Made by a program: the position numbers and the translations under genes | Shown here: positions 1 to 35,690 of the stretch, one piece after another | How positions within the stretch are numbered: the first letter of the stretch is position 1 | Layout: every line of letters starts with the position of its first letter | Notes under the pieces: generated by a model | The model's database searches: none | Seen by the model: the letters and a program-made list of their open reading frames with translations, nothing else | Told to the model about the DNA's origin: nothing | Source of the DNA: Deltaproteobacteria bacterium | Lineage (GTDB): Bacteria; CG2-30-53-67 | DNA: 35,690 nucleotides | Assembly (NCBI GenBank): GCA_013151235.1 | Contig: JAADIO010000036.1 | Span: 1-35,690 of the forward strand | Direction of reading: 5' to 3'

Positions 1-1
1 T

Positions 2-397
2 TTGAATGCATCCCACAGTTTTCTCCTCAGCATTCCGGGAGTGGGAAAGATATTGGCCCTGACCATCATGCTGGAGAGCGGCCCCATCGGGCGTTTTACA
101 AAAGCTGGAAACTATGTCTCCTACTGCCGGAAGGTTCCCAGTCGATGGACGAGTAATGGAAAGGCCAAAGGCAAGGGAAACAAAAAGAACGGCAATAAAT
201 ATCTGGCTTGGGCTTTCTCCGAAGCCTCGGAGTTGTCACGGCGTTATCATGCAGATGCCAGGGCCTACTACAACCGGAAAATGCAGAAGACAAACTTTAT
301 GGTCGCTCACATGGCCCTGGGTCACAAACTGGCCAAGGGAGCCTATTATATCATGCGGGACCAAGTCCCTTTTTGCCCGGAGAAGTTATTCGCATAA
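2..397 (+). CDS. IS110-family transposase, C-terminal part (truncated by window edge)
   Basis: This is the C-terminal Transposase_20 region of an IS110-type DNA recombinase, which moves the element using an element-encoded guide RNA. The visible part starts with the helix-hairpin-helix-like 'SIPGVGKILA' motif, followed by 'KYLAWAFSEAS' and an MAHMALGHKLAKGAYY-like tail, all typical of the family. The frame is open to the first base, so the N-terminal RuvC-like DEDD domain lies outside the window. About 131 residues are seen of an expected 320-400, and they end in a normal TAA. No frameshift is seen in the visible part, so the copy may be intact. Family assignment is by motif recall and subgroup (IS110 versus IS1111) is not settled. 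Confidence 0.85.
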   Translation: MNASHSFLLSIPGVGKILALTIMLESGPIGRFTKAGNYVSYCRKVPSRWTSNGKAKGKGNKKNGNKYLAWAFSEASELSRRYHADARAYYNRKMQKTNFMVAHMALGHKLAKGAYYIMRDQVPFCPEKLFA

Positions 398-399
398 CG

Positions 400-610
400 G
401 TTGGCTGGAACGGTGAACCTGGCTTGGGGTTGGTGAGAATCCATTAGGTCTGATTGGTCATCCGTTCCACCCGGTATAAAAGTTATCCACCTCTTTGCTG
501 CCCATGCCGTGAGCCACCTCGGGGTTGGTTCACAACCATACCGTCTGTTCTCCTTCCAATGGACACGGCATGGAACCGAAGATTTTCTGGTCCACCGGAA
601 AGGTGGAAAG
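400..610 (+). ncRNA. candidate guide (bridge/seek) RNA region downstream of the IS110 transposase
   Basis: The non-coding flank contains nested inverted repeats. GGAACGG at 407-413 pairs with CCGTTCC at 462-468. CCATGCCGTG at 502-511 pairs with CACGGCATGG at 564-573, enclosing a smaller GGTTG/CAACC hairpin at 523-537. CCACC/GGTGG pairs at 592-606. IS110-family elements encode a structured guide RNA in a non-coding end; in the IS1111 subgroup it lies 3' of the transposase. Position and folding fit that role, but target and donor loops were not matched to flanking DNA. Confidence 0.35.
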
Positions 611-742
611 GGCCGACAGAGTAGTTCAAGCTGTCATTGCCTTGATCCTGATGGGTGACTGGTGCAGTGAAGTTTAGTGCTGACGCCTAAACCGAAAGAA
701 ACTACGGCAATCGCAAGGACGCGGATAACCTACGAAAATATT

Positions 743-767
743 CGCAAGAAAAAACCTTTTTCTTGCG
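743..767. repeat. perfect 11-bp inverted repeat (hairpin), possible terminator or element end
   Basis: CGCAAGAAAAA at 743-753 pairs with TTTTTCTTGCG at 757-767 around a three-base loop. The outer bases CCTACG (upstream, 729-734) and CGTAGG add further complementarity. It could end transcription of the insertion sequence or mark its end. Confidence 0.6.
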
Positions 768-800
768 TAGGGGAGTTTTTCTCTCTTGACACGGTGCCTT

Positions 801-1088
801 TTAATGGGTGTCCCCCAGGACTCTCACTTCACAAAACACGTCAATAAAAATGGTCGCTGTCCCCATTTTCTCGGATAGAAGAAGCATGTATTTTCTGCCT
901 GAATAAGGAAGACGGGCGATCCGGACAAGGCCGACTCCGGCGGCGGAGGCCGCCCGGACCAGTGAAGGGGGAATGGCGGGTTCTTCCGGTCTCCGGATCA
1001 CCCGCCGGCTGGTTTCACGGGCCGCGATAGGTCCCGTAAACCAGAGCATCCAGGCCAACGCGCCAAGTCCGGCAAGATGGGGGATCAC
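801..1088 (-). pseudogene. short membrane-protein-like frame, probably 3'-truncated
   Basis: A GTG-started frame whose start overlaps the end of the preceding decayed frame by GTGA, as in translationally coupled genes. The N-terminus has a hydrophobic stretch of about 17 residues (GLGALAWMLWFTGPIAA) followed by a basic segment (RETSRRVIRRP), which suggests a small inner-membrane protein. The last 30 or so residues run into AT-richer DNA containing the phrase GGTCGCTGTCCCCATTTT on the plus strand, which looks like repeat or mobile sequence, so the original C-terminus seems lost. I recognise no family. It may not be expressed. Confidence 0.3.
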
Positions 1089-1238
1089 GTAATCCCCCCG
1101 GCATAGGCCTCCCTGACGACCTCAGCCACGCGCAGGTCGTCGGGTGGCAGCAGCTTCCCGCCCGGCCTGTCCCACGAGGAACACCAGGAGGATCACGGCC
1201 GCCAGAAAGATTCCCCGAAACCGGATAGGACCTGTCAT
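1085..1238 (-). pseudogene. small membrane protein frame with an apparent frameshift
   Basis: ATG at 1238 follows a GGGGATT ribosome-binding-like stretch. The first 20 or so residues form a single hydrophobic segment (IFLAAVILLVFLVG). In that frame translation ends early at 1122, but a shift near 1170 continues as WDRPGGKLLPPDDLRVAEVV, which looks like normal coding sequence and ends at a TGA that overlaps the next frame's GTG. The join is inferred from amino-acid character. The gene lies divergent from the tRNA nucleotidyltransferase. No family recognised. Confidence 0.3.
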
Positions 1239-1355
1239 GCGTAATCCCCCGTAGCCCGGTCGAACAGTCCAACGTCGAAATATTACCGTGGCGATTATAC
1301 GCATACGAGAATATCGTGACAAGCGGAAAACCGTACACAAGCGTATGCAAAAGGT

Positions 1356-1384
1356 TTGACATGCAAGCACCGCCAAACTATAGT
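1356..1384 (+). promoter_or_regulatory. sigma-70 type promoter for the tRNA nucleotidyltransferase operon
   Basis: TTGACA (1356-1361), a 17-base spacer and TATAGT (1379-1384). Transcription would begin near 1391, about 40 bases before the chosen ATG at 1430, which excludes the longer upstream reading frame start. Confidence 0.75.
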
Positions 1385-1429
1385 GAAACGGGTACGGGCC
1401 GTGAGACTGCGAAGGACGGGGATGACACC

Positions 1430-4081
1430 ATGGACGTGATCACCACCCATGTAAACGCCGATTTCGACTGCCTCGCCTCCATGGTGGCGGCGAAGAAGCT
1501 CTATCCCGAAGCCCGCCCCGTCTTTGCCGGATCACAGGAGTCGACGCTGCGCCAGTTTTTCCTGCACGCCGCAAGCTATACCCTGAAGTTCGACCGCCTC
1601 AAGAACATCAACCTCGACGAGATCAAGCGGCTGATCATCGTCGATACCCGTTCCCGCAAGCGGATCGGGAAGTTCGCCGATCTGGTCGGCAAACCGAACG
1701 TGGAAGTCCACATCTACGATCATCATCCGGCGGCCCCCGGAGACATTCCGGCCGACAAATCGGTGATTCGGGAGCGGGGTTCCACAACCACGATCTTCAT
1801 GGAACTCTTCCAGGAGAGAGGAATGAAGATCACTCCCCTGGAGGCAACGATCTTCGCATTGGGAATTTACGAAGATACCGGCTCCTTTACCTTTGCCTCG
1901 ACCCGCAAGGCGGACCTGGACGCCGCCGCCTATCTCCTGGAAAGGGGAGCGGATTTGAACCTCGTCTCCGATTTCATGACCCGGGAATTGACGGCAGAAC
2001 AGGTCTCCCTGCTGAACGACCTGATCCATTCCGCCACGACCTACGACATCAAGGGGATTTCCATCGTAATCGCCGTCTCCTCGGTGGAAAAATATATCGG
2101 GGACCTGGCCGTACTGGTCCACAAGCTCAGGGACATGGAGAACATCAATGCACTTTTCGTCCTGGTGCGTATGGCGGACCGGGTCTACCTCGTGGCCCGT
2201 TCCCGGATCCCGGAGGTTAATGCCGGAGAGATCCTGACCGACTTCCACGGCGGCGGACATCCCTCGGCCGCTTCGGGAACGATCAAGGACCGGACGCTCC
2301 AGCAGATCAAGGAAGATCTGTTGCAATCCCTGCGCCGCCATATATCCCCCGTACGCTCAGCCCGGGATATAATGACCACCCCCCTCGTCACGATCAACGC
2401 CGGAAACACACTGCAGGACGCCTCGGACCGTATGACCCGCTACAATATCAATGCCCTGCCCGTTCTGGAAGGGGGACGGTTCGCCGGCGTCGTGACCCGG
2501 GAGATCGTCCAGAAAGGGATCTTTCATCAACTGCAGCATACGCCGGTACGGGAACTGATGAGTTCCGACTTCGAGACCGCCTCACCCACGACCTCCCTCT
2601 TCGTCATCGAGAAAACCATGATTGAAAAGAACCAGCGGATGATGCCGGTCATCGACCGGGATCAGGTCATCGGCGCAATCACACGGACGGATCTTCTGAA
2701 GGCGCTGCACGAGGACATCCGGATGAGCCCCGGTTATCCTGTCGACTTCGGGGATGAAGAGGCCGTCTTCAGCAGGAACCTGCGGAAGCTTATGGAGGAA
2801 CGCCTACCGGTCTCTCTGATCGCGCTCCTGGAAAGTATCGGGAAGGCGGCGGACAATCTGGCATTCTCCGCTTACGTCGTGGGCGGATTCGTCCGGGACC
2901 TCCTCCTCGGGATCCGAAATCTCGATATAGATATCGTGGTTAAAGGGGATGGGATCACCCTGGCGAAGAGTTTCGCGGAGAAACACCGGGGGCGGATCAG
3001 GAGCCACCCCCGCTTCGGCACCGCCGTCGTGATCCTGCCGGACGGGTTCCGGATCGATTTCGCCACGGCCCGGACGGAGTACTATGAATATCCCGCCGCC
3101 CTGCCGACGGTCGAGATCAGTTCGGTAAAGAAAGACCTCTACCGGCGGGATTTCACCATCAATACCCTGATCATTCAGTTAAACGGAAATGCATTCGGCC
3201 GTCTCATCGACTACTTCGGGGGACAGCGGGACCTGAAGGACCGGTCGATCCGGGTCCTTCACAACCTGAGTTTCGTGGAAGATCCCACGCGCGCCTTCCG
3301 GGCCATCCGCTTTGAAACCCGTTTCCATTTCACCATCGGCCGGGATACCTCGAACCTGATCGAAAGCGCCGTCAGGATGAACCTCTTTCAGAAACTTTCG
3401 GGCAAGCGGGTCCTGATCGAACTCAAATACCTCTTCGAAGAAGAGAATCCCTTCCCTTCGGTCCGGCGGATGGAATCGTTTCACCTGCTGCAATTTATTC
3501 ATCCCAGGCTGAAACTGCCCCGTGAAATGGCCGCCCTGTTTGTTTCCATCAAAAAGGTGCTGGCCTGGTTCAATCTCCTCTACCTGGATATTCCAATCGA
3601 GCCGTATCTGGTCTACCTGCTGGGCCTGCTCCATCGGCTTGACGAAAAGGACGTGAAGGAAGCCGGCGCCAACCTGGAACTGCCACAGGACCTGAGCGCA
3701 AAATACCTCATCGGGCGGGATCTGTTCTATGACGTGCTGAACCGGCTGGAGCACGACCGAAGAATACCGCCGAGTGAAATCGACCGGCTCCTGACGGGAA
3801 TCCCGATGGAGACGCTGTTATTGATGATGGCCCTCACCGACTCGGAGATTGCAAGAAAACGTTTTTCCAATTATCTGACCCGTGACCGGTCCGTCAAACC
3901 GGAAATCACGGGAGACGAGATCGGACGGCTCGGTTTCGCCCCGGGTCCCGTCTACCGGCGGATTCTCGAACGGCTCCGATACGCCCGCCTGGATGGAGAA
4001 GTCAAAACGAAAGAAGAGGAACTGCAACTGATCCGAAAGGAGTTTTCAGAAAGAAAAAATCATACAGGGAGGAATTCATGA
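1430..4081 (+). CDS. DHH-CBS-CBS-tRNA nucleotidyltransferase fusion (A-adding or CCA-adding type)
   Basis: This 883-residue protein builds or repairs the 3' CCA end of tRNA. Residues 1-300 are a DHH/DHHA1 phosphoesterase-like region (NADFDCLAS, YDHHPA, GGGHPSAASG). About 310-427 hold two CBS domains that usually bind adenine nucleotides. From about 475 comes the class II nucleotidyltransferase head with GGFVRD and LDIDIV (the metal-binding DxD), RRDFTINTL and DPTRAFRAIRF, then the helical RNA-binding body. This large architecture is known from Aquifex and deltaproteobacteria, where separate CC-adding and A-adding enzymes exist; the long form is usually the A-adding one, but sequence alone does not prove specificity. 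The ATG at 1430 is chosen because MDVITTHVNADFD begins the domain and the promoter at 1356-1384 excludes earlier starts. Its stop overlaps the next gene by ATGA. Confidence 0.9.
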   Translation: MDVITTHVNADFDCLASMVAAKKLYPEARPVFAGSQESTLRQFFLHAASYTLKFDRLKNINLDEIKRLIIVDTRSRKRIGKFADLVGKPNVEVHIYDHHPAAPGDIPADKSVIRERGSTTTIFMELFQERGMKITPLEATIFALGIYEDTGSFTFASTRKADLDAAAYLLERGADLNLVSDFMTRELTAEQVSLLNDLIHSATTYDIKGISIVIAVSSVEKYIGDLAVLVHKLRDMENINALFVLVRMADRVYLVARSRIPEVNAGEILTDFHGGGHPSAASGTIKDRTLQQIKEDLLQSLRRHISPVRSARDIMTTPLVTINAGNTLQDASDRMTRYNINALPVLEGGRFAGVVTREIVQKGIFHQLQHTPVRELMSSDFETASPTTSLFVIEKTMIEKNQRMMPVIDRDQVIGAITRTDLLKALHEDIRMSPGYPVDFGDEEAVFSRNLRKLMEERLPVSLIALLESIGKAADNLAFSAYVVGGFVRDLLLGIRNLDIDIVVKGDGITLAKSFAEKHRGRIRSHPRFGTAVVILPDGFRIDFATARTEYYEYPAALPTVEISSVKKDLYRRDFTINTLIIQLNGNAFGRLIDYFGGQRDLKDRSIRVLHNLSFVEDPTRAFRAIRFETRFHFTIGRDTSNLIESAVRMNLFQKLSGKRVLIELKYLFEEENPFPSVRRMESFHLLQFIHPRLKLPREMAALFVSIKKVLAWFNLLYLDIPIEPYLVYLLGLLHRLDEKDVKEAGANLELPQDLSAKYLIGRDLFYDVLNRLEHDRRIPPSEIDRLLTGIPMETLLLMMALTDSEIARKRFSNYLTRDRSVKPEITGDEIGRLGFAPGPVYRRILERLRYARLDGEVKTKEEELQLIRKEFSERKNHTGRNS

Positions 4082-4563
4082 ACATTACGACCGTATCGCT
4101 GAATATACCCGAAGAGAGCAACATCATCCTCGGCCAGACCCACTTCATCAAGACCGTGGAGGACCTTTACGAGATCATGGTCAGTCAGGTCCCATCGGCC
4201 CGGTTCGGCCTCGCCTTCTGTGAAGCCTCCGGCGTCTGCCTGATCCGGAGCGACGGTAATGACGAGGCATTGATCCATACCTCCATTGAAAACATGAAAC
4301 AGGTGGCCGCCGGGCACAGCTTTATCATCATGATGAAGGAGGTCTTTCCGATCAATGTGCTCAATGCCGTCAAGGGGTGCCCGGAGGTCTGCCGGATCTT
4401 CTGCGCCACGGCAAATCCGGTGGAGGTAATCGTCGCGGAGACGGAGCAAGGACGGGGGATCCTGGGGGTCATCGACGGTTTTTCACCCAAAGGGGTGGAA
4501 GAAGAGAAAGACAAGGAATACCGCAGGAGCCTGTTACGGCAGTTCGGTTACAAGCGGGGATGA
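4078..4563 (+). CDS. adenosine-specific kinase family protein (DUF355)
   Basis: 161 residues matching the small single-domain Adenosine_kin (DUF355) family found in archaea and anaerobic bacteria. Recognisable parts are the N-terminal PEESNIILGQTHFIKTVEDL, the FGLAFCEASG core, and the late CRIFCATANPVEVIVAE and GRGILGVIDG segments, with a C-terminal RSLLRQFGYKRG tail. The family name rests on structure-based and in vitro nucleoside binding; the physiological role is poorly known. The ATG overlaps the upstream stop (ATGA), with a strong GGGAGG site before it, so it is translationally coupled to the tRNA nucleotidyltransferase. Length is normal for the family. It converges with the cytochrome gene that ends 35 bases downstream. 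Confidence 0.85.
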   Translation: MNITTVSLNIPEESNIILGQTHFIKTVEDLYEIMVSQVPSARFGLAFCEASGVCLIRSDGNDEALIHTSIENMKQVAAGHSFIIMMKEVFPINVLNAVKGCPEVCRIFCATANPVEVIVAETEQGRGILGVIDGFSPKGVEEEKDKEYRRSLLRQFGYKRG

Positions 4564-4597
4564 AGGCACGGGGGCAGGACGGAATCACCACGGCACA

Positions 4598-6076
4598 TCA
4601 CCGGAGAGCGACCTTCCTGACCGTTTGCGCCATGTCGAAGACCGGCAATACCGGGGCATCCTTGCCCAGCAGTTTGTTCACGAGGAACTGCGGCGCACTC
4701 CGATAACGGACAACGACCCGGATTACAATCTCTCCTCGGACATCTTCCGGGACGACAAAGGCATAATGTTCCACCGAATATCCCTTGGGGCGAATCCGTT
4801 TATCGGAGAGGACCTGCACGGCTGCCGGGAGGAAGAAGGTCGGTTTTCTCTCCTTCCCCCCCTCCCCGAGGACGGTTTTATAAATCACGGCATCGGGGCC
4901 GAGATTCCCGTCCCGGTCCAGGCCCCCGGATTCGTACAGGACCCTGCCGTCGGGACCCTTGACCGTCACATGGAGCCACATCTGGCGGACGTAGGTCAAA
5001 CCGGTCGGAAGGTAATGCCCGGCGCCGACATTATCCACACGCACCTCAAAACGGAAGAGCTTCCCAGCCCGGACCGGTTTTGTCGCCCCCTTGACGGCGA
5101 CGACGACCGCCTTGGAGAGCCGGTCCCGGGCCATCTGTGCCCAGGCCGGATTCCCGAGGAGTTCCGGGACCATGGCATTGCCCCCGACAAACCAGTGCTG
5201 CCAGACATGGGTACGGTGCTTCGCCCCCATCCCTTTGGGCGCAGCGAACCCGGGCGTATCGGGACGCGCCGTAATTCCCGTGGCAGCCACCGACGGCGTC
5301 TGACGCATGTGACAATCCTGGCAGTGTGTAGAGGTCTTCGGATCCCCCGTATTATAGGGGCTGGTCCGCCATTCCGTGTAGGTGTTTTCGATCGGCATGA
5401 TGTTGTGGGCGTGCGCCACGTCATGACACATTCCGCACAACTCGGAACGGGTATGAAGTTCGGAATAGGCCGTCCGGTGAAAAGGAGAGACCGAATCGCG
5501 GCGAGGGCCGAACTTGGTCCCGCCTTTCCCTTCCGCGGCATTGCCGGGTTTGAGAATAAACGCCCCGTTTCCAACTCCGGCGCTGCTCGACACGGTATGA
5601 CAGACATCGCAGTAAACCCCGGACCTTGCCGGTGCGGAGAGTTCACCGGTCAGGTAACGGCCCGGTTCGTCGGCAAGGTAGCCAACCGGGGTATGGCACC
5701 GGGGACACATGGCCGTCTCTTCTTTTTCCGGACCGGTTTCAGCCCGTCGCAAATACGATTTATAGACCGCGATAAAAACAGGGTCTTTCCAGGCATTCCC
5801 CATCATGGACCCCTTCCATTGGTCATAGATCTTTCTGTGACACCCGCCGCAGATATCCGGGGTGAAGAATTGATCCGACCGGAACCGGCCCGGCATGGAG
5901 GGCGTACCCCAGACCATGTTCGACGGCGCCGTGGCCTTGGGAAGCGTCCAGATCGGCGTGACCTTTGCTTGCCCCTTGTGCCAACCCGAATAGTCCCTTT
6001 GCGGGCCTTCCGCCGAGGCATAGACCCCCCACCCGAGCAGAAACCCCAGCAGAAAAATCGTGGTTCTGTGGATCAT
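4598..6076 (-). CDS. secreted five-haem c-type cytochrome with C-terminal beta-rich domain
   Basis: A 492-residue periplasmic or exported electron carrier. Start ATG 6076 is preceded by GGAGGTGG, whereas the longer frame start lacks a site. Residues 1-22 are a signal peptide (HRTTIFLLGFLLGWGVYASA). Five CxxCH haem motifs are at about 76-80, 124-128, 156-160, 214-218 and 252-256. Many extra histidines (for example HAHNIMPIE, AKHRTHVWQHW) could serve as distal ligands. The second half, from about 300, has no haem sites and looks like a beta-sandwich (GHYLPTGLTYVRQMWLHV). The arrangement resembles cytochrome c554-type multihaem proteins of metal-, sulfur- and nitrogen-cycling anaerobes. Electron partner and substrate cannot be told from sequence. 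It is probably monocistronic from the promoter at 6132-6159. Confidence 0.85.
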   Translation of the reverse strand: MIHRTTIFLLGFLLGWGVYASAEGPQRDYSGWHKGQAKVTPIWTLPKATAPSNMVWGTPSMPGRFRSDQFFTPDICGGCHRKIYDQWKGSMMGNAWKDPVFIAVYKSYLRRAETGPEKEETAMCPRCHTPVGYLADEPGRYLTGELSAPARSGVYCDVCHTVSSSAGVGNGAFILKPGNAAEGKGGTKFGPRRDSVSPFHRTAYSELHTRSELCGMCHDVAHAHNIMPIENTYTEWRTSPYNTGDPKTSTHCQDCHMRQTPSVAATGITARPDTPGFAAPKGMGAKHRTHVWQHWFVGGNAMVPELLGNPAWAQMARDRLSKAVVVAVKGATKPVRAGKLFRFEVRVDNVGAGHYLPTGLTYVRQMWLHVTVKGPDGRVLYESGGLDRDGNLGPDAVIYKTVLGEGGKERKPTFFLPAAVQVLSDKRIRPKGYSVEHYAFVVPEDVRGEIVIRVVVRYRSAPQFLVNKLLGKDAPVLPVFDMAQTVRKVALR

Positions 6077-6131
6077 CTCCACCTCCGAACATCCTAAAAT
6101 CGAGGAACGTCTGAACCGATAAGACCGTTCT

Positions 6132-6159
6132 ATCTTACACAAGATTGCCCGTTCGTCAA
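6132..6159 (-). promoter_or_regulatory. probable promoter of the five-haem cytochrome gene
   Basis: On the minus strand, TTGACG (6159-6154), a 16-base spacer and TAAGAT (6137-6132). The -35 is good and the -10 moderate. It leaves a leader of about 50 bases before the ribosome binding site. Confidence 0.55.
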
Positions 6160-6219
6160 TTCAGCAGACCATGTATGGGGAAAGAGGATAACAATCGGGG
6201 AAGGGACTTGCAAGAGGCA

Positions 6220-6558
6220 TTACCCCAGGATTTCCAGAACCTCTTTGAGTTCCGTTTTCACTTCACTCAAAGTCTCCCGGAGGTGGGGCGTGGCGGAAAC
6301 AATTTCACTTAAACTTTGTTCGGATTCGATCCGTTTTTTCGCCCCGGCGATCGTATATTTCTGTTTGTAAAGAAGTTCCTTTATTTTCAGAATGAGGAGG
6401 ACATCTTTCTTTTTGTAGACCCGCTGGCCGGCCTTGTTCTTTTTGGGACGCAGGCTTTTAAATTCCGTCTCCCAGTACCGGAGAACATGAGGTTCCACAC
6501 TGGTAAGCTTGCTGACCTCGCCGATACGGAAAAAGAATTTATTGGGAATCTTCTGCAT
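6220..6558 (-). CDS. MerR-family transcriptional regulator, short form
   Basis: 112 residues. The N-terminus is a winged helix-turn-helix of the MerR type (FFRIGEVSKLTSVEPHVLRYWETEF, here residues 8-32), followed by the basic wing LRPKKNKAGQRVYKKKD and a helix that begins the usual coiled-coil dimerisation region. It lacks any effector-binding domain, and there are no conserved metal-binding cysteines. This short form is regularly found just downstream of ihfA in deltaproteobacteria, often in a pheST-ihfA-merR order; here the pair stands without pheST. The gap to ihfA is 60 bases, so co-transcription from the ihfA promoter is likely. Target genes are unknown. Confidence 0.85.
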   Translation of the reverse strand: MQKIPNKFFFRIGEVSKLTSVEPHVLRYWETEFKSLRPKKNKAGQRVYKKKDVLLILKIKELLYKQKYTIAGAKKRIESEQSLSEIVSATPHLRETLSEVKTELKEVLEILG

Positions 6559-6618
6559 GTTTTATTCCATCCACGGACCGGAACAGCGCCGCAGGATATT
6601 ACCTACGATTACCGCAGA

Positions 6619-6924
6619 TCAGGCCTCTTCCGGAGATTTCCGCGCATCATACTTCAGAATGTGCTCCTTGAAGACCTGGCTCGGCTTGAAGGTAACCACC
6701 TTGCGGGGTGTAATCTCGATCTCCTCGCCCGTCTTCGGATTACGCCCCTTCCGGGAGCCCTTGTTCCGGATGGAAAAGTTCCCGAAACCGGCGATCTTTA
6801 CAACATCCCCGCGCTCCAGGGTTTTCTTGATCGTCTCTAAAACCGTTTCCACCACATCGGAGGACTCCTTCTTGGAGAATCCGACCCGGCTGTAGACCTC
6901 TTCAACAATATCCGCCTTGGTCAT
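6619..6924 (-). CDS. ihfA: integration host factor alpha subunit
   Basis: 101-residue HU/IHF-family DNA-bending protein. The family signature GFGNFSIRNKGSRKGRNPKTG (shown in part: GFGNFSIRNKGSR) begins near residue 47, and the DNA-minor-groove-intercalating proline lies in RNPKTGEEIEI. The start MTKADIVEEVY and the RK-rich body are typical of the alpha subunit. It pairs with IHF-beta encoded elsewhere to bend DNA at promoters, including sigma-54 promoters such as the one proposed at 28911. The ATG at 6924 follows a GGAGG site, and the gene has its own promoter at 6966-6994. The merR-type gene follows. Confidence 0.92.
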   Translation of the reverse strand: MTKADIVEEVYSRVGFSKKESSDVVETVLETIKKTLERGDVVKIAGFGNFSIRNKGSRKGRNPKTGEEIEITPRKVVTFKPSQVFKEHILKYDARKSPEEA

Positions 6925-6965
6925 GCTTCGGCCTCCATGAAATTCAGATCTGCGAACTAATTTTA

Positions 6966-6994
6966 AACATACTACAGATCGGGGCCGAAGTCAA
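6966..6994 (-). promoter_or_regulatory. promoter of ihfA-merR
   Basis: On the minus strand, TTGACT (6994-6989), a 17-base spacer and TATGTT (6971-6966). The leader before the ihfA ATG is about 35 bases. Confidence 0.6.
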
Positions 6995-7026
6995 GTTTAT
7001 TCTATTTTATTCAATACTTACAGCCG

Positions 7027-9123
7027 TCAATCCTCGGATGACTGCTCACTGCTCTTCGCTTCCGAAATCACTTTGTCACTCAGGTGGGCGGGAAGTTCCG
7101 CATAATGATCAAAGGAGAGTTCAAAGGAACCCCGCCCCCCCGTAATAGACCGAAGTGTCGCCACATACTTCATGGTCTCCACCATGGGAACCTCAGCGGA
7201 AACAATCTGGGTACTCCCCCGCGCATCCACCCCCAGGACCTTGCCCCGGCGCGAGTTGAGGTCACTGATCACCCCGCCGACAAAATCATCGGGCACCATG
7301 ATCTGCATCTTCATGATCGGTTCCAACAGTACCGGGGCGGCTTCGAGGCACCCTTTTTTCAGGGCCATCGAAGCGGCTACCTTGAAGGCCATTTCCGAAG
7401 AATCAACACTGTGGTAGGAGCCGTCATAAAGAGTGGCTTTGAAATCAACCATGGGATAGCCCGCCAGCGGTCCTTTCCGGATCGCTTCGGTCAGGCCCTT
7501 TTCCACGGCGGGAATAAATTGCCGGGGGACCGCACCGCCGACGATCTCTTCGGCAAACTCAAAGCCCGACCCCTTGGGCAGGGGTTCAAAACGGATCCAG
7601 ACATCACCGAACTGGCCGTGACCGCCGGTCTGTTTCTTGTATTTGCCCTGGACCTCCGATTTCTTCCGGATGGTCTCCTTGTAAGGAATTTTCGGCTCCT
7701 TCAGGTCGACCTCAACACCGAATTTCTGCTTCATCCGGGCGAGAATGACCTCCATGTGAACCATCCCCATGACGGAGACAACCAGTTCGGAAGTCTCTTC
7801 GCGCCTTTCGATCTTCAGTGCGGGTTCCTCCTCCGCAATCTTCGAAAGGGCCTGGCCTAATTTGTCCTCATCCCCCTTCGATTTTGCCTCCACGGCGAAA
7901 GAGATCACGGGCTCAGGAAAGAGTATGGGAGAAAGACGGACGGGGGCGCTCTCGCTGCACAGGGTATCGCCGGTTACTGTATTCTTCAGCTTGGCCACGG
8001 CGGCGATTTCACCTACTCCAACCTCCGGGACCGACTTCTGCTCCTTGCCGGTAAGACGCAAGATCGTGCCTACCCGTTCTTTCTCATTGGAACAACTGTT
8101 CCAGACGGTCGAATCCGCCTTCATCACCCCGGAAAAGACCCGGAAAAAATTGAGCTTCCCCGCAAAAGGGTCGACAACCGTCTTGTAGACCTGGGCTACT
8201 AACGGTGCGTTGGGAGAAGGTTCGCGAGTAACCAATTCATCGTTTTCCGGGTTGACACCTTCAATCGCCCGCTCATCTCCCACCTGATCCGGGGCCGGGA
8301 GAAAAGAGATCACCCCGTCCAGAAAAAGATCGACCCCGATGTTCGGAAGCGCCGCTCCGCAATAGACCGGCACAAACTGACGCTCGGTCGTCCCTTTCGC
8401 GATGGCGGCACGGATCTCGTCATCCGTGACCACCCCTCCTTCGAGATACCGCTCCATCAGGTCATCGTCGGTCTCCACGGCGGTCTCCACTAATTTTTCG
8501 CGGAAGGCATCGACCTGCTCCTTCAATTCAGCGGGGATCTCCCCGGATCGGTTCACCTTGCCGTCAGTGTAGGTGCAGGACTCCATGGTCAGTAGATCAA
8601 AGACCCCCGTAAAGTCCGCCTCCTTTCCGAGGGGAAGCTGCATCACGAGGGGCCGCGCCTCCAGGGTGGACTCGATCATCTCAATGGCCTTGAAGAAATC
8701 CGAACGCTCCCGGTCCATCTTGTTCACGAAAATCATCGAGGCCAGTCCATAATCGGACAGATAACCCCACACCTTTTCCGTCTCCACCTTCACTCCGGAA
8801 ACGGCGCTGACCAGGACGACCGCCGAGTCCATTACCTTCAGGACCCCCTTGGTGTCGGCCAGAAAATTCGTGTACCCCGGGGTGTCCATACAGAAGATTT
8901 CTTTTTTCTTCCAGGGGATCACGGCCATGGAGGAAGAGAGCGTGCTCTTTCGTTCAATCTCTTCCGATGAATAGTCAAGAATGGAATTCCCTTCATCGAC
9001 CCGGTTTAATCGGGTCGTCACCTTCGCGTTGAACAGTGCCGCTTCACAAAAGGAGGTTTTTCCCACACCCCCGTGACCGACCACAGCCAGATTGCGAACT
9101 TCAGTCAGATCCTGCGTTGCCAT
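7027..9123 (-). CDS. elongation factor G-like translational GTPase (EF-G2/PRK12740-like)
   Basis: 698 residues with all five EF-G domains. G motifs are the P-loop GHGGVGKT (residues 16-23), DTPG, NKMD and a late YCGAA. Domain IV has GGHGQFGDVWIRFEP, and domain V closes the protein. Canonical EF-G has AHIDAGKTT at the P-loop; the GHGGVGKT form marks the divergent EF-G-like group that often coexists with a standard fusA in the str operon. It may act in recycling, stress or ribosome maintenance, but this is not shown here. ATG 9123 is chosen because GAGGT lies 6-7 bases upstream; the next ATG upstream (9135) would place that site inside the gene. It lies 172 bases downstream of the small unknown gene at 9296-9562. 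Confidence 0.88.
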   Translation of the reverse strand: MATQDLTEVRNLAVVGHGGVGKTSFCEAALFNAKVTTRLNRVDEGNSILDYSSEEIERKSTLSSSMAVIPWKKKEIFCMDTPGYTNFLADTKGVLKVMDSAVVLVSAVSGVKVETEKVWGYLSDYGLASMIFVNKMDRERSDFFKAIEMIESTLEARPLVMQLPLGKEADFTGVFDLLTMESCTYTDGKVNRSGEIPAELKEQVDAFREKLVETAVETDDDLMERYLEGGVVTDDEIRAAIAKGTTERQFVPVYCGAALPNIGVDLFLDGVISFLPAPDQVGDERAIEGVNPENDELVTREPSPNAPLVAQVYKTVVDPFAGKLNFFRVFSGVMKADSTVWNSCSNEKERVGTILRLTGKEQKSVPEVGVGEIAAVAKLKNTVTGDTLCSESAPVRLSPILFPEPVISFAVEAKSKGDEDKLGQALSKIAEEEPALKIERREETSELVVSVMGMVHMEVILARMKQKFGVEVDLKEPKIPYKETIRKKSEVQGKYKKQTGGHGQFGDVWIRFEPLPKGSGFEFAEEIVGGAVPRQFIPAVEKGLTEAIRKGPLAGYPMVDFKATLYDGSYHSVDSSEMAFKVAASMALKKGCLEAAPVLLEPIMKMQIMVPDDFVGGVISDLNSRRGKVLGVDARGSTQIVSAEVPMVETMKYVATLRSITGGRGSFELSFDHYAELPAHLSDKVISEAKSSEQSSED

Positions 9124-9295
9124 AGCACACCTCATCCATGAAATAAAAAGGTTGAAAGAAACACGACGTGATGAAAAAAACCAGGATCAAGAGGCAGGAA
9201 GGCCCATCCCCCGAAACTCTTGTACCGACAAACGAACGACTGAATGAAACAAACGGGAAAACCGATCCTCCCCCGAAAACCGGTCGGCTCGCAAA

Positions 9296-9562
9296 CTACC
9301 AGATACTCGACTCGACCTTGCCCCCCTTCATGACCAGGATGTCAACCACGGCATGATTAAAATAGTTCGTGGTATCAACAATCTCCGGGGCAACACGACT
9401 CCGGTAGAGTTCCCGTCCCTTCCGGAGGTCTTCGTCCAGCAGTTCAAAGAGATTATCGTTTTTAATCCCTTTTTCAATTTTGGGTTGATTATAAAGTGCG
9501 ATATCGGAGAGAATGGTTCTCGCCAGGCGTTTGGCTTTCTCGTGGTCGATGATTTGCGTCAT
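9296..9562 (-). CDS. conserved hypothetical protein, 88 residues
   Basis: A small soluble, mostly helical protein with no motif I can name. It starts MTQIIDHEKAKRLARTI and has a charged middle (DEDLRKGRELYRSRV), no cysteine and no signal peptide. ATG 9562 is chosen because GGGAGG lies 8 bases upstream and a strong promoter is correctly spaced; the longer frame would begin upstream of that promoter. It is divergent from prfB, with the two promoters packed in about 150 bases, and it may be co-transcribed with the EF-G-like gene downstream. Confidence 0.65.
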   Translation of the reverse strand: MTQIIDHEKAKRLARTILSDIALYNQPKIEKGIKNDNLFELLDEDLRKGRELYRSRVAPEIVDTTNYFNHAVVDILVMKGGKVESSIW

Positions 9563-9587
9563 GGAATTTCCTCCCATTGTCGGGTAC

Positions 9588-9616
9588 AATGTACTTAATT
9601 TATCTTGTTTTGTCAA
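9588..9616 (-). promoter_or_regulatory. sigma-70 promoter of the 88-residue protein
   Basis: On the minus strand, TTGACA (9616-9611), exactly 17 bases, then TACATT (9593-9588). The leader to the ATG is about 20 bases. Confidence 0.65.
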
Positions 9617-9649
9617 CAATATCAAGCAATTTCGTTCTGCAATAAGCGG

Positions 9650-9678
9650 TTGCAATCACCCCCGTGATATGATATGAA
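9650..9678 (+). promoter_or_regulatory. possible prfB promoter
   Basis: TTGCAA (9650-9655), 17 bases, then TATGAA (9673-9678). Both hexamers are imperfect. It is placed back to back with the divergent promoter at 9588-9616. Confidence 0.4.
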
Positions 9679-9732
9679 AATCTATTTACACAAAGGGGGC
9701 TTGCACCCCCGTGTTTTCTTTTGGAGGATCAG

Positions 9733-10828
9733 ATGATTGATGAGCTGAAAAAGGAATTCAAAACGGTGGCCCATGATTTCGAACTCCTGCGGAGTCATCT
9801 TTGACCTCTCGGAGACGCACCGGCAATTAGAGCAGCTCGAAAGAACCATTTCCAACCCGGATTTCTGGAACAACCCTCAGAGCGCACAGAAACCGCTGAA
9901 GAAGCGTGCCGCCCTTCAGAATCAACTTTCCGAATGGAAAAAAGTGCAACAGGTCCACGACGACCTGGAGACCTTGATCGAACTTTGCCGGGAAGAAGAG
10001 GCGGAAGACCTCTATCCTGAAATCCGCACGGCTCTCCGGGAGTTCCGGACCGCCATGACCGACCTCGAACTGAAAACCATGCTCGGGGAAGAAAATGACC
10101 CCAACAACGCCATCGTCAACATCCATTCCGGTGCCGGGGGAACGGAATCACAGGACTGGGCGCAGATGCTCTTCCGCATGTATCAACGCTGGACGGAACG
10201 AAAAAGATTCAAAATCAAGATCCTCGACCTGATGTACGGCGAAGAAGCCGGGATCAAGAGCGTCACATTCATCGTCGAGGGAGAATATGCCTACGGTCTC
10301 CTTAAATCGGAAGACGGCGTACACCGGCTCGTCCGGATCTCTCCCTTCGACGCCGGGAAACGGCGTCATACCTCCTTTGCCTCCGTGATGATCCTGCCCG
10401 AATTGGACGAAGAAATCGAGGTACCGATCCGGGACGAGGACTTGCGGATCGACACCTACCGGTCGAGCGGTGCCGGTGGTCAGCATGTCAATGTCACCGA
10501 CTCCGCCGTTCGGATCACCCATCTCCCTACGGGGATTGTGGTGCAGTGTCAGAATGAACGCTCCCAGCACAAGAACAAGGCCTCCGCCCTGAAGGTCCTG
10601 AAGGCCCGGATCTATGAACTTGAAGTGGAGAAACAAAAGGAAAAAGTCGAGGAGATGCACGGCGAGAAAAAAGAGATCGGCTGGGGCAACCAGATCCGCT
10701 CCTACGTCCTTCAGCCCTACCAACTCGTTAAGGACAACCGGACCAAAGTGGAAAAAGGCAATGTCGAAGCCGTCCTCGACGGAGAGATTGATGAATTCAT
10801 GAAGGCCTACCTGTTACGAAAGAAATGA
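9733..10828 (+). CDS. prfB: peptide chain release factor 2, made by programmed +1 frameshift
   Basis: RF2 reads UAA and UGA stop codons and releases the finished protein. Translation starts at ATG 9733 (GGAGG upstream), reads 23 codons to an in-frame TGA at 9802-9804, and slips +1 on CTT so that GAC at 9803 is next; the joined protein is about 364 residues, normal for RF2. The main frame contains the SPF stop-recognition tripeptide (RISPFDAGKRR) and the GGQ catalytic motif (SSGAGGQHVNVTDS). A long frame starting at 9773 is also open, but it misses the true N-terminus MIDELKKEFKTVAHD. The gene's own terminator is TGA, so RF2 level feeds back on both frameshifting and its own termination. lysS follows from its own promoter. 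Confidence 0.95.
9790..9805 (+). promoter_or_regulatory. prfB programmed +1 frameshift site
   Basis: CGGAG (Shine-Dalgarno-like), then TCAT, then the slippery CTT followed by TGA and C. This is the classic RF2 autoregulatory arrangement: when RF2 is scarce the ribosome pauses at UGA and slips forward one base. Confidence 0.92.
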
Positions 10829-10860
10829 ACGGACGGCGGCCGTTCGGCATCGCTTCTTTT
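10827..10860 (+). terminator. possible weak terminator after prfB
   Basis: GAACGG (10827-10832) pairs with CCGTTC (10840-10845) over a 7-base loop, followed about 9 bases later by a T-rich stretch (CTTCTTTTCTT). The distance to the T-run makes it imperfect. Confidence 0.3.
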
Positions 10861-10861
10861 C

Positions 10862-10890
10862 TTGACGAGAGGGGCGAACTCTTCTATAGT
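10862..10890 (+). promoter_or_regulatory. lysS promoter
   Basis: TTGACG (10862-10867), 17-base spacer, TATAGT (10885-10890); each hexamer has one mismatch from consensus. The leader before lysS is about 22 bases. Confidence 0.75.
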
Positions 10891-10918
10891 GGCGGCGCAT
10901 TAAACGAAAAGGATGGAA

Positions 10919-12409
10919 ATGGCACAAGACGAAAACGAAATCATACAGCAGCGGAAGAAAAAAATCCGGGAGATGGAGGCGGAGGGCATCCCCCTTTACG
11001 CGCACCGTTACGACCCCGAAGATACCGCGGAGGCAATCCTTGCAAATTTCGGGAAGACCGCACCCGAGGCGCTGGAGAAGGAGAAACCTTCCGTCCATGT
11101 TGCCGGCCGGATCGTCTCCCTGCGCCGGTTCGGCAAGGCCGCCTTTGCCCACATCCGGGACGCAAGCGGCCGCATCCAGATCTTCGCCGCCAAAAACGTC
11201 CTGTCCGCCGAAGAATTCCGCCTCTTTAAACGGGTGGATATCGGCGACTTCATCGGCGTGCAGGGAGTGCTTTTCTTCACCCGGACCGGTGAACTGACCA
11301 TCGAAATCCGGACGCTGAAACTCCTGACCAAGGCCGTCCGGCCCCTGCCGGAAAAATGGCACGGCCTCAAGGACAAGGAAATCCGTTACCGCCAACGCTA
11401 TCTTGATCTGATCGCCAATCCCGATGTCCAACGGACCTTCGTTCAGCGGAGCCGGATCATTGCCGCGATAAGGGAGTTCATGAACCGGAGGGACTTCATC
11501 GAGGTAGAAACACCGATGATGCAGCCGATTCCCGGCGGCGCCACGGCCCGCCCGTTTGTCACCCATCACAACGCCTTAGGAATCGATCTCTATCTCCGGA
11601 TCGCCCCGGAACTCTACCTGAAACGGCTTTTGGTGGGCGGGTTTGAGCGGGTCTATGAACTGAACCGGAACTTCCGAAACGAGGGGATGGACCTCCAGCA
11701 CAATCCGGAATTCACCATGATCGAATTCTACATGGCCTATGCCGACTACAGGGACATGATGACCCTGACGGAAGAACTTCTCTCCGAGATCACCGGAAAG
11801 GTCCATGATTCCCTTGTACTTCCGTACAAGGGACACAAGATCAACATGGCCCCCCCCTATCGGCGGCTCCCCTACCGGGCGGCCCTCGAGGAAGCCCTGC
11901 AGGAAAAGGGGTTTGCCCCGGAGACACTGGACGACACGGCGGCCGTCCGCCGGGCGGCGGAGACCCTGGAGATCGCCCTGCCGCCGAAGGCGTCCCGCAC
12001 CAAGGTCCTGGACAAACTCTTTGAGACCCTGGTCGAAGAGAATCTGATTCAGCCGACCTTTGTCATCGATTATCCAACGGAACTTTCGCCCCTTTCCAAG
12101 CGAAAACCGGACAACCCCGATGAGGTGGAACGCTTCGAACTCTTCATCGCCGGGAAAGAGATGGCCAATGCCTTTTCCGAACTGAACGATCCCGAAGATC
12201 AGCGCGGCCGATTCGAGGCACAGGTCGCCGAACGCAAAGGGGGAGATGAAGAGGCCATGTATATGGACCACGATTTCGTCCGGGCACTGGAATACGGAAT
12301 GCCCCCCGCCGCAGGCGAAGGGATCGGCATCGACCGGCTCATCATGCTCCTGACCGGGAACGAATCGATCCGGGATGTCATTCTCTTCCCGCAGATGCGT
12401 CCGGAGTAG
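10919..12409 (+). CDS. lysS: lysyl-tRNA synthetase, class II
   Basis: 496-residue class IIb aminoacyl-tRNA synthetase charging tRNA-Lys with lysine; one tRNA-Lys gene lies in this window at 34033. An OB-fold anticodon-binding domain covers about residues 55-150 (VAGRIVSLRRFGKAAFAHIRD). The catalytic core has motif 1 (FIEVETPMMQPIPGGATARPF, in part), motif 2 (FRNEGMDLQHNPEFTMIEFY) and motif 3 (GEGIGIDRLIMLLTG). Two ATGs six bases apart are possible; the second, at 10919, has AAGGA five bases upstream and is preferred. Length is normal for the bacterial enzyme. The lolC-type gene follows after 45 bases, an association common in deltaproteobacteria. Confidence 0.95.
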   Translation: MAQDENEIIQQRKKKIREMEAEGIPLYAHRYDPEDTAEAILANFGKTAPEALEKEKPSVHVAGRIVSLRRFGKAAFAHIRDASGRIQIFAAKNVLSAEEFRLFKRVDIGDFIGVQGVLFFTRTGELTIEIRTLKLLTKAVRPLPEKWHGLKDKEIRYRQRYLDLIANPDVQRTFVQRSRIIAAIREFMNRRDFIEVETPMMQPIPGGATARPFVTHHNALGIDLYLRIAPELYLKRLLVGGFERVYELNRNFRNEGMDLQHNPEFTMIEFYMAYADYRDMMTLTEELLSEITGKVHDSLVLPYKGHKINMAPPYRRLPYRAALEEALQEKGFAPETLDDTAAVRRAAETLEIALPPKASRTKVLDKLFETLVEENLIQPTFVIDYPTELSPLSKRKPDNPDEVERFELFIAGKEMANAFSELNDPEDQRGRFEAQVAERKGGDEEAMYMDHDFVRALEYGMPPAAGEGIGIDRLIMLLTGNESIRDVILFPQMRPE

Positions 12410-12454
12410 CGGACCGCAATCCCGGATAAACGTCTATCAGGACAACAGCCCGTC

Positions 12455-13726
12455 ATGCGCTACGAACTCTTCATCGGTCTTCGCTACCTTAAGTCCAAAC
12501 GGAAGAATACCTTTGTCTCCATCATCACGCTGATCTCGATTATCGGCGTCACCGTCGGCGTCATGGCCCTGATCATCGTTCTGGCCGTCATGAGCGGTTT
12601 CGAAGAGGATCTGAAGGCCAAGATCCTCGGGACCAACTCTCATATTGTCGTCCTCTCCTTCGGGAAACAGGGGATGGCCGACTACCGGGACGTGGTAAAA
12701 AAAATCCGGGAGAACCCCCACGTCCGCTCGGCGACCCCCTTCATCTACAACCAGGTCATGCTGACTTCGGAAAGCAGCGTCGCCGGCGTGGTGCTTCGGG
12801 GAATCCTCCCGAAAGAGGAAGGCAAGGTGACCGACATCAACCGGAACATGGTGGCCGGCAACCTTGTGGATATCGCTCCACACCCGGCACGGCCCGGGAG
12901 CCCCCCTCCCCCACGGGGCATTGTGATCGGCAAGGAACTCGCCGGCATGCTGGGCGTTTTTTTGGGTGATCCCGTCAATGTCGTTTCCCCGCTCGGAAGG
13001 ATCACCCCTCTCGGAATGGTCCCCAAAATGACCCGGTTCAAGGTGGTGGGAATCTTCGATGCCGGTCTCTATGAATACGACACGGGACTGGCCTATGTCG
13101 GTCTTCAGGAGGCACAGCAGTTTTTTAACCTCAACAATCGTGTCACCGGCGTGGAGGTGAAGATCGACGACATCTATCAAGCCCCGAAGATCCGGAAAGA
13201 AATTCAGCACAGACTCGGCCCCGCCTTCTGGGCGAAAGACTGGATGCAGATGAACCGGAACCTCTTTTCCGCCCTGCGGCTTGAAAAGATCACCATGTTC
13301 ATTATCCTCTCCCTGATCGTCCTGGTCGCCGCCCTGAACATCATCAGCACCCTGACGATGGTTGTGATGGAAAAGGGGAAGGATATCGCCATCCTGAAAT
13401 CGATGGGTGCCCGGTGGCAGAGCATCATGCGGATCTTCATGGTCGAAGGGATGATCATCGGTTTTGTGGGGACGACCCTCGGTTCCACCCTGGGACTTCT
13501 GGTCGCGTTCAACCTGGAGTCCATCGTAGCCCTGATCGAACGGATCTTTCACTTCCAGCTCATCGACAGTTCCGTCTATTACATCGACAAACTCCCCTCC
13601 CGGGTGGAGCCCCTCGATGTACTCCTGGTGATCGGCATTTCCCTTCTGATCAGCCTCGCCTCGACCCTCTACCCTTCCTACAAGGCCTCCAGACTCGATC
13701 CCGTCGAAGCAATCCGCTACGAGTAA
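12455..13726 (+). CDS. lolC: LolC/LolE-family lipoprotein-releasing ABC transporter permease
   Basis: 423-residue inner-membrane subunit of the LolCDE machine that extracts outer-membrane lipoproteins and passes them to LolA. An N-terminal transmembrane helix (residues about 22-48) is followed by a large periplasmic MacB-PCD domain (about 50-270) and three FtsX-type helices near 276-300, 325-355 and 380-405. The KGKDIAILKSMGA segment is the conserved coupling region that contacts the ATPase. The gene follows lysS at 45 bases and is probably co-transcribed. The ATPase lolD, which normally comes next, is not here; the next gene has its own promoter and a different family. LolC and LolE cannot be separated confidently, and a single LolF-like permease is possible. 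Confidence 0.88.
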   Translation: MRYELFIGLRYLKSKRKNTFVSIITLISIIGVTVGVMALIIVLAVMSGFEEDLKAKILGTNSHIVVLSFGKQGMADYRDVVKKIRENPHVRSATPFIYNQVMLTSESSVAGVVLRGILPKEEGKVTDINRNMVAGNLVDIAPHPARPGSPPPPRGIVIGKELAGMLGVFLGDPVNVVSPLGRITPLGMVPKMTRFKVVGIFDAGLYEYDTGLAYVGLQEAQQFFNLNNRVTGVEVKIDDIYQAPKIRKEIQHRLGPAFWAKDWMQMNRNLFSALRLEKITMFIILSLIVLVAALNIISTLTMVVMEKGKDIAILKSMGARWQSIMRIFMVEGMIIGFVGTTLGSTLGLLVAFNLESIVALIERIFHFQLIDSSVYYIDKLPSRVEPLDVLLVIGISLLISLASTLYPSYKASRLDPVEAIRYE

Positions 13727-13785
13727 CATGATTCTTCACCCGCAAAATAAAAGGTCCTCCATGAACTACACCGGAGAATCATTTA

Positions 13786-13814
13786 TTGTCGAATTGCTGA
13801 TCCCTTGTTATAAT
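13786..13814 (+). promoter_or_regulatory. promoter of the hybrid GspE/PilT ATPase gene
   Basis: TTGTCG (13786-13791), 17 bases, then a perfect TATAAT (13809-13814). The leader is about 60 bases to the ATG at 13882, which follows GGAGGG. Confidence 0.65.
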
Positions 13815-13881
13815 ATTTCTATAGCCACGAGGTGACCTGAGTTACCCATACCGGAATGTTTTCCCACCCATCGGAGGGACC

Positions 13882-15444
13882 ATGATCTCTACAAAACCGG
13901 CAACAGGCGATAAATTAGGTGAAATTCTGGTCAAGAACGGCCTCATCGGAGAAGACCAGCTGAAGGAGGCCCTGAAACGCCAGTATCAGCAGGGAGGATT
14001 TCTCGGAACCAACCTGATCATGCTGGGATATATTGATGAAGAAACCCTGATGAATGTCCTCAGCTCGAAGCTGGGCATTCAGAGCATCAATCTGACCGGC
14101 CATGAGATCACCCCCCTCCTCCAGCGGATGCTCCCCTTCGACAAGGTCAAGTTCCACAACGTCCTGCCCGTTGCGCTGGAAGGGAATACATTGATCGTGG
14201 CCATGGCCGACCCCACGGATCTCAAAATCCAGTACGATCTGGAATACACCCTGCGGCGTTCCATCCGCGGGGTTCTGGCCTCGGAAAAGGACATCCTCGA
14301 TGCCATCGCCTTCTTTGAAAAGGAAGGCTACGGGGAGCGGCCTTATACCAAGTCCTGTGTCGTACCCTCATTGCCGGATAAAACGCTCGACATCCGGGAA
14401 CTCCTGAAAGTTACTGTGGAAGAGAATGCCACCGATCTGCTGATTACCGCCGGAGTGGCGCCCTGCCTGAAGATCAACAACAAGGTAACTCGCCTCAAGA
14501 CCCCCTCGCTGACGCCCGGTCAGGTGGAAGAACTGGTTTTTTCGATCCTGACGGAAAACCAGAAAACAAAGTTGCAGCAACAGTCGGCCCTCGAATTCGC
14601 CTACTCCCTTTTCGATATGGGACGGTTCCGGATCAATATCTATTTTCAGCGAGGATCTCTCTCCCTGACCGCCCGGAACCTGATGGAACGGATTCCCTCT
14701 CTCGAAGAGTTGGGCCTTCCCGGCTGGGTCCGGGAGTATGCCTTACGGCCTCAGGGTCTGATCCTGGTCACCGGCCCGGCGGGACATGGAAAGTCAACCA
14801 CCATCGCCTCCCTCATAGAGGTGATCAACACCCATCATCAGTCCAATATCATTACCATTGAGGACCCCATCGAGTTCCTCTTCCAGCATAAGAACAGCAA
14901 CGTCAATCAGCGGGAGGTCGGAACCGATACAGCCTCCTTCTCTGAAGGGTTGAGAAACATCTTCCGTCAGAGTCCCGATGTCATCATGATCGGAGAACTT
15001 CGGGATTACGAAAGCATCTCCATCGCCCTCAGTGCTGCGGAGACGGGGCATCTGGTATTGGGGACGCTCCACACCCTGAATGCCACGGCCACCATCGACC
15101 GTTTGATTAACGTCTTCCCCGGAGATCAGCACAACCAGATCCGGGCCCAATTGGCCGAATCCCTCCTCTTGATCCTCTCTCAACGGCTGGTCCTCTCCCG
15201 GGACGGCAAGAGCCGAGTACTGGCTTACGAAAAGCTGACCCCTTCATCCAGGGTCCGGAACCTGATCCGGATCAAGAAGATCCATCAACTGCGCACCCAG
15301 ATGCTGAACGAACAGGAAGATTTCGAATCGATCGATTCCAGCTTGATCAAACTGGCCAGAGAAGGAAAAATACGGAGGGAAGAAGCCCTGAAGTTTGCCG
15401 ATAACCAGAACTTTGTAAATGACATAATCAACAAAAAGAGGTAA
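13882..15444 (+). CDS. hybrid secretion/pilus ATPase: GspE N-terminal domain fused to a PilT-like motor
   Basis: 520-residue cytoplasmic hexameric ATPase of the type II secretion/type IV pilus superfamily. Residues 10-145 are a T2SSE_N/MshEN-like domain (KLGEILVKNGLIGEDQLKEAL), found in assembly ATPases. Residues 168-520 resemble the retraction ATPase PilT: LLKVTVEENATDLLITAG, Walker A GPAGHGKST (298-306), Asp box IEDPIEF, Walker B PDVIMIGELRD, His box TGHLVLGTLHT, and the PilT-type VRNLIRIKKIHQLRTQM near 458-474. The Walker A has AGH where TGS is usual. It lacks the zinc-binding CxxC module of GspE/PilB. No pilin, PilC or PilQ gene is adjacent. It converges with an operon encoding a pseudopilin-like membrane protein, a possible partner. 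Confidence 0.85.
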   Translation: MISTKPATGDKLGEILVKNGLIGEDQLKEALKRQYQQGGFLGTNLIMLGYIDEETLMNVLSSKLGIQSINLTGHEITPLLQRMLPFDKVKFHNVLPVALEGNTLIVAMADPTDLKIQYDLEYTLRRSIRGVLASEKDILDAIAFFEKEGYGERPYTKSCVVPSLPDKTLDIRELLKVTVEENATDLLITAGVAPCLKINNKVTRLKTPSLTPGQVEELVFSILTENQKTKLQQQSALEFAYSLFDMGRFRINIYFQRGSLSLTARNLMERIPSLEELGLPGWVREYALRPQGLILVTGPAGHGKSTTIASLIEVINTHHQSNIITIEDPIEFLFQHKNSNVNQREVGTDTASFSEGLRNIFRQSPDVIMIGELRDYESISIALSAAETGHLVLGTLHTLNATATIDRLINVFPGDQHNQIRAQLAESLLLILSQRLVLSRDGKSRVLAYEKLTPSSRVRNLIRIKKIHQLRTQMLNEQEDFESIDSSLIKLAREGKIRREEALKFADNQNFVNDIINKKR

Positions 15445-15489
15445 AGCTGCATACCGAACGTACAACCATCTTCAAAAAAAAGGAAGAGT

Positions 15490-15798
15490 TTAGGAAAGCG
15501 GACGAGCATCTCCCGAGACCTCATCCTGCCGGAGCTCCCTTTCCTTCTCCCTTCCGAAGCTCTCCAGAAATTGCCGCACTTCGGGAACCAGATAGGTCTC
15601 TTCAAGGGACAGGCCGGAAAGGGCCCGACCCAGGATTTCTGCTTTTTCCTGGACTGTCAGGGTTTTTCGGATGATGATCATCCGGTCCTCCTTGACACGG
15701 CAGATGCCACCCCGGCTGTTGCACCGCTCATAACGGACCTGAATCGAGAGTTTCTGTGCCAGCATTTCGAGCTGTTCCAGCATCTCCTGTGCATCCAT
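15490..15798 (-). CDS. conserved hypothetical protein, 102 residues
   Basis: A small soluble protein with an N-terminal helix (MDAQEMLEQLEMLAQKLSIQV), a short strand pair containing two cysteines (YERCNSRGGICRVKED) and helices ending LVPEVRQFLESFGREKERE. I recall similar short proteins in deltaproteobacteria but know no function. The SRGGICRVK turn with paired cysteines could bind metal or be structural. The ATG at 15798 follows GAGGATG about 7 bases upstream. It lies 94 bases after the DUF4388 gene on the same strand and may be the last gene of that operon. It converges with the ATPase gene. Confidence 0.65.
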   Translation of the reverse strand: MDAQEMLEQLEMLAQKLSIQVRYERCNSRGGICRVKEDRMIIIRKTLTVQEKAEILGRALSGLSLEETYLVPEVRQFLESFGREKERELRQDEVSGDARPLS

Positions 15799-15892
15799 TT
15801 TAAATCATCCTCATGGAACCAAATCCTCTGATCAAAAGACCGTTCCCCGTCTACGCACGAAACGCACAAAGACGTATTGGAGTACCGCAATC

Positions 15893-17143
15893 TTACAGAA
15901 CATGTTCTTTGACAATATCATCCGACGTTCCCTCAACCCCATCCGCACCGAAACTTTTCAGGAAGATTGTACGATTTCTGCTCCGGTACCGGTATTTCCG
16001 CCCCCAGGGATCAAACAGCTCCGCCGAGTGGAGAATCCCTTTCCGGACCAGTTCCACCGGATCCTCCGGGAGGACCTGCTCCTCCAGAAAATAGACGTCA
16101 CAGGCAAAAAAGATGCGATCCATTTCCCGGACGGCATAAACATTCCGGATGGGTCCAAGAGAAGTCCCCACACCTCCCGTAATGGCCGTGAGGAGCCCTC
16201 CTGTCGGTTTGCGTGAAGCAAAAACCAGAAGAAGCAGGAATAGGAACATAATCACATACGCGGCAAGATTGCGCAACACCTTCTTTCCGCGGCCCTTCTC
16301 TCCCCTCCTCCCCGCCCCTGCAGGAGTTTCTCCCTTTCCGCTTATCTCCCGGATGAGCCCTGCGGAAACCAGGCTGTACAACGCCTTGCAGGTTTCAAAG
16401 GTTCCGATTCGGCCGAGATGGATCAGTTTCTGTACATCCCGCGTACCTTCCACCAATTGATAAATCCGGACCTCTGCCGGGCTGAGCGGAAATTCCTGAT
16501 CCAGGGTCTCCTTCCGGTCGGACAGGTTCTCTTCCTGTCCCTCCTCAAACATTCGGTCAATTGCACGATCCAGATCCTGTGCAGAAGCATCGATCATTCT
16601 CTTCTCGTCGGTCTTCTCAAAGATCCGGCTGTAATCATGAATGACCTTCCGCACCAGGGGCCATTCATCAATGATCCGCATGGCCTCCATGAGAATCTTC
16701 TCACAGGAGAGGGGAACCATATTGGTATGGTCATAGGTCACCGAAGGTTGCTGCGCAAAACGGTAGATTCCCTCCTGCCAGTCGAAAATCCGGTAGACCG
16801 TCTCCCGAACCTGAAGTTGAATCATGCTGGCCAGATCTTCCGCCCGGACCAGGTTCTCTTCTACCAGAATATGACCCAGTTTCCGTCCCGTCTCTTTCTG
16901 CCGGGCCAGTGCCCTTTCAAGATCCTGTTTCGAGAGAAGCTCCGATTCCACCAGCGCCCACCCGATGAGATCACTTTTCTTTTTTCGATAGGATTCCGCC
17001 GCCACCACCATCCCCGCCTCAAAGGTGAGGGTCGCCGTATCCTCCCCAGCGGTCAGCGTAAGGATTCCTGTCTTCTTCTGCATCCCGATCAACTGCAGGA
17101 TATCCGTTATGCCGAAATCTTTGATGTTTCCTTCAAGAGCCAT
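15893..17143 (-). CDS. DUF4388 protein with transmembrane anchor and pseudopilin (GspG)-like C-terminus
   Basis: 416 residues from ATG 17143 (MALEGNIKDFGITDILQLIG), where the DUF4388/PatA-type domain begins; the longer frame adds no domain. Residues 1-60 are DUF4388. Residues about 60-130 have paired helices like those in T2SSE_N (LLSKQDLERALARQKETGRKLGH..LVEENLV), also seen in the adjacent ATPase. A predicted winged-helix-like segment lies at 218-267 (EFPLSPAEVRIYQLVEGTRD). A basic Gly-rich linker (270-288) and one transmembrane helix (291-309) follow. The outer part ends with LFDPWGRKYRYRS and SFGADGVEGTSDDI, very like the C-terminal calcium-binding loop of the major pseudopilin GspG. It would link cytoplasmic signalling to a pseudopilin-like periplasmic domain. 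It starts 32 bases after the TPR gene. Confidence 0.75.
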   Translation of the reverse strand: MALEGNIKDFGITDILQLIGMQKKTGILTLTAGEDTATLTFEAGMVVAAESYRKKKSDLIGWALVESELLSKQDLERALARQKETGRKLGHILVEENLVRAEDLASMIQLQVRETVYRIFDWQEGIYRFAQQPSVTYDHTNMVPLSCEKILMEAMRIIDEWPLVRKVIHDYSRIFEKTDEKRMIDASAQDLDRAIDRMFEEGQEENLSDRKETLDQEFPLSPAEVRIYQLVEGTRDVQKLIHLGRIGTFETCKALYSLVSAGLIREISGKGETPAGAGRRGEKGRGKKVLRNLAAYVIMFLFLLLLVFASRKPTGGLLTAITGGVGTSLGPIRNVYAVREMDRIFFACDVYFLEEQVLPEDPVELVRKGILHSAELFDPWGRKYRYRSRNRTIFLKSFGADGVEGTSDDIVKEHVL

Positions 17144-17175
17144 GAGTTCTCTCAACTTACAAAAGGGGAGAGCGA

Positions 17176-19152
17176 TCAATCCTGTAAACGATAGAGATGA
17201 AAACAAGACAACAGATAGACAACCATCACCGGCAGGAGCAACCAGAGATGCCGGCTCCAGGGCACTGCTTCAAAGACCATGACACCCGGGGGCAGGATCG
17301 ACCGAAAAAATCCGGAAACCAGAAGACAGACCACCAGGAAGAGTATGACAAAACCGGTAACCGGCCGTCCGAAATAAATATGGCCGCCGCCGGGAATCAG
17401 GATTCCGAGGATCCTCCCCTTTTCCACCTTCCGTTCCTTGTAACTCAGAATTTCAATGATCTTTCGCGTCCGCATCTTGACATCCACCCCCGCACCTTTT
17501 CCAAAAATATAGGCACATTGTGAGCAGATCGCCTCACGACGCCGGTGACTCTGGCATTTTCGGCAAAAGACGACACCGCATTTTCCGCAACGCCGGGAAT
17601 AACCGCGGAAACGCCGGAGCAGATGAAGGAGCAATGCCACCGGAAGAATCAGCAAGACCAGTCCACCCCGGACAATGATCTTCTTCAGAACCCCTCCTTG
17701 CGACCGGTCGGCCGGCCCGACCGAGAAGAGCGTCTTGAAAAAACCATTCCAGAGATTCCGGTCGGGCAGGACCGTATCAATCACCATCCGGTTGTAATTC
17801 GGGCCCAGGATCTTCACATAATAGGAGACTTCTGCAGGATTCAGTTTCCGGGCTTTGAAATACTCACTGTCACTTTTATCGAGGAGAAAGAGTTCCCGCT
17901 GGACAGCACTGAGATTGAAATGAAAAGCCGCCTCCCTCGGATCGAGAGCAATCGCCTCGTTGTACATTTCAACGGCCTTTTTCAGGTTGCGCATAGCATA
18001 ATAGACATTCCCGAGATTATTGTAATAATCCGCCTCGTTCCCATTCTGATGAATCGCCTTTTCCAGAACCTTCTTCGCCTTTGCATACTCTCCCCGTTTT
18101 TTGTAAGCCGTCCCCAACATGAAAAAGGCTGCGTCATCCTTTGGGAATTGTTCCGTCAGACGGGCCAGACCGGCCACCGCTGCGTCATCGGCGTCTCCGT
18201 CCCGATGACCGAGAATCGACTGCATACGATCACTGGACAGATGTTCCACCCCTCTCTGCAGCATATCCGTCCAGAGGGGTGTTACCAGAAGAAAAAACAA
18301 AAAGAAAAGATGGATGAACCGTTCTTTCCTGCCCGAATAACTCCAGAGGAGGATGAGCCAGAGGACACAGACACCGAAGAGTCCTCCCCCCAGCAGGAGG
18401 GGGGCGGACAAGAGGCAAGCCATGATAATCAACAACCCGGCACGGCTTGGATCGCCCGGCAGCAGTTCGTACAAATCATGATACAACATCCGGCCATACC
18501 GGAGCAACACCACAAGATAGAACACCCCGAAAAAGACAACACCGGCCATCAGGAGAAGAAAGAGACCGTCCATGATCAGGAGTGCGGCGAATTCAAATGA
18601 AAGGACCAGGCTCTTTCCCGTCCGGAAAGCCTCCTCCAGGACTCGGAACAAATTTGCCGGGCTCTGCCGCCAGAGAAGTTCCGCGAGTTTCCAGTGGGTT
18701 TCGGGAAGATCTCCGGCAAAGTCCTCGGCCTTACGACAAAGGCTCAGTGCCTTCTGATAATCTCCCTGAAGTGAGAGAAAATCCGCCTCACGCAACAAGG
18801 ATGCCGCAAAAGTTCGCACTCGAATCGCTCCCAGATCGACCAGCTGCTCATGGATACGATTCAGCAAAAGATCGCTGAGCTTATCATTGCCCAGTGCGAC
18901 GTAACGTTTTCGCAGAAACCATTCTTTTTGCAGTTTCTGAAAGAGGAGCGAAGGGCCCGTGCCGGAAAGTTCCGGGACGGGTCGTTTCAGAATTTCAGAC
19001 GGAACCAGGAGGGGGGAATTATCCTGAATGACATCCATCCATTCATAAGAAACAACAGGGCCCGGGACCAGAAGATCGACGAACAAAAAGAGAACAAGGA
19101 AGAAAACCACGATCTTCCACACCGGCATGGACCGCGACACAGCCTGGTTCAT
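17176..19152 (-). CDS. polytopic membrane protein with TPR repeats, zinc ribbon and TM2-like C-terminus
   Basis: 658 residues, unknown function. An N-terminal hydrophobic segment (11-30) may be a signal anchor. Residues 110-180 look like helical repeats. Hydrophobic helices follow at about 184-218, 238-272 and 279-298. Clear TPRs lie at about 325-440 (AAFFMLGTAYKKRGEYAKAKK, in part; DYYNNLGNVYYAMRNLKKAVE, in part). A helix at 496-512 precedes a four-to-six-cysteine zinc ribbon (RCGKCGVVFCRKC ... ICSQCAYIFG, 521-551). The C-terminus has IPGGGHIYFGRPVTGF, like a TM2 domain, with two more helices. ATG 19152 has GAGGAAGG upstream and overlaps the plsY stop as ATGA, so it is translationally coupled; the 845-residue longer frame runs through plsY and is rejected. 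Its operon place suggests an envelope role. Confidence 0.75.
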   Translation of the reverse strand: MNQAVSRSMPVWKIVVFFLVLFLFVDLLVPGPVVSYEWMDVIQDNSPLLVPSEILKRPVPELSGTGPSLLFQKLQKEWFLRKRYVALGNDKLSDLLLNRIHEQLVDLGAIRVRTFAASLLREADFLSLQGDYQKALSLCRKAEDFAGDLPETHWKLAELLWRQSPANLFRVLEEAFRTGKSLVLSFEFAALLIMDGLFLLLMAGVVFFGVFYLVVLLRYGRMLYHDLYELLPGDPSRAGLLIIMACLLSAPLLLGGGLFGVCVLWLILLWSYSGRKERFIHLFFLFFLLVTPLWTDMLQRGVEHLSSDRMQSILGHRDGDADDAAVAGLARLTEQFPKDDAAFFMLGTAYKKRGEYAKAKKVLEKAIHQNGNEADYYNNLGNVYYAMRNLKKAVEMYNEAIALDPREAAFHFNLSAVQRELFLLDKSDSEYFKARKLNPAEVSYYVKILGPNYNRMVIDTVLPDRNLWNGFFKTLFSVGPADRSQGGVLKKIIVRGGLVLLILPVALLLHLLRRFRGYSRRCGKCGVVFCRKCQSHRRREAICSQCAYIFGKGAGVDVKMRTRKIIEILSYKERKVEKGRILGILIPGGGHIYFGRPVTGFVILFLVVCLLVSGFFRSILPPGVMVFEAVPWSRHLWLLLPVMVVYLLSCFHLYRLQD

Positions 19153-19742
19153 CCTTCCTCCCCCCGCAAAAGACGGCGGATATTTTCCCGATGTCGGATC
19201 ACCATCATCACCGACACCACCAATGCAAACCGAAACTGAATCATCTCTTTCGTCAGAAAAAAGGTTAACACCGGCAGCATCACCGCAACCGAAAGAGCAC
19301 CGACCGAAGAGACATGGGTCAGAGCGAATGCAACCCCCCAGATCAGCAGTAAAAGCAATCCGATGAAGGGCATGTAGGCGAGAAGGACCCCGAAGGTGGT
19401 CGCCACCCCCTTCCCTCCCCGGAAACGGTAGTAAAGGGGAAAATTGTGGCCCAAAATCGCGGCCAGGGCGGACAGGGCCATCCAACCCGGCTGTTCCATT
19501 CCAACCAGGAAGCGGGCGGCCGCAACGGCAACCGTCCCCTTGAGCAGATCCCCGGCCAGAGTCAAAGCCCCTTCCTTTTTCCCGATCACCCGAAGCACAT
19601 TCGTGCTGCCGACATTTCCGCTCCCTGCTTCCCTCAGGTTGACCCCCCGTCGTTTCGCGATGAGGACCCCGAAACAGATGGAACCGAGCAGATAGGAAAA
19701 AAGTATTGAACACAAGGGGGCAAAGACATGGGAGAAAGTCAT
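19149..19742 (-). CDS. plsY: glycerol-3-phosphate acyltransferase PlsY
   Basis: 197-residue inner-membrane enzyme that moves the acyl group of acyl-phosphate to glycerol-3-phosphate, the first step of phospholipid synthesis. It has the family's loops SGNVGSTNVLR (phosphate binding) and GHNFPLYYRFRGGKGVATT, and about six hydrophobic helices. Length is normal. The ATG at 19742 overlaps the pgsA stop by four bases, and its own stop overlaps the TPR gene's ATG, so three genes are translated in a coupled chain. Its partner PlsX is not in the window. The pairing with pgsA puts two steps of membrane lipid synthesis under one promoter. Confidence 0.93.
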   Translation of the reverse strand: MTFSHVFAPLCSILFSYLLGSICFGVLIAKRRGVNLREAGSGNVGSTNVLRVIGKKEGALTLAGDLLKGTVAVAAARFLVGMEQPGWMALSALAAILGHNFPLYYRFRGGKGVATTFGVLLAYMPFIGLLLLLIWGVAFALTHVSSVGALSVAVMLPVLTFFLTKEMIQFRFALVVSVMMVIRHRENIRRLLRGEEG

Positions 19743-20281
19743 GAGAAGTCTATCTCCCGCGCAAAACGGAGAGCATACTGCACACCGGAGATCAGTGCCA
19801 GAAACATGGCCGCCCAGATGAAAAGGGTCCCCAGAAAATGCCAGCTCAGAAAAAAGAAATGATTGTTCAAAAGGAGCATGAGAATGGCCGTAATCTGCGC
19901 CCCCATCTTGTATTTCCCCAAACGGTCAGCCGGAATAACCACCCCCTCCGTGGAGGCCATGGCCCGGAGCCCCGTCACGGCAAACTCCCGGGCGATCATC
20001 ACCACCACGATCCATGCCGACACCCGATGCAGTTGGACCAGGAAAATAAGTGCCGACGCAACAAGAATTTTATCTGCGATCGGGTCGAGAAGCTTCCCGA
20101 TCTTGGTAACCTGGTTCGTACTTCGGGCAATATAGCCGTCGAAAAAATCCGTAATCGATGCCAGTGAAAATATCAGAAAAGGCCAGAGACAGACCGTCTC
20201 CTGCCGCGCAGGAAGAAGGAGCACGATAAAGAGAGGAATGAGAATGATTCGCAGCATGGAGAGGAAGTTAGGAATATTCAA
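19739..20281 (-). CDS. pgsA: CDP-diacylglycerol-glycerol-3-phosphate 3-phosphatidyltransferase
   Basis: 180-residue inner-membrane enzyme that makes phosphatidylglycerol phosphate from CDP-diacylglycerol and glycerol-3-phosphate. The CDP-alcohol phosphotransferase motif is complete: DG-x2-AR-x8-G-x3-D-x3-D (FDGYIARSTNQVTKIGKLLD, continuing PIAD). Four to five hydrophobic helices are visible. The upstream GTG at 20293 overlaps the AGGTGG ribosome site, so I place the start at TTG 20281, eight bases after AGGTGG; this gives the family-typical N-terminus MNIPNFLSMLRI. It is the first gene of the pgsA-plsY-TPR-DUF4388 operon, read from the promoter at 20317-20345. Confidence 0.93.
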   Translation of the reverse strand: MNIPNFLSMLRIILIPLFIVLLLPARQETVCLWPFLIFSLASITDFFDGYIARSTNQVTKIGKLLDPIADKILVASALIFLVQLHRVSAWIVVVMIAREFAVTGLRAMASTEGVVIPADRLGKYKMGAQITAILMLLLNNHFFFLSWHFLGTLFIWAAMFLALISGVQYALRFAREIDFS

Positions 20282-20316
20282 GGGGTAGACCACCTTATAA
20301 CGTTAACTATTTGATA

Positions 20317-20345
20317 AGAATACATTTTTACAAGACTATTGTCAA
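20317..20345 (-). promoter_or_regulatory. promoter of the pgsA-plsY-TPR-DUF4388 operon
   Basis: On the minus strand, TTGACA (20345-20340), 17 bases, TATTCT (20322-20317). Leader of about 30 bases to the TTG start. Confidence 0.65.
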
Positions 20346-20452
20346 CACGGAAGTAACGGGTATGGAGGAATTCTCCTTTACACTCGCCTCCCCTTTCTGT
20401 TAAATTATGGTAACGTCTCGGGTCATCTCTCTTTTTCCGCATGATTGCGTTA

Positions 20453-20481
20453 TTGCGGTGCTCAAATCCTCGATGTATAAA
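20453..20481 (+). promoter_or_regulatory. probable promoter of the Crp/Fnr regulator
   Basis: TTGCGG (20453-20458), 17 bases, TATAAA (20476-20481). It would give a leader of about 95 bases. The divergent region 20282-20584 otherwise contains no gene that I can support. Confidence 0.5.
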
Positions 20482-20584
20482 AAATACGCAGCAGGTTTTC
20501 ATTCCTTACCTCTTTTCTTATGGAGAAACAGCAGCAACCTGAGCCGTCACAGATTACATAAATCCGAAATGAAACGGGGTTTGA

Positions 20585-21283
20585 ATGGACAACCGATCAA
20601 ACGAGAAGAACCTGAGACTCTTGCAGAAAATTCCCTTCTTCACCTCCCTGAAAGAGGAAGAACTCCGCACCATTTTACCTTTTCTGGAGGAAAAGCAAAC
20701 CCGGAAAGGCGAAATTCTGTTTCACGAGGGAGAACCGGGACGCCGCCTCTATCTGATCCGGATGGGGCAGGTCAAGGTCTTCAAACTTTCCGAGGGGGGA
20801 AAGGAGAAAATCCTCCGCGTCTTCGGTCCGGGTGACTTTTTCGCCGAACTACCCCTGCTGGACGGGGGCAATTACCCGGCTTCGGCTGAGGCACTCAGTG
20901 CAGCAACTCTTCTCTCATTGAGCCGGAAAAACTTTCTGGACATCCTGAAAAAATACCCCGTCATTACCGGGAAGATCTATGAGATCGTCGGAAACCGCCT
21001 TCGGCACTTCACCACCGTGGTCACCGACCTCACCCTGAAGGATGCCTCCCGTCGCCTCGCCGGTTTTCTTCTGGAGAAAGCAGCGCAACAGGTCCACCTT
21101 TCACAGGGGCAGGTCCGCTTCCCTCTGGGATTGACCCACCAGGAGATCGCCTCCCTCATCGGTACGGCACGAGAGACCGTCTCCCGTTCCCTGAAGCAGT
21201 TGCAGTCGGACGGAATTATTGAAATCAAGGAGCGATACGTTACCGTTCTTGACCGGAATGCCCTCAGGCAAGCGGCAAGATAA
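20585..21283 (+). CDS. Crp/Fnr-family transcriptional regulator
   Basis: 232 residues. An N-terminal cyclic-nucleotide-binding-fold sensor (about 20-130; GEILFHEGEPGRRLYLIRMGQ) is joined by a long dimer helix to a winged helix-turn-helix (about 155-225; LTHQEIASLIGTARETVSRSL). The recognition helix RETVSR is the Crp/Fnr type that reads TGTGA- or TTGAT-like half sites. The protein has no cysteine, so it is not an iron-sulfur FNR. The cAMP phosphate-binding signature (RxSA after GELAL) is not clear: here FFAELPLLDGGNYPASAEA. A haem, NO or redox-type sensor is therefore possible. It converges with a cytochrome gene ending 10 bases away. Targets are unknown. Confidence 0.85.
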   Translation: MDNRSNEKNLRLLQKIPFFTSLKEEELRTILPFLEEKQTRKGEILFHEGEPGRRLYLIRMGQVKVFKLSEGGKEKILRVFGPGDFFAELPLLDGGNYPASAEALSAATLLSLSRKNFLDILKKYPVITGKIYEIVGNRLRHFTTVVTDLTLKDASRRLAGFLLEKAAQQVHLSQGQVRFPLGLTHQEIASLIGTARETVSRSLKQLQSDGIIEIKERYVTVLDRNALRQAAR

Positions 21284-21293
21284 AACGGAATCG

Positions 21294-22106
21294 CTATTCA
21301 AAAACCTTTTTCTCGACGGAAGTTCGTCCGGGATTATTTTTTTTCAGATCCCGGGCAAGCGCTTCATCGACAAGCCGCTTGGCCTTCCGGGCCGACTGAT
21401 AAGCACCGTCTACCTTTTTCAGAATCTCCTTGAAGTCAAAGGAGTGCCATTTCACCTTGGATGCCTTATACTGCTGCTCCGCCTCTTTCAGAACCTCCGC
21501 CGCCCTTGCAACATCAACCCCCCGGCTCTCTGCCATTTTGATAAACTCGGCACTCCACTGAAGGGTATTCTTGGCGTAGAAGATTAGTCCGAGTGTGGCA
21601 TGGGCCTCTTCAGGGATCTGCTGCGGCAAACCACTTTCGGGATGGTGACATTTACGGCAGGCCTCCGCCACATTTTCAGGAAACAGGATGGAGGTATGCA
21701 TCGATCCGTGACAGGTAACACAGGTCGGTCCGTGGAATTTATGATTTCCTGCACGGATGGCTCGATAGTGTTTGCTGCGGAGAAATTCTTTCAGCTGGGG
21801 GCGATGACATCCCCCGCAAAGTTGCGGGATGTTCGCCCGGAAAACGGGACTGGCGGGATCGGAAGGGTCAAGGACATCGCGATGGGCCTCAGCGAATGAT
21901 ACCGCACCCGGGTTCCCGCCGTGACACCTGTCGCACGTGATGCCGGATTTTGCATGGGCCGTCCCCTTCCAATCAATATAGGCCTTTCCGACCGCCGTCT
22001 GCTCTCCCAACGATGCATGGCACTTTTCGCAGGAGTGTGCCTCAATACAGGGCGAAAAGAGCCTGAAAAAAGTGATCAGTAATATCAGTTTCCACCGGAT
22101 TCGCAT
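21294..22106 (-). CDS. periplasmic five-haem c-type cytochrome
   Basis: 270 residues from ATG 22106, preceded by AGGGGTG. Residues 1-24 form a signal peptide (RWKLILLITFFRLFSPCIEA). CxxCH motifs occur at about 26-30, 58-62, 97-101, 129-133 and 150-154, in the first 60 percent of the protein. The rest (about 160-270) is helical and lysine-rich with no haem (VARAAEVLKEAEQQYKASK), a feature of small multihaem proteins of anaerobic respiration where the C-terminal helices pack against the haem core. Conserved extra histidines (KAYIDWKGTAH, SKHYRAI, NHKFHG) could be axial ligands. It is the last gene after tkt-zwf-pgl, starting 10 bases beyond pgl, so it is very likely co-transcribed. Redox partner unknown. 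Confidence 0.85.
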   Translation of the reverse strand: MRIRWKLILLITFFRLFSPCIEAHSCEKCHASLGEQTAVGKAYIDWKGTAHAKSGITCDRCHGGNPGAVSFAEAHRDVLDPSDPASPVFRANIPQLCGGCHRPQLKEFLRSKHYRAIRAGNHKFHGPTCVTCHGSMHTSILFPENVAEACRKCHHPESGLPQQIPEEAHATLGLIFYAKNTLQWSAEFIKMAESRGVDVARAAEVLKEAEQQYKASKVKWHSFDFKEILKKVDGAYQSARKAKRLVDEALARDLKKNNPGRTSVEKKVFE

Positions 22107-22116
22107 GAAGCACCCC

Positions 22117-22908
22117 TTAGCCGTCCTTCCCCCCGGCAGCATCCCGATCGATATACCAGTAGAGTTCCCCGGAAAGAGGCCGCACACCACGGGCCGGAAT
22201 CTCCGCCACACTCCCCGGCTGCAAAACCCTGTTCAACGGCTCTCGCTTCCCCTTCCCCGATACGAGAAACAGAACCGCCCCGCTGCGGTTCAGGAGAGGC
22301 AAGGTCAGGGTAAGCCGCCGGCGAATTCCCTGCGGCGAGACCGCCGGAACAACAAGTCGGTCTTTTTCTTCCAATGAAGCGGACCGGGGAAACAACGATG
22401 CCGTATGACCGTCATTGCCCAGCCCCAACAGGACCAGGTCCAGCCCATCCGATCCGGTCTCCGAGAAATAACGCCTCAATTCCTTTTCATATTGCCGGGC
22501 ACCCTTTTCCGGATTGAGTTCACCCTGCATCCGGTGAATGTTTCCTGCGGGGATATCGATTTTAGACAGGAGTTCCTCACAGACCATCCCGAAATTACTC
22601 TTTCCATCCTCCGGCGGAACGCAACGCTCGTCGCCCCAGTAAAGATCGATTTGCTCCCAGGGGAGTTGCGCAGAATATTCCGGCATTGCCAGCAAACGGT
22701 AGAGCCGCCTCGGTGTCGAACCACCCGAAAGGACTGCGGAAAAACGACCTTTTCCCCGAATGGCCGTCAAGGCACTCGATAGAAAGAACTCGGCTCCCGC
22801 CCGGCTGAGCGCCTCCGGATCGGAAAAGACCCGGATATTCCGTCCGACCTGATTCACGAATTCACTCAAAATTGAAGGAGGCGAACTTTCTGAAAAAGCG
22901 TCCTTCAC
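22117..22908 (-). CDS. pgl: 6-phosphogluconolactonase
   Basis: About 263 residues; hydrolyses 6-phosphogluconolactone, the product of Zwf. Family motifs are AVLSGGSTPRRLY, the YWGDERCVPPEDGKSNFGM region and LLGLGNDGHTASLFP. The start is uncertain. TTG at 22920 and GTG at 22908 are both possible, and the GTG overlaps the zwf stop as GTGA; DevB-type enzymes usually begin nearer NIRVFSDPEAL, so the first 25 residues may be extra or the true start may be a later GTG. Overlap with zwf implies tight coupling of the two oxidative pentose phosphate steps. Confidence 0.92.
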   Translation of the reverse strand: MKDAFSESSPPSILSEFVNQVGRNIRVFSDPEALSRAGAEFFLSSALTAIRGKGRFSAVLSGGSTPRRLYRLLAMPEYSAQLPWEQIDLYWGDERCVPPEDGKSNFGMVCEELLSKIDIPAGNIHRMQGELNPEKGARQYEKELRRYFSETGSDGLDLVLLGLGNDGHTASLFPRSASLEEKDRLVVPAVSPQGIRRRLTLTLPLLNRSGAVLFLVSGKGKREPLNRVLQPGSVAEIPARGVRPLSGELYWYIDRDAAGGKDG

Positions 22909-24485
22909 AGCTCCCGCCAACGATCTTCGTCATGTTCCAGCAAGGCATTGGCCTCGACGGGTCCGGAGGAGCCGGCCGGATAACGATAGAGTGGAAAATG
23001 TTTCTCGCGGTTTTCAATCACTTCCAGTACCGGCGTCAAGATCGACCAGGTCCGCTCGACCCCCTCCTCCCGGACAAAAAGCATCGGGTCGCCCAACATC
23101 CCGTCGAGGAGTACCCGCTCGTAGGAGTCAAGGGCGATCCCCCCGGCAGCATCTTTATAGGAAAAATCGAGCATCACCGGCCGGAGGCAGGATTTGAATC
23201 CCGGCTTCTTGGTCTGGAAGGTAATCATGATCCGCTCGTCCGGCTGAATCCGCAGGATCAGGACATTCGGAGCGATCGACTCATCCGTTACGGCACGAAG
23301 CATGAGGTGAGGAATCTCCCTGAACTGGACGGCGATTTCCGTGACCTTTCGCGGAAGACGTTTCCCGGAACGAAGGTAAAATGGAACCCCCTGCCATCGC
23401 CAGTTATCCACAAAGAAACAGGCCGCCGCAAAGGTGGGAGTCCGGGAATCGGCAGCGACCCCCTTTTCCTCCCGGTAGCCCGGCAGCCGCTTTCCTTTGA
23501 GTTCCCCCGGACCGTACTGACCCAGGACCAGGCTCTCCCCGAGTTTCTCCAGGTCAAAGGACCGGAGAGACCGGAAGACCTTGATTTTTTCATCCCGTAC
23601 CCGTTCGGCATTGAAATAGGTGGGAGGTTCCATCGCCGTCAAGGCCAAAAGCTGCATCATATGATTCTGAAACATGTCACGCAGGACTCCGGCACCTTCA
23701 TAGTACCCAGCACGGCTTTCCACCCCCAGGGTCTCGACGGCTGTGATCTGAACGTGATCGATATAACGACGGTTCCATATAGGCTCGAATATGGCGTTCA
23801 TAAAGCGGAAGATGAGGATATTCTGGACGGTCTCCTTGCCAAGATAATGATCAATCCGGAAAACCTGGTTCTCCAGAAAATAATGGTGCAGGTGGGTATT
23901 TAACTCCTGCGCACTGGCCAGGTCCCGGCCGAAAGGCTTTTCAATAATAATCCGGGCATACCCATCGTCCTGACGGGCCAAGCCCGCCTCCCCGAGCCGT
24001 TCCGCAATGGTTTCATAGAGCGTGGGAGGAACCGCCAGATAAAAGATCCGGTTCCGTCCGGTTGCCTGTTCCCTCTCTTTCTCTTCAATCCGTTCATGAA
24101 GCGCCCGATAGGAATCGGGATCGCCGTAGTCAAGAGAATGATAAAAAATATGCCGGGAGAAGGCGGACCACTTCTCTTTGTCGAAGACACCGGAATGGGC
24201 CGTCCGTGTCCCCTCCATCAGGGTCTCCCGGAAGGCATCATCCGTCATCAGGGTTCGGGCGGTTCCCAGAATAAAGAAAGCCGGGGGAAGAAAATTGTTA
24301 TGATAGAGATAGTAGAGGGCCGGAATCAGTTTCCGCCGGGTCAGATCTCCGGAAGCACCGAAGATGACCAGGGCGCAGGGGTCAGGGATTTCCACGGTCG
24401 GGCAGACCTCCCCCTGGACCGGCTCCTGATTGCCGATTCTCTCCGACGTCCGGCCGGGCGGACGTCCATCCGGTTCATCACTCAT
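22905..24485 (-). CDS. zwf: glucose-6-phosphate 1-dehydrogenase
   Basis: 526 residues; oxidises glucose-6-phosphate to the lactone and makes NAD(P)H. The Rossmann motif is [20 protein letters not shown], and the active-site signature is [14 protein letters not shown]. An N-terminal extension of about 40 residues ([19 protein letters not shown]) precedes the core. ATG 24485 is chosen because AGGTGG lies 5 bases upstream; the longer frame runs back into tkt. It starts 49 bases after tkt and overlaps pgl, so the three form an operon. No 6-phosphogluconate dehydrogenase or transaldolase gene is present in the window. Confidence 0.95.
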
Positions 24486-24534
24486 ACAAGCCACCTTTCC
24501 CTCCTCGATCCTTCCGCTGCAAAGGTCCGGTCGT

Positions 24535-26532
24535 TCACCCAAGAAGGGCTTTCGATTGCGCCGCCACATTCTCCGCTGTAAAACCGAGTTTCTCCATGAC
24601 CACCTTACCCGGCGCCGATGCCCCGAATCGATCCAGGCCGACGACCTTCCCATCCAGGCCGACAAAACGGCACCAGCCGACGGAGGAGCCGGCTTCAACG
24701 GCCAGGCGAGCCTTCACCCGGGATGGAAGGACCTCCTCCCGGTAGGCGTCCGATTGTTTCTCAAAGAGCTCCCACGAGGGAAGAGAAACCACCCGTACCC
24801 GATGCTTTTCCTCCCGAAGGGCCTCCGCTGCCGCCAGGGCAATCTCCACCTCGGAACCGGTGGCCATCAGAATCAATTCCGGCACGCCCCCGGGATCATC
24901 AGAGAGGATATAACCGCCCCGTTCCGCGCCCGCCACCGGGGCATAACGGCTTCGATCATAAACGGGGAGTTTCTGACGGGTCAGGATCAACGCCACCGGC
25001 CCCCCGCTGTGGGCCAGTGCAACCTTCCACGCTTCGGCCGTCTCGTTGGCATCGGCCGGTCGGATCACCGTAAGATTCGGGATGGCACGCAAGCCCGCAA
25101 GCTGTTCCACCGGCTGATGGGTCGGGCCGTCTTCCCCCAACCCGATGGAGTCGTGGGTAAAGACATAGATCACATGCTGTTCCATAAGTGCGGCCAGACG
25201 GATGGCCGGTTTCATGTAGTCGGAAAAAATCAGGAAGGTACCGCCATACGGAATCAGACTGCTCAAGGCCATACCGTTCAGGACCGCCCCCATGGCATGT
25301 TCGCGGACACCGAAATGGATATTCCTGCCCGGCTCCCCCCGCTGGAATTCTCCCAGGCCTTTGAGGAAGGTATTGTTGGACGGGGCCAGATCGGCCGAGC
25401 CCCCGATGAGAAAGGGGAAATCCCCGGCCACGGCATTTAAGACCTTGCCCGAGGCACTCCGCGTCGCGATCGGCCCGTCATCAGGCGCAAAAACGGGAAC
25501 CGACTTTTCCCATCCCGCCGGAAGCCCGCCCGATTGCATCAATTCCCATTGAGCAGAAAGATCCGGATGCTTCTTGCCATAGTCCTTGAAAATCTCATTC
25601 CACGCCTCTTCGGCCTTCGCTCCCCTCTCCCCGGCCAAACGGAGATGGGAGAGAGCCTCCTCCGGGATGTAAAAGGGAGGCTCCTGGGGCCATCCCAGGT
25701 TTTCCTTGGTCAGCTTCAGCTCCTCCACCCCGAGGGGAGATCCATGTACATCCGCCGTATCGTGTTTATTGGGACTGCCGAATCCGATATGGGTTCGGGC
25801 AATAATCAGAGAGGGTTTCTTCGTCTCCGTCCGGGCGGACCGGAGGGCGGCATCGATCTGTGCAAGATCGTTCCCGTCCACACGCTGAACATGCCAGCGG
25901 TAAGCCTCGAACCGTTTCCCCACATCCTCGGTAAAGGCGATCTCCGTCGATCCTTCAATAGAAATCTGATTGGCGGAATAAAGATAGATCATCTTTCCGA
26001 GCCCAAGGTGCCCGGCCATGGAAGCCGCCTCGGACGAGATTCCCTCCATCAGGTCGCCGTCGCTGACGATGGCATAGGTAAAATGATCCACCAGATCAAG
26101 CCCCGGACGGTTAAAGTGGGAGGCGAGATACGCCTCGGCCATGGCCATGCCGACGCCGGTAGCAAAGCCCTGCCCCAACGGCCCGGTGGTCATCTCGATC
26201 CCATGTTCCAGGCAATACTCCGGATGCCCCGCCGTAGGGCTTCCCCATTGACGAAACTGCTTCAGATCGTCCAGGCTCAGAGGATAACCGGTCAGATGGA
26301 GCAGCGAATAGAGGAGCATGGAGCCGTGTCCGGCCGAAAGGATGAAGCGGTCGCGGTTCGGCCAGCGGGGATTCCCCGGATTGTGTTTCAAAAAACGATC
26401 CCACAGGACGTAGGCCATGGGGGCATCCCCCATCGGCATCCCCGGATGACCGGATTTTGCCTTCTCCACCCCTTCCACCGCCGTCATCCGGATCGTATTG
26501 ACACAGAGTTCATCTATCTTTCCATATCCCAT
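24535..26532 (-). CDS. tkt: transketolase
   Basis: 665-residue thiamine diphosphate enzyme that transfers two-carbon units between sugar phosphates. It has the N-terminal substrate and cofactor motifs ([32 protein letters not shown]), the pyrimidine-domain motif [16 protein letters not shown] and the C-terminal domain [13 protein letters not shown]. The usual YDDN before ISIDG is YSAN here ([12 protein letters not shown]), keeping the metal-binding Asn. ATG 26532 has GGGGAG five bases upstream. It is the first gene of tkt-zwf-pgl-cytochrome. A broken second copy of its 5' end lies at 34675-34757. Confidence 0.95.
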
Positions 26533-26539
26533 CTTACTC

Positions 26540-26650
26540 CCCTTTCTCTCTTTTATTACAGCATATTGGGTGGAATTTCAGAATCTGAAGATTATAGACG
26601 GATATATATACTACCGGTTCAGAATTTACAAGAAAAGAATCCGGGCAGCG
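26540..26650 (-). promoter_or_regulatory. tkt leader and promoter region, similar to the one at 34.8 kb
   Basis: This upstream region shares short blocks with 34758-34870, such as AGTATATATATCC-like, CAGATTC and ATATGCTG-AAT, in the same order and spacing. A perfect TATAAT lies on the minus strand near 26597-26592, without a good -35, so activation or another sigma factor is possible. Conservation between two diverged copies suggests the blocks matter for expression. Confidence 0.45.
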
Positions 26651-26685
26651 GCAAAGCGTCATTGCACGTCCCGGCTTGTCCGGCG

Positions 26686-27495
26686 TTATAACACTTCATT
26701 CATACTCCCGCTTCGGAACCCTTCCAGATCGAGCGTCACATAGACAAACCCCGCTTCCTTGAACGTCCGAAGGATCTTCCTGTAATGCACGGGCGAAAGG
26801 ATCGTGTCGAATTGTTCCCTGGGGACCTCGATCCGGGCGATCTCTCCATGATAGCGGACCCGAAAGGGGTCAAATCCCATTGAGCGGAGCAGAGCTTCGC
26901 AACAGGCAACCTGGTGGAGGCGTTCTTCCGTGATCTTTGTGCCGTAGGGGAAACGGGAGGAGAGGCAAGCCATCGATCCTTTGCGCCATGTTGGAAGAGA
27001 AAGTTCTTTACTCAAGGCCCGGATCTCTTCTTTGGTCAGACCTGCCTCCAGCAACGGATGGCGTACACCCTGCTCCCGCGCAGCCTGAAAGCCGGGTCGA
27101 TAATCCCCGGCATCATCGGCGTTCGACCCATCACAGATGACGGCGATTCCTCTCTCCTCCGCTCTTTTTCGTAGAATTCCAAAGAGTTCGCTTTTGCAGT
27201 AATAACACCGCATCGGATCATTCCGGGAGAAATTCGGGATCATCAATTCATTCGATTCCACCTGAAGATGGGGAATACCCAGGGAGGCGGCAAATTCCTC
27301 GGCTTCTTTTCGTTCCTGTTCCGGGTAGGCCGGGGAGAGGGCTGTCAGTGCCGTGACGTGTTCGCCCAAAACATCCCGGGCCGTGCGGAGGAGAAACGTG
27401 CTGTCCACACCGCCGGAAAAAGCAATGAGAACGGACCCCATTTCCCGCAGGTTTTCCTTTAATTTTCGGTATTTTTCTTTCATCTTCTCCGACAC
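26686..27495 (-). CDS. larE: ATP-dependent sacrificial sulfur transferase LarE
   Basis: About 269 residues. LarE adds sulfur to the nickel-pincer nucleotide cofactor used by lactate racemase and other LarA-family enzymes. The PP-loop ATP pyrophosphatase motif is AFSGGVDSTFLL (residues 25-36). Cysteines at about 97 and 100 (RCYYCKSEL) and 177 (GSMACLSSRFPYG) match the three-cysteine type that can hold an iron-sulfur cluster, while the single-cysteine type gives up its own sulfur. The rest is the usual C-terminal LarE domain (VRYHGEIARIEV). Start is GTG 27495 or ATG 27483. larA, larB and larC are not in the window. It lies upstream of the tkt promoter region on the same strand. Confidence 0.88.
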   Translation of the reverse strand: MSEKMKEKYRKLKENLREMGSVLIAFSGGVDSTFLLRTARDVLGEHVTALTALSPAYPEQERKEAEEFAASLGIPHLQVESNELMIPNFSRNDPMRCYYCKSELFGILRKRAEERGIAVICDGSNADDAGDYRPGFQAAREQGVRHPLLEAGLTKEEIRALSKELSLPTWRKGSMACLSSRFPYGTKITEERLHQVACCEALLRSMGFDPFRVRYHGEIARIEVPREQFDTILSPVHYRKILRTFKEAGFVYVTLDLEGFRSGSMNEVL

Positions 27496-27609
27496 CCGGC
27501 TGAACCTTGTAGGAAAGCAGTATACTCACCCGCAACCTGAAAGCCAAGAGGGTTTTTGGGGGCCCGATGATCTCCCGTTGTTCATTCGGAGGATGCCTTT
27601 GGAAACAGT

Positions 27610-28650
27610 TTATGGAGCAGCGGAGGAGAGATCGGGAAGCAGAACCTCCCTGAGTGCGTAGAGCATTTCGCACTTCTCCAGGTTCTCCCGGACATAGCGG
27701 AAGGTATCAGGGAGGTATTGCAGGTAACGTTTTTTTCCTTTGATCACGGCCATGTATCCAAAGGTACCGGCGGCCTTGAGGTTTCGCTGGACCGACACGA
27801 TGTCGAAAATCTCCCGGAAACGCACACGATCGGTGACGGTTCCTTCCATCCGGTCTTTCTCCTGCAGATAGTATTCGATCAACTCCGCCGTCACTTCCCC
27901 CGGCAGGACGACATAGGAATCCCGCAGCAGGGAGACAAGATCATATTGCAGGGGGCCTAAACGGGCATCCTGGAAATCGATCACGCCGATCCTGCCGTCC
28001 CGGACCATGAGGTTGCGGCTGTGGTAGTCCCGGTGCGTGAGATACTGCGGTTCCGCGGCAATGATCCGGCTGAGCTGCCGGAAGGCTTCTTCAAGACGAT
28101 GCCGTTTGCTTGTGGAAAAGCTCCTTTTCAGATACCCTTCGAGGGTGTATTCACGAAAGAAAATCAGTTCCTGAAAGAGTTTTTCCTCGTCGAAGGAGAG
28201 CTGAAAGGCGATGCAGTCTTCACATCTTTTCCGGGTCCCGATAAGCTGGATCTTCAGGAGTTCGTCAATCGCCTTCCGGTAGAGGGGGAGGCAAGCGGGA
28301 ACTTCCTGTTCCCGGACCACGTCTTCCAGGGTCGTCTCGCCCAGATCTTCGAGCAGAAGAAGCCCTGTTTCCGGGTCGTAATGATGGAGCTTCGGTACAT
28401 GAACGCCGCAGAGATCCAGGTGGTAGAGCACATTAATATAAGGAAGAGCATCGGGATCTTCCGGTGCAGGGACATCCCTTGCCGGTTCCATGATGATGCA
28501 GGATTTTTCTCCCGGCAGACGGAGCCGGTAGAACCCTCGATCGGAGGCATCGCCCGGCAGTTTTTCCAGATGGACCTTTTCGGGGGGAACGCCGTCATAA
28601 CGTTTGAACAGCTTGAAAATACGATCATCAATGGAGGGCAAGGAGACCAT
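27610..28650 (-). CDS. aminoglycoside phosphotransferase-family sugar kinase (AmgK-like)
   Basis: 346 residues with the APH/choline-kinase fold: N-lobe (LPGDASDRGFYRLRLPGEKSCII, in part), the Brenner-type catalytic loop LTHRDYHSRNLMV and metal-binding VIDFQDARLGP near residues 205-235. The family includes AmgK, the anomeric kinase of N-acetylmuramate in peptidoglycan recycling, normally paired with the nucleotidyltransferase MurU. No murU is adjacent, so the assignment is by similarity only. ATG 28650 is chosen because the alternative TTG at 28686 lies inside a leader hairpin. The promoter is at 28708-28736. larE follows after 114 bases. Confidence 0.8.
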   Translation of the reverse strand: MVSLPSIDDRIFKLFKRYDGVPPEKVHLEKLPGDASDRGFYRLRLPGEKSCIIMEPARDVPAPEDPDALPYINVLYHLDLCGVHVPKLHHYDPETGLLLLEDLGETTLEDVVREQEVPACLPLYRKAIDELLKIQLIGTRKRCEDCIAFQLSFDEEKLFQELIFFREYTLEGYLKRSFSTSKRHRLEEAFRQLSRIIAAEPQYLTHRDYHSRNLMVRDGRIGVIDFQDARLGPLQYDLVSLLRDSYVVLPGEVTAELIEYYLQEKDRMEGTVTDRVRFREIFDIVSVQRNLKAAGTFGYMAVIKGKKRYLQYLPDTFRYVRENLEKCEMLYALREVLLPDLSSAAP

Positions 28651-28676
28651 CCTGTGGAATAATAAAATAGAGAAAA

Positions 28677-28690
28677 CGGGTGACAACCCG
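28677..28690 (-). promoter_or_regulatory. short leader hairpin followed by T-run before the AmgK-like gene
   Basis: On the minus strand, CGGGT pairs with ACCCG around TGTC, then TTTTCTC. It sits between the promoter and the start codon and looks like a small attenuator or a 5' stabilising hairpin. Five base pairs is weak. Confidence 0.35.
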
Positions 28691-28707
28691 AGATGAAGAT
28701 CATTGAA

Positions 28708-28736
28708 ATCATATCACCCGGCCATCATGCTGTCAA
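28708..28736 (-). promoter_or_regulatory. strong sigma-70 promoter of the AmgK-like gene
   Basis: On the minus strand, perfect TTGACA (28736-28731), 17 bases, TATGAT (28713-28708). Transcription would begin near 28701. Confidence 0.75.
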
Positions 28737-28780
28737 ATCATGAAATTCAAGCAAAAATGGAAAAAATATGGACAAATGTG

Positions 28781-28813
28781 GAAAAAGTTTTCACAAAATG
28801 GGAAAACTTTTTC
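28781..28813. repeat. perfect 12-bp inverted repeat, possible activator site
   Basis: GAAAAAGTTTTC (28781-28792) and GAAAACTTTTTC (28802-28813) are exact complements across nine bases. The repeat lies about 110-130 bases upstream of the sigma-54-type promoter at 28911, where enhancer-binding proteins usually bind, and about 50 bases behind the divergent sigma-70 promoter. Confidence 0.6.
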
Positions 28814-28910
28814 ATATCCTTCCGAACCCTCCGAAAAAGGCGAAATCGGAGAACCTTTCTAACTCTTTGAAACAAATATGAAAACAATAACCGTCCTTCT
28901 CCCTTGATTC

Positions 28911-28928
28911 TTGGCATGCAACCTGCAT
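28911..28928 (+). promoter_or_regulatory. candidate sigma-54 promoter (-24/-12)
   Basis: TTGGCATGCAACCTGCAT has GG and GC separated by exactly 10 bases, close to the consensus TGGCACG-N4-TTGCA. Transcription would begin about 12 bases after the GC, near 28938, and the gene start at 28958 follows with an AGGTG site. No comparable sigma-70 promoter is seen for this gene. Confidence 0.6.
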
Positions 28929-28957
28929 CTGTTTCGAGGGTAAGTGAGGTGATGAAA

Positions 28958-29587
28958 ATGATTTTTAAAGGTTTGCCGTTCTTCAGCGGGAAGATGAAGC
29001 AGGAGAGAGTACGGGAAAAGGTCCGAACCGGAAACCCCTATGTCAGGGCCTCGGAAGAGCTGAAAAAGAGCGCGGAGGAACTGGAAAAAGCGGCACAAAA
29101 GCTGAACTCCACCTTTCGGAAACGTCAGGAAGCGATTAAGAAACTGATGTGGATCAACGACACACTTCAAAAGAACCGGGACCGGCTGCAGACCACCTCT
29201 CCCCTCCGGCCTGAAACATCGAAGGTGGCGGAGAAAGGTAAAATATCCGGCCCTGTCAGCGAAGCCCAGCTCTTTGAAATCTACCGGGAGGCCTGCCTCA
29301 ATTTCATACAGACCGACAAGACCTACTATTTCAAACTCCGCGGGCATTCCGTATTCCTCAGTACCATGTACAAGAAGCACATGGGAAATCTTCGATACTA
29401 CGATCAGGAATTCAGGAAATTACCGGAAAACAAGCGGGAAAGCTTTTCCGATATTGAAGGGATGATTGCCAACCTGGTGATTACGAAGGTGAACCAGATT
29501 GGACGGGAAAAATTTATCAAGGAAGGCCATCAAGCCCTTTATAGTGAACTCTGCAACAAGTTACTTGCCAGGACAGCCACTCCATAA
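28958..29587 (+). CDS. hypothetical protein with central coiled-coil, sigma-54-driven
   Basis: 209 residues, no family recognised. Residues about 25-80 form a heptad-rich coiled coil (SEELKKSAEELEKAAQKLN). A Ser/Pro-rich linker follows (TTSPLRPETSK), then a C-terminal helical domain of about 110 residues rich in aromatic and basic positions (IYREACLNFIQTDKTYYFKL, FLSTMYKKHMGNLRYYDQEF). There is one cysteine near the start of the C-terminal domain and one near the end, and no signal peptide. ATG 28958 is chosen because AGGTG lies six bases upstream; the ATG at 28952 abuts that site. It ends at a strong terminator (29620), so it is probably a single-gene unit. Confidence 0.7.
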   Translation: MIFKGLPFFSGKMKQERVREKVRTGNPYVRASEELKKSAEELEKAAQKLNSTFRKRQEAIKKLMWINDTLQKNRDRLQTTSPLRPETSKVAEKGKISGPVSEAQLFEIYREACLNFIQTDKTYYFKLRGHSVFLSTMYKKHMGNLRYYDQEFRKLPENKRESFSDIEGMIANLVITKVNQIGREKFIKEGHQALYSELCNKLLARTATP

Positions 29588-29619
29588 ACTCTTCCTCGAG
29601 GACGTTTTAAACACGTCCG

Positions 29620-29660
29620 CTGTGGGGGTTTGATTCATCAAACCCCCGCAGAACCTTTTT
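29620..29660 (+). terminator. rho-independent terminator after the sigma-54-driven gene
   Basis: A 15-bp stem with one wobble (CTGTGGGGGTTTGAT at 29620-29634 with ATCAAACCCCCGCAG at 29637-29651), a two-base gap and TTTTT at 29656-29660. Confidence 0.75.
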
Positions 29661-29693
29661 CTGTTCTGCATCATCGGGTACAGTTCATTTGTT

Positions 29694-29722
29694 TTGACAC
29701 TTCCCTTCCGTTGCACTATGAT
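29694..29722 (+). promoter_or_regulatory. promoter of the amidase operon
   Basis: Perfect TTGACA (29694-29699), 17 bases, TATGAT (29717-29722). Transcription would begin at about 29729-29730, exactly where an in-frame ATG lies. Confidence 0.75.
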
Positions 29723-29729
29723 CTTCAAG

Positions 29730-30473
29730 ATGCAACCGTCATGTCTCTGGAAGATAAAAAGGAACCGGATTTCTTCCGTATTGAATCGGATGATCGCCGC
29801 ACTGGTGCTGTGCTTCCTGCCGGGTATCCCGGCTCAACCCCTTTCCGCCGCCGCTGCACCGACGGTGATTCTTGATCCCGGTCATGGGGGAAATGACCGG
29901 GGGGGGATCGGTGCCGACGGATTGCTGGAAAAAGAGATCACCCTTGATCTGGCCAAGCGTGTTCAGAAATTGATTGATCAGCAGCTCGGCTATCGAACCT
30001 TCCTGACCCGGAAGGAGGATCAGGAAGTTTCTTTAGATAAACGGGCCGCCCTTGCCAACAATCAGCAGGGGACCCTTCTGGTGAGCATCCATCTGGGCGG
30101 GTCTCCGGATACCGGACTCCATGGGTACGGAATCTATATCGCACAAGCGCCGGACAGAGAGGGAAACACCGACGCAAAGGGCCTTCTCTTATGGAATCGT
30201 CAATCCCTTTTTTTTGCAAAACAGTCGAGACAACTGGCGGAATCGCTCCATGCCGCTTTTGCAGAATCGTTCCCCCGGACTCCCGATCTCGGGATCCATC
30301 CGCTGGCACTCTATCTTGCCCGCACCGTCCGGATGCCGACGGTCCTGATCGAGCCGGCGGTCCTGACAAACCGGGAAGATGAAGCATTTCTGGGACAGGA
30401 GAAAAACCGGCAGGCCCTGGCCGAGGCAATCTTCCAGGGGCTGATTCGCTACCGGCAGTCGGAGAAACAATGA
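29730..30473 (+). CDS. N-acetylmuramoyl-L-alanine amidase (Amidase_3), exported
   Basis: About 247 residues; a zinc amidase cutting the bond between MurNAc and the stem peptide in peptidoglycan. A hydrophobic signal segment (MIAALVLCFLPGIPAQPLSAA) precedes the catalytic domain with ILDPGHGGNDRGG (zinc His), KEITLDLAK (zinc Glu), VSIHLGG (zinc His) and LIEPAVLTN (catalytic Glu). It lacks the AMIN targeting domain and the regulatory helix insertion of large AmiA/C proteins looks short. The start is unclear: ATG 29730 coincides with the expected transcription start (possibly leaderless), while ATG 29790 would give a very short n-region. Earlier starts lie inside the promoter. The stop overlaps the next gene by ATGA. 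Confidence 0.88.
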   Translation: MQPSCLWKIKRNRISSVLNRMIAALVLCFLPGIPAQPLSAAAAPTVILDPGHGGNDRGGIGADGLLEKEITLDLAKRVQKLIDQQLGYRTFLTRKEDQEVSLDKRAALANNQQGTLLVSIHLGGSPDTGLHGYGIYIAQAPDREGNTDAKGLLLWNRQSLFFAKQSRQLAESLHAAFAESFPRTPDLGIHPLALYLARTVRMPTVLIEPAVLTNREDEAFLGQEKNRQALAEAIFQGLIRYRQSEKQ

Positions 30474-31027
30474 ATAGAACCCAGCGAAAAGTACGTTCTT
30501 TTCTCTTCGTCATACTGGCTGCCGTGCTGATCCTTTTCGCTGGGAACCTGCTTCTCCGGCGAACGGAAACACCGCAACATCAAGGACCGGACTGGGCGCA
30601 GGTCACCCTTCCCGGATTTTCCCGAATCCTGGCCGGAACACTGAATCAGCCTGTGCGACTCTGGTTCCCAGGGCCGAACCGGGAACTTGCACCGGAAGAC
30701 CGGACAATCCATGCCTCCGATGATTCCGTCGACGGGATGCGACAAGTCCTGATCCTGCTTCTCGCAGGTCCCTGGACGAAAGGACTGTTTCCTCTGCTCC
30801 CCGGAGAGGTCGCTCTGCGGGAACTCTATGACCACCAGGGAATCGTTCTTGTCGATCTCGCCGTTCCACCGGCAGGGGGACCTGCAATGGGCTGTTTTGA
30901 GGAAGCCCTCGCCCTGCAATCGATCCAGCGGACGTTGAAAGAGAATTTTCCTGAAGTACAACATATCCGGTTTCTGCTGGATGGGCAGGAGCGGAAGACG
31001 CTGGCCGGACATATTGCATTGCCATAA
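30470..31027 (+). CDS. GerMN-domain membrane-anchored protein
   Basis: 185 residues. An N-terminal anchor (VRSFLFVILAAVLILFAGNLLL, about residues 8-29 shown in part as FLFVILAAVLILFAGNLL) is followed by a GerMN ('sporulation and spore germination') domain with VRLWFPGPNRELAPEDRTIH, LAGPWTKGLFPLLP and GIVLVDLAVPP. In non-sporulating bacteria such proteins often sit next to amidases and are thought to act at the cell wall. Coupled to the amidase by a four-base overlap and followed by murI, so an envelope role is likely; the exact function is unknown. No lipobox cysteine is seen. Confidence 0.82.
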   Translation: MNRTQRKVRSFLFVILAAVLILFAGNLLLRRTETPQHQGPDWAQVTLPGFSRILAGTLNQPVRLWFPGPNRELAPEDRTIHASDDSVDGMRQVLILLLAGPWTKGLFPLLPGEVALRELYDHQGIVLVDLAVPPAGGPAMGCFEEALALQSIQRTLKENFPEVQHIRFLLDGQERKTLAGHIALP

Positions 31028-31066
31028 CCGGGTCCATTGTGTCCCACATGATCAAGGAGACAAGCG

Positions 31067-31861
31067 GTGCAACGTTCCATCGGAATTTTTGATTCAGGCG
31101 TCGGCGGGCTGACCGTCTTCCATGAATTGATGCACCGCCTTCCGGAGGAGAACCTCATCTATCTCGGGGATACGGCCCGGGTTCCCTACGGGATTAAATC
31201 CGCCGAGACCGTCACCCGTTATGCCCTCGAGATTACCGGCTTTCTCATGAAACGGAAGATCAAGATGCTGGTCGTGGCCTGCAATACCGCCTCTTCGGTT
31301 GCGCTCCCCGTCCTCCAGGAACGGTTTCCCATTCCCGTTGTCGGGGTGCTGCTTCCCGGTGCCCGGGCGGCTGTCCGTGATTCCAGGGTCCGGAAGGTCG
31401 GAGTCATCGGCACGGAATCGACCATTGGGAGCCGTGCTTACGTTCAGGCGATTCACCTCCTGGATCCGGAAGTAGAAGTCCATACCCGGGCCTGCCCCCT
31501 CTTTGTCCCCCTCGCGGAGGAGGGGTGGGGAGACCATCCCCTGACCGTTTCAATCGTTCGGGAATATCTCAAGGATTTTCAGGAAACCGGGATCGATACG
31601 CTGGTTCTGGGATGCACACACTATCCGATTCTACGGTCCGCTATAGGACGTGTGATGGGAGAAAAAGTCCGGCTTGTCGATTCCGCCACGGAAACCGCTC
31701 GTGAAGTTCAGGCCCTTCTCGCATCCCGGGGGCTGCTCAACAAGGGCCGGAGACCCTTGACACGCAGGTATTATGTCACCGACTCACCGGAACGGTTTCG
31801 AAAGGTGGGCGAACGCTTCCTGGAACAGAGCTTGTCCAAGGTCGAGCAGGTAGCTCTCTGA
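31067..31861 (+). CDS. murI: glutamate racemase
   Basis: 264-residue cytoplasmic enzyme converting L- to D-glutamate for peptidoglycan. It has the N-terminal signature IGIFDSGVGGLTV, the first catalytic cysteine in VVACNTASS and the second in LVLGCTHYPIL. GTG start at 31067 with AAGGAG seven bases upstream. It lies 39 bases after the GerMN gene and most likely shares its transcript. Length is normal. Confidence 0.95.
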   Translation: MQRSIGIFDSGVGGLTVFHELMHRLPEENLIYLGDTARVPYGIKSAETVTRYALEITGFLMKRKIKMLVVACNTASSVALPVLQERFPIPVVGVLLPGARAAVRDSRVRKVGVIGTESTIGSRAYVQAIHLLDPEVEVHTRACPLFVPLAEEGWGDHPLTVSIVREYLKDFQETGIDTLVLGCTHYPILRSAIGRVMGEKVRLVDSATETAREVQALLASRGLLNKGRRPLTRRYYVTDSPERFRKVGERFLEQSLSKVEQVAL

Positions 31862-31971
31862 CAGATAACGATCCGCTTCGTGGACCTGTTCATATAATAC
31901 GGTGACAATTGAGTGCCGCAGGCTGCGCTTTATTGCTTGTCTGCCGAAAAAACAGGACGGGCGGAAACTTC

Positions 31972-32000
31972 TTGACTCCGGGGTTCAAAATCATTAGGAT
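31972..32000 (+). promoter_or_regulatory. promoter of rph-rdgB
   Basis: TTGACT (31972-31977), 17 bases, TAGGAT (31995-32000). The leader is about 55 bases to the rph ATG. Confidence 0.6.
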
Positions 32001-32062
32001 AGCCCGGTTTGACTCGACAAACCCTCCGGATCTGATCGATCCGGCGGAGAGAGGAATCAAAG

Positions 32063-32794
32063 ATGATACGAATCGATGGCCGAGCGACGGATGCCATCCG
32101 GCCCATGAAGGCCACCCGGAATTATATCCATCATGCCGAAGGATCGGTCCTGATCGAAATGGGTCATACACGGGTAATCTGCACCGCCACAGTGGAAGAC
32201 CGGGTGCCCCCCTTTCTCAAGGAGAGCGGCCGGGGGTGGATCACGGCGGAATACGCCATGTTGCCGCGGTCGGCCGGAGAACGGATCCGGCGGGAAGCCT
32301 CCGCCGGAAGAATCAAGGGACGAACCCATGAAATTCAACGGCTTATCGGTCGCAGTCTCCGCTCCATCGTCGATATGAACATACTGGGTGAACGTTCCAT
32401 CCTGATCGACTGCGATGTTGTCCAGGCGGACGGCGGCACGCGGACGGCCTCGATTACCGGCGCCTTCATCGCCCTCACGGATGCCCTGGCATGGATGAAA
32501 CGGGGAGGTCTGATTTCAAAAATGCCGATCCGGGATTATCTGGCTGCGATCAGTGTCGGGATTGTCGATGGCAATGTTCTTCTTGACCTCTGTTACGACG
32601 AAGATTCCCGTGCCGATGTGGATATGAATATTGTCATGACCGGGAAAGGGAACTTTGTGGAAATCCAGGGAACGGCGGAAGGGGACCCTTTCCGCCGCGA
32701 GGAAATGGATCAGATGATCTCCTATGCCGGTCATGGGGTAAAACAACTCATTGATCTTCAGAGGGAACTCCTGGGAGAGGGGATCGGCATCTGA
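32063..32794 (+). CDS. rph: ribonuclease PH
   Basis: 243-residue phosphorolytic 3'-5' exoribonuclease that trims tRNA 3' ends, acting as a hexameric ring. It contains [25 protein letters not shown], the phosphate-binding segment [20 protein letters not shown] (in part) and [13 protein letters not shown] 32063 has AGAGGA upstream. Followed by rdgB after 24 bases; this pair is conserved widely. Full length, so not the truncated rph seen in some laboratory E. coli strains. Confidence 0.95.
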
Positions 32795-32818
32795 TTCCAG
32801 ACGCGGATCCGTCACAAA

Positions 32819-33427
32819 ATGATGGACGTAATCGTTGCCTCACGAAATCCGAACAAGGTCGAAGAAATACGGCAAATTCTGACAGGAAGCAATCTCCGGA
32901 TTATCAGTATGGATGATATCCCTTCCCTGCCGGATGTCCGGGAAGACGGCCTGACCTTCGAAGAGAATGCCCGGAAGAAGGCCCTGGAAATCGCTAAATT
33001 GACGGGACGACTCACCCTGGCCGACGATTCCGGCTTGGTCGTGGATGCTCTGAACGGAAGACCCGGTGTCTATTCGGCCCGGTATTCCGACCCGGATGCA
33101 ACACCGGAGAAGAACAACGCAAAGCTCCTGGAGGAACTCCGTGAGGTCCCGATGAAGCGCCGGACAGCCCGGTTTGTCTGCGTCATTGCCATCGCCCGGC
33201 CTTCCGGAAAGGTTGATCTTGCCGAAGGAAGGTGTGAAGGTCTCATTGCAACGGAACTGCGGGGCTCCCAGGGGTTCGGGTATGATCCCCTTTTTGTGAT
33301 CCCCGAACGGGAGATGTCCTTTGCCGAACTAGGTACGGAAGAGAAGAACAAGATCAGCCACCGCTCCATCGCCCTGCAGAAGGCGGCAAAGATTATTTTA
33401 GGACTTCCTGAGCAGGAAAAAGGTTGA
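32819..33427 (+). CDS. rdgB: XTP/dITP diphosphatase (house-cleaning NTPase)
   Basis: About 201 residues; hydrolyses ITP, dITP and XTP so that deaminated purines are not built into nucleic acids. The N-terminal VIVASRNPNKVEEI, the LTFEENARKKA active-site helix, ADDSGLVVDALNGRPGVYSARY and QGFGYDPLFVIPE are typical. Two adjacent ATGs (32819 and 32822) are possible, with only a weak ribosome site. Its stop codon overlaps the -35 box of the tRNA cluster promoter. Confidence 0.94.
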   Translation: MMDVIVASRNPNKVEEIRQILTGSNLRIISMDDIPSLPDVREDGLTFEENARKKALEIAKLTGRLTLADDSGLVVDALNGRPGVYSARYSDPDATPEKNNAKLLEELREVPMKRRTARFVCVIAIARPSGKVDLAEGRCEGLIATELRGSQGFGYDPLFVIPEREMSFAELGTEEKNKISHRSIALQKAAKIILGLPEQEKG

Positions 33428-33452
33428 AATCGGGAATAAAAATCACTATAAT
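33424..33452 (+). promoter_or_regulatory. promoter of the tRNA cluster
   Basis: TTGAAA (33424-33429), 17 bases and a perfect TATAAT (33447-33452). It lies at the rdgB stop codon and about 50 bases before tRNA-Pro. Confidence 0.75.
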
Positions 33453-33506
33453 CTTTTCATTGTTCAGGGGGCGGGATCACAACCCGGTTGAAAGGATTAC
33501 GAATCA

Positions 33507-33584
<78 letters not shown>

Positions 33585-33588
33585 GATT

Positions 33589-33614
33589 CTGAAATTTTGC
33601 CAAGCAAAATTTCA

Positions 33615-33615
<1 letters not shown>
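33589..33615 (+). repeat. 12-bp perfect hairpin in spacer Pro-Arg
   Basis: CTGAAATTTTGC, loop CAA, GCAAAATTTCAG. Its last base is the first base of tRNA-Arg, so the hairpin abuts the mature 5' end. Confidence 0.8.
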
Positions 33616-33691
<76 letters not shown>

Positions 33692-33704
33692 GTTTTTTGG
33701 GGAA

Positions 33705-33737
33705 TGAATTGCCGTTGTTGGAAACGACGGTAATTCA
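33705..33737 (+). repeat. 15-bp hairpin in spacer Arg-His
   Basis: TGAATTGCCGTTGTT pairs with AACGACGGTAATTCA across a three-base loop, with two G-U pairs in RNA. The wobbles keep the stem while the DNA differs, which hints that the RNA structure matters. Confidence 0.75.
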
Positions 33738-33750
33738 ATTTTCAAAATGT

Positions 33751-33828
33751 GGTGGGTGTAGCTCAGTTGGTTAGAGCGCAAGGTTGTGGCCCTTGAGGCC
33801 GGGGGTTCGAATCCCCTCACTCACCCCA
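33751..33828 (+). tRNA. tRNA-His (anticodon GTG)
   Basis: Acceptor GTGGGTG/CACTCAC preceded by an encoded G at position -1 opposite C73, as required for histidine tRNA. Anticodon stem CAAGG/CCTTG with loop TTGTGGC; CCA is encoded. Confidence 0.95.
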
Positions 33829-33858
33829 AATATTTTTTTCTTCGAAAAAAACATGACC

Positions 33859-33875
33859 CTTTTGCGGAGCAAAAG
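33859..33875 (+). repeat. 7-bp hairpin in spacer His-Arg
   Basis: CTTTTGC, loop GGA, GCAAAAG. A second complementary pair of T and A tracts lies just upstream (33833-33851, TTTTTTTC-TTCG-AAAAAAA). Confidence 0.6.
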
Positions 33876-33901
33876 TTATAAATTTGACGAAGCAAAACTT
33901 A

Positions 33902-33978
33902 GCGCCCGTAGCTCAGTTGGATAGAGCGTCGGACTTCGAATCCGCAGGTCGCAGGTTCGAGTCCTGCCGGGCGCACCA
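33902..33978 (+). tRNA. tRNA-Arg (anticodon TCG)
   Basis: Acceptor GCGCCCG/CGGGCGC, anticodon stem CGGA/TCCG region with loop CTTCGAA, T-loop TTCGAGT, encoded CCA. Anticodon TCG reads CGA and other CGN codons, depending on wobble modification. Confidence 0.93.
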
Positions 33979-33981
33979 TTA

Positions 33982-34032
33982 ATCATTTTATTTCAGATGC
34001 TCCGCAACACGGAACATCTGAAATAAAATGAT
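33982..34032 (+). repeat. 23-bp hairpin in spacer Arg-Lys
   Basis: Arms at 33982-34004 and 34010-34032 are complementary except for one position, around loop CAACA. The hairpin ends directly at the first base of tRNA-Lys. Confidence 0.8.
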
Positions 34033-34108
34033 GGGCCGTTAGCTCAGTTGGGAGAGCAGCTGACTCTTAATCAGCGGGTCCGGGGTTCGAGCCCCCGACG
34101 GCCCCCCA
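34033..34108 (+). tRNA. tRNA-Lys (anticodon CTT)
   Basis: Acceptor GGGCCGT/ACGGCCC, anticodon stem CTGA/TCAG with loop CTCTTAA, T-loop TTCGAGC, encoded CCA. The last tRNA of the cluster, followed by a strong terminator. Confidence 0.94.
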
Positions 34109-34117
34109 GAAAATAGA

Positions 34118-34149
34118 GGACTTACGGAATTTTCCGTAAGTCCTTTTTT
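34118..34149 (+). terminator. rho-independent terminator of the tRNA operon
   Basis: GGACTTACGGAA, two T, TTCCGTAAGTCC (12-bp perfect stem) followed directly by six T. Confidence 0.9.
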
Positions 34150-34373
34150 CTTTGTGTAGGCGCTGTGCAAGCAATTAATAAAGCTTCTATGCAAGGTTTG
34201 GAGAGCTGGTCACATCAGGACGGCCCATCGAGCTTATGAAAAGAACATCTCTCAACTGCCCGGCTAACAATCATTCACGTAACACGATCAAGAAGGCGAT
34301 CAGCGGTGAGCCCTGGGGGTATAAGGAGCGGTGATCAGACTGCATGACCGTTTCAGTGAGCTCTCTTTAGTTT
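34150..34373. other. stretch with no supported gene after the tRNA cluster
   Basis: I see no gene, tRNA or clear regulatory site in these 220 bases. Base composition shifts from the housekeeping style upstream to the AT-rich debris downstream. It lies immediately 3' of a tRNA-Lys gene, a usual integration position, but I find no second copy of the tRNA end. Confidence 0.5.
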
Positions 34374-34640
34374 TTAGGTTTCATTTAACACTTCTAACTT
34401 TTCTACAGAGTCAATCGCCAGTTTTTTATTGGCAGGATATTCATTAAACAATTTCCCTGTTTTTGGTTTAGCTCTGCATAGAATTTTAATTCAATTAGGA
34501 TTTTGTCTTCTGTGATGAAGTCTATATCTGTCGTGTTTTCGTATAGATAATATAATGTTTTCTTACTTTCTCATCAATAGATAAATATAGTTTCCAAAAT
34601 AGCTACCGAGATCAGAAGCGTAAATCTTCTTGGCTTATAA
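34374..34640 (-). pseudogene. C-terminal remnant of an AAA+ ATPase with DUF4143-type end
   Basis: Reading the minus strand across at least two frameshifts gives segments FGNYIY, SIDEKVRKHYIIY, DIDFITEDKILIELKF and KLFNEYPANKKLAIDSVEK, ending at a normal TAA (34376-34374). The order, with an EVDF-like and IEVK-like motif and a final leucine-rich tail, matches the nuclease-like DUF4143 end of small AAA+ ATPases common in mobile and accessory DNA. The AT-rich composition differs strongly from neighbours, which suggests transfer. Only the last 80 or so codons remain; the N-terminal ATPase part is absent. Family assignment is by motif pattern only. Confidence 0.5.
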
Positions 34641-34674
34641 CAATTTCTGCTTTGTTTTGCCCCAACGGGAAAGA

Positions 34675-34757
34675 ACAGGACTTGGCCTTCTCGCCCCCTA
34701 CACCGCCGTCATCCGGATCGTATTGACACAGAGTTGATCCAGTTCTGCCCGTTCCAT
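34675..34757 (-). pseudogene. broken second transketolase gene, first 19 codons plus fragment
   Basis: ATG 34757 with a GGGAGG site begins [19 protein letters not shown] and then meets TAG. With one missing base the sequence continues as GEKAKS, matching transketolase VEKAKSG, and then similarity ends near 34672. Compared with tkt at 24535-26532, 35 bases (34706-34740) are identical, although flanking codons differ. The ribosome site and leader are preserved but the gene is gone. Confidence 0.8.
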
Positions 34758-34870
34758 AATCCTCCCTTTTGTATCCTTAATTGCAGCATATGAAGCAGAA
34801 TACCCGAATCTGAATATTACGGAAGGAATATATATACTGCCGAACTGTTTTTTACAAAAGAAGAATCCCG
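34758..34870 (-). promoter_or_regulatory. leader region homologous to the tkt leader
   Basis: Shares ordered blocks with 26533-26650 (CAGTATATATAT, CAGATTC, CATATGCTGCAAT). This is the promoter region of the broken transketolase copy. It may still be active but would lead into debris. Confidence 0.5.
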
Positions 34871-34916
34871 ATCCCAGATCTAAAATCCCCCTGCCGGTGA
34901 TTCCAGATCCGGGATC
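34870..34916. repeat. imperfect 12-bp inverted repeat
   Basis: GATCCCAGATCT (34870-34881) and AGATCCGGGATC (34905-34916) pair at 11 of 12 positions. It lies downstream of the P460 gene and may end its transcription, although there is no clean T-run. Confidence 0.45.
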
Positions 34917-34964
34917 GAGCAAAAAGAACCCCCCCTCAAAAATCAGGGATCGCTGAACCAGGGT

Positions 34965-35474
34965 CTATCGGATCAGGCTGGTCATAATAAAATCATTCAT
35001 CTTCTGCGCACCATGACAGCCGATACAACCAGCCGGCTTTCCCGACTTCAGGATCTTTCCGTTTGCCCCGTACTTCACCCAAAACCAGTCTCCCTTATCG
35101 GAATTGTACCCCTTGATCTTGTACATCACAGTAATTGCGGCAAGGGTTGGTCCCGGCATGTAGTTTTCTTTCACGATAATTCCGCCGGCATCGACCACAC
35201 CCCTCATTCCGTAAACTCCCCGCTGAGCCGTTTTATTCACAAATGTCTGCAGCAGCGCACCATGGGGCTCCCTTCCCTTGTAGAGTCCCGGCCGGTCGGG
35301 CCAGTGGACCCAGTTCCAATAAGGAGAAGGACCATGAATATAGGCCCAAAGCGCAGCGGCATCTGCCCCCGGCATGGCCTTTTCCCCCGTCTTCTTATCG
35401 TCCGCCATGGCCGTGACGGCCACCATCAAAAAGAGTCCCAACAACACCCACATCAACATCCCTGTTCTCTTCAT
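34965..35474 (-). CDS. cytochrome P460 family protein, periplasmic monohaem
   Basis: 169 residues. A signal peptide covers about 1-24 (MLMWVLLGLFLMVAVTAMA). The mature domain has the P460 pattern: WNWVHWPDRPGLYKG near the N-terminus, IIVKENYMPGP in the middle, and a C-terminal haem site GCIGCHG (CxxCH at 150-154). Enzymes of this family include hydroxylamine- and NO-oxidising cytochromes where a lysine crosslinks to the haem, but many relatives are only 'P460-like'; the lysine in VKENY is a candidate and not proven. ATG 35474 has AGGAGGG seven bases upstream. It appears to be a single-gene unit in an accessory-looking region. Confidence 0.82.
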   Translation of the reverse strand: MKRTGMLMWVLLGLFLMVAVTAMADDKKTGEKAMPGADAAALWAYIHGPSPYWNWVHWPDRPGLYKGREPHGALLQTFVNKTAQRGVYGMRGVVDAGGIIVKENYMPGPTLAAITVMYKIKGYNSDKGDWFWVKYGANGKILKSGKPAGCIGCHGAQKMNDFIMTSLIR

Positions 35475-35534
35475 GGCAAAGCCCTCCTGTAGTAATGTTG
35501 CAAGTTCCCTGGGCAGAGACTTGTATACATTCAG

Positions 35535-35563
35535 ACTTAAGCCGACTTTGCCGAATTTGTCAA
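35535..35563 (-). promoter_or_regulatory. possible promoter of the P460 gene
   Basis: On the minus strand, perfect TTGACA (35563-35558), 17 bases, then TTAAGT (35540-35535). The -10 is poor. Confidence 0.4.
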
Positions 35564-35610
35564 ATCGACGGCAACGTAGCGGAACGCTCTTTTCCTTCTC
35601 TCCCTATAGC

Positions 35611-35662
35611 ACATTGGGGGTCACATTGGGGGTCACACATTGGGGGTCCACATTGGGGGTCA
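35611..35662. repeat. four tandem copies of ACATTGGGGGTC
   Basis: The unit starts at 35611, 35623, 35637 and about 35650, with one or two extra bases between some copies. Similar short G-rich repeats ending in GGGGGTCAGGTCTTTAATCTTG flank REP-associated tyrosine transposase genes in deltaproteobacteria, from memory. The window ends 28 bases later, so the neighbour is not seen. Confidence 0.7.
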
Positions 35663-35690
35663 GGTCTTTAATCTTGAGTCTGAATCACCG

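Follow-up and report, generated by a model that had tools for sequence, protein, structure and literature searches.

Related systems

Pilins require a prepilin motif for their processing and assembly. The DUF4388 domain, which we take to be the PATAN domain, is carried together with a helical insertion by PatA, PixE, PixG and LsiR, and the cyanobacterial PATAN regulators also contain a CheY-like receiver. The insertion, which is alpha-helical, was described in 2006 (in a reference cited in PMC7690835). PATAN regulators of Synechocystis are reported to bind the type IV pilus (T4P) motor PilB1 (PMC10519157; PMC12288463; see also PMC7690835), and PixG reportedly binds PilC as well (PMC10519157, PMC12288463). 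Among the proteins listed as co-occurring with SgmX, a pilus regulator, are PATAN proteins and TPR proteins of Myxococcus xanthus (PMC11580455), which may or may not belong to the family described here. The c-di-GMP site of the MshEN domain, which is found at the N-terminus of the ATPases MshE, PilF and PilB, consists of two motifs of 24 residues each, set 5 residues apart (PMC5013675). Finally, a Ca-binding consensus, G-x-D-G-x-x-[GN]-[TN]-x-D-D, was published for pseudopilins and peroxidases (PMC3396595).

In the window, i.e., the whole stretch of 35,690 nucleotides that was analysed, one gene encodes a protein, below called the receptor, in which a PATAN/DUF4388 domain with an MshE-like motif inside it is followed by a winged-helix-like stretch, a transmembrane (TM) helix and a pseudopilin-like domain. 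Its features are:

15893..17143, minus strand: receptor gene, 416 aa, ATG at 17143
16661..17134, minus strand: DUF4388 (PATAN) domain, residues 4-161 (Pfam PF14332, E 2e-34)
16811..16969, minus strand: MshEN-type tandem motif, residues 59-82 and 88-111, within the DUF4388 match (NF053729, PDB sequence matches, spacing)
16328..16507, minus strand: winged-helix-like stretch, residues 213-272 (weak matches alone)
16214..16285, minus strand: single TM helix, residues about 287-310 (helix 2-25 of the model; hydropathy scan of 81 members)
15896..16156, minus strand: pseudopilin (GspG)-like domain, residues 330-416, a long helix and a three-stranded sheet (Pfam, family profile, AlphaFold model)
15917..15949, minus strand: candidate GspG/PERCAL-type calcium loop GADGVEGTSDD, residues 399-409 (sequence, published consensus)

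The receptor has the PATAN domain and the helical insertion in common with PatA, PixE, PixG and LsiR, but, unlike the cyanobacterial regulators, it lacks the receiver, is anchored in the membrane and has a periplasmic domain. No description of this fusion was found in the retrieved papers on DUF4388 or on PATAN together with MshEN.

Architecture and cytoplasmic part of the receptor

The architecture of the receptor and its conservation are firm. Each of the six genomes of the family to which the window organism belongs has an intact orthologue, those of the five relatives sharing 52-77% identity with the window protein. A genome scan across bacteria and archaea, the kind of survey that had been proposed when the protein was first noticed, found this architecture at no fewer than 80 additional loci. 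The fusion of two genes by an assembly or sequencing error, named at that time as what could undo the proposal, is ruled out by these full-length orthologues, and its probability is negligible.

Since the N-terminal domains are cytoplasmic in nature and there is a single TM helix, the ~290 residues ahead of this helix are assigned to the cytoplasm and the C-terminal domain would be periplasmic; the positive-inside rule, applied to 81 members, gave 34 for this orientation, 41 against it and 6 ties.

The DUF4388 domain, which the sequence-only reading had recognised, scores 118.7 bits with PF14332 (cut-off 25). The T2SSE_N-like helices mentioned in the same reading were found to correspond to the MshE-related c-di-GMP motif of NCBIfam NF053729, which matches residues 60-109 (E 3.5e-13; 49.1 bits against a curated cut-off of 38), and the PDB chains that the cytoplasmic part resembles in sequence are N-terminal domains of PilF, MshE and PilB. 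The two 24-residue motifs of the insertion are separated by 5 residues, which is the MshEN layout. As in MshEN, the motifs contain Gly61, Leu79, Gln82 and Gly90, invariant in 81 members, and nearly always Gln111 (80 of 81). In contrast to MshEN, the tandem motif lies inside DUF4388, and the first Arg and the turn Gly residues are often lost; in the window receptor the Arg is replaced by L59 and both turn Gly by E68 and N97. The published relaxed tandem pattern is satisfied by only 3 of the 81 members, the window receptor not being among them, and the motif core is retained by 46 of 81 compared with none of 16,200 shuffled sequences. In the divergent members L008, L122 and L123 the tail is retained and the tandem motif is degenerate. 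Because the window genome encodes 13 GGDEF domains, c-di-GMP is probably made in this organism, and judging by the motifs its binding by the receptor is plausible.

The pseudopilin-like periplasmic domain

The C-terminal domain of the receptor has the GspG fold. Pfam T2SSG matches residues 367-410 at E 2e-5 (25-28 bits, above the curated cut-off of 21) and the C-terminal part alone at E 1.9e-6; taken singly, 63 of the 70 C-termini of the family match it at E up to 1, the best at 6.7e-10. The C-terminal sequence alone gives a weak match to GspG in the PDB, and with a profile of the 70 C-termini the best eight matches are all GspG chains (8.6e-6 to 0.053). The AlphaFold model of residues 286-416 (pLDDT 89) consists of the TM helix, a linker of low confidence, the long helix and a sheet of three strands. 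Its three best matches in the PDB are GspG structures (probability 0.99-1.00; TM-score to target 0.53-0.60), with type IV pilins ranking next. The likeness to GspG that had been read from DPWGRKYRYRS and SFGADGVEGTSDDI in the C-terminal region is thus borne out by structure prediction. At the same time, TIGR01710, the GspG equivalog, gives 19.2-22.1 bits, far under its cut-off of 88.85.

All 81 proteins have Pro359 and Leu365, and 79 of them have Pro379. The segment GADGVEGTSDD of the window receptor fits the pseudopilin Ca-binding consensus and may thus be a calcium loop. The exact motif is present in only 3 of 81 family members, most members have no such loop, and the myxococcal proteins stop short of its position.

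In addition to the fold, the DPWG motif and the three-stranded sheet, the receptor in the window clade has the candidate calcium loop in common with GspG/PulG/EpsG, the major T2SS pseudopilin. It differs from this pseudopilin in that it has neither a prepilin motif nor an N-terminal TM helix, begins with ~290 cytoplasmic residues and has a linker between the TM and the long helix. There is no prepilin-peptidase motif of the G/A-F-T-L-x-E type before the TM helix, which is located at residues 287-310 and not at the N-terminus, and therefore the receptor cannot be processed or assembled as a pilin. That it is a normal pilin is thereby ruled out, in agreement with the sequence-only reading.

Pseudopilins with a normal prepilin motif and unusual features were seen at two loci. 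The one at L112:1342-2109 (own genome C54), of 255 aa, apparently contains two tandem T2SSG-type globular domains and is adjoined by a ClpA-like AAA protein; the other, of T2SSG type, at L114:916-1728 (own genome C32), has an unusually long insertion ahead of DPWG.

The partner protein and the gene neighbourhood

The receptor is encoded next to an invariant partner gene, which lies directly upstream of it. In the window the genes around the receptor are:

17176..19152, minus strand: invariant partner, 658 aa, directly upstream of the receptor (TPR, Cys4, model)
15490..15798, minus strand: 102-aa open reading frame directly downstream of the receptor, no family (conserved in position in L031-L034, 55-82% identical)
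13882..15444, plus strand: convergent gene for an ATPase of the PilT/PilU family, with an MshEN domain and c-di-GMP motif at the N-terminus (TIGR01420, 401 bits)

The partner (~650 aa) directly precedes the receptor in 78 of 81 loci, the remaining three being too near contig ends, and the 11 receptors of the first test set, which are divergent or tail-less, all have it upstream as well. Its predicted order is a periplasmic N-terminal helical domain, TMs, a periplasmic TPR domain, a TM, a cytoplasmic zinc ribbon with four cysteines (C522, C525, C543 and C546, all invariant) and two TMs. By the positive-inside rule the loop charges point to a periplasmic location of the TPR domain and a cytoplasmic one of the zinc ribbon. 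Beyond the TPR there is no family model for the partner in Pfam or NCBIfam, and a Foldseek search with its structure model (pLDDT 87) returned generic TPR proteins and nothing more specific.

The periplasmic (TPR) segment of the partner has 167-222 residues (median 190) in the original full-tail set and 150-160 residues in the genomes with short-tail receptors; L124 is an exception, with the pseudopilin-like domain present and a partner segment of 161 residues. Because the partner segment is shorter where the receptor tail is short, there are hints that the tail and the TPR domain touch, the correlation of lengths coming from one or two clades.

No T4P or T2SS gene cluster was found beside the pair in the loci examined. 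Its neighbours are housekeeping genes that vary by phylum: prfB, lysS, plsY, pgsA, and genes for PhoH-like proteins and DnaK. The sole pilus-type neighbour seen is the PilT-like gene, which occurs in the family of the window organism and adjoins the pair in the four genomes of this family that were checked. Elsewhere in the window, positions 21294-22211 of the minus strand may encode a multihaem cytochrome c7/c3-like protein beside pentose-phosphate genes.

Distribution and variation of the tail

The receptor loci belong mainly to Myxococcota and Acidobacteriota, with some in bins that are labelled Nitrospirota or unplaced. The receptor is near core in the Myxococcota sample (106 of 116 genomes) and was found at E <= 1e-50 in 64 of the 149 Acidobacteriota genomes sampled; it is missing from two other genomes of the class of the window organism. 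In the tree of the cytoplasmic part the window protein stands beside the Myxococcota branch (96/81).

Some Acidobacteriota receptors have just 19-44 residues after the TM helix, or an unrelated segment of ~76-97 residues in place of the usual tail. The altered tails form three groups in the tree (short, alt and alt2), with three changes in all; thus, about three losses or replacements of the tail took place in Acidobacteriota, with the core and the partner retained, and the pseudopilin-like tail is dispensable. In L132 and L133, both from Acidobacteriota, an unrelated periplasmic domain of ~76-87 residues takes the place of the pseudopilin-like fold. The partner gene, the c-di-GMP-type motif within DUF4388, the wide distribution and the changes of the tail all go beyond the sequence-only reading.

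Relation to type IV pili

As the T4P marker we used the platform protein PilM, counted over its cut-off; PF00482, another pilus platform protein, is present in 32 of 33 genomes and is thus uninformative for co-occurrence. PilM is near-universal in genomes carrying the receptor: it was found in 45 of 47 carriers of one sample, in 22/23 carriers versus 6/10 non-carriers in Myxococcota and in 40/40 versus 16/20 in Acidobacteriota. When the two phylum samples are pooled (62/63 versus 22/30), Fisher's test gives p 4e-4 with relatedness ignored. T4P are common in carriers and non-carriers alike, and the co-occurrence is weak evidence because most genomes of both kinds have them. Loss of the tail is not linked to loss of T4P, PilM being present in all 20 tail-altered carriers.

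Possible roles of the receptor-partner pair

We tentatively prefer, at somewhat less than even probability, the reading in which receptor and partner form an inner-membrane module that acts on the T4P machine, with the receptor as its signalling half and the pseudopilin-like domain serving for docking. The cytoplasmic PATAN domain with its MshE-type insertion would sense or bind a ligand, the likeliest candidates being c-di-GMP and a pilus-family motor or platform protein, and one membrane helix would join it to a periplasmic pseudopilin-like domain that does not polymerise. The second protein would contribute the periplasmic TPR repeats and the cytoplasmic zinc ribbon. Through contacts of the PATAN domain with the motor or the platform, and docking of the pseudopilin-like domain to the TPR domain of the partner and/or to pilins, the module might adjust the T4P machine (or the T2SS where present) to the cytoplasmic state. 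The membrane topology, ligand binding, contact with the pilus machine and the direction of signalling in this scheme are inferred. A more specific variant, in which a c-di-GMP-controlled mimic of a pseudopilin docks on the pilus platform or pilins under the PATAN/MshE-type sensor and the TPR partner, and from the periplasm initiates, caps or blocks the assembly of pili, is rather unlikely.

The main alternative, which we regard as possible though not probable, is that the pair has no tie to pili and constitutes a general envelope signalling complex, the pseudopilin-like fold having been recruited only to give the TPRs of the partner a small domain to interact with in the periplasm. The phylum-dependent housekeeping neighbours, the absence of the Ca loop from most members and the retention of core and partner where the tail is lost or replaced are all in line with such a complex, but PATAN domains have documented T4P partners, T4P are enriched in carriers, and the pseudopilin-like domain occurs across phyla and is recognisably GspG-like in 63 of 70 members. 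It is improbable that the receptor is a membrane transcription regulator of the ToxR/CadC type, in which periplasmic sensing by the pseudopilin-like domain would alter DNA binding by the winged-helix-like stretch. The receptor is similar to ToxR and CadC in having one TM helix, a periplasmic domain and a possible cytoplasmic winged helix, to which residues 213-272 show matches in few members. However, these matches are weak (TrmB at 0.0039 in 3 of 28 members, other wHTH families, and a PqqD-type chain as the best PDB match at 0.034), the putative winged helix is not N-terminal but sits between the signalling domain and the TM helix, and the receptor, unlike ToxR and CadC, has a PATAN domain and a TPR partner.

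If the protein were a plug or receptor specific to the T2SS, mimicking GspG within the pseudopilus, this would account for a fold that is nearest to GspG and fit the T2SS gspF-G-H-I set of the window genome. We consider such a role still less probable, given that the GspG model cut-off is reached in only 21 of 48 carrier genomes, that most Acidobacteriota carriers have PilM and no second GspL-like match, that the flexible linker parts the TM from the long helix, unlike in the continuous helix of a pilin, and that the tail is dispensable. The sequence-only reading had suggested a membrane receptor or plug serving either a pilus or a secretion machine. A receptor acting on pili is plausible in view of the reported PATAN binding to PilB1 and PilC and of PilM in carriers, and a T2SS plug is disfavoured.

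Concluding remarks

In this contribution, we described a pair of membrane proteins that is near core in Myxococcota, common in Acidobacteriota and yet without a functional name for either the receptor or the partner in the papers and family libraries that were searched. Pilin folds are known to serve as building blocks, and here a pseudopilin fold is retained across phyla as the outer domain of what would be a non-polymerising signalling protein. Since Myxococcus is a standard T4P organism, signalling to the pilus machine by a protein with a pilin-like domain, if it takes place, is directly testable.
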